Origin: a virus
Direction: 5' to 3' (one strand)
IMG/VR virus record: IMGVR_UViG_3300025030_000024
Span: 1-49,723 of that record
Length of the DNA stretch: 49,723 bases
In this document: one piece after another, positions 1 through 49,723 of the stretch
Layout: each line of letters begins with the position of its first letter
How positions within the stretch are numbered: position 1 is the stretch's first letter
Made by a program: the position numbers and the translations under genes
Notes under the pieces: generated by a model
What the model was told of the DNA's origin: nothing
What the model saw: the letters and a program-made list of their open reading frames with translations, nothing else
The model's database searches: none

Positions 1-71
1 TTTTAGTTACACCACCGACAGTTCCTGTAAAAGTAGGACTTGCGAGGTTGGCCTTCAAGTTCAAAGCTGTC
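1..71. repeat. Direct terminal overlap (same as 49653-49723)
   Basis: The first 71 bases of the window are identical to the last 71. The overlap lies within the 138-bp repeat, keeps repeat phase and reading frame, and allows circular closure at 49,652 bp. It is probably an assembly overlap of a circular or circularly permuted genome rather than a biological terminal repeat. Confidence 0.85.
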
Positions 72-415
72 TGCTGTGCCGTAGATACTGGCTTCGCCGT
101 ATCAGCGGTATTATCAACACTGGAAAGGCCGACCATACTTTTAGTTACACCACCGACAGTTCCTGTAAAAGTAGGACTTGCGAGGTTGGCCTTCAAGTTC
201 AAAGCTGTCTGCTGTGCCGTAGATACTGGCTTCGCCGTATCAGCGGTATTATCAACACTGGAAAGGCCGACCATACTTTTAGTTACACCACCGACAGTTC
301 CTGTAAAAGTAGGACTTGCGAGGTTGGCCTTCAAGTTCAAAGCTGTCTGCTGTGCCGTAGATACTGGCTTCGCCGTATCAGCGGTATTATCAACACTGGA
401 AAGACCGACTTCACT
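1..415. repeat. 138-bp tandem repeats in fibre gene 1
   Basis: Copies start at 1, 139 and 277 with a period of exactly 138 bases (46 codons). The first two copies are identical over all 138 positions; the third diverges near its far end. The array continues at 49515-49723. Identical copies imply recent expansion, and the true copy number may have been collapsed by assembly. Confidence 0.95.
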
Positions 416-859
416 CTTGGTATAACTTGGTTTCGTAGCTGATTTAGCCCATGTGTATACATCACTTGCCGGTAAGGTAGTAGGTGTGGTGGCCCATGTT
501 TTATCCCCTCTTCGATATTGAGCGGTAGTCCCCGGCGAGACAAACGGTTCCGCATTTGTAGCTAATATACCTTGCGCGGCAGTGGCATAAGCAGCTGGAT
601 ACATGCCGCCCAAAGTATCCGCATCTAAACCAGACCCAACACCGTCCACTGACTTTACTTTGTTAAGTATGTCAACAGCACTTAATGCATCTGTTAACTG
701 TGCGGTGTTTGCCTTTTTGTTGACGCCTCCTTGTACTATATTAACAAGGTCTACACTTGTCACCACAGTGGCCTGTGGCATGTCCGATACTTTCACAGCC
801 GCAGCAAAACTTATACTCGACAATAAAACCACAACCCCAATAACCCATAATTTCATCAT
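1..859 (-). CDS. Tail fibre protein 1, N-terminal part (cut by contig end)
   Basis: This is the 5' part of a fibre gene that continues at the other end of the window (49159-49723). Merging the 71-base terminal overlap gives one in-frame reading frame of about 450 codons. Two adjacent ATGs (859 and 856) follow a GGAGGT ribosome site at 870-865. The protein opens with a Sec-type signal peptide (MMKLWVIGVVVLLSSISFAA), then about 120 residues without a recognised domain, then 46-residue repeats (core TGTVGG.TKSMVGLSSVDNTAD) typical of phage fibre shafts. It follows the baseplate J gene by 16 bases, which suits a baseplate-attached fibre. The signal peptide is odd for a protein assembled onto virions in the cytoplasm. 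The fibre call is firm; the receptor is unknown. Confidence 0.8.
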   Translation of the reverse strand, partial: MMKLWVIGVVVLLSSISFAAAVKVSDMPQATVVTSVDLVNIVQGGVNKKANTAQLTDALSAVDILNKVKSVDGVGSGLDADTLGGMYPAAYATAAQGILATNAEPFVSPGTTAQYRRGDKTWATTPTTLPASDVYTWAKSATKPSYTKSEVGLSSVDNTADTAKPVSTAQQTALNLKANLASPTFTGTVGGVTKSMVGLSSVDNTADTAKPVSTAQQTALNLKANLASPTFTGTVGGVTKSMVGLSSVDNTADTAKPVSTAQQTALNLKANLASPTFTGTVGGVTK

Positions 860-875
860 ACTACACCTCCGTTTA

Positions 876-1994
876 TTAGTCTATGCCCACTGTACCGGCC
901 TTTATAACTTCGTGATTTGTTGTGGTCAGGTCTAATACCCCTGAATTAAGTAGTACCCCAGTTACGTTGGTTATTAGTGGGGATACATTGTATATTATCT
1001 GTGCCAGTACAGTATACGGACACGGCTCGTCTAATTCCAATGAATTCAAAAAATTGGTTACTGCAATTACTACATCGGCCCTTATGGCAGCACCGTCAGG
1101 CCCCGATACAGTTACAGTAGCTACAACATCCGCTATGACCACTATAGGGGCATATACCGCAAAGGCGGACCCAAGAGGGCGTACAGCATCTATTTTAGTA
1201 CTAATAAGGTCAAGCAGTTCGGTTGGTGGGTATCCTGTACCGTCGTCCACTACAACATAAAAATAACCGGTACTTACATCGCCTGAATAGCTGTAGTTCT
1301 CAACCACAATGCATGTTATATTTAATCCAGCGGACAGTACAGCGTACAACACAGCATCTTTGGTGGCTCTGGCCAAAGAAGAGATATAATTGATAAACCG
1401 TACTCTGAATGCCTCATCGTCCTCTTCATCTTCACCGTTACTGAGTTCATATGTATTAGTGACGGTATCCACCCCTATTATAGTTTGGGTGAGCACATTT
1501 ATACTACCGATACTAGCGTTAGCCCCGGTCCCAGGTATTACAGCTGTTATAGGCACCAATATGCTAGATGTACCTTCCGGCAATACATATGCGTTTTCTA
1601 TAGGGTTATAATTAGGATTATCTATATTGATGATGACTATATATGTCTGACTACCATCAGTATTTTCAATTGTAGTGCCCACAGGGACAGTGGCTATAGA
1701 TGTTGGAGTGAACCTAGCGAAAGATGCTACTGTCCCAGTGGCATATGCGGCATTTATGCGAGTAAGTCCGAAGTCATTCATCCAGCTATCTAGGTCAGCA
1801 CCTGTACTGGTACTGGCCCGTGTGATGGATAACAATTCTAACACCAAATTAGACAGATACATAGTTACAGTAGAGTTACTTTCCACAATAGCGCGGATTG
1901 TGGACCCTATTGCGAAATTAAACACACCATTGACCGTGGATTGTATGGTGGTTATTTGGTTACGTACCAAAGTAGCAAAATCAAGAATTATCAT
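876..1994 (-). CDS. Baseplate J-like wedge protein
   Basis: A 372-residue protein of the baseplate assembly J family (P2 gpJ / Mu gp47 type), which forms the baseplate wedge of contractile tails. Seen in the sequence: an N-terminal helical part, the family-like segment around PVGTTIENTDG, and a central region with the pattern GEDEEDDEAFRVRFINYISSLARATKDAVLYAV, whose E.DE..R.R....L.....A......A form is typical of the family (fewer than 20 residues of it are diagnostic). A C-terminal part resembles the P2 gpJ tail. It lies directly after a gp25-like gene (3-base gap) and before the fibre gene, the usual wedge order. Length is normal. Confidence 0.85.
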   Translation of the reverse strand: MIILDFATLVRNQITTIQSTVNGVFNFAIGSTIRAIVESNSTVTMYLSNLVLELLSITRASTSTGADLDSWMNDFGLTRINAAYATGTVASFARFTPTSIATVPVGTTIENTDGSQTYIVIINIDNPNYNPIENAYVLPEGTSSILVPITAVIPGTGANASIGSINVLTQTIIGVDTVTNTYELSNGEDEEDDEAFRVRFINYISSLARATKDAVLYAVLSAGLNITCIVVENYSYSGDVSTGYFYVVVDDGTGYPPTELLDLISTKIDAVRPLGSAFAVYAPIVVIADVVATVTVSGPDGAAIRADVVIAVTNFLNSLELDEPCPYTVLAQIIYNVSPLITNVTGVLLNSGVLDLTTTNHEVIKAGTVGID

Positions 1995-1997
1995 AGT

Positions 1998-2363
1998 TTA
2001 TACCCCAGTGTCGAAAATCAACGTCTGTGTGGATTGGCTAAGTGTATCGACATACTTGATGGTGATATGCAGTACAGTACTATCTGATTTTAATAGTACT
2101 GTCGGTGTAGGCACTGGTGATACTGACGGCTCACGTAATACTTGGCCAGCTATAAGTGACTTCAGTGAACCCAACAGCATAGTGGCAACACCTACATACT
2201 TACCTGCCCCTGCTCCGTAAGTAGGGTCAGATGGGTAATCACCTGGGTTGGTCAACACTCTGCGGATTATTCTTTGTTGTGATGTGGTGAGTTCGTTGGC
2301 TAATGATATATCACCTTCAATCGATATACCAATATCACCACTAAAATAATGGTCTATATCCAT
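1998..2363 (-). CDS. gp25-like baseplate wedge (P2 gpW-like)
   Basis: A 121-residue protein with the features of the gp25/lysozyme-like baseplate wedge family: a segment rich in short hydrophobic strands, TTSQQRIIRRVLTNPGDY (helix then NPGDY/F turn, conserved in the family), and a C-terminal strand pair. It ends 3 bases before the baseplate J gene, the standard neighbour. The family initiates sheath polymerisation at the baseplate. The start follows a good purine-rich site and gives the usual length of 110-140 residues. Confidence 0.8.
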   Translation of the reverse strand: MDIDHYFSGDIGISIEGDISLANELTTSQQRIIRRVLTNPGDYPSDPTYGAGAGKYVGVATMLLGSLKSLIAGQVLREPSVSPVPTPTVLLKSDSTVLHITIKYVDTLSQSTQTLIFDTGV

Positions 2364-2367
2364 AATA

Positions 2368-2574
2368 TCACCCTACCTTCCCAGTCACAATAGCGCCATG
2401 TTCATCTATTGTCGTCGCTACTAATATACTGTCAGTCTGTAGATGAGTAACAACAGCAGCGGCAACAGAATCCGCCAATTTTGACGCAAAACAAAACTCA
2501 TTAGTTAAATCGAACCCCTGAGCAGTCAGGTTATTTTTTATTAGTGTGGATAATGTTGCTGAATCTATTGCCAT
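2368..2574 (-). CDS. Small baseplate-module protein
   Basis: A 68-residue protein between the spike and gp25-like genes (1-base gap upstream, 4 bases downstream). It has no recognised domain. The N-terminal half is helical (MAIDSATLSTLIKNNLTAQG) and the C-terminal half suggests short beta strands (ILVATTIDEHGAIVTGKVG). Its position in a tightly packed baseplate operon supports a real structural or chaperone role. Function is not known. Confidence 0.65.
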   Translation of the reverse strand: MAIDSATLSTLIKNNLTAQGFDLTNEFCFASKLADSVAAAVVTHLQTDSILVATTIDEHGAIVTGKVG

Positions 2575-3156
2575 TTATTTACTCACTTTCACGGTAGCTG
2601 ATACATCTGCCATTGGGTTGCCCGTAAAGTGGCACATACTCAGACCATTAATACATCCTGATAGTGGGCCACCGCCGTCAATGTCCACTAAATTGGCCGT
2701 GACAGTGGCCTTACCCACAATATCTGCTGTTAAGTTTCCACCCACAATCGCCCTTAAATCACTGTCTGTAATAAAATCCGCAGACCCATCATTATTGAAT
2801 TTGATGGATGACCCTGATTTGTGTATTAAATAGAATACCCCTGATTCGCAGTGTACAGGTCTTGACTCGTTATCAAAAAATCTAGTTGATACGTAACCAG
2901 CATCCTGACTGCCTTCTTGGAAATTAACATCAACAACATCCCCGATAGACGGTGGCATAAATAGACCCCAATTGCTGCCAACCCAAGGTGAGGCAATAGG
3001 CAACCACCCAGTCATGGTATCCTCTGGTTTTAATAACACTTTGCAACAATAATTATCCGGGTCATAACCACTAACAATCCCGAATTTATTGGGAACGTTG
3101 TTGGTATTGGCCACCATTTGGCCGTGCATCTTCATTTGGTTGATAACGCGTCTCAA
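2575..3156 (-). CDS. Baseplate spike, gpV-like
   Basis: A 193-residue protein resembling the P2 gpV / phage_base_V central spike. Residues 20-100 look like an OB-fold (VSGYDPDNYCCKVLLKPEDTM, then WLPIASPW and the family-like G.WMPP-type segment NWGLFMPPSIGDVVDV). The C-terminal half is glycine- and beta-rich (GGNLTADIVGKATVTANLVDI), like the repeat region that forms the trimeric needle. It follows the hub gene with no gap, as expected for a spike that docks on the hub. Two Cys and one His near the C terminus (CHFTG) could help bind an apex metal; that is inference. Confidence 0.75.
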   Translation of the reverse strand: MRRVINQMKMHGQMVANTNNVPNKFGIVSGYDPDNYCCKVLLKPEDTMTGWLPIASPWVGSNWGLFMPPSIGDVVDVNFQEGSQDAGYVSTRFFDNESRPVHCESGVFYLIHKSGSSIKFNNDGSADFITDSDLRAIVGGNLTADIVGKATVTANLVDIDGGGPLSGCINGLSMCHFTGNPMADVSATVKVSK

Positions 3157-4275
3157 TTATGTACCTCCTGCACTTATAGGGATAACACTGTTGACATCGT
3201 GGTTTTTGGCCACTACATCCATAGTGTATCCATCTCTTATCGATATTTTACGCGTGATGGAATCAGGCATGTAGCTTTGGTCATATGCCCCTGTACCGGT
3301 CACCTCGATGATGTGTCTAGTGGACAGTATACCATTACCTACAGCAGGTATACCCACAGCCGTCATACTTAATTGATGTCTAGATATCTCAACCAATTTA
3401 GACCACGCCATTTGCAAAGCTTGCTCAGGAGTCAGATTTGGTATACTATATGAAAATTCTTGGGGCTTACCTATTCTATATCCCCTAGCGGTTTTGTCTT
3501 TAGTTCTAGGGGCCTTGACTGATTTGATAAATCCCTTTTTTTGTTTTTGATTCCAGCTTTTAACATGTACGATAACGTCCTTGGCCAATGTTAAGTTTCT
3601 ATCAAAGGTTAAAGACGTGCCATTGAATTTTTTAATAGAATTAGCGGTGGCATCCGCCCAGATTATTTTATATATGGGTGGTTCAGTAGGCCTTGGCTCA
3701 AAATGTAAATTCTTGCCTTCTACGTATATTTGAAATCCTTCTGCAGACGCCAACCACACCAATAAATCCCATTCACTCATGTCCATCTGTAATTTAGCAT
3801 GATCATGGTCGTAGTAAGTACCTACTTTGGTTTTTGTCGGTGTAACAAATCCAGCAGTTAACTCGTATTTATTGGCTATAGCTATAGCTATGGCACTGGC
3901 TGTTTTCATGGGCCACTTATCAGATGTTTTTGTGTCAATTAGGTCTGCTGTGTAATCTCTGCCTGTTAATACTATAACATCAGACACCATCTCATGGGGG
4001 CAATTATCTACTCTAGCTGATATTAGCAAATCTAGATCACTGGTACTGTACTTGTCCGCATCTGGTGGCAGCCCTGTGTATATTTCAACTTCCATCATAT
4101 CTTGACTGGCCCACCACGCACGGTCTATTTTAGATGGCTGATCTTTTATAGGGATAGTCACCCTAAATGAGTCGGCCTGATAATACGCGTTGTTATTGAC
4201 CTCTATATCTATCCACGCTACACGGATGTCATTGATCATGACTATAGCACGGGGCTGTCTAGATTCTGATACCAT
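3157..4275 (-). CDS. Baseplate hub protein, gpD/XkdQ-like
   Basis: A 372-residue protein with the layout of late control D / XkdQ-like hub proteins: an N-terminal beta domain (residues 1-100), a central segment with SDWDLL-type motif (here MDMSEWDLLVWLASAEGF, the family-typical tryptophan-rich site), and a C-terminal beta domain with GTGAYDQSYMPDSITRKI. The hub forms the trimeric ring below the tail tube and holds the spike. The start codon overlaps the stop of the upstream gene by one base, so the two are translationally coupled. Length fits the family. Confidence 0.75.
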   Translation of the reverse strand: MVSESRQPRAIVMINDIRVAWIDIEVNNNAYYQADSFRVTIPIKDQPSKIDRAWWASQDMMEVEIYTGLPPDADKYSTSDLDLLISARVDNCPHEMVSDVIVLTGRDYTADLIDTKTSDKWPMKTASAIAIAIANKYELTAGFVTPTKTKVGTYYDHDHAKLQMDMSEWDLLVWLASAEGFQIYVEGKNLHFEPRPTEPPIYKIIWADATANSIKKFNGTSLTFDRNLTLAKDVIVHVKSWNQKQKKGFIKSVKAPRTKDKTARGYRIGKPQEFSYSIPNLTPEQALQMAWSKLVEISRHQLSMTAVGIPAVGNGILSTRHIIEVTGTGAYDQSYMPDSITRKISIRDGYTMDVVAKNHDVNSVIPISAGGT

Positions 4276-5192
4276 TATTTATTGACCTTTATGGTACTTA
4301 TGGTCTTATTCATATTACCCAATGTGTGTTTCAAATTCATCAACTGAATGGCATTGTTGGTATTTTTGGCTGTATTGCCTAACTTGGCTACATTTTTGGA
4401 TACGGAATTGTTGGGCAGTACACCGCCTAAAGTAGTAATACCTTGTAGCGTATTATTTACAGTGGCTATAGCTTGAGTCACCTCTTTTTGTGCATCTACT
4501 ATTAAAGCCTTAGTCTCTTTGATGGTTTTTTGAGTGGACCTAACAAATGACCTAGTTTTATTAAAAGCGTCTTTTAGTTTATCAACATTGCTTTTCACTT
4601 TAGCTATATTAGTAGTAGGGTCGGACAATAAAGATGTAGAAGCTGTTGCCACTGTGCCCATGTCATCCTTTAATGCTTGATCAACATCTATTACTACATA
4701 CGTTACTTGGGTAGATAGGTCTGTGATGACTTCACATGTGATAGAATAGGGTATACGGTACGACTGCATGAAGTCATATGCAAATCTGTGAATTATTACA
4801 CTGTATTCCATTTCAGACCATTTCAGTGTAAGGGGCTTACCCTGTTTTCTGAGATGATTTATGTACTTAGCATGGTCAAGTGCATCTTCACCAAGGAACA
4901 TGCCAGACCATGTTAAAGGGTCATATTGCCCGCCCATCTCATCAATAACGCGGTCACCACCAACTAACTCATGGATCACTAATTTTTGGTCGCCACCTTG
5001 GTTGATTTTTTCAGGTATCTCAAAGCGTGTGAACGTGTAGTCCCCTAATACTAAATGTACTGGAGGTAGGGGTATATTAGGGGCATATTTGGGTTTGTTG
5101 CCTTTGTCCCCGATTAATTTGGGCGGGGTCTTTCCCATGCCTTTGGACCCTATATTTTTCATGGATTCTATTAAATTAGATATTCCACCCAT
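4275..5192 (-). CDS. Tail/baseplate adaptor protein, LysM-less XkdP/gp53-like position
   Basis: A 305-residue protein between the tape measure and hub genes, where contractile phages encode the protein linking tube and hub (XkdP or gp53-like). Residues 40-160 hold a beta-rich domain (LVLGDYTFTRFEIPEKINQGG and WSGMFLGEDAL.H...L..L...GKPLTL), a pattern common to phage proteins annotated as DNA circulation or baseplate tail-tube junction. Residues 190-290 are helical and rich in Asn/Thr/Lys, likely a coiled coil. No clear LysM motif was seen. The role is inferred mainly from position. Confidence 0.6.
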   Translation of the reverse strand: MGGISNLIESMKNIGSKGMGKTPPKLIGDKGNKPKYAPNIPLPPVHLVLGDYTFTRFEIPEKINQGGDQKLVIHELVGGDRVIDEMGGQYDPLTWSGMFLGEDALDHAKYINHLRKQGKPLTLKWSEMEYSVIIHRFAYDFMQSYRIPYSITCEVITDLSTQVTYVVIDVDQALKDDMGTVATASTSLLSDPTTNIAKVKSNVDKLKDAFNKTRSFVRSTQKTIKETKALIVDAQKEVTQAIATVNNTLQGITTLGGVLPNNSVSKNVAKLGNTAKNTNNAIQLMNLKHTLGNMNKTISTIKVNK

Positions 5193-5193
5193 A

Positions 5194-7410
5194 TCAGTAA
5201 CCCACCGGAACTGGTGACATCATACGATCGAACATGCCACCTAAGCCACTGTGCGGCTGTTCCATTTCAGAGGCTTGGTGATTGGTGACAACAGAGGCAA
5301 TTTTGCGGCCATCCAGGTTAATAGAAGAGTTGACTTGGATGGTCTTATTAGTGATACGTGGTTTAATACTCTCAATACGTGGGTTGATAGATTGGTTAGT
5401 ATTTTTATTAGCTATATTACGATTATGGTTAACGGTACTAACAGCACTGCTGTCCGTATTGCGATTGTTGTTTATAGTATTGATAACATCATTATCCAGT
5501 AGGTTAGTGTGACTATTGTTGTTGATTAAACTGTTTGTTAATGAGGTATTTAATAGACTATTAGTAACCGGAGAACTCATGACATTACTAAAAGCTCTAC
5601 TGTCGATACTGGACGGGTTACTATAAGCAGTATTTTTAGTGGTATTTGATGAACTACTAAAAGCTCTACTATCGATACTGGATGGGTTGTTATAAGCAGT
5701 ATTTTTAGTAATGAACTGTGGTGTCGACCCTTGTGTATTTGGGTTCCACATTGGATTCTTTTCGATACCTACAAATGTATTACCTTTCCATCCCAGTTGG
5801 TCAGGTCTATTGCGGTCAACTAAACCGGCCAACCAGCCACCTAATGAATCCTCTTTACCTTTGGTCATCCATTTAACAAATTTATTGATCATGTCGTTAG
5901 CCATAGTACCAATAGCATAACTAGCTGCGCCTACAGCTGCAACAAGCCCCAATTTGCCTACTAATGAGCCAACTAACAGGGGGATGGCCATTCTCCCTAG
6001 GTTGGTGAATATAGGCATAAACAGTCCCAGCCCCTTAAATGCAGCAGTGAGAAGTATAACCGTTCCACCAAAAGCCATGGCCGCTGATAGTCCTGTAAAC
6101 CCATACGCTAATGTTTTGGCAAGTGTACTATGGTCCTTGAAAAAGTTAGAAGCTGACCTAATTGTACTTATTAAAGATTGTAATCCGCTGATAAATGGTG
6201 GCATGATCTGGAATCCTAGTATCGCCAGTAAACTATTCCACTGTTTCTGTAAGGCCATCTGGGCCATTATAGGGTCGTTCTTCATCATTTCAGAATAGCC
6301 ACTGAGGCCCTGAGCACCTTCGATCAGTTTTTTGTCTCGTTCAAATTTCCAGTCCTGTAGACCGAACTGAGTAGCAACAAACCCAGCGGTACGGTTAGGA
6401 AATAGGTATTGGTATGCCTCTTTTTGTTGTTTTTCGGAGGTATATCCGTGGGTCATTAAAGCAGGCTGAACCACTTGCCTAATGAATTCACGCGGATTCT
6501 CCTGCATGATATCACTACCTTTAATACCTCCCGGTAATACACCTTTAACATGGCCGTCCTTAGACCATACTACTTTTTTCGGGTCCACTAGTCCTAACTG
6601 TTGCCACAGTCCCAAAGCACGTTGTGATATTACACCGCCAACTACAGCAGCATACATTGACATTAACGCTGAACCTGGGCCACCAGTGGCACTGCCACCA
6701 CCGCCCTTCATTTCTTGAATCAATGTAGGAAGAATTTTATAGGCAAACTCGTCATTCCACCCTGAGGTGGCAGCACGGCCATACTTGAAAGCAGAGAGAA
6801 AGTCAGTGGCCCTTACTTTACCGCCAGCGGATATTAAAGCCTTGGTCATGAGGTCGGCTTGACCTTCGAATTGGGTTGGGGTTTTGACAGCTCCTTTCAT
6901 TTCTAGGGCTTTAGCTAATTCATATGCTTCTTGTTTGGCCCCGCCTTCCCCAACACCGTGCCTTACGTTACTAAGAACACCTTGGATTTTTTGTAGGGTG
7001 GGCATAAACTGTGTGGCATGAGCAGTATCACCGAATACCATCCTGAGGTCACGTACGGCCTCAAGATTTTCAGATACACTGGAAGTAGGTACAATCTTAG
7101 TTGCTGCCCAAGCCGCTTTAGTGGCTTCAACAATCTCAAGATGTTTCATTCCGGCTGAGTTCATCAACACCAATTGGTGGGCGTACTCCGATGCTGGTTT
7201 TATGGTTTTGGAGATTAACCCTAGCCCCATAAAGCCAGCACCGGCCATCACCCCACCGGCAGCGCCAAGGACTTTTATTTCACCTAGTGTTTTTTGGAGT
7301 TTAGTAGCGTCACCGTGCAAAACCCCAAATTTTGATATGATAGATATCAAACCGGATGTTACACCATTCACCAGCGAAAGGCGTATACCTACTCTATACG
7401 CTTCAAACAT
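5194..7410 (-). CDS. Tail tape measure protein
   Basis: A 738-residue protein and the longest of the tail module. It has an N-terminal domain with glycine-rich hydrophobic stretches, central hydrophobic segments (residues about 400-500: FTGLSAAMAFGGTVILLTAAF, MAIPLLVGSLVGKLGLVAAV) expected to be membrane-active during DNA ejection, and a C-terminal part rich in Asn and Ser. By the usual rule of about 0.15 nm per residue the tail would be near 110 nm. It follows the chaperone and a minor tail gene, the standard order. Residues 560-680 contain a short internal duplication (NPSSIDSRAFS twice). The C terminus GRKIASVVTNHQ resembles many tape measures. Confidence 0.88.
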   Translation of the reverse strand: MFEAYRVGIRLSLVNGVTSGLISIISKFGVLHGDATKLQKTLGEIKVLGAAGGVMAGAGFMGLGLISKTIKPASEYAHQLVLMNSAGMKHLEIVEATKAAWAATKIVPTSSVSENLEAVRDLRMVFGDTAHATQFMPTLQKIQGVLSNVRHGVGEGGAKQEAYELAKALEMKGAVKTPTQFEGQADLMTKALISAGGKVRATDFLSAFKYGRAATSGWNDEFAYKILPTLIQEMKGGGGSATGGPGSALMSMYAAVVGGVISQRALGLWQQLGLVDPKKVVWSKDGHVKGVLPGGIKGSDIMQENPREFIRQVVQPALMTHGYTSEKQQKEAYQYLFPNRTAGFVATQFGLQDWKFERDKKLIEGAQGLSGYSEMMKNDPIMAQMALQKQWNSLLAILGFQIMPPFISGLQSLISTIRSASNFFKDHSTLAKTLAYGFTGLSAAMAFGGTVILLTAAFKGLGLFMPIFTNLGRMAIPLLVGSLVGKLGLVAAVGAASYAIGTMANDMINKFVKWMTKGKEDSLGGWLAGLVDRNRPDQLGWKGNTFVGIEKNPMWNPNTQGSTPQFITKNTAYNNPSSIDSRAFSSSSNTTKNTAYSNPSSIDSRAFSNVMSSPVTNSLLNTSLTNSLINNNSHTNLLDNDVINTINNNRNTDSSAVSTVNHNRNIANKNTNQSINPRIESIKPRITNKTIQVNSSINLDGRKIASVVTNHQASEMEQPHSGLGGMFDRMMSPVPVGY

Positions 7411-7934
7411 TAATTGCCCCCGTCCGGTCTATACTGGTCCCAAACAGTACTGGCTAATCTGGGACCTGTACGTTTAAATCCCGCCACTTTTTCTAGTTTC
7501 ATGTGGGGGGCAATGGCCAAAACCGTGGCCTTGCCCATGATGTCCCTTATCATTTGACGTGCTTCATACATCGCTGGCCCTAATACTGGCCTAGGTGGTT
7601 CAGTTGAAGTACCTAACTCGTGGTAGATCATGGTCGGCTCACTGGACCCTACCACCACATCATCACCATTAACTTCAAACCCGATGGATTCTTTAGTTTT
7701 GCCAGTACGTAATAATGGGGTGTTGGCCGGATTATCCAGTAGGGTCCTGGGTGCTAACTCAGCCCATGCCGGGAAAGAATATACTGATTTCTGATAGATA
7801 CCAAATTTTTTCTTGGCTCCTTTAACAACAGCTTCTCCGACTCCACGTAATCCCTTGCGAGTAGCAGAGGGCACATTGGGTACTATCACCATGGATAGAA
7901 AATCGGCAAATTGTCCTGCGCTGTTGAAATCCAT
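7410..7934 (-). CDS. Tail completion / HK97 gp10-like protein
   Basis: A 174-residue protein. The segment IYHELGTSTEPPRPVLGPAM matches the E.GT...P.RPFL.PA pattern of HK97 gp10-like head-tail joining proteins, and RTGKTKESIGFEV fits the L..SI...V strand before it. Its ATG overlaps the stop codon of the frameshifted chaperone product by one base, and its own stop overlaps the tape measure start (position 7410). Genes of this family usually sit in the neck module; here it lies between the chaperone and tape measure, a displaced position. Family call by motif; exact role uncertain. Confidence 0.65.
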   Translation of the reverse strand: MDFNSAGQFADFLSMVIVPNVPSATRKGLRGVGEAVVKGAKKKFGIYQKSVYSFPAWAELAPRTLLDNPANTPLLRTGKTKESIGFEVNGDDVVVGSSEPTMIYHELGTSTEPPRPVLGPAMYEARQMIRDIMGKATVLAIAPHMKLEKVAGFKRTGPRLASTVWDQYRPDGGN

Positions 7935-8457
7935 CAGTCTTCTGGCTCCTTAAATTTCATGTTATGCCAATCGAATACGTTGCCTTCAAGCTCTGAAAAA
8001 ATTATAGCCCATGCGGTTCTGGTTATATCATCAAGGGAGAAGGTCAACTCTTCACTTACGTTATTTCTCACCAACCAAAGGCACTCCCTTAATACCGGGT
8101 TGGTTACTATTTTTTTAATTCAGATTTTTCTTCCTCCGCAGAGGCAGGGGCAAATTGTTCATTTACGCCTTTCATGACAGCGGTAACACCCTCCTCACCA
8201 AGGCGCTGAATCAACGCATCCAACTCACGTCTGGTTCCACAGGCTACTTTATCATCATCGTCGATACCGATTACGTACCGAAGCGGCATGGTCATGTTCA
8301 TGAATGATTCGCTGTCGGCTGATCTGCCAAGCATTTCAACGAATCGGTACTGGGCCAACATTCCCGGTTTACGTAAAGTGATAATACGGCCCAGATCATC
8401 GATTATTTCATGTGTTTTCTCTGCTCTCTTGATTAATTCTTTCACATTTTCTGACAT
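7934..8457 (-). CDS. Tail assembly chaperone, long -1 frameshift product
   Basis: Reading of the chaperone gene shifts by -1 on an A AAA AAA heptamer (8116-8110) just before the TAG at 8109-8107. The extension adds 58 residues, from IVTNPVLRECLWLV to MKFKEPED, ending at a TGA (7936-7934). The added part has a typical chaperone-extension pattern (AWAIIFSELEGNVFDW). The fusion is 174 residues. As with lambda gpG/gpGT, the short and long forms are expected to chaperone the tape measure. No initiating ATG with a ribosome site exists for the extension alone, which supports frameshifting rather than a separate gene. Confidence 0.8.
8107..8457 (-). CDS. Tail assembly chaperone, short form
   Basis: A 116-residue mostly helical acidic protein with N-terminal MSENVKELIKRAEKTHEIID and the C terminus SAEEEKSELKK. 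Position between tube and tape measure and the slippery A7 run at its end identify it as the gpG-like short chaperone. ATG at 8457 follows a GGAGGAAA site. It is separated from the upstream tube gene by an intrinsic terminator, so its transcription is probably lower than that of the tube. Confidence 0.8.
   Translation of the reverse strand: MSENVKELIKRAEKTHEIIDDLGRIITLRKPGMLAQYRFVEMLGRSADSESFMNMTMPLRYVIGIDDDDKVACGTRRELDALIQRLGEEGVTAVMKGVNEQFAPASAEEEKSELKK
8110..8116 (-). other. Programmed -1 frameshift slippery site (A7)
   Basis: On the minus strand the zero-frame codons are TTA-AAA-AAA-TAG, so the heptamer A AAA AAA fits X XXY YYZ exactly and the stop is the next codon. Slippage by -1 opens 58 codons that encode a recognisable chaperone extension. 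No downstream stimulatory structure was worked out. Confidence 0.8.
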
Positions 8458-8486
8458 TGTTTCCTCCGGTTTATAGGTTAATTAAA

Positions 8487-8514
8487 AAGGCCATGACCTG
8501 CCGATCATGGCCTT
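8487..8514 (-). terminator. Intrinsic terminator after the tail tube gene
   Basis: A 10-bp perfect stem (AAGGCCATGA / TCATGGCCTT, loop 8 nt) followed on the minus strand by TTTTT then AATTAA. It lies between the tube gene (ends 8526) and the chaperone gene (starts 8457), so it should reduce transcription past the abundant sheath and tube genes. Confidence 0.85.
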
Positions 8515-8525
8515 CGGGGGTTGGT

Positions 8526-8957
8526 CTAGGAAACCTTAATACGACGTGAACAAACAAAACTGAGTTTCTGGGCTACGGTCTTATCACCTTTTTTATCCCC
8601 AGCGTCTTCCAACTTGAAGATAACTCCGTCGTAACGATACTGTGACACTGACCCATCGACTTCTGCGATGGTTTCGGTGATAGTGGCGGCTACTTGAGCC
8701 ATACCGCTATAGAAATCGTCTTCCAACTTGGCCCAGTATGCCTCAAGAGTGTCATCTTGGCGATCCAAGTCAAAATTGCCCTGCCACCCATCATAAAAAA
8801 TAACGTGACGGGTAATACCGTCCAGGCCCTTGACCTTTGCGTCCGTGGTCATGGGTTTGGAGCTGAAACCGGTAATTAATGAAAACCTCTGGATACCCTC
8901 AGGGGAATTGATTACCAGTGATACGTCGCGACCAATAGTAAAACCGTTAACAGGCAT
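8526..8957 (-). CDS. Tail tube protein
   Basis: A 143-residue protein directly after the sheath gene, the universal sheath-tube order of contractile tails. The sequence has the family-like opening GFTIGRDVSLVINSPEGIQRF, strands around GLDGITRHVIFYDGWQGNFDLDRQD, and SQYRYDGVIFKLEDAGDKKGDKTVAQKLSF at the end, consistent with the P2 FII / XkdM type tube fold. It is followed by a terminator, suggesting a high-level transcript that ends here. Start ATG 8957 follows an AGGAGGA site. Confidence 0.82.
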   Translation of the reverse strand: MPVNGFTIGRDVSLVINSPEGIQRFSLITGFSSKPMTTDAKVKGLDGITRHVIFYDGWQGNFDLDRQDDTLEAYWAKLEDDFYSGMAQVAATITETIAEVDGSVSQYRYDGVIFKLEDAGDKKGDKTVAQKLSFVCSRRIKVS

Positions 8958-8972
8958 GAATTATGTCCTCCT

Positions 8973-10496
8973 TTAGGCTGGTTGTGTGGAAACGGTGGTG
9001 ACACTAACACTAGTACCGCCTTCAACATTGACAATAAATTTCTCAACAATGCTCAAATAGACCACTTTGACATCACACTGTTGATAACCGAGGGCTACCC
9101 TGCTCATGGGATTATTGGATGCACCCAAAATTACCTGAAAACCTGGGCCACCATTTACGGCACCGATCATGCCGTCGGTTTCCATAGCGGCGAGAAATGA
9201 CTCGATGGTGTTTTTGGCCTCACGGCGTTCCGAAACGGTCTGTAACCGGCCAACAAATTTACCCATACCGGCATTGAGGGTATAGGCGATGTAGTTGGTC
9301 ATGCGGGTATAATTATCGCCGTTGACCACTGCATCGGTGCTGGTGTTGTGACCAATACGGGCGGCGAAGTAATTACCACCGGGGGCTGGATTGGTGATAA
9401 CATCAATACCAGCAGCGGCTAATTGTGACAGTTCAGCGTTGGAGTAGATTTTATTGGCGGCCGTACTTTGGGTCGAAACAATACCGTAAACTTGCTTATT
9501 GAGACTGGATTGTTCGGGTGACAAATTAGACAAACGACCAGCCATAAAACCCTGAGGGGATATCAGTCTGGTGACACCGTTGACGGTGTCATTGAAGTTA
9601 CACCAATCGCCCAGCATGAGTTTAGCGATGTAACTATCAACCCCAGCTGAATTTTTGGCAGCAATGGCCCCAGCGATAGTCTCACCAGCCGGACCAGTGA
9701 GAACCATGTAAGTACCCTCACTTAAACCGTAAGCCACCTGCAGCGAAAATTCATCAGGGTCATCAGCATCGGCCAAAGCCGCTACAGAAACCGCAGTGTT
9801 TCTTAGGGCGTACATACCTTTACGGGGTATAACATCAGAACCGACAAGAACAGTGGATGTGATGGTTGCAACGCCATCAGTACCTCCAGTTAATGTAACT
9901 GTAGCAGCAACGGCAGCTGCAACACCGATGTTATCAAACACCTCAGGGACCTGCCCCGGCAGTGATATAGTGACCTTGGTGGTGTCGGCTTTGCTACCGG
10001 GGCCGATGCCCACCTGAATGCTGTTGCCGAGAGTGCCGGTGTACAACGCCGTTAAAGTCACATCACCGATGATGTTGGAGGCCACTACGAATTGGGAAAT
10101 GCCCCTCAGGCTGGACATGCCATTATTGATAGCGGCAACAATGGCAGCAGCAGTGCTTTCTGCAGGTGCGGTAACGACACCAGTCGCAGCTGCATCAGTG
10201 CCGTCAGTGACACGAACACATCTCATGTTTGATGCACCTTGAATAACTGAGGCGGCTGTGATGGTGCCGAGGTCGTGTTTGCGATTTTTAATAGGTCCGA
10301 ATGCCTTGGCGTAGTCCGACATATTAGCAACAACAACGGGGGAATCAACCGGACCCCATGGTGCCGTACCTACTAAGCCGAGGCCGTTTGTGGGGACCCC
10401 ATTCATCAGGGATACAGATGGCGGTACGATCTGAACATAAAGATCGGGTACTAAAAGTGCTGTGGTATTGATACTTCCTTCTTGGAAAACCGGCAT
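8973..10496 (-). CDS. Contractile tail sheath protein
   Basis: A 507-residue sheath protein. It begins with the family-like handle region (PVFQEGSINTTALLVPDLYVQI and LGLVGTAPWGPVD.P), followed by DYAKAFGPI and a variable insertion domain (residues 120-240), and ends with the conserved C-terminal domain (NTIESFLAAMETDGMIGAV and YLSIVEKFIVNVEGG). The last part is the extended arm that interlocks subunits. It defines the phage as a myovirus. The two proteins after it in the operon are the tube and the chaperone. Length is normal. ATG at 10496 follows a GGAGGG site. Confidence 0.93.
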   Translation of the reverse strand: MPVFQEGSINTTALLVPDLYVQIVPPSVSLMNGVPTNGLGLVGTAPWGPVDSPVVVANMSDYAKAFGPIKNRKHDLGTITAASVIQGASNMRCVRVTDGTDAAATGVVTAPAESTAAAIVAAINNGMSSLRGISQFVVASNIIGDVTLTALYTGTLGNSIQVGIGPGSKADTTKVTISLPGQVPEVFDNIGVAAAVAATVTLTGGTDGVATITSTVLVGSDVIPRKGMYALRNTAVSVAALADADDPDEFSLQVAYGLSEGTYMVLTGPAGETIAGAIAAKNSAGVDSYIAKLMLGDWCNFNDTVNGVTRLISPQGFMAGRLSNLSPEQSSLNKQVYGIVSTQSTAANKIYSNAELSQLAAAGIDVITNPAPGGNYFAARIGHNTSTDAVVNGDNYTRMTNYIAYTLNAGMGKFVGRLQTVSERREAKNTIESFLAAMETDGMIGAVNGGPGFQVILGASNNPMSRVALGYQQCDVKVVYLSIVEKFIVNVEGGTSVSVTTVSTQPA

Positions 10497-10498
10497 GG

Positions 10499-10729
10499 TT
10501 ATCTACCCTCCTTGTGGATTTTGTGTACTTTATTTGCGTGTGCCGAGGCCGTGATCTCTGTGATCTGGTCACAGTCTGTGATTACATCCCCCTTACTGTA
10601 GCCACAGAACGGCACTATAACTACTAATCTGTGGTCACATTTATCCTCAATGAGAGGTGGACGGGTATCAAAATGGTCACCTAGAAATTCAGGTTGATCA
10701 TCCGTGGGTTCAAACTGGTCACTGTTCAT
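10499..10729 (-). CDS. Small acidic protein before sheath
   Basis: A 76-residue protein ending two bases before the sheath start. It has an acidic N-terminal third (MNSDQFEPTDDQPEFLGDHFD) and a hydrophobic strand (DHRLVVIVPFCGYSKGDVI) of a type seen in many phage neck-to-sheath intergenic proteins. No domain was recognised. The ribosome site AAGGAGCAACC precedes ATG 10729. Function unknown. Confidence 0.65.
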   Translation of the reverse strand: MNSDQFEPTDDQPEFLGDHFDTRPPLIEDKCDHRLVVIVPFCGYSKGDVITDCDQITEITASAHANKVHKIHKEGR

Positions 10730-10745
10730 TGATGGTTGCTCCTTA

Positions 10746-11318
10746 TTATGGTATGTTTGGTACTATAGTCATACTTAAACTGGAGTCTTTTATTACGTAG
10801 TCAGTGGTTACTAAAGTGGTGGAGTAGTCCACTATGAAAATCAAGTCTTTGCGGTACACCCCTGATTTTTGTAAGTTGTCGATGGTTCTAGAATCTCTGT
10901 ACCTCATCATACACACTGTATCATCAGGTAGAGTGAATCTGTAGGTATCAGCTAATTTCGGCTCAATCAATTTGTTGATCATATCACGATCAGCCGGACT
11001 GTTAGCCCACTCTGTAACCATTAAAATTTGTTCTTGCCTTTTAACATCCTTTAGAGTAGTACCTGTGGTGTCGGTAGTGTTAATGGTATACTCTTTAGGC
11101 ATTAAACCTTTAGTGATGTTTCTTTCTTCTGGTAAAGGAAAAATGCTGATGTGTAGATACCCCGATTTTAAGTCTTTATCCAGTTGCTCCGGCATCGGCC
11201 AGCCTGGGTAAATTCTCACACTCCTACCTATCATAGAGGGGGCTTCAACCCCATCAGGGTAGATAATAGCCCCAATCACCTCTGCTAAACTCATTAATAC
11301 TTCTGATAGGTCAGCCAT
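10746..11318 (-). CDS. Neck / tail terminator region protein
   Basis: A 190-residue protein in the neck module between connector genes and sheath. The N-terminal helix (ADLSEVLMSLAEVIGAIIYPDG), the segment VRIYPGWPMPEQLDKDL and the strand-rich rest match the general look of phage proteins placed as tail terminators just before the sheath (for example those opening with a helix then a P.W-containing strand). Assignment rests on position and this outline, so it is tentative. It ends 16 bases before the next gene. Confidence 0.6.
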   Translation of the reverse strand: MADLSEVLMSLAEVIGAIIYPDGVEAPSMIGRSVRIYPGWPMPEQLDKDLKSGYLHISIFPLPEERNITKGLMPKEYTINTTDTTGTTLKDVKRQEQILMVTEWANSPADRDMINKLIEPKLADTYRFTLPDDTVCMMRYRDSRTIDNLQKSGVYRKDLIFIVDYSTTLVTTDYVIKDSSLSMTIVPNIP

Positions 11319-11331
11319 TTACTACCTCTTA

Positions 11332-11979
11332 TTACGCTGTATTAAGACCGGCAGTAAGTCTCCAACCAAACCCACTAAGTTCAGCGGAAGATACGGACCA
11401 TCTTTGTTTAAACCCATCGATTAAGATGTCACTGGTTCTGATGATGACACCGGGGAATAACGGTAATAGGACAATCATCCAAGGCATGCGTTCATCCCCC
11501 GGCAGTCCCACCATATTGCGTTCCCATTTAGTACCGTTCAAAGAGCTAGCTGGCCATCCCACCATTAATGAATCTTCTGAAACAGCTGTATTGCCTGAAT
11601 AAGATGAGACGCCGATAGATACCTCTTGTGACGGCCTCACTACATCCAGTATAGTATTGCACTCTACTAACTGAATCGGAACAATTTGTGGCATCGAGTT
11701 GATGAAGTAAGTTTCGCCCTTATTGTTCTGGATGTAGTCGAATACTCTAGTCAATGTACCGTCAAGTAAGCCCTGCCACACGGCATTGCCGTATTTAGAC
11801 GGGTTAACGAAAAATTTGTCCTGGCTTAATGCAACAAATAATTCTTCTTCAACCATTGTATCTTGACTAATTACCTCATTAAATAACGTAGGTCGGTGCA
11901 GTCTAAAAGAAACACCGACGCGTTTAGCAGCTGTGGCGTACCCCTTATATATTTTTGACTGTAACTTATCACCATTCAT
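11332..11979 (-). CDS. Neck-module structural protein
   Basis: A 215-residue protein with no domain I can name with confidence. The start overlaps the stop of the upstream gene by 4 bases (ATGA type), so the two are co-translated. Features seen: a basic helical start (GDKLQSKIYKGYATAAKRVG), a middle with strand repeats, and WERNMVGLPGDERMPWMIVLLPLFPG, a hydrophobic loop region. Position between the connector-like gene and the presumed tail terminator suggests a head-completion or neck role. Confidence 0.6.
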   Translation of the reverse strand: MNGDKLQSKIYKGYATAAKRVGVSFRLHRPTLFNEVISQDTMVEEELFVALSQDKFFVNPSKYGNAVWQGLLDGTLTRVFDYIQNNKGETYFINSMPQIVPIQLVECNTILDVVRPSQEVSIGVSSYSGNTAVSEDSLMVGWPASSLNGTKWERNMVGLPGDERMPWMIVLLPLFPGVIIRTSDILIDGFKQRWSVSSAELSGFGWRLTAGLNTA

Positions 11980-12350
11980 ATGATAATATTACCACCAGTT
12001 TTGATACCGGGGCCGGGAGATATACCAAGAAAAGCACACAATTTAAGACGGAAAGATAGATAAAGACCCTCTCTATTAGCTACCTCACGAGGATTGTGAT
12101 CCCATACGGCGGCTTTGTTGGTGTCAAGGTTGTCACTGGAGCCGACTATAGCATCTTCAAGCACATTAAGGGTGTCAACATACTTGGTGATTATTGCTTC
12201 TTCTTCAACGGAGGCGTTACTTACTCTGAACTCAAGAGTGCCGTAGTGTTGAAAATACCGATACCCAAAGGCTTGAGTAGCTATATTACCAAACATAGCA
12301 AACCCGCAATGTTTACGGATGTCAACCCTATATTGTTCAGTAAAAGCCAT
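11976..12350 (-). CDS. Head-tail connector-like protein
   Basis: A 124-residue protein, mostly helical, in the place of a gp6/gp15-like connector after the major capsid gene. It opens with FTEQYRVDIRKHCGFAMFG and has a central helix pair (SVEEEAIITKYVDTLNVLEDAIVG). The C terminus is a hydrophobic glycine-rich tail (GISPGPGIKTGGNIII). The ATG at 12350 overlaps the previous stop by one base and the next gene overlaps its stop by 4, typical of coupled neck genes. The call is by context. Confidence 0.6.
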   Translation of the reverse strand: MAFTEQYRVDIRKHCGFAMFGNIATQAFGYRYFQHYGTLEFRVSNASVEEEAIITKYVDTLNVLEDAIVGSSDNLDTNKAAVWDHNPREVANREGLYLSFRLKLCAFLGISPGPGIKTGGNIII

Positions 12351-12592
12351 CAGTGATCATCCTCAATTACTTCATAACGGATGCCGCGTTCGATCAATTC
12401 TTCAATTTCCGCTACATCGGTGATGACACAATTAGCAGCCCACTTATAGAGGTGGCCGTCCTCACCGTAAAATGCAAAAGGGTGAGTAATACGAATCGCG
12501 TTGGGCACTCCCCCGTGGTTTTCTTCTTCAAGGCCGGGAAGTGGTCCTGTATGGATTTTTACTACCTTTTCGACTTGGAATGGTTCATTCAT
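12350..12592 (-). CDS. Small protein after major capsid
   Basis: An 80-residue acidic protein directly downstream of the capsid gene terminator. It contains GLEEENHGGVPNAIRITHPFAFYGEDGHLYKW and DVAEIEELIERGIRYEVIED (a helix that could be a capture motif). Many phages encode a similar small protein here with unknown role. The ribosome site GGAGG lies just before ATG 12592. It overlaps the next start by one base. Confidence 0.65.
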   Translation of the reverse strand: MNEPFQVEKVVKIHTGPLPGLEEENHGGVPNAIRITHPFAFYGEDGHLYKWAANCVITDVAEIEELIERGIRYEVIEDDH

Positions 12593-12608
12593 TTTGAAAC
12601 CTCCGAAA

Positions 12609-12638
12609 ATAAGGTGGGTAGGTTAGTACCCACCTTAT
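12609..12638 (-). terminator. Intrinsic terminator after the major capsid gene
   Basis: A 12-bp perfect stem (ATAAGGTGGGTA / TACCCACCTTAT, loop of 6) followed on the minus strand by TTTT. It lies between the capsid gene (ends 12663) and the next gene (starts 12592). It would end many transcripts after the most abundant capsid gene while letting some read through. Confidence 0.8.
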
Positions 12639-12662
12639 CAAGATAAAATACGTTGTCTTTGA

Positions 12663-13982
12663 TTAACGGACCGATGTCTCAAGAACTACGGCACGGCGGT
12701 GATAAGCATTGCTGGCAGTCGGGATGATGTTGGTGTTGGCTGTGATGTCCGTAGGGACAGCATAGCCACCAATCCAGTACCACGACTGGGCGATGATCTG
12801 CTGCAAACGGTCCAGAGGTTCACGGGTAATCATACAAACACCGTCAACCATGGTCTTGAGGCCGTCGCCGGAGCTAACATTTGAATAGCCGGTTGCCTCA
12901 AATGCACCTTCGACCAGTGCGCCTTGACCAACAATAATGGCACGTTTTACAGCAACGCCGTTGAGGACCTGCTGAGGGGCCTCAGTGGTAGGCACAAAAC
13001 GCAGGCCCAACAGGTCTTCCAGAACGGCTTTTTTCTGGGTCTGATTGTCAGGGTTACCTCGATACAGGTACTGGAACTGCTGATCACCGAACAACTGCAG
13101 GAGGTGGGTGTTGTCCAGATAACAGGGGTAAGAACCATTGATATCCGGTACACAATCATCACGAAGACGGGCAACGGCCTGGAGACACATATCATAAGTC
13201 AGGAGGTCAACACCCCTGATCAGATCAGTGGTAGCCAAGCGACTATTGGGCCGGATAACAAGCGGTGCAACACCAGAAACGACCGGCATACCAGATGTGC
13301 CATCGAGAACACTTACGTTGCCGGTGAACAACAGAGTACCAGAAATACCACGCGGTGCGGTAGATACGTTGACTTCATCCGGTGTTGCGGTCTGCAGGGT
13401 GTAAGCATCGCCGCCGACGACACAGGCCATGGTTTTGGCGGCACTTACCGGCACCAGAACACCATTGGAAGTTACGTATTGGAAACCACGAATGTCATCA
13501 ACTGCGATGGTGGCAGCCGGTGCGCCGAGAGTGGCAATTACGCGGGTATTGCCGCCGAGGTAAGCGCCGTACAGAGCATTACGAGCGAGACGGTCAAGGG
13601 ATTGAGCGGCCTGAACCCCATTAACATTCGCATTTTTGAGGAACTGGGACTTGATACCGACCAGAGAGCCGACCATGTTCAGGTCCTGGGTGTCGTTGTA
13701 CTGGTTGATCGTCAGGGAGAACTGTTCAACAGTCCAACCGCTGGCGGTCATACCGTTGTCGAGGTTACTGTTGGTATTGGCGGCAGATGTTGGCTCTTCG
13801 ACCGGTGCTTTAAGGCCCGTACGGGTCTTAGTGATGCTTTCACCGATGCCGATACTGAATCCTTCACGATCAGCGACCTGACGGAAAGCGAGACGCGATC
13901 TGAGACCGTCTTCGAACTCACGTTCGAGAAAGTTTTCCTGAATGATGGGCTGCAGTGCAGCCGGGAAATTCTGAATACCCAT
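12663..13982 (-). CDS. Major capsid protein, HK97 fold
   Basis: A 439-residue protein directly downstream of a scaffold gene. It has an N-terminal arm-like helix (GIQNFPAALQPIIQENFLEREFEDGL), an E-loop-like region (GESITKTRTGLKAPVEEP), and the long spine-helix region with ANVNGVQAAQSLDRLARNALYGAYLG. A beta insertion follows (residues 170-260). The C-terminal part has AVARLRDDCVPDINGSYPCYLDNTHLLQLFGD, typical of this capsid class. It fits by size, order (portal, scaffold, capsid) and the strong terminator after it. No delta domain cleavage site was identified. Confidence 0.85.
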   Translation of the reverse strand: MGIQNFPAALQPIIQENFLEREFEDGLRSRLAFRQVADREGFSIGIGESITKTRTGLKAPVEEPTSAANTNSNLDNGMTASGWTVEQFSLTINQYNDTQDLNMVGSLVGIKSQFLKNANVNGVQAAQSLDRLARNALYGAYLGGNTRVIATLGAPAATIAVDDIRGFQYVTSNGVLVPVSAAKTMACVVGGDAYTLQTATPDEVNVSTAPRGISGTLLFTGNVSVLDGTSGMPVVSGVAPLVIRPNSRLATTDLIRGVDLLTYDMCLQAVARLRDDCVPDINGSYPCYLDNTHLLQLFGDQQFQYLYRGNPDNQTQKKAVLEDLLGLRFVPTTEAPQQVLNGVAVKRAIIVGQGALVEGAFEATGYSNVSSGDGLKTMVDGVCMITREPLDRLQQIIAQSWYWIGGYAVPTDITANTNIIPTASNAYHRRAVVLETSVR

Positions 13983-14008
13983 GGTATTATACTCCTTTTT
14001 AAAGTGGT

Positions 14009-14551
14009 TTAACTATTTATTAATCTATTTTTCGCGGCTTCGTAGTCTTCTTTTTTCATTTCTCTGGCGTCAACAGATGTCTGATCCCCCGGTTTCGGTA
14101 CTTTGTCAATATTAGTGGTATTGATTTTTCCGAAAAGGTAGCCCTTGGATTCTTTAAGTCCTTTAAAGAAATCCTCAGTGCCGACAAGATTGCCTTTGTC
14201 GTCGACTGTGATTTTGGAGGTGTCGGCCAATTTCAAGCCGTCAACATCAATCATCCCCTCTTTAAGGGCCGCTACTTCAAGCTTGCCTATCTTGGAGGTT
14301 TCTTTTGCCTTGGCCTCAAGTTCAGCAGTTTTGGTATCGAAATCGGTCTTGACTTTGGTAACTTCTTCCTTGGCGGAAGTAACTTCACCAGTCAGTTTCT
14401 CGATGACTTTGGCTGACTTATTGATGTCGGCTGTGAGAGTAGCTATGGTATCTTCAAGCTCTTTGCCTTCAACTCGACGTTTACCATTCTCCAGTTTAAG
14501 GGCCGCGACTTCCTGTTTAATTACCTTTTCTTCATCATCTGTGAGTGCCAT
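14009..14551 (-). CDS. Capsid scaffold protein, GP20-like
   Basis: A 180-residue lysine- and glutamate-rich protein with a long coiled coil (residues 1-95: heptad pattern in EEKVIKQEVAALKLEN, TLTADINKSAKVIEKLTGEV). After it comes a small conserved part (GLKLADTSKITVDDKGNLVG..DFFKGLKESKGYLFG), which matches the order of phage minor structural protein GP20-type scaffolds. It lies just upstream of the capsid gene. A basic C terminus (EDYEAAKNRLINS) is the expected capsid-binding end. No protease domain was seen. Confidence 0.85.
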   Translation of the reverse strand: MALTDDEEKVIKQEVAALKLENGKRRVEGKELEDTIATLTADINKSAKVIEKLTGEVTSAKEEVTKVKTDFDTKTAELEAKAKETSKIGKLEVAALKEGMIDVDGLKLADTSKITVDDKGNLVGTEDFFKGLKESKGYLFGKINTTNIDKVPKPGDQTSVDAREMKKEDYEAAKNRLINS

Positions 14552-14589
14552 TACCTTTTCTCCTTTGAACCTTTATAGAGTGGTGTTAC

Positions 14590-14973
14590 TTATTCAGCGT
14601 CATAGTGGATAAAACGATCAGCACCGCTGGAGTATCCAGTGAATTTAACAGAACTGGTGTTCTGATGGATTTTCAACCAGTTTTCTGAGGACTTAGGCAT
14701 GTCGGCTGTGTTTGCATTGAATGACCGTTTGACCACCACAGGAGTACCTGCGCCGTCATCAGCAAGCCAACTAATTGAAGAAAGGCCTCTGGTATTGATA
14801 GTTACGGTTTTCGCACTACCTTTCGGAATGGTCAGGGTAGCACTTTTGGTAGGTTCAGGCATGATGTTCTGAATAGCTACTTTGTTAGTACTGAGTGGGG
14901 CCGGACCGACAGCGAAAGCCGATACCGCGATGACGAGAATCATAACTGCGATTAAACTGGTAATTGATTTCAT
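14590..14973 (-). CDS. Exported small protein within the head module
   Basis: A 127-residue protein between portal and scaffold genes. It begins with a clear Sec signal peptide (MKSITSLIAVMILVIAVSAFA, cleavage after A21 or G23). The mature part is beta-rich with a strand pattern (ATLTIPKGSAKTVTINTRGL, SVKFTGYSSGADRFIHYD) that suggests a small Ig-like or beta-sandwich fold. It has no Cys. No head protein should need export, so it may act in the periplasm or at the surface, for instance in host takeover or superinfection exclusion. No family recognised. Confidence 0.7.
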   Translation of the reverse strand: MKSITSLIAVMILVIAVSAFAVGPAPLSTNKVAIQNIMPEPTKSATLTIPKGSAKTVTINTRGLSSISWLADDGAGTPVVVKRSFNANTADMPKSSENWLKIHQNTSSVKFTGYSSGADRFIHYDAE

Positions 14974-14988
14974 GGTGGTTCTCCTTTT

Positions 14989-16500
14989 TTAGTTAAGTCC
15001 CTTATCAGGTGACTTTTTTGGGGTTTCTTTAGGTGCTTTGGCCTTTAGCTCAACTTCCTTTTTGTGTTTTACCTCTATTGCGGCGTCTATTAAAGCCTTT
15101 TCAGCGACTACATCCTCAACGTCATAAATTGAAGCAATTGTTTTAATCGCTGTTTCTTGTGACATTATACCGGCCTCAATCATAGTGGCCAGTGCATTAG
15201 CGGTGGAGGTTAAGTCGGTGGAAGTCGGTGCGTACCAAGCTGGCCACCGTAAAGAAATCTGAGTACCGGTTGGTATCTTGGGAATTCTATCACCGCGTTT
15301 AGTGGTGAGGGTAAATTTGTTGGAGGCTTTGATGATCATATAGATAATGTCAACCAAAGCACCTTCACCATAGGGGGTGCGAAGTTTGTCGGCTAACCAG
15401 ATAAGTGCCTGATTCATCATCTCCATAGCGCGACCAGACTGTGCTGCAGAAATTTTATCAGCATTTACTCGATTGCCATGGATGGACTCTAACCCTAATT
15501 CACGGAGAGCCTTGACGTACTCTATAACTGCAGCGGCGGCTGACCCACTGATTTCCAACAATTTTGCATCACCATTCTCTGAGACAATAAGAGCATTGGC
15601 CGCGCCACCTGTTTTTGTGGTTTGAGTAGTACCTGTATCACCGTATCCAGGCTCTTTGATCATTAGAGTGGGGTCGCTGGAATATTTCAAACCACGACCA
15701 GCCTGTGATAGTTGGTAGTCTATCTCGATCTGGGTATCAATGGCAGCTGTAAAGGTGCAAGCACCGTCGATGTCATTATCGGTTTTGCCGGGAAGATTCT
15801 TAATCCATATTACTGGGGTAAAACCTAAACCATGAGATACAGACTTTGCTGTATCTTCAACGAAGGGTTTGCCTTCGGTATAGTCGGTATTTTTCAGAGG
15901 TTTGTAATGGGTTTCTTTGGTTTTATCCCAATCACGCCTAAACCAGTACACCTCGTCCTTATCGATGCCTTTGTAACCAGCAGCTATAAAGGCACTACCT
16001 TTACACTTATACTGCTCAGTTACACACTGCAGGGTGTCAGGTTCATTGGGGTCCCAGCAAGGGGTGAGGAATTGCGTATTTTTAACTTCAAGAAATATAC
16101 GATTATTGAGTACCTTAAAAAGAATAGCAATAGAACCAACAGAACCACGAATGGCGGCATCGATCATTACCTCATTGAGTTTGATGTCCTTCATAACACT
16201 GTGGAGGCTCTGGCGAATCTCTTCACCCTTTTTGCCGCACTCTAATTCAGGGAAGTGGCCCTCAGAGAACAACAAAGATACAGAATCGTCAACGACAACC
16301 TTACATAGATTAGATTTAATGCAGGGTCGCCGCTTACGAATGGGTATATACTCATCAGCAGGTGACTTCTCCTCATGAAATCCATACTGGAGATGGTCAT
16401 ATATAGTACCGTCCAAGACCCTATAAGAGATGTCCACTTCGTGGGCACGCTTAGGGTAATCAGGGTCTTGGGTTATTTCAGAACAGATGGTTTTGAACAA
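14989..16500 (-). CDS. Portal protein, SPP1 gp6-like
   Basis: A 503-residue portal protein downstream of the large terminase with a 2-base gap. It has the portal outline: an N-terminal wing with helices (residues 1-250; IRKRRPCIKSNLCKVVVDDSVSLLFSEGHF is typical of gp6-type portals), the central core with GLGFTPVIWIKNLPG, and a helical clip and crown (SAAAAVIEYVKALRELGLESIHG, AAQSGRAMEMMNQALIWLADKL). The C-terminal 60 residues are Lys/Glu-rich. Portal forms the dodecameric DNA entry ring. The order terL-portal-scaffold-capsid supports it. Confidence 0.88.
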   Translation of the reverse strand: MFKTICSEITQDPDYPKRAHEVDISYRVLDGTIYDHLQYGFHEEKSPADEYIPIRKRRPCIKSNLCKVVVDDSVSLLFSEGHFPELECGKKGEEIRQSLHSVMKDIKLNEVMIDAAIRGSVGSIAILFKVLNNRIFLEVKNTQFLTPCWDPNEPDTLQCVTEQYKCKGSAFIAAGYKGIDKDEVYWFRRDWDKTKETHYKPLKNTDYTEGKPFVEDTAKSVSHGLGFTPVIWIKNLPGKTDNDIDGACTFTAAIDTQIEIDYQLSQAGRGLKYSSDPTLMIKEPGYGDTGTTQTTKTGGAANALIVSENGDAKLLEISGSAAAAVIEYVKALRELGLESIHGNRVNADKISAAQSGRAMEMMNQALIWLADKLRTPYGEGALVDIIYMIIKASNKFTLTTKRGDRIPKIPTGTQISLRWPAWYAPTSTDLTSTANALATMIEAGIMSQETAIKTIASIYDVEDVVAEKALIDAAIEVKHKKEVELKAKAPKETPKKSPDKGLN

Positions 16501-16502
16501 AG

Positions 16503-18575
16503 TTACCGCCCCATATGGTGTACTGTTACTTCTCTTGCTGGTCTACGTCGTTTTTGTTGAACCCATATTATTAACTGGGCCATACAGTCACTGTCTTCAT
16601 CGTGCTTACCATTCGGGAAAACAGCCATAGCATCCAAAAAATCCACCAGCCACGGAGCACCTTCCGGTAGATAAACATTACCTGCCTCAACAGTCGGTGT
16701 AGCCAGATTCGCTCGTTCTTCCTTATCATTGGTGCCGATGTTAAAAGCGATGATTGGTAAAGTGGTTTCTCTTTTTAATTCCTGGATTATATTCTGTCCA
16801 GATGCTTTATCCTCGATAAGGATGGCGTTGGCCGGTTCCATTGCTGCTACGTTGCGTATTTCGCGCTTGCCGTCAGGCGTCTCCATCTTCCGGTTTAATC
16901 GGAATGTGATGTAGATACCATTTTCGTAAACCTTAGCAACCAAACAACCCCAAGGGTCATTTCTTTGCTTTGCTTTGAAGGCCGTATCCCAGGAGTGGAT
17001 GGTCATACAAGGCCCCTTCGGGAGTTCCCTGTAATACTTCCACCATGTCCTCTTCCAGATTTCTCCTTCTACTGCGGACGGCCTCTGCTGGTACAAGCTC
17101 TGAAAAGAGGCTCCAAGTACCGTCTTGATGGCAAGGAGGGCCGGGACGTCATATCTTTCGGGGCAGAGCGCCTGTCCCTCTGCACGTCCAAGCTCATCAA
17201 GGCCACCGTCTTCATCCATTTCGGCAATTGCTGGGAGGTTAATTACCGTCCAATTCGGCCCATCCTCAGAGGCAAGAATTCTGCCAGCAAGGTCGTCTTG
17301 GTGCCAGCGGGTCATAATTAATATGATTGCAGCCCCTGGCTCCATACGAGTAGATAAATCGTCGGTGTACCAATCCCATACTTTTTCTTGGTAGGCTTTG
17401 GAGTTAGCTTCTTCGCGGTTTTTAACCGGGTCATCAATGATGATCAGGTTTCCACCTTGCCCCGTGATACCACCACCGACCCCAACGGCTCGATGTCCGC
17501 CACCTACCTCAGTTTCCCAATCCTCAACGGCTGTACGGTCTTTTGAGATTGCGATTCGTTCCATAGCAATCTTGCGTGTTTGCCGGGAGAACTTATTCGC
17601 TAGTGTCTGGTTGTAAGCCCCAACGATCACTCTGTCGGTCGGCCGTTTCTCCAGATACCACGCTGGAAACCGGATTGTTATGGCGTTCGATTTGCCGTGA
17701 CGAGGCGGCATGAACACCATTAACTTTTTCAAAGAACCATCAAATATCTGGCCAAGCCGTTTACGAATCAAAAGAAGGTGTGGCCAATCCCATTTAAAAG
17801 CCGGTGTGACCTGTTGTAACCATTCCCCGTATTCCGGAACGTCGTTTAACTGGTCTTCTCTGCCGCCGAGGTCCCAATCACCCTCCAACATTTTCTCAAC
17901 AAGCCATTCTGGGAACTGATCCCTTAGCCGATTGATGTAAGTTGGGTCTGACTCTGAAATAATCGGGTTATCTTTTATAGTAGCCGGTATCCAAACCCTC
18001 ATGGTATCTGAAAGAGGGTCGTGAATAGGTGTCATGCCAGCGGGAGCAGGGTTTATAAACCTTATCTTGGCCCAAGTATGTCCTTTCCCACCAGTTCTAC
18101 CTGTCAACATAAACTGTTTATTGTCAACAGGGCTAGGGGAGGAACAAAGAGCGGCTCGGAGTTTCGTTACCGGGGTTTCAGAAGGCCAGTCAGTGACTTT
18201 ATCAATAGCCAACCAACTATATTCTAAGTTCATAAACCGATCAACATTGTCGCCCTGTACTAGGTATCTTAAGGAGAGAATAGCCCCGTTATTAAATACC
18301 CAGTGCCGACGGTGTGGTACATACTTCGCGAAGGGGCTGAAAACCCGTCTCGTGAGGTGTATGATCTCGTCCAGTTCGTCGTTAGTACGCCTAAATATTG
18401 TTCCCTTGGCCTTCTCACCGTATGTGTTCGCGTGGGATAGCCATGATAACAATAAAATAAACGTAGAACCAGCCCCTGTTCCACCACCATAAAAGATTTC
18501 AAAGATCGGACAAGATAAAAGCCAGTTTTGTGGCCCCGGCTGAGGACTTAAAGTAACCGTCGAAGGTTCGCTCAT
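16503..18575 (-). CDS. terL: Terminase large subunit with two tandem ATPase domains
   Basis: A 690-residue protein, much longer than usual (450-570). Residues 1-240 form one terminase-type ATPase: Walker A site GGGTGAGST (30-38) has no lysine, and Walker B reads LAIDK (122-126) where DE is expected, so it is probably inactive. It still has family features (RTGGKGHTW, RVWIPATIKDNP, MLEGDWD). Residues 280-440 form a second complete ATPase with intact Walker A (PRHGKS, K295) and Walker B (IIIDD, 378-382). The nuclease follows at 525-670 with SWD (530), ED (588-589) and DED/DSD (659-663). It cuts and packages DNA with the small subunit. The ATG overlaps the small-subunit stop by 4 bases. The tandem arrangement is unusual. 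Confidence 0.88.
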   Translation of the reverse strand: MSEPSTVTLSPQPGPQNWLLSCPIFEIFYGGGTGAGSTFILLLSWLSHANTYGEKAKGTIFRRTNDELDEIIHLTRRVFSPFAKYVPHRRHWVFNNGAILSLRYLVQGDNVDRFMNLEYSWLAIDKVTDWPSETPVTKLRAALCSSPSPVDNKQFMLTGRTGGKGHTWAKIRFINPAPAGMTPIHDPLSDTMRVWIPATIKDNPIISESDPTYINRLRDQFPEWLVEKMLEGDWDLGGREDQLNDVPEYGEWLQQVTPAFKWDWPHLLLIRKRLGQIFDGSLKKLMVFMPPRHGKSNAITIRFPAWYLEKRPTDRVIVGAYNQTLANKFSRQTRKIAMERIAISKDRTAVEDWETEVGGGHRAVGVGGGITGQGGNLIIIDDPVKNREEANSKAYQEKVWDWYTDDLSTRMEPGAAIILIMTRWHQDDLAGRILASEDGPNWTVINLPAIAEMDEDGGLDELGRAEGQALCPERYDVPALLAIKTVLGASFQSLYQQRPSAVEGEIWKRTWWKYYRELPKGPCMTIHSWDTAFKAKQRNDPWGCLVAKVYENGIYITFRLNRKMETPDGKREIRNVAAMEPANAILIEDKASGQNIIQELKRETTLPIIAFNIGTNDKEERANLATPTVEAGNVYLPEGAPWLVDFLDAMAVFPNGKHDEDSDCMAQLIIWVQQKRRRPAREVTVHHMGR

Positions 18576-19183
18576 ACCGGTTTGCTGTCAGCGTCTTCGA
18601 TGGCCCTATCAATCGGGAAGGTTAAGGCTTGCGGCTGTCCGCCACGTACCATATCTGACCACTTACCCATTTCTAACTGCTGCGGAACCACGATCTGAAC
18701 TGTCATATTACCCCCGCCACCTTGACCAGGGGTAGGAGGTGCACCGTTGTCCCCCATAAGGGAAAGGTGCATTTTGACAAGTTTTTCAAGGTCACTGACA
18801 TTATTTGGTTTAACACTACAGGTCGGCTTACCGGTTTTAGGGTCAACCTGTATAGTATCTGCTATCATGCCTTTAACAAGATCAATGTAAAAAGACCGAT
18901 AACGTAAAATCTCATCCTGGAAGTCAGTTTGGATGCGCTTGATCAGTTCTTGATCACGCTCTTTAATCCGATCAGCCCACTTAAAATGGGAGGACCATAA
19001 CTCCATAGTATTATAACGTATTCCAACAATTTCCGCAAGGGTTTTTAAGGTCCTTGCATCGCCCATAGCATAATAGATTTCAAAAACTTCTAAATGCCTT
19101 AAGGTTTCTTCTTTAGGTTTTTTATTCCACCAGTTATCTTGTTTACCTTCTGGTAGAAGGGGTTTTATTTTAGGTGTAGCCAT
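18572..19183 (-). CDS. terS: Terminase small subunit
   Basis: A 203-residue protein whose stop overlaps the large terminase start by 4 bases. An N-terminal helix-turn-helix (ARTLKTLAEIVGIRYNTMELWSSHFKWADRI, residues 43-73) fits DNA-recognition by small terminases, followed by a long helical part for oligomer formation. A Gly/Pro linker (PPTPGQGGGG) leads to the C-terminal segment that binds the large subunit. The ATG at 19183 follows an AAGGTATTATAC site. It marks the start of the packaging module. Confidence 0.82.
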   Translation of the reverse strand: MATPKIKPLLPEGKQDNWWNKKPKEETLRHLEVFEIYYAMGDARTLKTLAEIVGIRYNTMELWSSHFKWADRIKERDQELIKRIQTDFQDEILRYRSFYIDLVKGMIADTIQVDPKTGKPTCSVKPNNVSDLEKLVKMHLSLMGDNGAPPTPGQGGGGNMTVQIVVPQQLEMGKWSDMVRGGQPQALTFPIDRAIEDADSKPV

Positions 19184-19228
19184 GTATAATACCTTTTGTG
19201 TTACCTTATTTATATGGTACGAGTTCCC

Positions 19229-19456
19229 TTAGATATCCAGTAGTTGTTTTTTTAATTTCTCCATCATCCATAGAACAGTACCACCATCAGGTATACTAGA
19301 TGCAAAGAAATATTCACCGTCTTCCTTTTTACCTAAAATTACTATATCTTCAAGATTTTCTGTAATAACACCATCCAGTACTCTTTGTACTGGTATGTTT
19401 AACCTAGTAGGGCAGTCTAAAACTACTACTTTTTTAGGAACTGATTTAAGTGTCAT
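19229..19456 (-). CDS. Small conserved phage protein, unknown function
   Basis: A 75-residue protein starting inside the last codons of the upstream gene (11-base overlap). A start at MTLKSVPKK is preferred because it sits at the coupling point. It contains KKVVVLDCPTRLNIPVQRVLDGV and DIVILGKKEDGEYFFASS, followed by a helix (GGTVLWMMEKLKKQLL). I recall similar short proteins as common in phage genomes near replication or terminase genes, but no function is known. No metal-binding motif. Confidence 0.65.
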   Translation of the reverse strand: MTLKSVPKKVVVLDCPTRLNIPVQRVLDGVITENLEDIVILGKKEDGEYFFASSIPDGGTVLWMMEKLKKQLLDI

Positions 19457-19880
19457 ATGGTACGAGTTCCAAAGTTGCCCTTGGGTTCTCCTTATCAACG
19501 TTGCCTATTTCATAAACCACCCGACGAATTATCTTGTAATCATCATCAGGTATTATTTTAAATGTTACCAATGCATCCATAGTAAACTTTGAAATTATCG
19601 GGAGTGGGTTTTCCAGGTCCATACGGGTTCTGGTAGGTGGGTAAAGAGTCCACCTAGCTTCAAAAGGCCCACTAAAAGTGTTTGTACAGATTGCTGGCCA
19701 CCCTGCCTCATCCAAAGCCACTTCAACTACCTCGTGGTAATTGTTTTTGGCGTGTGACAGCACCATGTGATGTGCCCCACGATAATTATTCAAGTTTAGA
19801 ATGAACGATTTTGAAGCTTCTGTCTTACCCGTCCTAACCCGTAAAGGGAGACTGATTATGAAAGATGGGTCTTTTGACAT
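19446..19880 (-). CDS. rusA: RusA-like Holliday junction resolvase
   Basis: A 144-residue protein at the head of the leftward operon. The segment RTRMDLENPLPIISKFTMDAL...IPDDDYKII matches the RusA pattern (D..N..K...D.L......DD..I), with the acidic residues expected to bind metal and resolve branched DNA before packaging. The RusA first motif is divergent (DLEN rather than DLDN). No Shine-Dalgarno precedes ATG 19880. The promoter -10 element lies seven bases upstream, so the mRNA probably starts at the ATG and is leaderless. Size fits RusA (about 120-150 residues). Confidence 0.65.
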   Translation of the reverse strand: MSKDPSFIISLPLRVRTGKTEASKSFILNLNNYRGAHHMVLSHAKNNYHEVVEVALDEAGWPAICTNTFSGPFEARWTLYPPTRTRMDLENPLPIISKFTMDALVTFKIIPDDDYKIIRRVVYEIGNVDKENPRATLELVPYDT

Positions 19881-19886
19881 AAACCC

Positions 19887-19916
19887 ATTGTAACATAAAA
19901 GGAGGAGTGTCGTCAA
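19887..19916 (-). promoter_or_regulatory. Sigma70-type promoter for leftward operon
   Basis: On the minus strand a -35 TTGACG (19916-19911) and -10 TACAAT (19892-19887) are separated by 18 bases. The expected start, 7 bases after the -10, is the A of the ATG at 19880. The same -10 and the same 18-base spacer occur in the rightward promoter at 25810. Confidence 0.7.
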
Positions 19917-20007
19917 GGTATCGTGTAATGAAGACCCAGTGGGATAGGCAGAGGTATATGTGTAGTGAATGTGCGCCACGCGTCGCTCCCTGTTTGATGT
20001 TACGTAG

Positions 20008-20025
20008 TTGCAAGAGCCGTGCCAA
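20008..20025 (-). promoter_or_regulatory. Sigma54-type promoter, leftward
   Basis: Minus strand reads TTGGCACG (20025-20018), four bases, TTGC (20013-20010), then AA, an exact match to the RpoN consensus TTGGCACG-N4-TTGC. The predicted start is near 19998, 118 bases upstream of the resolvase ATG. It points into the late operon. The TGTACA-rich element lies just upstream of it. Confidence 0.75.
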
Positions 20026-20056
20026 AAGGTATAAATATCTTTGTACACACGCAAGT

Positions 20057-20086
20057 GCCCGTCGGACGGGCCTCGAAATATTTCGA
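20057..20086. repeat. Two adjacent palindromes
   Basis: GCCCGTC-G-GACGGGC (20057-20071) and the perfect 14-bp palindrome TCGAAATATTTCGA (20073-20086) lie side by side. The GCCCGT stem recurs at 23037-23052 with a TCCG loop, next to another sigma54 promoter. They may be protein-binding sites. Confidence 0.7.
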
Positions 20087-20107
20087 CATTTATGCTCTAT
20101 ACACGTT

Positions 20108-20285
20108 CTGTACACGCGGAGGCCCGTCTCCGACGGCGTTTTGTACAAGATGGTACAACGGGACAACGAATCGCGAAGTGTTGTTGTTGTTTGTTTTTCT
20201 TCTCCTGGAAATATGAAAAAAGGCTGTACCGCTGTCACAAAATGGCGCGAAGGCCTGTACGACGCGGCCTCGGACGTGTACAGAG
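20108..20285. repeat. Duplicated noncoding element, copy X
   Basis: This 178-base segment matches 25393-25566 in the same orientation. Collinear landmarks are CTGTACACG, GGCCCGTC, GTTTTG, GGTACA, GAAG then TTGTTTGTT, GGAAATATG, CTGTACC, GACGCGGCC and GTGTACAG. Four boxes of TGTAC type recur in both copies. It may hold regulator sites, an origin or a small RNA. Confidence 0.7.
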
Positions 20286-20288
20286 CCG

Positions 20289-20312
20289 GTACAGAGAAGT
20301 TATTCTCTGTAC
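20289..20312. other. Strong hairpin, 10-bp stem with GTTA loop
   Basis: GTACAGAGAA (20289-20298), loop GTTA, TTCTCTGTAC (20303-20312). An alternative 12-bp pairing joins 20274-20285 with 20305-20316, so the two hairpins compete. ATTTTT follows 8 bases later on the plus strand, a weak terminator sign. Confidence 0.7.
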
Positions 20313-20489
20313 ACGTTGCCATTTTTCGGGGTTGATCTTCTATGTAGATTCTGGGTTTGGGAGACTTACTCTGAGAAGCAGGCTACTCACTGCGACGGGG
20401 GGTGCTCTATGTGGGATGCGGCTTTCGACACAAGACCATTTTACCATGGCGGATTAGGTCGTGGCAATATGTCGTGTAACGAGTATTTA

Positions 20490-20620
20490 AATCCCTATAT
20501 ACCGTGGTGAATATAGTATATACCTGACTTCGTGCTCTTATTGTCTTGATATAAAATGTATATTAAATATTCAATCCCCCTTATACCCAATCCCCCTTAT
20601 ATCCAATCCCCCTTATATCC
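20490..20620. other. Origin-like AT-rich stretch with three 16-bp iterons
   Basis: An AT-rich part (20480-20571) is followed by three direct repeats of CAATCCCCCTTATATC starting at 20572, 20588 and 20604 (first copy ends ACC). Iterons beside AT-rich DNA are typical of replication origins, but no matching initiator gene was recognised. Confidence 0.45.
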
Positions 20621-20859
20621 GGTCGTACTATACCTCAATGGTTTCCCGCTGCTTTCCGCTCGTCTGCTATGGGGGAATATGCCACGGGGGTTAATCGATG
20701 GGGTATTAAAGGGCATGGGACGAGCAAACCCGGTTCCGGTATTCGGGCCGGTGCGGTGAACAGAGGAGGGGCAAAGAGGGCACATCGAATACCTCTCCTC
20801 GTTTAGTCCCCGGTCTGTGCCTTCGGCCCTTGGCTAGGGGTCGTGGGGCTGGGTCGGGG

Positions 20860-21046
20860 TATGACAAAGCACGTCATAGGTATGACAAAGCACGTCATAT
20901 CTCCGAAGGCCCGTCCTTAGCGGGCTTGCGGGTGTTGGGCCGTGAAACAGGGTGCGTGAAACATATCCTTAGTCCGCGAAGGCCCGTCCTTGGCGGGCTT
21001 GCGGGGTATGACAAAGCACGTCATAGGGGTGACGAAGGACGTCATA
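20860..21046. promoter_or_regulatory. Palindrome cluster TGAC-N7-GTCA (four copies)
   Basis: Three identical 19-base copies of TATGACAAAGCACGTCATA lie at 20860-20878, 20881-20899 and 21007-21025, with a variant (GTGACGAAGGACGTCATAC) at 21029-21047. They are dyad symmetric with half sites TATGAC/GTCATA. Copies 3-4 sit about 140-180 bases upstream of the first rightward sigma54 promoter, a usual distance for enhancer sites. Two relatives occur at 22962-23000. Confidence 0.8.
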
Positions 21047-21150
21047 CGGCGGGGCCGTCGACCGGCCTTACTGCAAACCCCGTGCCAAATCAGCTACCGG
21101 GGCAGCGGGTAGGTCCTAGGCCGTAAGCCCGCTAAGGACGGGCCTCCGCG
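20903..21150. repeat. GC-rich repeat GGCCCGTCCTT-GCGGGCTT (three copies, one inverted)
   Basis: Copies at 20903-20932 and 20974-21004 are direct and nearly identical. A third, inverted, lies at 21123-21150. Inside each, GCCCG and CGGGC can pair. The copies flank the TGAC palindromes. Function unknown. Confidence 0.7.
21072..21088 (-). promoter_or_regulatory. Sigma54-type promoter, leftward (distal)
   Basis: Minus strand TTGGCACG (21088-21081), GGGT, TTGC (21076-21073), A. Exact RpoN consensus. It points left, toward the control region and late operon, and is divergent to the two rightward copies 100-175 bases away. Confidence 0.7.
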
Positions 21151-21186
21151 ATCAAGGGTGTCTCGACCGGGGTACGGGGCATCGGT

Positions 21187-21202
21187 TTGGCACGGGGGTT
21201 GC
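21187..21202 (+). promoter_or_regulatory. Sigma54-type promoter, rightward 1
   Basis: TTGGCACG (21187-21194), GGGG, TTGC (21199-21202), AA. The start is expected near 21212-21214. The transcript begins with TAGGGG then a GGGG...CCCC hairpin (GGGGCTCGACCCC), which recurs at the two other rightward copies. Confidence 0.8.
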
Positions 21203-21261
21203 AACCTCAAAGGTAGGGGCTCGACCCCGCCAGCAGGCACCACCGGCCAGCCCGATCGGGT

Positions 21262-21277
21262 TTGGCACGGGGGTTGC
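21262..21277 (+). promoter_or_regulatory. Sigma54-type promoter, rightward 2
   Basis: TTGGCACG (21262-21269), GGGG, TTGC (21274-21277), AA. The promoter and 5' hairpin are a direct repeat of the copy 75 bases upstream. The predicted start (about 21288) is about 44 bases upstream of the first early gene. Confidence 0.82.
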
Positions 21278-21331
21278 AAGAATAAGAGTAGGGGCTCGAC
21301 CCCGCCAGACCACTATACGGAGGATACACCC

Positions 21332-21556
21332 ATGAGCACACAGACCATCGCCACCCGCATCGCCGCTGCACAGATCCCCACTGCTGCCATCCCTGCTATG
21401 GTAGCCGATCTGGACGATCGCACCCCTGCTGAGCTTACCGCGATAGCCGATCTAGCTGAGCTTACCGCCAGCCTAGTGGATGGCAGCATTGGATTCGAGT
21501 GGTACTCTGCTGATGTCCTACGTATCCTACGCTCACTGGGCTGGTCGCCAGCCTGA
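21332..21556 (+). CDS. Small early protein, unknown
   Basis: A 74-residue protein, the first gene of the rightward operon. ATG 21332 follows a GGAGG site (21318-21323 region). The protein is Ala-rich and helical, with TIATRIAAAQIPTAAIPAMV, TPAELTAIADLAELTASL and an end FEWYSADVLRILRSLGW. The pattern of short helices resembles a small DNA- or protein-binding bundle, but no family was recognised. It sits directly behind two sigma54 promoters, so it should be among the first genes made under that control. Confidence 0.65.
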   Translation: MSTQTIATRIAAAQIPTAAIPAMVADLDDRTPAELTAIADLAELTASLVDGSIGFEWYSADVLRILRSLGWSPA

Positions 21557-21644
21557 TCTGGTATGACCCTTGCAGCACCAATACTGACCCTAGCGGACAC
21601 CATGCTGCTGGGGCAGACATCACAGACCCGAATGGAGACATGCC

Positions 21645-22253
21645 ATGACCACCACAGCCCACACACAGACCCGTACCACCGTTAAAGCCGACCTCAAGAC
21701 CCGTGCAGACCTCAAAGCCGCTAACCCCAAGGCCAAGAACCTCGACAAGATCAAGGCAGGCTCAACCCTCAAGTCCGGCTCCACCCAGAAGCCGGGTGCA
21801 GCCACAGCCGCTCATCGTGCTGCCGTCAAGGATGCTGTCAAGGCATCCGGTAACGCCAAGGCCGCTGCACCTGCTACGCCCAAGGTTGATCCAGCTATCG
21901 CTGCTGCAGCCAAGGCTGTGCTTAAGGCTGAGCAGAAGGCCGCATTTGAGGCCCGGATTGCTGCACAGAAGATCGCTACTGCCGCTAAGCACCACGCACA
22001 GAAGCTGTTCTCGTCGTTCACTGCACGTGTCAAGTACATGGCCTACATGGACAATCCTGAGTTCGGCGGCCTCGATGGGCGCGAATCGATCGGCTGGACC
22101 CTGACACACGTAAACAGCACTGGGGTACACCTTAAAGCTGAGCGTAAGGGCGATACGGTTTACTTCTACACCGGCAAAGAGCAGATTGGCGCAATCCCCT
22201 GCACCAGAGAAGACGTGGCCTCACTGCTTGATGTATCTAAGTGGGCCGCCTAG
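21645..22253 (+). CDS. Basic Ala/Lys-rich early protein, paralogue A
   Basis: A 202-residue protein. Residues 1-110 are rich in Lys, Ala and Thr (histone H1-like tail character), with repeated AAAKA-type runs. Residues 118-200 form a domain shared with the proteins at 26817 and 27493: FTARVKYMAYMDNP..GG..GR.SIGWTL..VNSTGV. This domain is unnamed as far as I know. A ribosome site (GGAG) precedes ATG 21645. The basic tail suggests nucleic-acid binding, and the shared domain suggests a common partner. Function unknown. Confidence 0.75.
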   Translation: MTTTAHTQTRTTVKADLKTRADLKAANPKAKNLDKIKAGSTLKSGSTQKPGAATAAHRAAVKDAVKASGNAKAAAPATPKVDPAIAAAAKAVLKAEQKAAFEARIAAQKIATAAKHHAQKLFSSFTARVKYMAYMDNPEFGGLDGRESIGWTLTHVNSTGVHLKAERKGDTVYFYTGKEQIGAIPCTREDVASLLDVSKWAA

Positions 22254-22276
22254 ACCGACACACAGAGCAAAAGCGA

Positions 22277-22304
22277 GAGGGACCGGCTAATCCCCGGTCC
22301 CCTC
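22277..22304 (+). other. Intergenic GC-rich hairpin
   Basis: GAGGGACCGG pairs with CCGGTCCCCTC across a 7-base loop, with one bulged C. No T run follows, so it may be a processing or stabilising element rather than an efficient terminator. Confidence 0.55.
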
Positions 22305-22341
22305 TACTGACCCCAAACCAGAGAGAAGAGAGGATACAGTT

Positions 22342-22479
22342 ATGAGTGCAGAGATAAGCAGGACACTGGCTAAGGCGATCGCGTACAAAGCCTGTGGCAA
22401 ACACAAAGAGGCCAAGGAATGGGCAACTAAGTTGCTGGAGATGCTTACTGCCGCAGGACTGTTTAAAGGGGAGGCTTAG
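22342..22479 (+). CDS. Very small helical protein
   Basis: A 45-residue protein (MSAEISRTLAKAIAYKACGK to AAGLFKGEA). ATG 22342 follows AGAGAGAAGAGAGG, a purine-rich leader seen before at least seven genes here. It is basic, helical and followed by the next gene with 2 bases between them. Its reading frame is tightly packed between two genes, which supports it. Function unknown. Confidence 0.65.
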   Translation: MSAEISRTLAKAIAYKACGKHKEAKEWATKLLEMLTAAGLFKGEA

Positions 22480-22481
22480 CC

Positions 22482-22718
22482 ATGAGCAAAGGCATGACGA
22501 TTGACTTTAAGCTAGGCGGCAAGGAGAAGCGGGTGTTTGTTCCGCAAGCTGTCTGCCTCATGTACAGCAAGGTGGACTACTTTACTGCCGCTAAGGAGTA
22601 CCTCAAGGTCGCGTATCCCGGCTGTAAGACTACCAGCATAAGCGTAAGTGGGGGTAAGCACAGCCACGACCTCACCGAGGTAACGGAATTGCCTAGAACC
22701 GGGAGGACACGACCATGA
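22482..22718 (+). CDS. Small early protein, unknown
   Basis: A 78-residue protein with a good GGGGAGG site before ATG 22482. The sequence alternates strands and helices (MTIDFKLGGKEKRVFVPQAVC; FTAAKEYLKVAYPGCKTTSISV). Its stop TGA overlaps the next ATG by 4 bases. No family was recognised; three Cys are not in a metal-binding pattern. Confidence 0.7.
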   Translation: MSKGMTIDFKLGGKEKRVFVPQAVCLMYSKVDYFTAAKEYLKVAYPGCKTTSISVSGGKHSHDLTEVTELPRTGRTRP

Positions 22719-22987
22719 GACCACTCACCACGATGCTTACTGTATTGACCGTTGTTGTCCTACTCCAGACACCAATAATTATCCGTGAACCTGATCTACG
22801 CGAACTCGATCGGCTAGAACAAGTCGAGCTTGATGCCGCTATTAGGGATGAAGAGGCCCTGCAGAACGAGGCCGAAATAGAGGCTCTTGAGGGCTTTACC
22901 GATATGGACTGTGAATTGCGCGAATCTGAGACTGTGCCAAACCCTTTCATATTTACTGACAGTGACAAGCTTCGTCACCGCGAGTGA
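22715..22987 (+). CDS. Small single-span membrane protein
   Basis: A 90-residue protein with an N-terminal hydrophobic segment (PLTTMLTVLTVVVLLQTPIII, residues 3-22) and a long acidic, Glu-rich helical tail (ELDRLEQVELDAAIRDEEALQNEAEIEALEGF). The ATG is coupled to the upstream gene by an ATGA overlap. It would be anchored in the inner membrane with a charged domain. The 3' end overlaps the first of two TGAC-N7-GTCA palindromes. Function unknown. Confidence 0.7.
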   Translation: MRPLTTMLTVLTVVVLLQTPIIIREPDLRELDRLEQVELDAAIRDEEALQNEAEIEALEGFTDMDCELRESETVPNPFIFTDSDKLRHRE

Positions 22988-23000
22988 CAAGCTTTGTCAT
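22962..23000. promoter_or_regulatory. Two TGAC-type palindromes upstream of sigma54 promoter
   Basis: GTGACAAGCTTCGTCAC (22962-22978) and GTGACAAGCTTTGTCAT (22984-23000) match the palindromes in the main control region. Their centres are about 85-110 bases upstream of the -24 element at 23074, a common spacing for activator sites. The first overlaps the end of the upstream gene. Confidence 0.75.
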
Positions 23001-23073
23001 ACAAGCCTGAATCAGGTATTACCCGCAACCACGAGAAGCCCGTTCCGACGGGCACAGCATCAGAGGCTGTTTG

Positions 23074-23089
23074 TTGGCACGACGTTTGC
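23074..23089 (+). promoter_or_regulatory. Sigma54-type promoter, rightward 3
   Basis: TTGGCACG (23074-23081), ACGT, TTGC (23086-23089), A. Twelve bases after the C at -12 lies the sequence TAGGGCTTCGACCCT at 23101, equivalent to the TAGGGGCTCGACCCC of the other two copies, with compensatory change in the stem. It would drive the gene at 23157. Confidence 0.82.
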
Positions 23090-23156
23090 AGCGTACAAGA
23101 TAGGGCTTCGACCCTGCTGGTCACACGACCAGAACCTAACTCAATGGAGACGAGCC

Positions 23157-23642
23157 ATGCGATACACTCACCACGTTGATAAGTCCTACCGCCCTTTAAC
23201 TACCTGTGACGTATTGGTCAGACCAGACGTGCACACTACTACAGCCACTGATCACACGGTGACCTGTCCCGATTGTCGCGCTATTCTCGACGGCACCCCG
23301 GTGCAAGCCCCTTCGGACGTCTCCGAGGGTACATCCGAGGACCAGTGGCTGTGTGCGATGGTGGTCCAGCTTACCGAGGTACAGTGCGGCATGCTTCTCC
23401 ACTTCCTACAGAACAATCTAGATGACACCCGTTATGCCTTATTCTGTCACCAAGAGGTAATTGATGCCGGGTACGTTGATGCAGACGCTAGTCATGGACC
23501 CCTCGACATCTTGGGTGCTTGTCTTCCTATAGGCAGGATCACCGAGGACATCTGTGACCATTGCGGATGCGCTTTGTCCACCCGTACTACTAAACGAGCC
23601 ACCGAATCCGTGCAGTTATGTAACGTCTGTGGAGGTGAGTAA
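23157..23642 (+). CDS. Zinc-ribbon-containing protein, unknown
   Basis: A 161-residue protein with two metal-binding pairs: CPDC near residue 41, and CDHCGC plus CNVCGG near the C terminus. Between them are acidic loops and a helix (EVQCGMLLHFLQNNLDDTRYALF). The likely start is ATG 23157 behind GGAGACGAGCC, since the frame further upstream overlaps the palindromes and promoter. The Cys pairs suggest structural zinc. Function unknown. Confidence 0.7.
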   Translation: MRYTHHVDKSYRPLTTCDVLVRPDVHTTTATDHTVTCPDCRAILDGTPVQAPSDVSEGTSEDQWLCAMVVQLTEVQCGMLLHFLQNNLDDTRYALFCHQEVIDAGYVDADASHGPLDILGACLPIGRITEDICDHCGCALSTRTTKRATESVQLCNVCGGE

Positions 23643-23643
23643 G

Positions 23644-23856
23644 ATGGGAGGCTTGTTGTTTAACACCAGAGAGGACATCTTTAAAGCCGTTGATTGGGTC
23701 CGGTATGATGCGCAGGTCAGAGGCACGTGGTCAGCCGCAGAGGACCTGTACGTCCGATTTAAGGACACCCATCCCGGCACCACTGTTACACCATCCGGAT
23801 TTAGTACACTGTACGAAACCATACGACACATGGAAGACAAGGAGTGGACACAATGA
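23644..23856 (+). CDS. Small protein, unknown
   Basis: A 70-residue protein with an excellent ribosome site (GGAGGTGAG) before ATG 23644. It contains LLFNTREDIFKAVDWVRYDAQVRGTWSAAEDLYVRF. The sequence suggests a small helical domain. Its stop overlaps the next ATG by 4 bases. No family recognised. Confidence 0.65.
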   Translation: MGGLLFNTREDIFKAVDWVRYDAQVRGTWSAAEDLYVRFKDTHPGTTVTPSGFSTLYETIRHMEDKEWTQ

Positions 23857-23981
23857 AAAAAGTAGATATAAAATGGTTTCATTATCTGTTTGTCCTGTTG
23901 TTCATCTTACTCTATGGGTGGTTGTGTCAACTTGATAACCCAACACCTGTAGAGTATAACGAATCCTACCGATTAAGGTAG
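23853..23981 (+). CDS. Tiny single-span membrane protein
   Basis: A 42-residue protein: a basic-aromatic start (MKKVDIKWF) then a transmembrane helix (FVLLFILLYGWL) and a polar tail. ATG 23853 overlaps the previous stop (ATGA). It could be a small membrane regulator or inhibitor. It is followed directly by a ribozyme motif. Confidence 0.6.
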   Translation: MKKVDIKWFHYLFVLLFILLYGWLCQLDNPTPVEYNESYRLR

Positions 23982-23984
23982 GAC

Positions 23985-24042
23985 AGTCTTAGCATACCGT
24001 CAAGCTAACCGATGAGTCTGGGGTTCGGGTCCCAGCGAAACT
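23985..24042 (+). ncRNA. Hammerhead-type ribozyme motif A (possibly weakened)
   Basis: The layout is open stem III. AGTC (23985-23988) supplies the cleavage triplet GTC. Stem I is TTAGC (23989-23993) with GCTAA (24004-24008). The core then reads CCGATGA (24009-24015), with C where U4 is expected, which should lower activity. Stem II is G..CTGGG (24016-24022) with CCCAGC (24031-24036), with one bulged base. GAAA lies at 24037-24040, and AGT/ACT closes stem III. All stems differ from motif B by paired changes. Confidence 0.65.
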
Positions 24043-24061
24043 AAATCTGGAGGAAACAACA

Positions 24062-24241
24062 ATGAACGTAACAATCAAAGGCAACAAAATGACTATCGAA
24101 CTGGACATGGATGAATCACGCACCGTATCGGCATCCGGTAAGACCCTTCGTGTTGCATCTACCTGTGGTAATGTTAAAACCGGTGTACAGGTTGATGGCA
24201 AAGAATTGGTGATCGGCGTTAACGCCTACATCCCGGCATAA
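24062..24241 (+). CDS. Small protein, HHR-associated paralogue 1
   Basis: A 59-residue beta-rich protein (MNVTIKGNKMTIELDMDESR; TLRVASTCGNVKTGVQVDGK; LVIGVNAYIPA). ATG 24062 follows a GGAGG site (24048-24053). Its second half aligns with the protein at 24369: VAST.GN..TG..V..KE......NA. It follows ribozyme motif A by 20 bases, so cleavage would set the 5' end of its mRNA. Function unknown; the two proteins appear to have duplicated together with their ribozyme leaders. Confidence 0.75.
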   Translation: MNVTIKGNKMTIELDMDESRTVSASGKTLRVASTCGNVKTGVQVDGKELVIGVNAYIPA

Positions 24242-24266
24242 ACGAACATCACCGATGACCAGAAAT

Positions 24267-24340
24267 CTCGCAGCCGCGAGTAGGTCCTAGCGTACGAAAA
24301 GCTAGCTGATGAGGGTTGGATTCGTGCCCAACCGAAACCT
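24267..24340 (+). ncRNA. Hammerhead ribozyme motif B with upstream hairpin
   Basis: A 5-bp CTCGC/GCGAG hairpin (24267-24280) precedes a full hammerhead of open stem III type. AGGTC (24282-24286) ends in the GTC cleavage site. Stem I is CTAGC (24287-24291) with GCTAG (24301-24305). The core is CTGATGA (24306-24312). Stem II is GGTTGG (24314-24319) with CCAACC (24328-24333) and one extra G. GAAA lies at 24334-24337. Stem III pairs AGGT with ACCT (24337-24340). All invariant core bases are present. Confidence 0.82.
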
Positions 24341-24368
24341 TAGTAAGAGAGAAGAGAGGGCTTATGTC

Positions 24369-24605
24369 ATGCCAAAGGGAATCAAAGCAACACCCGCGCC
24401 GGTCACACGTACCGCCGAACGTGAAGTTGAATGTAGTATCGCCGATGACTCCCTCGTCATCACCATCCCGATTAAACAACAGCTGTCAGTATCACGTGGA
24501 GGCAAGCACATCATGGTGGCCTCCACCCACGGAAACCTTAATACTGGTCTTGTGATCAATGACAAAGAAGTCTACCTCCAAGTCAACGCATGGACTGAAC
24601 TCTAA
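24369..24605 (+). CDS. Small protein, HHR-associated paralogue 2
   Basis: A 78-residue protein starting at ATG 24369 (MPKGIKATP), after the AGAGAGAAGAGAGGG leader. Residues 29-78 are homologous to the small protein at 24062 (HIMVASTHGNLNTGLVINDKEV versus VASTCGNVKTGVQVDGKEL), with an added basic N-terminal segment. It follows ribozyme motif B by about 28 bases. Function unknown. Confidence 0.72.
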   Translation: MPKGIKATPAPVTRTAEREVECSIADDSLVITIPIKQQLSVSRGGKHIMVASTHGNLNTGLVINDKEVYLQVNAWTEL

Positions 24606-24665
24606 CAGCAATAGACCAAGTGACCGCAGACGCGGTGGAGATCATATAATAAGGAGGCCAATGTA

Positions 24666-25061
24666 ATGAATATTAAAAATCGATGGACAGGTAATATAAT
24701 TATGACCACTGACGGGGCCGACCTGCGTGGGGCCAACCTGTACGGGGCCAACCTGTGTGGGGCCGACCTGCGTGGGGCCAACCTGTACGGGGCCAACCTG
24801 TGTGGGGCCGACCTGCGTGGGGCCAAATACGGTGAAGAGATATTAAGGGGTTTCTTACAGATTAGTCCTATTGGTTCCCGTAATTCAACGCTTCAAATAT
24901 TTGGAGTAGGCCCGGTCAACTTATTGTTTAAAACGGGTTGTTTTTCTGGTAATACGAAAGAATTTACTGAAATAATTAGCAAAACCCATGGGGACCGTGT
25001 CTATGCGACTGATTACCTAGCCGCGATAGAATTCGCTAAATTAATGATACCCACTATTTAA
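24666..25061 (+). CDS. Pentapeptide repeat protein
   Basis: A 131-residue protein. Residues 17-53 are eight pentapeptides of A(D/N)L..G type (for example [21 protein letters not shown]), which form a short right-handed beta helix. The C-terminal 75 residues ([33 protein letters not shown]...I...HG....Y) match a domain often found after pentapeptide repeats in phage proteins. The ribosome site AAGGAGG precedes ATG 24666. Such proteins can mimic DNA, but no target can be inferred. Confidence 0.8.
24714..24825 (+). repeat. 45-bp tandem repeat coding pentapeptides
   Basis: Blocks such as GGGGCCGACCTGCGTGGGGC recur in two 45-base rounds plus a partial one, identical at the DNA level. The near-perfect identity implies recent tandem duplication by slippage. 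Confidence 0.8.
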
Positions 25062-25085
25062 TATAATTAAAGGAGATAAGTAGCT

Positions 25086-25283
25086 ATGTTAGCCACCAAT
25101 ACTTTCAAACAGATTACCAATAAGATGTTCATGACGGTGAAACAACGTATCAGACTGGTTAGGCACCTCCAGTTCCTACGTTCCCTTATTGTCTTCACCA
25201 CCGTACGTCCTGCCTGTACCCTCTCCGTAACGCCCGCTGCAGTACCATTCCTTCACGTTAATTCCTATATTACTTCCTGTTAA
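25086..25283 (+). CDS. Small basic protein, uncertain
   Basis: A 65-residue protein (MLATNTFKQITNKMFMTVKQ onward), helical and basic in the first half, with a hydrophobic end. ATG 25086 follows AAAGGAGATAAG at a good distance. Its frame stays open until just before the duplicated noncoding element. No family recognised. It may be a remnant or a true small gene. Confidence 0.5.
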   Translation: MLATNTFKQITNKMFMTVKQRIRLVRHLQFLRSLIVFTTVRPACTLSVTPAAVPFLHVNSYITSC

Positions 25284-25392
25284 TTCGCCATCCCTGCAAG
25301 ACCCGTACCAAATCGATTAATTAGCTCTATACACACAAAGGTTGCGTCCTTCGGGCCTTGAGGCTCTTCGTGTATAAAGCTCCTAAATCCCT

Positions 25393-25566
25393 CTGTACAC
25401 GTCCGAAGGCCCGTCCGTCGCAGTTTTGAGGGTATCGGTACAGCGTGACAGCAGAGCGGAAGAGAGAAGTTGTTTGTTGTTTCTCTTTCCCGGAAATATG
25501 CAAAACTGTACCGGCTGAGCAAACCGCCGTCCGACGCGGCCTTTGGGCGTGACAGCATGTGTACAG
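25393..25566. repeat. Duplicated noncoding element, copy Y
   Basis: This segment aligns with 20108-20285 as a direct repeat; see copy X for the shared landmarks. The stretch from 25284 to 25603 holds no convincing gene: frames in it lack ribosome sites and read through the repeat. Upstream (25322-25392) are weaker parallels such as CTCTATACAC, also found before copy X at 20095. Confidence 0.7.
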
Positions 25567-25603
25567 CAGTATTGATCCAACAGTCCCGACAAGGAGGACA
25601 ACA

Positions 25604-25774
25604 TTGAGATATTGCCTAATACCAGTTATCGACACTGATCAAACTGCTGTATTATGTTACTTAAAAGTTACTTTTCTTCAAACACATAAATTAGGTTTAG
25701 GTACGTTTTTAACCGAAGCAGGGTTAACAAAAATAAAACAAAGGATGAAGGAGGAAAGAAGCAGATTGATCTAA
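25604..25774 (+). CDS. Small protein with TTG start
   Basis: A 56-residue protein starting at TTG 25604, which follows an ideal GGAGG site with 6 bases between. It reads MRYCLIPVIDTDQTAVLCYL then TFLQTHKLGLGTFLTEAGL and a basic helix (KIKQRMKEERSRLI). A longer ATG frame upstream would start in the noncoding element without a ribosome site. Function unknown. It follows copy Y of the element, as the control region follows copy X. Confidence 0.6.
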   Translation: MRYCLIPVIDTDQTAVLCYLKVTFLQTHKLGLGTFLTEAGLTKIKQRMKEERSRLI

Positions 25775-25809
25775 ACAGGTAGAGTGAATCTGTATCATTA
25801 CACGACGTG

Positions 25810-25839
25810 TTGACACATGTGCCTGTGCTGTGGTACAAT
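25810..25839 (+). promoter_or_regulatory. Sigma70-type promoter
   Basis: TTGACA (25810-25815), 18 bases, TACAAT (25834-25839), preceded by TGTGG. The start is expected near 25846. A leader of about 115 bases with an 11-bp hairpin follows before the next ATG at 25962. Confidence 0.75.
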
Positions 25840-25889
25840 AGGGCTTTCGATGGCGGCTCATACCGTTGTTGTCTCCTGTGGGTAAAATC

Positions 25890-25918
25890 GGGAGTTTGGG
25901 CGGGTCACCCAAACTCCC
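25890..25918 (+). other. 5' leader hairpin
   Basis: GGGAGTTTGGG (25890-25900), loop CGGGTCA, CCCAAACTCCC (25908-25918): an 11-bp perfect stem with no T run after it. It is likely a stabiliser or a regulatory structure in the leader. Just upstream is CCTGTGGGTAAAATC (25875-25889), nearly repeated as CCTGTCGGTAAAATC at 26782-26796 before the gene at 26817. Confidence 0.6.
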
Positions 25919-25961
25919 AACCCACCTACACCTAACCAGAGAGAATACGAGGAATAAACTA

Positions 25962-26741
25962 ATGAAAAAAGTAGAAATGATCTCCTTTAGCCAAGATGTA
26001 TCTAATATCGATGTTGTCGTCATCAATGGGAAAGAATTTTCCAGTAACGACAAGGTAGATATCCTCAAGGCCGACGCTTTCCGTACTGGTATGAAACACG
26101 CTCAACCCCCCAAGGTAGTAGAGGTTCTTATACCTCGTCATACTATTCGTTTTGAAAATCAGATGTATAACCACGTTTCTGTTGGTTTAGCTGCTGTAGA
26201 TTCGGCTTTAATATCAGGCCATAAAGCTGGCTTTAAAGAAGGACAGAGAGTGGCCTCTGTGAAACCCGTGAAAAGAAGATCATACCCCGGTGAGACTGTT
26301 ATTGTCCGGTCTACAGATACCAAGTCATTTATGACAATGTCTTCTACTTTCATTGAAATCCGCAGTATGAGTAACGGTAGTGCGTTAAACCCCTCTGCAC
26401 CTGAACTTGATGTAATGCCTGGGGATGAAATTCAAATTTTTATCAAAAAGAGAGGCGGTAAAGACATGGGTAAACTCGCAGGTTCAACAGTAGTAGAAGC
26501 GCCGGAAGTAAAGATGATCAAAGTACAGTCATCCACGATCGCCGCTATCGGCCATGATGGCCGGGAGTTTGGCAATCTCCGTATCCAGTTTTGCAACAAG
26601 CAGGGTGTACCAACGTCCACCTATGAATATTCTGATGTTCCACTGGATTTCTTCCAAGCGTTCATGGCAGCTGATTCCAAGGGTACATTCCTTGGTCAGT
26701 ACAAATGGAAACCGGTAATGAGTAAGTACAGAAAGCTTTAA
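25962..26741 (+). CDS. KTSC-domain protein with unknown N-terminal part
   Basis: A 259-residue protein starting at ATG 25962 (AGAGAGAATACGAGG leader). The C-terminal 65 residues (VQSSTIAAIGHDGREFGNLRIQF...YEYSDVPLDFFQAFMAADSKGTFL) match the KTSC domain (about 60 residues, S..I...GYD...L.V.F..G..Y.Y..VP...), common in phage proteins and possibly RNA-binding. The N-terminal 180 residues have strands and a segment FRTGMKHAQPPKVVEVLIPRH; no domain recognised. It lies after its own promoter. Confidence 0.75.
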   Translation: MKKVEMISFSQDVSNIDVVVINGKEFSSNDKVDILKADAFRTGMKHAQPPKVVEVLIPRHTIRFENQMYNHVSVGLAAVDSALISGHKAGFKEGQRVASVKPVKRRSYPGETVIVRSTDTKSFMTMSSTFIEIRSMSNGSALNPSAPELDVMPGDEIQIFIKKRGGKDMGKLAGSTVVEAPEVKMIKVQSSTIAAIGHDGREFGNLRIQFCNKQGVPTSTYEYSDVPLDFFQAFMAADSKGTFLGQYKWKPVMSKYRKL

Positions 26742-26816
26742 GCGTACCTCCTAGAGGACGTATTAACAACCACAGGTTTACCCTGTCGGTAAAATCAAAG
26801 ATGGAGGATTAACACA

Positions 26817-27341
26817 ATGGTAATCGGAAAAGGTAAGATCGGGGCAGCAAAAGGTAAAGAAGTAATCGAAGATGCAGACGTAGTAGACCCGAAGGGTACA
26901 GTATCTGCCAAGGACAAAGCCGCAGCTAATAAAGTTGCCGCTGAGGAAAAGGCCGCCGAGAAAGCTGCAGCTAAAGCCGCCGCCGATGCTGAAAAAGCCG
27001 AAGCCAAGGAGAAGGCCGACACTGAGAAGGCTGAGGCTAAAGAGAAGGCCAAGGAAGAGCGCGAAGCCGGTAAGGGCCTGTCGAAACTTCTCAGAAGTTT
27101 TCTTGCCCGTATCAAGTACATGGTTTATATGGATAATCCTGCTGCCGGTATCGAGGGCATCGATAATCTGGGCTGGACCCTGCAGTTTACCAACAGTAAA
27201 GGTGCCCTGACCACAGTAACACGTGGTACATCTACCACTGAGATCGAAATTACGGTCGGTGAAGGCAAAAAAGCTGTCGTTACTACGTCGGCGGCTGACG
27301 GCGAAACCCTTGAAACCCTGTTCGCTACCTGGGAGTACTAA
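26817..27341 (+). CDS. Ala/Lys-rich early protein, paralogue B
   Basis: A 174-residue protein. Residues 20-85 are AKA/AEK repeats (Ala, Lys and Glu), a long charged helix. Residues 90-174 contain the domain shared with 21645 and 27493: LRSFLARIKYMVYMDNPAAGI then LGWTLQFTNSKGAL. ATG 26817 follows GGAGG. The mixed charge differs from the strongly basic tail of paralogue A. Function unknown. Confidence 0.72.
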   Translation: MVIGKGKIGAAKGKEVIEDADVVDPKGTVSAKDKAAANKVAAEEKAAEKAAAKAAADAEKAEAKEKADTEKAEAKEKAKEEREAGKGLSKLLRSFLARIKYMVYMDNPAAGIEGIDNLGWTLQFTNSKGALTTVTRGTSTTEIEITVGEGKKAVVTTSAADGETLETLFATWEY

Positions 27342-27492
27342 CGGGCCACCGGCCTGAGTCCGTCCTGAGGGTATGGCGGTAAGGGAGCGATGGCCAGAAC
27401 CCCGGCCTCAATATAAGCAAATGGAGTTACATCAGCTTTGAGAGGCCGGGATTTCTAGAGAGAAGAGAACTCAAATAAAGGAGCCACAGACC
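27342..27492 (+). other. Structured intergenic leader
   Basis: A 150-base gap. CCGGCCTC (27393-27400 region) can pair with GAGGCCGG about 35 bases later, and the AGAGAGAAGAGA motif lies at 27457-27468 before the next ATG. No gene or ribozyme core was found. Confidence 0.45.
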
Positions 27493-28008
27493 ATGGCCAA
27501 AAAGGAAGAGTCAGATTACGTGGGACAGTGTTACGTTTGTGAATCAGGCATTCACAAGCGAGGGTTAACATCAGACGGGCAAAAAGGCGAAGATGAACAT
27601 TATATAGTGGCGGGCCCCGGTGTCGTACGGTGTACAGATTGTGCCCCCGGTACACAGATTTGGTTGGATTCACCAGTAGGACAGAACTCAAAATACCGGG
27701 AATACTTTGAGAAAGGTATAGCACTCCGGCAGGAATTGAGACAAACGGCATCAGTACGGCGATCGGAGAGGGTTGACACACCAAGTCCCCTTCTTAAAAC
27801 ATTTGCTGGCCGTATTAAATATTTCATGCACATGTGGAAGATTACAGGGCTTGATATAGCATGGCAACTTGAACTTACAGATAATGGGTACTACTATGAA
27901 GCTTATTTTACTGAAAGTGGTACTCTCTCAATAGAAGCAAACGGCGTACAAGTCATGTTCGACCCGAAAGACACATTAACCCAGAGACTAAAGGCGGTAA
28001 CACCATGA
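27493..28008 (+). CDS. Early protein, paralogue C with zinc-like cysteines
   Basis: A 171-residue protein. Residues 11-60 contain CYVCESGIHKRG and CTDC pairs, probably a zinc-binding region. The C-terminal part (residues 99-171) is the third copy of the shared domain: LLKTFAGRIKYFMHMWKITGLDIAWQLELTDNGYYY. It lies 150 bases after paralogue B, so B and C are probably a tandem duplication that has diverged. Its stop overlaps the next ATG by 4 bases. Confidence 0.72.
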   Translation: MAKKEESDYVGQCYVCESGIHKRGLTSDGQKGEDEHYIVAGPGVVRCTDCAPGTQIWLDSPVGQNSKYREYFEKGIALRQELRQTASVRRSERVDTPSPLLKTFAGRIKYFMHMWKITGLDIAWQLELTDNGYYYEAYFTESGTLSIEANGVQVMFDPKDTLTQRLKAVTP

Positions 28009-28505
28009 CAATTCTTTGTCACAAGAAACGCCACCACAATAATCATGGTGTTAGACAAGCCCAAACAGGCAGTGCTTGTCGTCAATTAGAGAAGATCAGT
28101 CAGAAACTTAAAATACCGTTTAAAGGAAGTGCGTTTATGAACAAGAACATAGAATCAAAAGTGATGGCCGGTACTATACCGAAAGTTTTTGTAGTACAGG
28201 ATGACGGCAATAAAAATCTCACCCCAGCGATGCAGTTAGGTGAAATTTGTGTACTGGCTCAGCGTGATATATCAGTACATAGTGACCCTGCGACTGCGTT
28301 ATCGAGGCTACGGAGGGGCCTCAAAGAATACAACCCCGAACGTGATTATGTGCTGTTAATCGGGGACCCACTGTTGATCGGGGCAACAGTAGCAGAATTG
28401 GCAATGAGGCACGGAAGCGCACGATGTCTTAAATGGGACCGTCAGAATATGACTTACCATACGGTAATCATGCAGTTCCCGAAAGTAGGAATACTTGGAT
28501 TATAA
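28005..28505 (+). CDS. Unknown phage protein
   Basis: A 166-residue protein coupled to the upstream gene by ATGA. An internal start at 28138 (MNKNIESKVMAG, preceded by AAAGGAAG) is possible, so the N-terminal 44 residues, which are basic with a HHNNH cluster, may be an overlapping leader. The core (ALSRLRRGLKEYNPERDYVLLIGDPLLIGATVAELAM) suggests an alpha/beta fold with a central strand and helix; no catalytic motif recognised. Confidence 0.6.
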   Translation: MTILCHKKRHHNNHGVRQAQTGSACRQLEKISQKLKIPFKGSAFMNKNIESKVMAGTIPKVFVVQDDGNKNLTPAMQLGEICVLAQRDISVHSDPATALSRLRRGLKEYNPERDYVLLIGDPLLIGATVAELAMRHGSARCLKWDRQNMTYHTVIMQFPKVGILGL

Positions 28506-28570
28506 CCCGGTATTATCGGGTACAACCAATCCTAGATCGAAAGAGACTAGAGAACAGGAACCATAACCAA

Positions 28571-29284
28571 ATGGCACAAGCACCTAAAAAAACCACAACC
28601 GCAACCGCAACCACCGACCCTATGGCTAACCGCCCTAAACACATCGCAAATGAAGATGTTCAGGCCCCTACCGATGATCAGTCCTTTTTCCCGAAACTGA
28701 AAGTACTTCAGGCCCTCAGCCCTGAGTGTACCAAAGGTGACGAGAAGTTTATCCCCTCCGCCAGCCCCGGCATGCTCCTGATTACCCTGTCCAATCCGGA
28801 ATTGCTGGACGGTGACGAGGGTATCGAAGTTGTCCTACTGGAGTGCCGCAAGCGTTACGTTGAGTATATCCCTCGCACAAAAGGTGGTGGGTTTGTCGCT
28901 TCTTACGACACCCACGAGGACATGGAGGCTAAGTTCGAAAAAGGTAACGATATACAGACCACCATTGATTATCTCTGCGTTGCCGCCGACACCATGGAAG
29001 ATGACGAGCCGGTCGTATTCATCATCAGCCTTGATACCATCAGCAAGATGGCCATATCCCGCAAGATCGCCGGATTTGTCGAGCAGTACAAGACCCTGAG
29101 CGGCATCAAGTATAAAGTTACTGCCGTCCTTGCTCGTAACAAGCAGAATCAGCCTTACTACAACTTCGGCATCGTTACGATGGGGTGGCTGGATAAGGGC
29201 CAGTACAATAAGGTCCTTGAGCATCAGGCCACTAATCAGCAGCAGTTTCTCCCACCGGGGGCCGGTGAGAACTCCGAGATTTAA
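28571..29284 (+). CDS. Possible ssDNA-binding or recombination-associated protein
   Basis: A 237-residue protein beginning MAQAPKKTTTATATT, an Ala/Thr-rich linker, then FFPKLKVLQALSPECTKGDEKFI and LITLSNPELLDGDEGIEVVLLECRKRYVEYIPRTKGGGFV, followed by a helical and strand region. The block of K.LQALSPE......G.....(L/V)P..Y resembles a phage protein often found beside replication genes and sometimes called ssDNA-binding. The call is by memory of the pattern and by position upstream of a helicase; low certainty. Codon use is GC-rich compared with its neighbours. Confidence 0.5.
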   Translation: MAQAPKKTTTATATTDPMANRPKHIANEDVQAPTDDQSFFPKLKVLQALSPECTKGDEKFIPSASPGMLLITLSNPELLDGDEGIEVVLLECRKRYVEYIPRTKGGGFVASYDTHEDMEAKFEKGNDIQTTIDYLCVAADTMEDDEPVVFIISLDTISKMAISRKIAGFVEQYKTLSGIKYKVTAVLARNKQNQPYYNFGIVTMGWLDKGQYNKVLEHQATNQQQFLPPGAGENSEI

Positions 29285-29393
29285 TGAATAGTCTCGGTTA
29301 CATACGGCCACTGAGGCCCAAATTGCGTACATAAAACAATGAGGTCGGTATGCCTACCTCTACTCCAAGACAGAACCCTATTTGGTAGTGAGT

Positions 29394-29417
29394 GGTGGCC
29401 CAGAACATCGGGCCACC
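29394..29417 (+). other. Intergenic hairpin
   Basis: GGTGGCCC (29394-29401), 8-base loop, GGGCCACC (29410-29417). TTAAATAAAAAAT follows, so no T run on this strand. It lies 20-30 bases before a ribosome site for the small gene at 29447. Confidence 0.6.
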
Positions 29418-29446
29418 TTAAATAAAAAATAAAGAGGATGACCCGA

Positions 29447-29593
29447 ATGCCAAACGCCTCTAATGATAACCCACAGGCCCATGAAGGTTGCGATCGATGC
29501 CTATGTAAGTTTTGCTTAATTAACGCAACAAAATGTCACAAGTGCCTCACATGTAGGGGTGCGATAATGCTCCAGTGTCGTGATGCCCGATGA
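29447..29593 (+). CDS. Tiny cysteine-rich (zinc-binding-like) protein
   Basis: A 48-residue protein (MPNASNDNPQAHEGCDRCLC onward) with seven Cys in pairs: CDRC, C.FC and CHKC..C. ATG 29447 follows AGAGGATGACCC; an earlier ATG at 29438 is in frame. Its stop overlaps the helicase ATG by 4 bases (ATGA). It may fold around zinc and assist the helicase; function unknown. Confidence 0.65.
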   Translation: MPNASNDNPQAHEGCDRCLCKFCLINATKCHKCLTCRGAIMLQCRDAR

Positions 29594-30951
29594 AATGTCA
29601 TGCCATCTTCGGACCCCCAGGCACTGGTAAGACTGAACACCTAAAAGGTCGAATTACAGACCTTGCGACACGTACCGTCAATATGGCAGTATTAAGTTTC
29701 ACCAGAGCAGCAGCATCGGTTCTGGCCGAAAGAGTGAAGAGAGAAAAAACTATTAGGTTTGTTGGGACGATACACTCTTTGTGTTACAATAGCATGGGGT
29801 TGACTCGCCAACAAGTAGCCTTAACGGATAACTTTATGAAATGGGTAATTAACACCATATCCGCCGAAGAGCAGGAGATCATGTGGTCCCTGAATGTCGG
29901 AGCCTACGCTAAGCGTAATGGTGTAAGTCTTGAAGAAGCCTATGTGATATTCGCCTCTGCTCGTATGGACTGCCCATATGTTATCGTTGAGTATATAGTC
30001 GAAACTTACAATCTCTGGAAACAAGATAACTATCTTATCGACTTTGATGACATGCTGGAACGAGCAACTGGTGAGGTCGAGCCATTTGATGTTGTGGTAG
30101 TGGATGAGGCTCAGGACCTCAGCAAAAAGCAATGGGACTTTATCAAGTCCATTGTATCTAAAACAGGGAAGTTGGTGATAGCCGGTGATGACGATCAAAG
30201 TATCTTCACTTGGGCCGGGGCCTACGTGCACGGTATGGTTGACATATCAGATACCTCAGAGGTTCTTTCCCAATCATATCGAATCCCCAAAGCTGTCCAC
30301 TTATTGGCGGAAAGCACGATTGGGCAGATTAAGAACAGAAAAATTAAGACATATGCACCGAGGCAAGAGGATGGTTATATTGATATCAGGGCCGACTACA
30401 GCCCTCTATCACATACTGAGCCACACACTGTCCTATGCCGGGATTGGTATACCCTTAAGGCAATCGAAGCCGATGTCGCCGCGCTTGGGATACCCTATAT
30501 CGTATCGACCGGAAAGTATAGTGGACCGTTTAATTCTACCACGGCCAAAATCATACGAGCACTCCAAAACGAGGACCTTGGTCTCCTTAACAAAATATCA
30601 GGTCGACTCCTGCCGCATGCGAGAGAAATGGTTGAGGCCAATAAAATCCCACAAGGGCCGTGGACAGACATTATTAACTTGGAACGCGTCCCGGAAGAAG
30701 ACATTAGTTACCTCCAGTTAGTTGAAAATGAAATGGACGCAGAGCCTCAGGTTACATTAGCTACTATCCACAGTTTCAAAGGCAAGGAAGATGACCATGT
30801 AGTTCTGATTGGAGACTGTACGGAAATGGTATCCAGTGCGATCGACAGTCCCTTGATGTATGAAGATGAAGTGCGGGTAGCTTACGTGGGCATTACCCGT
30901 TGTAAAGTTGGTTTAACGTTAGTAGGGGTCAGCCCCTTTATCCCGGTTTAA
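29590..30951 (+). CDS. SF1 DNA helicase, UvrD/Rep type
   Basis: A 453-residue helicase. Motifs: Walker A GPPGTGKT (residues 8-15), Ia VLSFTRAAASVL, II VVVDEAQDLS (about 176), III GDDDQSIFTWAGA, IV LSQSYRIPK, V ATIHSFKGKEDDHVVL, VI VRVAYVGITRCK. These place it in the UvrD/Rep group. It is compact because the 1B and 2B insertions are short. It probably unwinds DNA during phage replication or repair. It is coupled to a tiny Cys-rich gene upstream and precedes the polymerase genes. Confidence 0.9.
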   Translation: MKCHAIFGPPGTGKTEHLKGRITDLATRTVNMAVLSFTRAAASVLAERVKREKTIRFVGTIHSLCYNSMGLTRQQVALTDNFMKWVINTISAEEQEIMWSLNVGAYAKRNGVSLEEAYVIFASARMDCPYVIVEYIVETYNLWKQDNYLIDFDDMLERATGEVEPFDVVVVDEAQDLSKKQWDFIKSIVSKTGKLVIAGDDDQSIFTWAGAYVHGMVDISDTSEVLSQSYRIPKAVHLLAESTIGQIKNRKIKTYAPRQEDGYIDIRADYSPLSHTEPHTVLCRDWYTLKAIEADVAALGIPYIVSTGKYSGPFNSTTAKIIRALQNEDLGLLNKISGRLLPHAREMVEANKIPQGPWTDIINLERVPEEDISYLQLVENEMDAEPQVTLATIHSFKGKEDDHVVLIGDCTEMVSSAIDSPLMYEDEVRVAYVGITRCKVGLTLVGVSPFIPV

Positions 30952-30964
30952 AAGGAGAACAGTG

Positions 30965-31210
30965 ATGGACGGAAGAAATCCAGATATGTTTGAACCACCA
31001 AAGAAACAGATTAAAGAAGGTGATATGCTGGTGTACGCACACAGCATGGTTATGGCAAGTTTTGACCGGATGTATAAAAAAGAAACCAATGCCACTGTGG
31101 CGATGAGTGATGCTTATGGTGTCCGGTGTACCGGGACCGCTATCAGTGCCAACAATCAGCGGGTCCTGACAATACAGGTTCAAATCCCAAAAGACATAGA
31201 ATTCATCTAA
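30965..31210 (+). CDS. Small protein, unknown
   Basis: An 81-residue protein with ATG 30965 (a GTG just before it is in frame); the ribosome site is AAAGGAG. It contains DMFEPPKKQIKEGDMLVYAHSM and an end of alternating strands (GTAISANNQRVLTIQVQIPKD). It lies between helicase and DNA polymerase. No family recognised. Confidence 0.6.
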   Translation: MDGRNPDMFEPPKKQIKEGDMLVYAHSMVMASFDRMYKKETNATVAMSDAYGVRCTGTAISANNQRVLTIQVQIPKDIEFI

Positions 31211-31229
31211 CCCAGAAAGAGAGAAGAGA

Positions 31230-33035
31230 ATGGCTGTTATCAAACCCAAAAAGAAATCCTTACTTGTCCCGGCCTCCGCCCTCCCTGAGGACTGTACTGA
31301 TTTAGTCGTGATTGCCGATACCGAGACAACCGGACTCCATAAGTTGCTGGATAAGCCTTTCATGTTTCAGTGTATTATAAACAAGAAATCCTATGCAATC
31401 GAGTGGACACCGAACCTGATCAGGTGGATAACTGACAATGCTGCCAAGATGAAAAAATTTGTATTCCATAACGGCAAATACGACTACCATATGATGATCA
31501 ATGGCGGGGTTAATGCAGACGTTCTTTACAACTCTAACATTTACTGTACTTTTGTAGTAGAAGCCCTGCTCAACGAGCACCGTTTCACCTATAATCTCTC
31601 TGATCTTGGTAGTGAGTATTTCGGTACTCCTAAACGTGATGATGAACTCCTACAGTGGCTAGCTGACCACTTTGGTGAAAAGAAATCCAAGGCCTTAATG
31701 AGCCGAATCTCCCAGGCTCCGCGTGAAATCGTAGCCGACTATGGTATTGGGGATGTGGAGATTACCGAGAAATTGTACTACCGACAACAACCTCTGATCA
31801 AGGCCCAAGAATTATCTGGTATCGTATCATTGGAAATGGAGTGCCTTAAAGCATTAGCCGAGATAGAGCGTCGTGGTGTACCTGTTGATATTGAAAAAAC
31901 CCAAAGAGTGGAGGAGGCGCTAATTGATAGACAGAAATCTGTACAAGAGCGGATTGTGGACCTTGTTGGGTGGCCTGTTAATCCACGTTCTCCTCTCGAT
32001 ATGGTTCGCGCCTTTGAAAAGCTGGACCTCAGGGTTAGATACCTTAAGACAGGTAACCCTACCTTCGCCGCTAAAGTTATCGACGAAATCAATAACCCAT
32101 TTACTCTTGCTCTTAAAGAGTCTCGTGGTATTAAAACCATGCTTGATACTTTTATCACTGGCAGTATCGGCACATTCCTCAGTCCCCAAGGTCGTATCCA
32201 TACCGACTTTAACCAAGTACGAGGCGATGATTATGGGACAGGAACAGGTAGACTTTCGTCGTCTCAACCTAACCTTCAACAGGTCCCAAAACGAGATGGA
32301 GAGTTGGCTCCAATGGTACGCGGGTTGTTTGTCCCTCCGAAAGGCAAAAATTGGCTTGCTAATGACTGGGAGCAATTCGAATTCAGGATATTTGCCCACT
32401 ACGTTAACGACCCCATATTAACAGCCAGATACTTAAACGACCCATCTACCGACTTCCACCAAGCCCTGTCTGAGGCTACCGGGGTCCCACGACCACGAGC
32501 CAAGCGAATCAATCTTGGTTTAGTTTTCGGGATGGGTGAGGGTAAACTAGCCTCTGAGCTGGGGTTGCCTTACACCGAGGAAACACGTGGCGAGATGACC
32601 TACCTCAAGGCCGGACCAGAGGCGAAACAATTGTTTGATGAATATCATGAGCGGTTTCCTGGTGTTAAAGCCTTCTTGACACAGGCCGCGAATCTGGCCC
32701 GTAGTAGAGGCTATATTAAGACAATCCTTGGCCGCCGTATCCGATTCCCCGGTGGCAAGGCTGTCCACAAGGCTGGTGGGTTAGTATTCCAAGGTACAGC
32801 GGCAGACCTTATGAAAAAGAAACTAGTGGAGCTTAACAATGCCTACCGAAATTCAGAAAATGAACTCGTTCTTGTTGTCCATGATGAATTCGACTTCATC
32901 TGCCCAAGCTCTAAAACTTTATCAAATAAGCTTGCTAAACGCGTTAAGGCAATTACCGAAGACGTACCCGAACTTCGTATACCCATTCTGTCCAAGGCTA
33001 CGGTTGGAACCGATTGGTGGGATGCTAGTAAGTAA
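31230..33035 (+). CDS. polA: Family A DNA polymerase (DpoZ candidate)
   Basis: A 601-residue polymerase with 3'-5' exonuclease. Exo motifs: DTETTG (30-35), HNGKYD (80-85) and YGIGDVEIT (171-179). Polymerase motif A is NDWEQFEFR (D379), the O helix is R423..K425..INLGLVFG (to 434), and motif C is VVHDEF (D552). The residue matching E. coli Phe762 is Leu429, and that matching Tyr766 is Phe433. There is no 5' nuclease domain. In Z-genome phages a family A polymerase near purZ (DpoZ) favours 2-aminoadenine over adenine; here purZ is about 0.4 kb downstream. Motif evidence for polymerase is firm; Z preference is inferred. Confidence 0.9.
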   Translation: MAVIKPKKKSLLVPASALPEDCTDLVVIADTETTGLHKLLDKPFMFQCIINKKSYAIEWTPNLIRWITDNAAKMKKFVFHNGKYDYHMMINGGVNADVLYNSNIYCTFVVEALLNEHRFTYNLSDLGSEYFGTPKRDDELLQWLADHFGEKKSKALMSRISQAPREIVADYGIGDVEITEKLYYRQQPLIKAQELSGIVSLEMECLKALAEIERRGVPVDIEKTQRVEEALIDRQKSVQERIVDLVGWPVNPRSPLDMVRAFEKLDLRVRYLKTGNPTFAAKVIDEINNPFTLALKESRGIKTMLDTFITGSIGTFLSPQGRIHTDFNQVRGDDYGTGTGRLSSSQPNLQQVPKRDGELAPMVRGLFVPPKGKNWLANDWEQFEFRIFAHYVNDPILTARYLNDPSTDFHQALSEATGVPRPRAKRINLGLVFGMGEGKLASELGLPYTEETRGEMTYLKAGPEAKQLFDEYHERFPGVKAFLTQAANLARSRGYIKTILGRRIRFPGGKAVHKAGGLVFQGTAADLMKKKLVELNNAYRNSENELVLVVHDEFDFICPSSKTLSNKLAKRVKAITEDVPELRIPILSKATVGTDWWDASK

Positions 33036-33201
33036 TGGGATATGTGGCTTAAAGGCCGACCTGATCATAATTGATGATACCTATAAACCGGGAAAGTTAT
33101 CCAGGAAGAAAAAGAAATTACAAAAAAGGAGATTAGACCAATGGTACAAGAAGTCATCCCCAACAATAACAGTTGTGACCGAACCAAGCGACCGAACGTA
33201 A
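33022..33201 (+). CDS. Small Walker-B-like protein, uncertain
   Basis: A 59-residue frame overlapping the polymerase end by 14 bases. It reads GLKADLIIIDDTYKPGKLSR then RRLDQWYKKSSPTITVVTEP. This is like the Walker B part of terminase ATPases (LIIIDDPVK....W) in the same genome, but far too short for a motor. It overlaps the next gene by 61 bases and no ribosome site precedes it, so it may be a remnant or a frame by chance. Confidence 0.45.
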   Translation: MLVSNGICGLKADLIIIDDTYKPGKLSRKKKKLQKRRLDQWYKKSSPTITVVTEPSDRT

Positions 33202-33341
33202 CCAGATTTTTACCTTATTGGAAAGACCGGATAAGGATTATGGGCGTTGATCACGTACATATGGAGTTAAATAAAGGTAAGACTACGATTCTTACCAGAA
33301 AGGACAGAACGGGGCTTATGCAGGCCCTAGGATTACGGTAA
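33141..33341 (+). CDS. Small protein upstream of purZ
   Basis: A 66-residue protein with an AAAAGGAG site before ATG 33141. It contains NVTRFLPYWKDRIRIMGVDHV and ELNKGKTTILTRKDRTGLMQALGLR, suggesting a small basic fold that could bind nucleic acid. Its TAA overlaps an in-frame ATG of the purZ frame (TAATG at 33339-33343). No family recognised. Confidence 0.6.
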   Translation: MVQEVIPNNNSCDRTKRPNVTRFLPYWKDRIRIMGVDHVHMELNKGKTTILTRKDRTGLMQALGLR

Positions 33342-33442
33342 TGGCACATAGACTAGGTAACACAGAACTCCGATACGGGGCACTGGCAACAAGATTATTG
33401 CACGACAGATTCAACACACTCATGAATAAAAGGAGACAACGA

Positions 33443-34579
33443 ATGGAAAAGAACGCCAATGCATTTCAGGGTAAAGTAACTAAACCGATCACCAGTATTA
33501 TCTGCGCATACCTTATCATGGATGGGCAGTGGGGCAGTACAGGCAAGGGCCTGATTGCCGGAACTCTAGCTGTTAACCGTCTGCCTGATGGCGTAGTATG
33601 TAACTTCGGGCCAAATGCCGGTCATACCTTTATCACCCCCGATGGTGAAAAAGTAATGACCCAACAGCTCCCCACCGGTATCATCACCCCGGCCCCGGCT
33701 AGTATCTTTATCGGCCCCGGTGCGATCATCGACCCTGATCTGATGACGAATGAACTTCAATCTTTCAGCCATCACCTCACCAACAAGAAAATCTATATCC
33801 ACCCAAGAGCAGCAATAGTCCTCCCGGCACATAAAAAGGCCGAAAAACAGAATCTTGGCCGGATTTCCTCGACACAGAAGGGAACCGGAGCAGCAGCGGC
33901 ATGCAAGGTAATGCGTGAAGAAGTTGCAGTAGTCGGCACCCATGCAGGCATCCTCCCGTGGGGTCATCTTATTTGTACCGAAGCTGAGTATAACGAGGCC
34001 CTGATGTCCTGCCGCGTTCTACAGATCGAGTCGGCACAGGGTTTTGAACTTGGCCTCAATCAGGGTTTCGACTACCCGCATTGTACCGGTCGTGATGTTA
34101 CACCGGGGCAGATCATGGCTGACTGTGGTATACCTCACTGGATACAGGTAGAGGTGTTCGTGTCGCTCCGTACCTTTCCAATCCGTGTTGGCCACCAGAT
34201 CGAGGATGGAGTACAGGTGGGGCACTCAGGGCCCTGCTACGGTGACCAGACCGAGTTGGCATGGGGTGAAGGTCCACTTGCTCACATGGAACCTGAGCGT
34301 ACTACCGTAACCAATAAAATTCGCCGCATCTTCACATTTAGCTGGGAGTCCTATGCTCGTATGTGCCGATTCGTCAAACCTGACCGCATCTTCCTGAATT
34401 TTACAAACTACCTGGAAGACGGTCCTGACTACGACACCCCGGTGACCAGTACCATGTTGGATGATCTGGTGAAAAATTATAATGCCGCCACCGGTCAGAA
34501 TGTTGATGTTGAACAGCTTATCCCGTATATCGGGACAGGTCCGGCTTACAACGATGTGAAATTCATTTCATTTAATTAA
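33443..34579 (+). CDS. purZ: PurZ: Z-nucleotide synthetase (adenylosuccinate synthetase homologue)
   Basis: A 378-residue protein in the PurA superfamily. The first motif is MDGQWGSTGKGLI (residues 26-38); where bacterial PurA has the catalytic Asp (GTQWGDEGKG) this protein has Ser32, the change reported as a mark of PurZ, which joins aspartate to dGMP to start 2-aminoadenine (Z) synthesis. AGHT (59-62, His61), STQKGTGAAAACK, IESAQGF, TLRT-like SLRTFPIRVG and RRIFTFSWE follow as in PurZ. The start ATG 33443 has an AGGAG site; the frame is open up to ATG 33341, so a longer 412-residue form is possible. DatZ-like and polymerase genes nearby support a Z pathway. Confidence 0.88.
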   Translation: MEKNANAFQGKVTKPITSIICAYLIMDGQWGSTGKGLIAGTLAVNRLPDGVVCNFGPNAGHTFITPDGEKVMTQQLPTGIITPAPASIFIGPGAIIDPDLMTNELQSFSHHLTNKKIYIHPRAAIVLPAHKKAEKQNLGRISSTQKGTGAAAACKVMREEVAVVGTHAGILPWGHLICTEAEYNEALMSCRVLQIESAQGFELGLNQGFDYPHCTGRDVTPGQIMADCGIPHWIQVEVFVSLRTFPIRVGHQIEDGVQVGHSGPCYGDQTELAWGEGPLAHMEPERTTVTNKIRRIFTFSWESYARMCRFVKPDRIFLNFTNYLEDGPDYDTPVTSTMLDDLVKNYNAATGQNVDVEQLIPYIGTGPAYNDVKFISFN

Positions 34580-34722
34580 CCAGTTAGCTTGGGTGGCGAA
34601 GACTCATTAGACTATGAACCGGTAAACCAATACTGTCTAGGTCAGAGACACGAGGCCCGACGGTTGAAGAGTTGGTTAGCCACCCAAGCTACAATAAACT
34701 AGAGAAAAGAGAGGGTAATAAG
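34580..34722 (+). ncRNA. Structured RNA candidate in the purZ-ligase gap
   Basis: A perfect 13-bp stem joins TAGCTTGGGTGGC (34585-34597) to GCCACCCAAGCTA (34679-34691) around 81 bases. Inside, AACCG (34617-34621) can pair with CGGTT (34661-34665), TGTCT with AGACA (34634-34650), and AACCAA (34625-34630) with TTGGTT (34672-34677), giving a pseudoknot. It is not a tRNA (no T-arm motif) and lacks hammerhead core bases. It ends 30 bases before the ligase ribosome site. Confidence 0.6.
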
Positions 34723-35604
34723 ATGAAACAACCAATGAAGGGTGTAAAGGTAACAGATGAGGATTTAAAGAAACTAAGGTTTCCACTCTATGCCTCAATA
34801 AAATGGGACGGTATACGTGCTGTGGTTAAAGATTGTATTGTGTTGTCAGTATCCATGAAACCAATCCCCAATAAATATATACAAAAAATGTTAGGTCGCA
34901 AGGAATTTGAGGGGTTGGATGGTGAATTAACAGTCGAGGGGGAATTCAATGAACAATCCCCGATCATGACTGTTGAAGGAGAACCTGATTTCACATACAG
35001 GGTGTTCGATCGTTGGGATTTTCCTGATGTACCTTATGTAGATAGGCTTCACTCCTTGGGTGACAGTAGCTATCATCATAGATACCCTTATATAATAGTG
35101 GTAGAACAGGTTCTGTACAATAATCTGGAGGAGTTACAAAACTTTGAAAATAAGACTCTGGCAGAGGGTCATGAAGGTATAATGCCCAGAAGCATAAACG
35201 GGTTATATAAGTATGGTAAATCAACCCTGCGGGAACAGTACCTCCTCAAGCGTAAGCCGATGGAGGACGCAGAGGCGATAATTAAAGGTTTTATCGAGGC
35301 CATGGAGAACACCAACGAGGCTACAATCAGTGAAACCGGTAGGACCAAACGATCAAGCCACAAGGCCGGGAAGACAAATGGTAAGGGTATGATAGGTACG
35401 ATATTGGCTTGGAGTGCTGAGTTTGGGAATATCGAAATCGGCCCCGGTGAAGCCAACCATGACCTCCGTAAAAGGATGCACGAGCACCCTGAGGATTATA
35501 TCGGGCAGATCGCCCAGTATACGTTCCAGCGAAAAGGTACTCTAAACAAACCAAGGTCCCCTATTTTTAGAAGGTTACGCCATCCTGATGATATGACTAA
35601 ATAA
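34723..35604 (+). CDS. lig: ATP-dependent DNA ligase
   Basis: A 293-residue protein starting at ATG 34723 behind GAGAGGGTAATAAG. The nucleotidyl-transfer motif is KWDGIRAV (residue K27), then FEGLDGELTV (motif III region), YRVFDRWD, the EG motif AEGHEGIMPR and motif V YLLKRKP. The C-terminal part is an OB-like domain. Size matches small phage ligases of T7 type. It seals nicks in phage DNA. Residues DAEAIIKGFIEAMEN mark the linker. Confidence 0.85.
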   Translation: MKQPMKGVKVTDEDLKKLRFPLYASIKWDGIRAVVKDCIVLSVSMKPIPNKYIQKMLGRKEFEGLDGELTVEGEFNEQSPIMTVEGEPDFTYRVFDRWDFPDVPYVDRLHSLGDSSYHHRYPYIIVVEQVLYNNLEELQNFENKTLAEGHEGIMPRSINGLYKYGKSTLREQYLLKRKPMEDAEAIIKGFIEAMENTNEATISETGRTKRSSHKAGKTNGKGMIGTILAWSAEFGNIEIGPGEANHDLRKRMHEHPEDYIGQIAQYTFQRKGTLNKPRSPIFRRLRHPDDMTK

Positions 35605-35617
35605 GGAGAGCCTTTCG

Positions 35618-36133
35618 ATGAATACAATACTACTAAAAAGAAGATTACCCCAAGCAATATGGGCCTCAAGACCTCACGGTGATGAAGATGCCGGGATTGA
35701 CTTGGTATGTTGTGAATCCAAAATAATCTGGCCTCACTCATGCGTAGAAGTGGATACCGGCTGGGATATCAAAATACCAGACGGATTTTGGGGTTCGATC
35801 AAGAGCCGTAGCTCTACATTCGCTAAACGGAAACTGATGGTACTTGAGGGTATTATTGACCCCGGCTATACGGGGCGATTGTCAGCTATCGTGTTTAATA
35901 CCACCTTTCTCCCTAAAAAGGTCAACACAGGGGATAGGTTAATACAGTTAATCATAGTGCCCATGGTCCCAACTGACATGAAGATAGTCACCTCCCTTCC
36001 AAGGACAAGCCGTGGTCGTAGCGGGTTCGGGTCCACGGATGTTGGACTTAACATCAAACAAGTGAGGAAACTCCAATGGCAAACCTACAAAACCTCCTCA
36101 CCCTATCTCATGTCCCTAGGTGGGCTATTATAG
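35618..36133 (+). CDS. dut: dUTPase
   Basis: A 171-residue trimeric dUTPase. The five motifs are present in order: DAGIDLV (motif 1), IKSRSS (2), GIIDPGYTGRLS (3), GDRLIQLI (4) and SRGRSGFGSTD (5), which ends in D rather than G. It converts dUTP to dUMP, which feeds ThyX and keeps uracil out of DNA. The gene overlaps the HD phosphohydrolase start by 58 bases. Residues after motif 5 (30 extra) are probably flexible. Confidence 0.9.
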   Translation: MNTILLKRRLPQAIWASRPHGDEDAGIDLVCCESKIIWPHSCVEVDTGWDIKIPDGFWGSIKSRSSTFAKRKLMVLEGIIDPGYTGRLSAIVFNTTFLPKKVNTGDRLIQLIIVPMVPTDMKIVTSLPRTSRGRSGFGSTDVGLNIKQVRKLQWQTYKTSSPYLMSLGGLL

Positions 36134-36588
36134 ACGTGTCCAAATCACAAACAGTAGCTGACCACTCTTTCAGGGTTGCCGTCATATGCATGGAACTGAT
36201 GAAAGAGCTACTAGCTATAAATACGACACTGGATGTGGCCTACGTACTGACCAAAGCACTGTGTCACGATGTCAAAGAGGCCAGAACCGGTGATATACCT
36301 ACCCCATACAAAAAAGAGCTAAAAGGCATAGGATTTGAGCTTAGTGATGATGACGATATGCAGTTGATGGAAGATTATATGGTTAAAATTGCTGATATCA
36401 TGGAAGCAATAATCTTCATTAGACGATACGGCAACAAAACTAAAAGAATCCAAGAAGAACTTACAATGTCTCTACATAGGTTACGTGATGAAGTATGGGA
36501 CACGTACAGTTTCGGTGAGGTAACACCCCGAAGCTGGTGGAACCGGATAATCGATAAAATACTTGAAACAGGGGCCGACTATGAGTAA
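36076..36588 (+). CDS. datZ: HD-domain nucleotidase, DatZ candidate
   Basis: A 170-residue HD phosphohydrolase of YfbR type. Metal ligands appear in VADHSFRVA (H30), ALCHDVKEARTGDIPTPYKK (H64, D65) and a later Asp. The pattern RTGDIPTP is typical of 5'-deoxynucleotidases. In S-2L and other Z phages the similar DatZ removes dATP so that Z replaces A in DNA. With PurZ and a family A polymerase in the same genome, DatZ is the best guess; a general YfbR-like role is the alternative. The gene starts inside dut and ends overlapping PrimPol. Confidence 0.78.
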   Translation: MANLQNLLTLSHVPRWAIIDVSKSQTVADHSFRVAVICMELMKELLAINTTLDVAYVLTKALCHDVKEARTGDIPTPYKKELKGIGFELSDDDDMQLMEDYMVKIADIMEAIIFIRRYGNKTKRIQEELTMSLHRLRDEVWDTYSFGEVTPRSWWNRIIDKILETGADYE

Positions 36589-38104
36589 TGTGATGCAGCG
36601 CTTTATGGCCGTATTTATCGGTTTAGACCGAGCACACGGCCAATATAATAATAACCGTGCCCGTACTGTACGGAGTGCGGCTGGAGGAAGTGCCTATGCT
36701 AAACACCTTGACGGTACTATGGGCCTTGGTCTTGTGCCTATTCAAGCAAATAGCACTTGTAACTTTGGTGCTATCGATATCGATATTAACGATATTAATC
36801 ATGAAGACTTATATTCCAGGGTACAACAACTTGGATTGCCTCTTGTTGTATGCCGTTCTAAGTCAGGAGGCGCACATCTCTATACTTTTTGTGACCCACC
36901 TATCCCGGCCTCAATCTTAAGGAAATACTTATCCAAGTGGGCATCTGATCTGGGGTACGGGAAGAGTGAGATATTCCCCAAGCAGGATTTGTTGGGGCCA
37001 GATGATATCGGCAACTGGATTAACATGCCCTATTTCGACAGTAAAGACACCATTCGATATGCTGTTGGCAAAACTGGTCCCAAGAAAATAGAACCACTCA
37101 CTCTTGAGCAATTCCTGATTCAAGCCGAAAAGATACAGTCAGAAAACCCACTAGGTGACCTACCGGTACCGGAGGAGGATAAATATGAAGGAATGCCGCC
37201 TTGCTTGTCTTGGTTTTATGAAAGAGCACCAAATGAATGCGCTAACGGACGTAACGAAGTGTTGTACAATTATGGGGTTTTTCTGCACAAATCCAATCCA
37301 GAGACACTTGAAGATGAACTCCATCGAATCAACCACCGAGTCTTCACAGCCCCTCTTCCCTCTAAAGAGGTAATAGCACTTATTAAGTCGGTCAAACGAA
37401 AAGACTATCGATACAAGTGCCGGTCATCACTGATACAGGAACACTGTAACGCTGTCCAATGTAAGAAGTTACCCTGTGGGATAGAAGATACATCAGATAA
37501 ATACGGTGAACTGATGATAGGGTGTCTGACCAAATTTCTAACTGATCCACCAAGGTGGGTACTGGACATCAATGGCATAGATGCTGAGGTTACATCTGAC
37601 GAACTGATGGACTACCGTATTATTAGGCGCATGGCGTTAGAAAAGGCCGACATAGTTGCCCCGCCCATGAAGCAGGAAGAATGGCTACTGGTCTTAAAAG
37701 AGCGAATGACTAACAAGAAGACTATCGAGGCCCCGAAAGACGCCAGTGTCCACGGCCATCTGATGCAGGCATTGACTGAATTTATTCAGATAGCTGATCG
37801 ATCCACTAGAGGAAAAGAGGACCTGCTCCGTGGTATCCCGGTAAAGGATAAATATACAGTCCAAGGTGTTGAGGAGTTAGTAGTATTCTTCCGATCACAA
37901 GACTTTTGTGCTTACCTTAAGCGCAAGAAAACAGCCACAACATTAACCAACAACGTACTGTGGATGCGACTACGGTCCATGGGTTGTGACCATACCAAGA
38001 TAAGGATATCGGCGTTTAAACAAACCCAAGTATGGTATGTAGTATTAGACGAGGAGACTTCAACCCCACGGCTGGAGCCAGTGAGAGAAGAGGCTGAGAT
38101 ATGA
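36581..38104 (+). CDS. PrimPol (AEP superfamily)
   Basis: A 507-residue protein starting at ATG 36581 (overlaps the upstream stop). The archaeo-eukaryotic primase core has GAIDIDIND (D66, D68) and CRSKSGGAHLY (H99), which form the metal and nucleotide site. A Cys cluster (YKCRSSLIQEHCNAVQCKKLPCG, about residues 277-300) looks like a zinc finger. The C-terminal 120 residues are helical with a winged-helix-like end. It primes DNA synthesis for the family A polymerase. In the Z phage S-2L a PrimPol is the replicative polymerase, an interesting parallel. Confidence 0.85.
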   Translation: MSNVMQRFMAVFIGLDRAHGQYNNNRARTVRSAAGGSAYAKHLDGTMGLGLVPIQANSTCNFGAIDIDINDINHEDLYSRVQQLGLPLVVCRSKSGGAHLYTFCDPPIPASILRKYLSKWASDLGYGKSEIFPKQDLLGPDDIGNWINMPYFDSKDTIRYAVGKTGPKKIEPLTLEQFLIQAEKIQSENPLGDLPVPEEDKYEGMPPCLSWFYERAPNECANGRNEVLYNYGVFLHKSNPETLEDELHRINHRVFTAPLPSKEVIALIKSVKRKDYRYKCRSSLIQEHCNAVQCKKLPCGIEDTSDKYGELMIGCLTKFLTDPPRWVLDINGIDAEVTSDELMDYRIIRRMALEKADIVAPPMKQEEWLLVLKERMTNKKTIEAPKDASVHGHLMQALTEFIQIADRSTRGKEDLLRGIPVKDKYTVQGVEELVVFFRSQDFCAYLKRKKTATTLTNNVLWMRLRSMGCDHTKIRISAFKQTQVWYVVLDEETSTPRLEPVREEAEI

Positions 38105-39879
38105 ATATCTTTGTTAAAGAAGGACGCATTATCATCCCAGCCGCTGACGCTATGGACAGATTCGGCAAAAAGGCCAAACCGGGGATGATGGGTCAGACGA
38201 TGAAAGAGGTTATTCCCGGTATTACATGGGATAGTTTACGCCACGTGTGGAAAGTGTATGCTACTCCAGGCAACATACTCCATATTAATGTCATATTCGG
38301 TGTTGATCTTGAATCCCCAATCGGTGACTATAAGGGAATGATGTCAGCATTCCCATTCAAAACTGAACCACGTAAACACCAACGTGAAGCTCTGGAAACC
38401 TGTGGATTCCGAGAATATTTTGCTTATTTTATGGAACCGGGATTAGGCAAGACCAAGGTAGCTGTCGACGACATGCAGATCATTAACCGAAACAATAAAG
38501 TTGATGACGTGTTAGTTACCTGCCCTAAATCTATTATTGGGACATGGCTACGCGAACTTCAAACCCATGGGTATTGGGAGTCGTGGGAAATATGTTACTG
38601 GAATAATGACGTAGGTACTCCTAGGATGGAGGTAGTATACCGACCTCACCCAGATGACCCAATCACCATGCGGTGGTTTATCGTCAGTATTGATTCCCTA
38701 CAGGACGGGTCCGCAGGATGGAGGGCCGCGTATCAATTCGCTATGTGTACCTGTAACGGTGCGATGCTGGTAGATGAGTCTACCACCATTAAAAATATAG
38801 AGTCAAAGCGTACTAATCAGGCTATGATTTTAGGCAGTCACATGAAGTACAGACGTATACTGTCAGGGACACCGATTGCTAACACCCCGCTTGATTATTT
38901 TGCTCAGATGTCGTATCTTGACCCCTATATTTTTCACGGCTGGAGCTTTTCGGCTTTTAAGGGCCACTACGCCATAACTGGTGGATATAAACAGCGTGAA
39001 ATATATGGTTATACTAATCAAGACGAACTGGCGGCCATTGTTAGTGAACATTCCATTATCAAAACCAAGGATGAATGTCTGGACTTACCGCCACGGGTGT
39101 ATCAGATACGGGAAATTACCTTATCCAAGAAGTCATGGAAAGCTTATGATGCCATTGTTAATGATTCAATGGTAGAATTTGAACAGACCATAAAATCCGG
39201 TACTACTATCACCGTTGATATGGTGACCAAGAAAATCATAAAACTTCGACAGCTGACTGGTGGGTGGATGCTGGCTGATACTGATGAAAACAAGAATAAA
39301 GAGGTAATATACGTCGGGGATGAGAAATTAACTGACTTAATGGGCGTGATGGAAGAGTGTCGGTCCGTTAAGGTAATAGTGTGGTGTCAATTTGTCCACG
39401 AAATCCATGCTGTATATGAAGCCATGGAAAAAGCCGGTTTCACTCCGATAAAATACTACGGTAAAATGACCACAGATGAAAGGATAAAAGCCGAGAACAG
39501 ATTCGAAAGGGGTGATGCTAATGTCGCAGTTATTCAAAATGACACAGGTTCAATGGGTCTTACTCTTAATGCTGCTTCTGTTGCTTATATCTATAGCAAC
39601 CCAAGTTATCCTCTTCCTCGTGTCCAATTAGAGGACCGTAATTATCGGGACGGCCAAACCAAATCGGTCACCATTATCGACGCACTGGTCATGGGTACGG
39701 TGGACGAGGCACAGTATCACAGTCTGATGGACAGGAAAACATTCAATAGTCAGATATCGGATGCTATCAAGTCTAAAGATTTTTCCACGCTTAAAGGAGT
39801 CTTTTACCCTAAAAAGTTAGGTCAGGACTGGAAAGCCGAGAAAGGTAAAGAGGAACGAGAACAAACCACAGAGAGGTGA
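38101..39879 (+). CDS. SF2 helicase, SNF2-like
   Basis: A 592-residue helicase overlapping the PrimPol stop by 4 bases. Motifs: MEPGLGKTKVAVDDM (Walker A), LVDESTTIKN (motif II, DEST), LSGTPIANTPLDYFAQMSYL (III), and in the second half WCQFVHEIHAVYEAMEK, DTGSMGLTLNAASVAYIYSN (V) and LEDRNYRDGQTKSVTIIDAL (VI, Q..R.R..GQ). This matches SNF2/Rad54-like phage helicases. The N-terminal 100 residues are a small beta domain. Acts in replication or recombination. Confidence 0.88.
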   Translation: MNIFVKEGRIIIPAADAMDRFGKKAKPGMMGQTMKEVIPGITWDSLRHVWKVYATPGNILHINVIFGVDLESPIGDYKGMMSAFPFKTEPRKHQREALETCGFREYFAYFMEPGLGKTKVAVDDMQIINRNNKVDDVLVTCPKSIIGTWLRELQTHGYWESWEICYWNNDVGTPRMEVVYRPHPDDPITMRWFIVSIDSLQDGSAGWRAAYQFAMCTCNGAMLVDESTTIKNIESKRTNQAMILGSHMKYRRILSGTPIANTPLDYFAQMSYLDPYIFHGWSFSAFKGHYAITGGYKQREIYGYTNQDELAAIVSEHSIIKTKDECLDLPPRVYQIREITLSKKSWKAYDAIVNDSMVEFEQTIKSGTTITVDMVTKKIIKLRQLTGGWMLADTDENKNKEVIYVGDEKLTDLMGVMEECRSVKVIVWCQFVHEIHAVYEAMEKAGFTPIKYYGKMTTDERIKAENRFERGDANVAVIQNDTGSMGLTLNAASVAYIYSNPSYPLPRVQLEDRNYRDGQTKSVTIIDALVMGTVDEAQYHSLMDRKTFNSQISDAIKSKDFSTLKGVFYPKKLGQDWKAEKGKEEREQTTER

Positions 39880-39884
39880 CCCAA

Positions 39885-40130
39885 GTGGCCGGAGACAAAT
39901 TTGACTCACGTGAACTACTGGTAAGGATGGTACAACACTATGAAGCACTGTTAGTGGTATCAGGACGGATGGAGGCAGAGGACCCGTTCATCAATGATGC
40001 ATTTAAAGATATGGCGGCTGTAAAGAAGCATTTTGGCAACAGATGTTACCTATGTACTAACACGATTACGGAGCTTATCGTACGTGACTTCATGGAAGAG
40101 GAGGAAGTGGAAAATGACTCAGGAGACTAA
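39885..40130 (+). CDS. Small protein, unknown
   Basis: An 81-residue protein starting at GTG 39885 behind GAGAGGTG; a GTG at 39876, coupled to the helicase stop, is the alternative. It has a helix SRELLVRMVQHYEALLVV and a CYLCTNT site, and ends with acidic residues (MEEEEVENDSGD). The single CxxC could bind metal in a dimer. It overlaps the next gene. Confidence 0.6.
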   Translation: MAGDKFDSRELLVRMVQHYEALLVVSGRMEAEDPFINDAFKDMAAVKKHFGNRCYLCTNTITELIVRDFMEEEEVENDSGD

Positions 40131-40263
40131 TGACGGAACAGAATGTCTAGGTGGGTGCGGTTCATTAACAGATAGCCCTACCGGTTATTGTTTAGCCTGT
40201 AGGCCAGAAGAAGATATGACCAAATACGATACAGGAGCAACTGATGACGAAGCAAGAAATTGA
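40114..40263 (+). CDS. Tiny zinc-ribbon-like protein
   Basis: A 49-residue protein (MTQETNDGTECLGGCGSLTD onward). C11, C15, C26 and C29 form a ribbon-like set (C..GC...CLAC). ATG 40114 follows GAGGAAGTGG and overlaps the end of the previous gene by 17 bases. Its end overlaps the start of the nuclease gene (40244). Confidence 0.6.
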   Translation: MTQETNDGTECLGGCGSLTDSPTGYCLACRPEEDMTKYDTGATDDEARN

Positions 40264-40954
40264 AGTAAAAGCAGCTGAGTACCGCAAAATCATTCTCAAG
40301 GAGAAGAAACGCCTTGAGGCTTGTGGTAGATATCACTTTGATGACAAAGCCCATATCTACACTATGGATGGGATCGTAGTACCATCAGTAACCAAGATGA
40401 TATCGACGATATCTCCTGATCTATTAATGAATTCCAACTTCATCCGGAAGACACAGATCGGCACCAACACACACTCTTTATCCGAGTATCACATAGCTAA
40501 GCATATGGGATGGAAAGGTGTTAAATTTCCTGACCTATCGGACAATGAAATCGTGGATTGCGACAAATACCTCAATGGATTTTTATTGTTCATAGAGAGG
40601 GAACCCTATGTGATTATCGCTTGTGAACTCCGAGTTCATAGTCACAAACATGGTTTTGCTGGGACGTTGGATATACTTGCATTAGATAGTAAAGGCCGGT
40701 TGTGTATACTGGATATCAAGACCGTAGCGAAGCTGTCCCCTACCGTGGCCCTCCAGTTAGCTGGTTATGGGTTCCTGTTTACCGAAACCTATGGCCACCT
40801 TATATCAGAAAAGGTAAGAGGTAGATCAGCTATCTGGCTTACTGGTGACAATAAGTATAAACTGGCGCATTATACTGAGAAATCCGATGAGTCTGTCATA
40901 CTGTGTAAAGCCATCAGTTACCAGTGGGATAAGAAGAACGGAATCAATAAATGA
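40244..40954 (+). CDS. RecB/Cas4-like PD-(D/E)XK nuclease
   Basis: A 236-residue protein. The nuclease core reads RVHSHKHGFAGTLDILALDSKGRLCILDIKT (the GTLD then DIKT active-site motif), followed by LQLAGYGFLF with the Q...Y of RecB-like nucleases. The N-terminal 90 residues hold YHFDDKAHIYTMDGIVVPSVTKM and helices. It probably acts as an exonuclease in phage recombination. It ends with an ATGA overlap to the next gene. Confidence 0.8.
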   Translation: MTKQEIEVKAAEYRKIILKEKKRLEACGRYHFDDKAHIYTMDGIVVPSVTKMISTISPDLLMNSNFIRKTQIGTNTHSLSEYHIAKHMGWKGVKFPDLSDNEIVDCDKYLNGFLLFIEREPYVIIACELRVHSHKHGFAGTLDILALDSKGRLCILDIKTVAKLSPTVALQLAGYGFLFTETYGHLISEKVRGRSAIWLTGDNKYKLAHYTEKSDESVILCKAISYQWDKKNGINK

Positions 40955-41151
40955 AAAGACGAAAGGTGTACCCGGAGCACTTATGCCTTTCGTGTATCAG
41001 AACCACCACTAACAAAAATTACTGTGGCATATGTTTAAAAATAGCAACCAATACCCGTGTATATATGGGCCACGACCCACTATCAATAACGGCTGATGTA
41101 GTAGGGGCCTATAGGCCAAGTAATTTAACCAACAAGGGAGAAGAGAGATGA
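40951..41151 (+). CDS. Small cysteine-rich protein
   Basis: A 66-residue protein with CLSC and CGIC pairs (residues 12-28), likely a zinc ribbon, and a basic start (MKRRKVYPEH). ATG is coupled to the nuclease stop, and its own end overlaps the next ATG. No family name. Confidence 0.65.
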   Translation: MKRRKVYPEHLCLSCIRTTTNKNYCGICLKIATNTRVYMGHDPLSITADVVGAYRPSNLTNKGEER

Positions 41152-41861
41152 CCAAGAAGAACGAAGTAGTTAAGTTAACACCAGAAGCGGCGGATAAGAA
41201 AGTGACCCAGCTACAGAAAACAGTGGGGGCTTTAGTTATCAGTGACCAAGGCTCCTATGAAGAAGGGTCAGAACTGTTGATCATGATTAAACAGGGCAAG
41301 TCCCAGGCACTTGAGGCGTTCGACCCTCAACGTGCAGCGGCATGGGCCTCCTACCAGATAGCCCTATCCCAGCTGAATAAGTACACCAACCCTTTCGATT
41401 TGGCTGAAAAACAGGTTAAGGAGAAAATGGGCCTGTACCTAATACAACAAGAGGGAAAGCGACAACTTGAAGAAAAGATACTCCAAGAAGAGGAGGAAAA
41501 ACGAGTTGAGGCCGAACGACAGAAGTTATTAAAGAAAGCCAGCAAGACCAAGAATCTCGAAAAGGCCGAGGACCTCAGAGATGAGGCCGACGCCCTGTTT
41601 GCCCATGCACCCCAGGTAGCATCGACGGTCAGTAACATTGGCGGCGTCAACACCAGATTTACGAATAAAGTGGAAGTGGTTGATTCAATGAAATTAATCA
41701 AGGCAATAGCGGACGGTACGATCCGTGTTGATACAGATAAGCTGATTAGTTTTAAAGCATCGGTGTTAGAACAATATGTAAACCTGACCGGGACTAAAAC
41801 AATCCCCGGTGCGGTCATTAAAAAAGTGCCGGTAATATCCGGCTCAACAGGGAGGAAGTAA
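41148..41861 (+). CDS. Coiled-coil protein of the recombination cluster
   Basis: A 237-residue protein. Residues 95-150 are a strong charged coiled coil (QQEGKRQLEEKILQEEEEKRVEAERQKL, then KASKTKNLEKAEDLRDEADAL). The N-terminal part (TQLQKTVGALVISDQGSYEE) and the C-terminal part (NTRFTNKVEVVDSMKLIKAIADGTIRVDTDKL) resemble phage proteins seen beside RecB-like nucleases and ssDNA-annealing genes. ATG 41148 follows GGGAGAAGAGAG. Its TAA overlaps the thyX ATG (TAATG). Confidence 0.65.
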   Translation: MTKKNEVVKLTPEAADKKVTQLQKTVGALVISDQGSYEEGSELLIMIKQGKSQALEAFDPQRAAAWASYQIALSQLNKYTNPFDLAEKQVKEKMGLYLIQQEGKRQLEEKILQEEEEKRVEAERQKLLKKASKTKNLEKAEDLRDEADALFAHAPQVASTVSNIGGVNTRFTNKVEVVDSMKLIKAIADGTIRVDTDKLISFKASVLEQYVNLTGTKTIPGAVIKKVPVISGSTGRK

Positions 41862-42460
41862 TGGAATTAATACAGCCATCAGTTAAAATTGAAAGTATGA
41901 CTCTCGATGCATTGAAATTGATCGAGGTAGCTGGTAGGACCTGTTACAAGAGCGAAGATAAGATCACCGATGACTCAGCAGTAACATTCGCTGAAAAAAT
42001 TCTTAAGTTAGGTCACCACTCTGTACTTGAGCACGCTGTGGCTACAGTGCGTTTTATCTGTGATCGCGGGGTTACCCACGAGATAGTACGTCATCGTTTG
42101 GCCAGTTACAGTCAGGAGTCAACACGATACTGTAACTATGGTAAAATTGGTGTTCGTTTTATGATACCAAGTGACTTTGAACTTAATCCAGATGATATGT
42201 ACTTCTTGCAACTGGTCGAGGAACAGTATAATTACTGTTTATCTATTGGTCGAACTCCTCAACAGGCTCGATATTTCCTGCCCAATGGTTTAAAAACCGA
42301 GATAGTAATGACGGCTAATTTCCGGGAATGGCGGCACTTCTTCAAACTCCGCACTTCATCGGCAGCCCATCCTGATATGAGGCTGGTAGCAGGGATGGCT
42401 TATGAACAGTTCAAAGAGCGTATCAAAATAATCTTCGATGACCTTGGAGGTGAGAAATGA
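41861..42460 (+). CDS. thyX: Flavin-dependent thymidylate synthase
   Basis: A 199-residue ThyX. The diagnostic motif RHRLASYSQESTR (RHR.xS...xSxR) is present, with HHSVLEHAVATVRF before it, and PNGLKTEIVMTANFREWRHFFKLR, which matches the ThyX C-terminal motif. It makes dTMP from dUMP with FAD and folate, fed by the dUTPase. Upstream gene overlap by one base; its stop overlaps the next ATG by 4. Length is slightly shorter than typical bacterial ThyX. Confidence 0.92.
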   Translation: MELIQPSVKIESMTLDALKLIEVAGRTCYKSEDKITDDSAVTFAEKILKLGHHSVLEHAVATVRFICDRGVTHEIVRHRLASYSQESTRYCNYGKIGVRFMIPSDFELNPDDMYFLQLVEEQYNYCLSIGRTPQQARYFLPNGLKTEIVMTANFREWRHFFKLRTSSAAHPDMRLVAGMAYEQFKERIKIIFDDLGGEK

Positions 42461-43203
42461 GAAAACAACCTTTGCATGTACTGATTCTGGAAGGCCCGGA
42501 CAATATCGGCAAGTCAACCGTGATCAAACAGTTGAAAGAGTTCTACGAAGATAAAGGGTTAAAAGTCCAGGTCCTTTGTTGTCCTGATCGTGGTGACTTT
42601 GAAGGTAATGGCCTCATTAACTACTATATGGGCAATTCATCGGCCTCACCACTGAGTCGTCAGTTTTTTATTGCCATGAGCTCTTTCATGCAATACAGTA
42701 AAATAGGACAAGATACCCGGGTGGTTTTGTTTGACCGACACCCTGTGGTATCTAACCGAGTATATCACCCATTGGACGAGACAGAGGCGGTGACAGATGG
42801 CCATGTAGCTGATTTGGCTTATAGAACCTCTGTGGAGTCTATGACTGTCAAGATGGCTGAACTTCATGGGTTTACTTCCACTACCTGTGTGATACTCACC
42901 GGTGACCACCCATACGTTGACCCTGATGCCGACGAATTCTTCGAAACCAAGTGGTTGACCAAGAAGATGGCCTATGATCAAGTTAAATACAAAAAGTTCT
43001 TTGAGGACTGTAAGATTTTGTGCTGCTCAATCGACGTATATAAACACAAGGATTGTTTGTTGCCGCTGATCGGGGAGGCTTTTCGGACTGGTCGAGAACA
43101 TGTCTGGGGCCAACCGTTTCAGCCGATAGGGCTACATACAGATACGGACGAAGGGGAGAACCCGTCCACAGAGGTATATACTGTACAACAAGGACCACTG
43201 TAG
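42457..43203 (+). CDS. dNMP (thymidylate) kinase-like protein
   Basis: A 248-residue protein with a P-loop LEGPDNIGKSTVIKQL (residues 11-26) and a DR motif VVLFDRHPVVSNRVY that matches thymidylate kinases. The end (WGQPFQPIGLHTD onward) is an extra tail. It may phosphorylate dTMP or, in a Z-genome phage, dZMP or dGMP; the substrate cannot be read from sequence. It is the last gene of the rightward operon and is coupled to thyX. Confidence 0.75.
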   Translation: MRKQPLHVLILEGPDNIGKSTVIKQLKEFYEDKGLKVQVLCCPDRGDFEGNGLINYYMGNSSASPLSRQFFIAMSSFMQYSKIGQDTRVVLFDRHPVVSNRVYHPLDETEAVTDGHVADLAYRTSVESMTVKMAELHGFTSTTCVILTGDHPYVDPDADEFFETKWLTKKMAYDQVKYKKFFEDCKILCCSIDVYKHKDCLLPLIGEAFRTGREHVWGQPFQPIGLHTDTDEGENPSTEVYTVQQGPL

Positions 43204-43213
43204 ATACAAAGAA

Positions 43214-43279
43214 GCCCGATAAGGTCAGGGCAGACTGATCTTATCGGGCGAAGCCGAAACCGGGAGGAAGCGGTTTCGG
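43214..43279. terminator. Two strong hairpins between convergent operons
   Basis: Hairpin 1 pairs GCCCGATAAG (43214-43223) with CTTATCGGGC (43240-43249), extended by GTCA/TGAT to 14 pairs. Hairpin 2 pairs CCGAAACCG (43254-43262) with CGGTTTCGG (43271-43279), 9 bp. They fill the 78-base gap between the rightward operon end (43203) and the leftward operon end (43282), a bidirectional barrier. T runs are lacking, so they may block by structure. Confidence 0.75.
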
Positions 43280-43281
43280 AA

Positions 43282-43692
43282 TTAAGGCGCTATTAATATT
43301 TCTTCTCTCTGTTTAGCCGCTGAACCAGAGCCACCTATCCGGACCCCTTTGAACACCCACCAAGCCCTTACCCAACTCATACCATCCTCTTGACAAATAC
43401 GACGCAGTTCCTTGTCAGCCTCTTCCCTCCAATTCCCATCAAGTAGGCCCTCACGCATTAACTGATAAAGGGCATCGTGGACCAGCGAACCACGCATGAA
43501 ATTCTTAGTGTCAATGGTTGGTCCGGATGGGCCGTCCCATGCATAACCATCCTTGATAATCAGATCACCAGCCGGAGACAATATAATAAAATCATGACCA
43601 ATATGGGTCAGCGGTTTTATGTTAACTATCTCAACATGCGGTGTAGCCAATTGGTATTTATAGCCATCACGATACTTAATTGGATTACTCAT
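43282..43692 (-). CDS. DUF1353 family protein
   Basis: A 136-residue protein with the DUF1353 hallmark DGYAWDGPSGPTIDTKNFMRGSLVHDALYQLMR (residues 49-82: WDGPSG and HDALYQ). The family is common in phages near lysis genes and its function is unknown; a fold similar to a protease has been proposed by others, without proof known to me. ATG 43692 overlaps the endolysin stop. It is the last gene of the leftward operon. Confidence 0.88.
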   Translation of the reverse strand: MSNPIKYRDGYKYQLATPHVEIVNIKPLTHIGHDFIILSPAGDLIIKDGYAWDGPSGPTIDTKNFMRGSLVHDALYQLMREGLLDGNWREEADKELRRICQEDGMSWVRAWWVFKGVRIGGSGSAAKQREEILIAP

Positions 43693-44330
43693 CAGTGTGC
43701 TCCTTTCATTTTAGCATCGCGGTCATGGACGGCTTTAGTTACAGTCCTAGCTACTCGTTTCATCCACCCCCGATACCATTCTTTCATTTTCGGATTTTTC
43801 TTCACGATGATGTGATACCGTTCCCATTGTAAGCCGATCAGGTTAACATATAGGTCAACTTGGTCCACTGAGTTAAGTGCTCGGATTGTTTTGGGGCCTA
43901 TTGAACCGTCTACCACGATATCAACAGAGGTTGAGTTGGACAAGTTTACGACCTCTTGGAGTGCTTCTTGCATTTTCCTTCTCCAAGTTCCTTCCCCTTG
44001 GTTGATGGCAGCATCAAAAATGGCATTTGCTACGATCTGTGATTCAATTTCACTCAAATGTAAGGGGTTCCAGAAATCCTGTAGGTACAACCCAGCAACG
44101 TCATCAATCGTAGCATCTTTAGGTAATTTCGGATAACTACGAGGGCTAGCACCAAAAACAGTACAACCCCAAGTCCCATCAGGGTATTGATTACCAGGGT
44201 CACTCTTGAGACACTGTTTACCACCCTCATTCCCAAATGTCTCAATAAGGGCTGGCCTGATATCCGCTGCTTGACAAATCACTGCACAACTCAAAAACAA
44301 CCATGCCGCAGCCCCTGTAAATTTCTTCAT
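43692..44330 (-). CDS. Endolysin, GH108 muramidase with peptidoglycan-binding domain
   Basis: A 212-residue protein. A signal peptide (MKKFTGAAAWLFLSCAVICQA) is followed by IRPALIETFGNEGG (E35 is the likely catalytic Glu of GH108/DUF847), and KATIDDVAGLYLQDFWNPLHLSEI. Residues 120-200 (DIVVDGSIGPKTIRALNSVD, GLQWERYHIIVKKNPKMKEWYRGWMKR) match the peptidoglycan-binding domain that follows GH108. It cleaves peptidoglycan after export. Export by Sec means release may not need a large holin. The gene just upstream encodes a membrane protein. Confidence 0.9.
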   Translation of the reverse strand: MKKFTGAAAWLFLSCAVICQAADIRPALIETFGNEGGKQCLKSDPGNQYPDGTWGCTVFGASPRSYPKLPKDATIDDVAGLYLQDFWNPLHLSEIESQIVANAIFDAAINQGEGTWRRKMQEALQEVVNLSNSTSVDIVVDGSIGPKTIRALNSVDQVDLYVNLIGLQWERYHIIVKKNPKMKEWYRGWMKRVARTVTKAVHDRDAKMKGAH

Positions 44331-44342
44331 GCAATGCCCTCC

Positions 44343-44702
44343 CTAGTTATGGATGAACTTCCAGATTTTTGCCCAATCAATTTTTGTGAATAGCTGCTGC
44401 CCAACAAACCCAAGTATAGCAAGGGTCATTACTCCAAGAGCATTGAACAGCTTTTTCCTCTCTTTCACCATATCATTGATATCATCAAATGCCTTGGCAG
44501 GTGTCTTTCTAATAGCTTCACATTGTCTTTCACTAAGGCCAATGGAGCAGCCTTGATGGGATGTTATGACTTTTATCATGTTGATCATCACAAGCCCATC
44601 AGCCCTTGTCAAGGAGTTCTTGCGTCTATGTGGCCCCTCATGTTCTGTTGGGAGGGTGTCAAGTATTATTTCTAAACTAGTATCCAAATCAGAATTGCCC
44701 AT
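44343..44702 (-). CDS. Single-span membrane protein, holin candidate
   Basis: A 119-residue protein starting at ATG 44702 (GGGAG site, 8-base spacer). It has a helical soluble part (MGNSDLDTSLEIILDTLPTE onward) and one C-terminal transmembrane helix (FNALGVMTLAILGFVGQQLF) followed by a basic-aromatic tail (KIDWAKIWKFIHN). Position before the endolysin suggests holin or pinholin. The topology with a C-terminal anchor is unusual for holins, so the call is tentative. Confidence 0.6.
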   Translation of the reverse strand: MGNSDLDTSLEIILDTLPTEHEGPHRRKNSLTRADGLVMINMIKVITSHQGCSIGLSERQCEAIRKTPAKAFDDINDMVKERKKLFNALGVMTLAILGFVGQQLFTKIDWAKIWKFIHN

Positions 44703-44730
44703 ACTGTATTCTCCCGGCGGCTGAAATAGT

Positions 44731-44889
44731 TTACTTCTGAAAATGGGCCTTGAAACTGCACCCGATATAATTTGATGTGCAGGTGTCCTCAATAGTCCTG
44801 CCAGTGTTGACGCCGACATCATAGCTGTGCAGAGCGTGGCCGCAGCCGGATAGCAACAGGGCGGTAATGAGTATTGTGATTCTCGTCAC
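44731..44889 (-). CDS. Small lipoprotein, possible spanin
   Basis: A 52-residue protein starting with GTG 44889, coupled to the GH26 stop (GTGA). It begins MTRITILITALLLSGC, a lipoprotein signal with lipobox LLSGC (Cys16), followed by a short domain (GHALHSYDVGVNTGRTIED) with two Cys (CTSNYIGC). Outer-membrane lipoproteins of this size are typical of the Rz1 part of spanin systems, but no partner was seen. It could also be a superinfection or surface factor. Confidence 0.6.
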   Translation of the reverse strand: MTRITILITALLLSGCGHALHSYDVGVNTGRTIEDTCTSNYIGCSFKAHFQK

Positions 44890-45887
44890 CACAAATCAAA
44901 TCCGACCAAATCTGCGCGGCTTACAGACCATGGGTCGACAAAGATAGTACCCGCTCCAGTATGCTCGTCTAGACCCCATGCTTGCATCCACGGGACTATA
45001 GCGACAATGGCAGGCATATTAGTTTTGATGTTGGCTATCAAGTTGGATATGTCCATCGGAGTTGGCGTAGACCCCAGAGTTTCCCCCCATTCGCCCAACA
45101 TAAACGGCTTGCCTGTTGCTACCAGTTCGTCGTACCCGTTTGACTTTGGCAGTGCAGCACCGTTATTATAATTGCTGTAATAATCCACTGAAACAATGTC
45201 TACATAGGCATCTCCGGGATAGTACGCGCTGTTGTATCCGATCCATGAACCGGGGCTGAATACCCACAATAAATTTGTCAGACCTTTCGTAACGGCAAGA
45301 TAATTGTGAACATAAGCCCACGCCGCCTTGAATGTAGTTGATGTGGTGTTTGGAGTTCCCCACCAGAAAAAATCCCCGTTGTACTCATGGAACAATCGGA
45401 GCAACACCGGCACCCCGGCGTACTGGAGATACTGCAAATCGGCAGCAAGAATATCCAGAGATGCTTTAAACGACGTATTGAGTGCGTGCCCTTCCGTTAT
45501 CATGTTTGTGAAGTTTACCGCTGCCATGTTGTTGTAATACCCCCCTGCCGGGTTATCCCAATGCATGTGTGTGCTGATGATGCTCCCGCTGTTCCAGTAT
45601 CCGATCAACCGGTCAAGGTTCGCCTTGCTGTTCACCCTGTCCCATCTGTGGTCCCATGCAATCAAACCCGGATAGTACCCGGTAGTGGCATAGATATTGT
45701 CAATAGTGACGTCTGTGATTGAGTCGATAGCCTGCCCGATGATAGTTTTTTTGTCAGCCTTGGCGGGCATATCGAGCATCATTTGCAGGATAGCCGCTTT
45801 TGATGTAATAGCGGATGCTGCAAGTGCCGCTTTTGCTGCACTGGTAGCCGCGTTGGCAGAATTCCCGAACTGTACGAGATTTATCAT
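44886..45887 (-). CDS. GH26 beta-mannanase-like protein
   Basis: A 333-residue protein. Residues 75-330 show the GH26 pattern: LIAWDHRWD, ISTHMHWDNP, RLFHEYNGDFFWWG (acid/base E168), NLLWVFSPGSW, YYPGDAYVDIVSVDYY and PFMLGEWGE (nucleophile E266). GH26 enzymes cleave beta-1,4-mannan. N-terminal 60 residues are Ala-rich and helical, possibly a trimer or attachment part. The start is ATG 45887, coupled by ATGA to the fibre gene. With no signal peptide it is probably a tail enzyme that degrades host capsule or slime. Confidence 0.85.
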   Translation of the reverse strand: MINLVQFGNSANAATSAAKAALAASAITSKAAILQMMLDMPAKADKKTIIGQAIDSITDVTIDNIYATTGYYPGLIAWDHRWDRVNSKANLDRLIGYWNSGSIISTHMHWDNPAGGYYNNMAAVNFTNMITEGHALNTSFKASLDILAADLQYLQYAGVPVLLRLFHEYNGDFFWWGTPNTTSTTFKAAWAYVHNYLAVTKGLTNLLWVFSPGSWIGYNSAYYPGDAYVDIVSVDYYSNYNNGAALPKSNGYDELVATGKPFMLGEWGETLGSTPTPMDISNLIANIKTNMPAIVAIVPWMQAWGLDEHTGAGTIFVDPWSVSRADLVGFDLW

Positions 45888-47785
45888 GGTTCGACTCCGG
45901 CGTAGAACCCGGTCCACTTGGCTCCTTGATTGCGCGTGGTGACCGTGTACCACGATTCCTTGCCGTTCGCAGGGGTAGCTGGTGGTGTCGAGCCGATCCA
46001 AGTCGCTGTTGTCCACGTGAGGGTATATGTCGATGCACCGGTAACAGCAAAAGTCAGGGTCACTACCCCGGCAGGAAGTCCCGTTGTCGGAAGCGTGATG
46101 GTTGCGTTATTGTTCAGCGTGTAGGCGTACAAGGACTCTGTTATCCCGGCTGGAGTAAAGCTGGAGCCTGTGGTGGATGTTGTGGTATTCGGCGTCTCTA
46201 CGAACTGAGCTCCTTTGATTGTTGTGCCGGTAATAGCCGCTGGCGTAGTGACACCGATTGCGCCGGGTGCCGCCATAACCGGCACTTCACTCCAATGATG
46301 CCCGTCCACTGTATCCGCGTTGAGGTTCGGGATATTGGTAGTTGACGCTATAACAAGAGGTGCGGTCCCGGTTGCAACCGTGGAAGTGACCTGCCCGGCT
46401 TTGTTGACATGAACTGTTGGGACGGTATCACCCTCAGCTCGCTTTACAGCAAACAGGTAATTATTGCTCCTATCAGTAGTGATGTAGTTGATTGTTGGTG
46501 TGACAGACGGCGCAGATGTAGTTTTCAGCCTAAGCCATACGCGGGTTGCCCCGTTCACTAGAACTGCCGCTGCGTCAGTAGGTGCAGTAAATGTGATATT
46601 ACCATTTTGTGTCATGTTGCTGGTTCCATCAGTAATACTGAGCGCTGTCCACGCACTACCGTTATAATATTCAGCAGCAAGGGTGACTCCTGCCCCGAAT
46701 GTAGCGAAATCCAGGTATACCCCGCCAGGAGACCACGCTTGGTTGGTTTGGGTAATATAGAGGTAATTTGATGTTGCAGCTAACGCTGGGAATGGTGTGC
46801 CGCCGCTTGTATTCGCTTCCGTTGTGTTGTTCACATACCCTGACCCATTATAATATATGACTGAGTTTACGTTTTTAGGCTGCACCGTGAACTCACTATC
46901 AGGAATTGCGTAAGAATCAAGCCTTGCATTGACAACAGCCTGACCCAATGGGTTTACTCTAAATACTCCAATTTGAGCATTTTTATAAACCGCCACCATA
47001 TTTGTGGCTCCACTGCTGTCATCACCAGCACGTACACCTGCGATTGCACCCATGAGGTTGGAAACACCGTCAGCATCCTGTGTGCTAAAACTGGTTTGAG
47101 CACCAAAGCCATCAGCCATCTGCCCACTGGTTTTAAATTCTGCTTTGAACAAAGAACCCAAATAATTAGTGCCTGATGTTGTTCGCTGGACGGTTATTGG
47201 ATTAACTGCTGTGGTAACAATATCAATAGGCACAGTTGGAGTTTTTCCCAAGCCAATAAAGCCGTTTGAGTAGTTGGCAAATCCACCAATAGAGCCATTG
47301 TTGTTATACAACAACTGCCGGTTTGTTGTGGCACCAGTAGGGGCCGGTCTCGTCGATGTATAGTCGATGAACGTGGACTGCGGCAATCGATCAACGCTGG
47401 TGTAAGCATTGAAGGTTAGCATCCCGGCAGGGACATAGCCGATATAGTCCTGTTTGGCATCAAGGGCATCGTTTAAGTCGGCCTGATCGGCAAGTGCCCC
47501 GGTGATACTGCCCCATGCGCCGCCGCCTATGCTTGAACTGATACAGCTGAACACTCCAGAAGAGTAAGATTTGATGACGTGCCCATCTGGGCACATCAGA
47601 TCAACTGGAAGCGTACCACTGAAAGTCACTGTGCTTGATGAATCAAACACCGCAGTCTTACCTGTCACAGTAGGGGTGTGTACTTTTTTGCCCATAATCT
47701 TCCCAGCATCAGTACGAATTGTTGTGGCATATGAACCTACTGTGACAGCCATCAGGCACATAGTTACAAATACTAATTTTTTCAC
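45884..47785 (-). CDS. Tail fibre protein 2 with signal peptide
   Basis: A 633-residue fibre. It begins with a signal peptide (MKKLVFVTMCLMAVTVGSYA). Residues 90-130 (GGGAWGSITGALADQADLNDALDAKQD) are a fibre repeat of common type. There follow a beta-rich GLGKTPTVPIDIVTT region and a long set of strands and a receptor-like part (ASTYTLTWTTATWIGSTPP...WTGFYAGVEP). GTG/ATG 47785 follows AGGAGG. It precedes the GH26 gene with coupling, so the two may form one tail tip. A signal peptide on a fibre is unusual (also seen on fibre 1). Confidence 0.85.
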   Translation of the reverse strand: MKKLVFVTMCLMAVTVGSYATTIRTDAGKIMGKKVHTPTVTGKTAVFDSSSTVTFSGTLPVDLMCPDGHVIKSYSSGVFSCISSSIGGGAWGSITGALADQADLNDALDAKQDYIGYVPAGMLTFNAYTSVDRLPQSTFIDYTSTRPAPTGATTNRQLLYNNNGSIGGFANYSNGFIGLGKTPTVPIDIVTTAVNPITVQRTTSGTNYLGSLFKAEFKTSGQMADGFGAQTSFSTQDADGVSNLMGAIAGVRAGDDSSGATNMVAVYKNAQIGVFRVNPLGQAVVNARLDSYAIPDSEFTVQPKNVNSVIYYNGSGYVNNTTEANTSGGTPFPALAATSNYLYITQTNQAWSPGGVYLDFATFGAGVTLAAEYYNGSAWTALSITDGTSNMTQNGNITFTAPTDAAAVLVNGATRVWLRLKTTSAPSVTPTINYITTDRSNNYLFAVKRAEGDTVPTVHVNKAGQVTSTVATGTAPLVIASTTNIPNLNADTVDGHHWSEVPVMAAPGAIGVTTPAAITGTTIKGAQFVETPNTTTSTTGSSFTPAGITESLYAYTLNNNATITLPTTGLPAGVVTLTFAVTGASTYTLTWTTATWIGSTPPATPANGKESWYTVTTRNQGAKWTGFYAGVEP

Positions 47786-47794
47786 AAATCCTCC

Positions 47795-48730
47795 TTAAAT
47801 TTCATCCCAGTCAAATGTATTGTCTTCCAACACCTTGATTTGTATTGATTCCCCTGTCACACAAACTATTGTTTCAACATCCCAAGAAGTTGCCCCCAAA
47901 ATTACATCAAACTGTATCACCTCATCCTCATCAATTATGAGTTGTATTATTTCCCCTGTGCTAGCTTTAATAGTAGTCCCTGTGGGTGGTGAATCAGCAG
48001 ATGTAATAGATAACAGACCATCAATTACCAAGAACTGTGCTGCTCCTCCTGTTACACAGGCAATAGTGCTGTATGACCCAGGTTGCCAAGATACCCATAC
48101 CACGGTGCCTATTGGCTTTGCTTTGGATATTAAGTCTATTAACAGTTCTTTTTTCGCAGTTGGTAGTGAGCCCATACCTGTGACTTCTATAATGGCCTCA
48201 AAGGGCTGCAGTGGTGTATTATACCTGATATCGGTATCTATATCGTCTATACCAATGGCAAATGAATCCATTATGACTATGCGGGACTCCAATATGATAT
48301 TGTTGTCATCCTCAGTAACTAGATTATTGCCGTCCTCCGACAATATGTTTGATATATTGGTGCCCATATATTCAAACATTTCTACAGTAACACCCTCAGC
48401 AGCCAGGACATCATATGCGGCATTGTATACGGCGTTAAAAGTACCTTTTTCGATCAGGAGGTTGTGTCTTATTCTCAATGAAAAGTCACTATCAGTCTCT
48501 GTGCCATTTCTGGGTAGTACACCTCCAAAGAAGTCACCAGAGATCATATCCAAAAAGCCACCAGTGGCGGTCATGATTCTGGTTTGGTACGAGGCATCGG
48601 TGATATTATCATAAACCAACGACAGGCACCACGCAAACCCAGACAATACGGCATCTATTATGGGCGTATCGTCCTGAAACCAAGATAATGGTAGTGCTGA
48701 TTTTAATCTATTAAGCATGATAGACACCAA
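47795..48730 (-). CDS. Tail wedge protein, P2 gpI-like
   Basis: A 311-residue protein. The first 220 residues fit the tail protein I / baseplate wedge pattern: LKSALPLSWFQDDTPIIDAVLSGFAW, a middle with RIRHNLLIEKGTFNAVYNA, and AKKELLIDLISKAKPIGTVVWVSW. The rest is beta-rich and probably carries a fibre attachment. It lies between fibre 1 and fibre 2 genes, whereas gpI usually follows gpJ directly; here the fibre 1 gene and a small gene come between. Confidence 0.72.
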   Translation of the reverse strand: MVSIMLNRLKSALPLSWFQDDTPIIDAVLSGFAWCLSLVYDNITDASYQTRIMTATGGFLDMISGDFFGGVLPRNGTETDSDFSLRIRHNLLIEKGTFNAVYNAAYDVLAAEGVTVEMFEYMGTNISNILSEDGNNLVTEDDNNIILESRIVIMDSFAIGIDDIDTDIRYNTPLQPFEAIIEVTGMGSLPTAKKELLIDLISKAKPIGTVVWVSWQPGSYSTIACVTGGAAQFLVIDGLLSITSADSPPTGTTIKASTGEIIQLIIDEDEVIQFDVILGATSWDVETIVCVTGESIQIKVLEDNTFDWDEI

Positions 48731-48754
48731 TCCCAGTTGATTTTGGAACTTTAC

Positions 48755-49156
48755 CTAAAAGGACATTCTCAATCCGCCCTTGTAGTTGGAACTGATTGCT
48801 GTCCATTCCACCCCAAGGTAAAAATACTGCCATGCGGCCCGTGGTTGAATCCCCATGCCGAATACACTTGCTGTTCTCGGCAGCAGGGCGGTGATGATCG
48901 GGTGGAGAACCAGCACCGTACCAAAATAAGTATTAACCGCCCCTCTTGAAGGAGAACGACCCAGGATCGGGTTAAGTTCAATCATGCCGTTGTGATTACG
49001 GATATCGTTCGTCTGGCCCCAATCAGCGATAGTAAGGCCGGTAGATGCTACTTCTCGGACTATTTCTATCCCACTCCAGTCCCATTCTGCAGCTTGGGCT
49101 TGGAGTGGTAATATCAAGATTGCTAAAACACACCACATTTTGAGTGTCATATTCAT
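48755..49156 (-). CDS. Exported protein with NPILG motif, unknown
   Basis: A 133-residue protein starting at ATG 49156, two bases past the fibre stop. A signal peptide (MNMTLKMWCVLAILILPLQAQA) precedes a part with LTIADWGQTNDIRNHNGMIELNPILGRSPSRGAVNTYFGTVLVLHPII, a pattern that recurs in small phage and prophage proteins with membrane segments. It has a second hydrophobic stretch (TVLVLHPIITALLP) so it may stay in the membrane. Function unknown. Confidence 0.7.
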   Translation of the reverse strand: MNMTLKMWCVLAILILPLQAQAAEWDWSGIEIVREVASTGLTIADWGQTNDIRNHNGMIELNPILGRSPSRGAVNTYFGTVLVLHPIITALLPRTASVFGMGIQPRAAWQYFYLGVEWTAISSNYKGGLRMSF

Positions 49157-49158
49157 AA

Positions 49159-49723
49159 CTATTTCCACGCCCATACACGATAGTAAAATATCTTAGTAAC
49201 ACCTGACATGTTTTCAATGTGGAGCTTATCCGTACCACCTGGGACAGTCTCCACCCAAACTGCTCCTCCAGAACTGCTGCCAGTGGGGGCGAATGACTGT
49301 ATTACTGGGACAGAACTTGTTTGTACATTGTATGTGTAAGTGACCTCATTTATCTGCGGCTCCAAAGCAATCTGTGCTGCTGATGCTGGGCCACTTGGTA
49401 TAGATACTGATGTATTGTATATTTCTACCCAATTTCTGCCAGTTAAGGCCGCTGCGGCCAACACTGTTTTGCTGGAGTCAGCGGTATTATCAGCAAGGGG
49501 GAGGCCGACCATACTTTTAGTGATACCACCAACAGTCCCCGTAAATATAGGACTCGCAAGGTTGGCCTTCAAGTTCAAAGCTGTCTGCTGTGCCGTAGAT
49601 ACTGGCTTCGCCATATCAGCGGTATTGTCAACACTGGAAAGGCCGACCATACTTTTAGTTACACCACCGACAGTTCCTGTAAAAGTAGGACTTGCGAGGT
49701 TGGCCTTCAAGTTCAAAGCTGTC
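49159..49723 (-). CDS. Tail fibre protein 1, C-terminal part (cut by contig end)
   Basis: This is the 3' part of the fibre gene that begins at 859. It holds at least 1.5 more 46-residue repeats (one diverged copy with PIFTGTVGGITKSMVGL) and the end domain: LTGRNWVEIYNTSVSIPSGPASAAQIALEPQ, then beta strands and TDKLHIENMSGVTKIFYYRVWAWK. After the overlap is merged it is in frame with the N-terminal part. The end domain would face the host. Trimerisation through the repeats is expected from family knowledge. Confidence 0.8.
   Translation of the reverse strand, partial: TALNLKANLASPTFTGTVGGVTKSMVGLSSVDNTADMAKPVSTAQQTALNLKANLASPIFTGTVGGITKSMVGLPLADNTADSSKTVLAAAALTGRNWVEIYNTSVSIPSGPASAAQIALEPQINEVTYTYNVQTSSVPVIQSFAPTGSSSGGAVWVETVPGGTDKLHIENMSGVTKIFYYRVWAWK
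49515..49723. repeat. 138-bp fibre repeats, right end, with 71-base overlap
   Basis: One diverged copy (49515-49652) and a partial copy (49653-49723) of the 138-bp repeat. The partial copy is identical to the first 71 bases of the window. Confidence 0.9.

Follow-up and report, generated by a model that had tools for sequence, protein, structure and literature searches.

Sigma54 promoters and palindromes in a phage control region

Which transcription machinery serves a phage control region in which sigma54 (RpoN) promoter matches crowd into about 3 kb? The original prediction held that the five sites found there were exact, that chance would yield almost none, and that they were RpoN promoters of a phage whose RpoN-bearing host also supplies the activator. 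We scanned both strands of the window, which is the entire IMG/VR virus record of 49,723 nt, for the pattern TTGGCACG-N4-TTGC, which places GG at -24 and GC at -12, ten bases apart. The search returned the same five sites, each a 12/12 match at the coordinates and on the strand first given (Table 1), against an expectation of 0.005 from the base composition of the window (probability of five or more about 2e-14), and the pattern read backwards had no match in the window. The sites themselves and their excess over chance are thereby confirmed. A further sigma54-like copy with a single mismatch, on the minus strand, had been overlooked. The DNA around it, 25295-25550, is a diverged second copy of the leftward promoter module at 19990-20330, carrying GTAC-rich repeats (CTCTGTACACG and similar) in an orientation that opposes the rightward genes.

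Two of the three rightward promoters, P21187 and P21262, form a repeat unit of 75 bp, and a short hairpin (GGGGCTCGACCCC, with variants), which had likewise escaped notice, lies only a few bases beyond the predicted start of each of the three. Hairpin and sigma54 site combined as a search pattern gave no viral matches. Downstream of these promoters, small genes preceded by ribosome binding sites start at 21332 and 23157; seven genes of this block were compared with Pfam, and a single pentapeptide-repeat protein accounted for the only match. The leftward promoter P20025(-) points at a gene at 19446-19880, and beyond it at TerL and the structural arm. This left arm, with the portal gene at 14989-16500 and TerL at 16503-18575, is encoded by the minus strand; the replication genes belong to the right arm, which is encoded by the plus strand.

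Also overlooked were six palindromes of the type TGAC-N7-GTCA, in the form TGACR-N5-YGTCA, which are the only ones in the whole window (0.74 expected) and all fall within 20862-22999. They are arranged as three tandem pairs with spacings of 21, 21 and 22 bp, and TGAC/GTCA combinations with other spacer lengths occur in the window in 0-2 copies each. Candidate enhancer sites for an AAA+ activator accordingly stand upstream of P23074 and P21187, and the leftward promoters have none adjacent: P21088(-) has no full palindrome upstream on its own strand, and the closest full palindromes to P20025(-) are about 840 bp upstream.

Table 1. Positions of promoters, palindromes, leader hairpins and the downstream gene block in the window
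Feature	Sequence	Start	End	Strand	Remark
Palindrome	TGACAAAGCACGTCA	20862	20876		member of a tandem pair
Palindrome	TGACAAAGCACGTCA	20883	20897		21 bp after the 20862 copy
Palindrome	TGACAAAGCACGTCA	21009	21023		-178 from P21187
Palindrome	TGACGAAGGACGTCA	21030	21044		21 bp after the 21009 copy; -157 from P21187
Palindrome, PilR-type	TGACAAGCTTCGTCA	22963	22977		-111 from P23074
Palindrome	TGACAAGCTTTGTCA	22985	22999		22 bp after the 22963 copy; -89 from P23074
Predicted sigma54 promoter P20025(-)	TTGGCACGGCTCTTGC	20010	20025	-	exact match
Predicted sigma54 promoter P21088(-)	TTGGCACGGGGTTTGC	21073	21088	-	exact match; leftward
Predicted sigma54 promoter P21187	TTGGCACGGGGGTTGC	21187	21202	+	exact match
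Predicted sigma54 promoter P21262	TTGGCACGGGGGTTGC	21262	21277	+	exact match; ahead of gene starting at 21332
Predicted sigma54 promoter P23074	TTGGCACGACGTTTGC	23074	23089	+	exact match; ahead of gene starting at 23157
Sigma54-like site	TTGGTACGGGTCTTGC	25296	25311	-	one mismatch; inside partial second copy of the 20010-20330 module
5' leader hairpin	GGGGCTCGACCCC	21216	21228	+	directly past predicted P21187 start
5' leader hairpin of P21262		21291	21303	+	
5' leader hairpin of P23074	TAGGGCTTCGACCCTG	23101	23116	+	
Small-gene block		21332	25061	+	downstream of rightward sigma54 promoters

The palindrome precedes type IV pilin genes in bacteria

The palindrome found at 22963, TGACAAGCTTCGTCA, has a form common to 61 sites upstream of bacterial pilin genes. 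A scan of a genome collection for TGACR-N5-YGTCA located 70-100 bp upstream of an exact sigma54 site yielded 82 promoters, of which 7 were too near the end of the fetched DNA to be judged. Among the 75 evaluable sites, 51 have a type IV pilin gene (GFTLIEL signature) immediately downstream, and these span Zoogloea, Gallionella, Lysobacter, Luminiphilus, Moraxellaceae, Deltaproteobacteria, Myxococcales and Aminicenantes. For comparison, 31 sigma54 sites were taken from a sample of Zoogloea-class genomes irrespective of any palindrome; two precede a pilin gene, one of them with the palindrome (51/75 versus 2/31, Fisher 4e-9). In the genome set the palindrome usually stands at -85 to -114, and both the form and, for P23074, the offsets of the phage sites agree with those of pilA promoters. 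At 4 of the 51 pilin loci the fetched DNA encodes a REC-AAA(GAFTGA)-Fis regulator. A class-level genome comparison of the palindrome with swapped half-sites did not distinguish the two (1 versus 0 of 369). A short contig in an Acidimicrobiia MAG (JASJBC010000049.1, locus L183), perhaps a phage or a contaminant, has two sigma54 promoters with PilR-type palindromes before non-pilin genes.

PilR is known as the sigma54 activator that serves pilA (PMC6058289). The palindrome, which precedes pilin genes, is therefore best read as a PilR enhancer, and PilR, judged by gene context, is most likely the protein that recognizes it. The sigma54 activator domain PF00158 has no match in the window, which makes host PilR the best candidate for the activator of the phage promoters. 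Hence the RpoN promoters, RpoN host and host-supplied activator of the original prediction are all supported at the level of sequence.

A relative and other phages share the design

Looking for the same sites in related phages had been suggested at the outset. A PolA search of IMG/VR recovered one close relative, a syntenic contig of 27.9 kb (L006) with a PolA 59-60% identical, and its control region contains two exact sigma54 sites. One of these is the same 16-mer as P20025; the other is accompanied by a 5' hairpin and, at -135/-112, by paired palindromes. A TerL search added one distant relative only (36%), and a search for named close relatives found none.

Beyond this lineage, the palindrome-plus-sigma54 pattern occurs in 32 IMG/VR stretches, which form 25 distinct contig groups, 12 of them with two or more palindromes. 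None of these stretches has a pilin gene downstream, and TerL is matched in 17 of 30 palindrome-bearing contigs examined, including that of L006. Among 46 other contigs, two gave a weak, partial match to PF00158. The control with swapped halves, GTCA-N7-TGAC, gave 17 stretches in viral contigs; these reduce to 8 distinct groups, no group has two copies, and TGACA/TGTCA sites of the PilR type occur in two of the eight. The contrast of 8 groups with 25 implies that a few of the phage matches are due to chance. When IMG/VR was scanned for tandem palindromes alone, with no sigma54 site demanded, at least 120 matches were obtained, and the matches listed comprise 109 distinct arrays when identical arrays are merged and related ones kept separate. 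In these 109 arrays among the matches listed, start-to-start spacings cluster at 19-24, 30-34 and 38-44 bp, with a periodicity of 10.5 bp (R = 0.53; the highest value among 5000 uniform draws was 0.37), as for sites phased on the helix. Of the 109 arrays among the matches listed, 36 have a sigma54 site with up to 2 mismatches no more than 220 bp away; decoy patterns gave 3/109 and 1/109.

Contigs picked from IMG/VR solely by a sigma54 match have the palindrome at 1 of 122 sites, indicating that the PilR-type design is a subset, one class among several. Eight IMG/VR loci, L111, L087, L036, L110, L048, L040, L050 and L015 (contigs G028, G023, G010, G027, G014, G012, G015 and G005, respectively), each contain 4-11 exact sigma54 sites, for the most part on a single strand, with no match to the reversed pattern and no PilR-type palindrome seen nearby. 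These sigma54-driven phages may use other activators; no common dyad stood out among the few sites of the sigma54-cluster contigs lacking the PilR-type palindrome. Fifteen named phage records, including those of the pilus-binding DMS3, LUZ19 and LSL4, lack such sites and remain at background.

A pilA-like control region probably read by host PilR

These observations suggest that the segment at 20.0-23.1 kb is a pilA-like sigma54 control region, from which host RNA polymerase with sigma54 and host PilR would transcribe phage genes; judging from sequence comparison, we give this reading a probability of roughly 0.75. Host RNA polymerase carrying sigma54 would bind the -24/-12 elements, and PilR, the response regulator of the PilS-PilR system, would occupy the tandem palindromes, which lie on one helix face, and then remodel the polymerase so that transcription begins. 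P21187, P21262 and P23074 are predicted to feed the rightward small-gene block (21.3-25.1 kb), and the short 5' hairpin may stabilise their transcripts. P20025 and P21088 face the leftward arm of terminase and structural genes and may share the same enhancers from afar. Phage expression would in this way be coupled to the PilR-active, pilus-making state of the infected cell, with the pilus itself as the putative receptor. In such a cell PilR would already be active, and pilA-type promoters can presumably be strong. The phage might gain immediate expression, a means of timing lysis, as has been proposed for CtrA, or a way of drawing PilR off pilA.

Several features sit less comfortably with activation by PilR. 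The pair at 21009/21030 lies at -157 to -253 relative to its rightward promoters, farther than in most pilA promoters, and there is no full palindrome close upstream of P20025(-), P21088(-) or the copy at 25296(-). The sigma54 promoters may be real and yet respond to a different host enhancer-binding protein that recognizes the same site, for instance an unnamed NtrC-family regulator. In keeping with this, 24 of the 75 evaluable genomic sites precede non-pilin genes, including fimbrial-type secreted proteins and unrelated genes, and this share of about one third allows for a different activator with a similar site; moreover, none of the NCBIfam models is named for PilR, and the regulator encoded beside pilA is scored as generic NtrC family. 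The concentration on pilin genes across distant phyla, which is missing from unselected sigma54 sites, argues against such a protein and leaves it an unlikely substitute for PilR. It is also conceivable that the palindromes are decoys that titrate PilR and sigma54, thereby lowering pilin and blocking superinfection, with phage transcription secondary. Three tandem pairs per genome, one of them distant from the promoters, would suit such a role, as would the LSL4 protein PIT4, which interacts with PilS and has been proposed to act in infection exclusion (PMC10714779). A decoy would have no need of exact -24/-12 elements, a promoter-like offset, or a downstream gene start with a ribosome binding site, all of which are present, and we regard this as improbable.

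Repeated operator palindromes are frequent in phage control regions, and the six palindromes fit this habit, so that a phage-encoded regulator might bind them, the sigma54 match then serving only weakly or with no activator involved. That the identical palindrome stands ahead of bacterial pilin genes and of sigma54 sites in unrelated phages, and that sigma54 promoters normally require an activator, makes this very unlikely. A chance or compositional artefact, for which one could cite the GC-rich repeats common to the region, is scarcely credible against the 0.005 sites expected, the empty reversed control and the conservation in L006.

Activation by host PilR, which we retain as the preferred reading, resembles PilS-PilR/sigma54 control of pilA in Pseudomonas aeruginosa and Geobacter sulfurreducens (PMC6058289) in its exact -24/-12 elements and in TGACR-N5-YGTCA sites about 85-114 bp upstream. 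It differs in that phage genes rather than pilin would be driven, with more enhancer copies, promoters in both directions and some enhancers farther away. The nearest precedent in principle is the CtrA control of pilus- or flagellum-binding phages of Alphaproteobacteria, termed "lytic deferment" and proposed to time lysis (PMC9437464), where a phage intergenic region is likewise rich in sites for a host appendage response regulator. The regulator and the sigma class are different, the present sigma54 being enhancer-dependent, and sigma54, RpoN and PilR are unmentioned in that paper. PIT4 of Pseudomonas phage LSL4 is a further case of a phage interfering with the PilS-PilR pathway (PMC10714779), but it is a protein that interacts with the kinase; a phage promoter under PilR is undescribed there, and the LSL4 record has no exact sigma54 site. 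Our search of the open-access literature found no phage with its own genes on PilR-driven, enhancer-dependent sigma54 promoters.

Host PilR thus probably switches on phage genes through textbook sigma54 promoters and paired pilin-type sites, a design present in many environmental phages. We also think it rather likely that uncultured phages of a broad range have taken over the PilR-sigma54 module of pilin genes and read the pilus state of the host, limiting expression to, or timing it by, pilus-competent cells. If so, phages tap the pilus-sensing pathway of bacteria, which would be a second, independent appendage-linked mode of phage control after CtrA, and deletion of pilR, pilS or pilA should shift phage genes in the same direction as pilin. 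In P. aeruginosa, deletion of pilA and loss of pilR put PilR in opposite states (PMC6058289). The palindrome and sigma54 site together offer a signature leading to candidate pilus-dependent phages among uncultured viruses.

Other features of the genome

A direct repeat of 71 bases, located within a repetitive gene, is common to the two ends of the window, and the map is therefore probably almost closed. Both ends (1-220 and 49504-49723) sit in one tandemly repeated gene with a unit of about 137 bp, probably encoding a tail protein, whose repeat number is likely misassembled. The pentapeptide-repeat gene at 24666-25061 has repeat DNA 84-86% identical to that of genes in the Caulobacter phages RapA and BL94. 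The right half encodes a PurA-like (adenylosuccinate synthetase) protein (33341-34579), a family A DNA polymerase, PolA (31230-33035), whose named relatives include a "DpoZ", and a relative of dATP triphosphohydrolase (36076-36588). Together these suggest a Z-genome phage with diaminopurine in place of adenine, and what seems to be diaminopurine DNA counts among the points against the PilR/sigma54 reading. A sigma70 promoter close to consensus (TTGACA-18-TACAAT, its second hexamer preceded by TG) lies at 25810-25839 ahead of the gene at 25962-26741, suggesting that the replication genes have a separate start.
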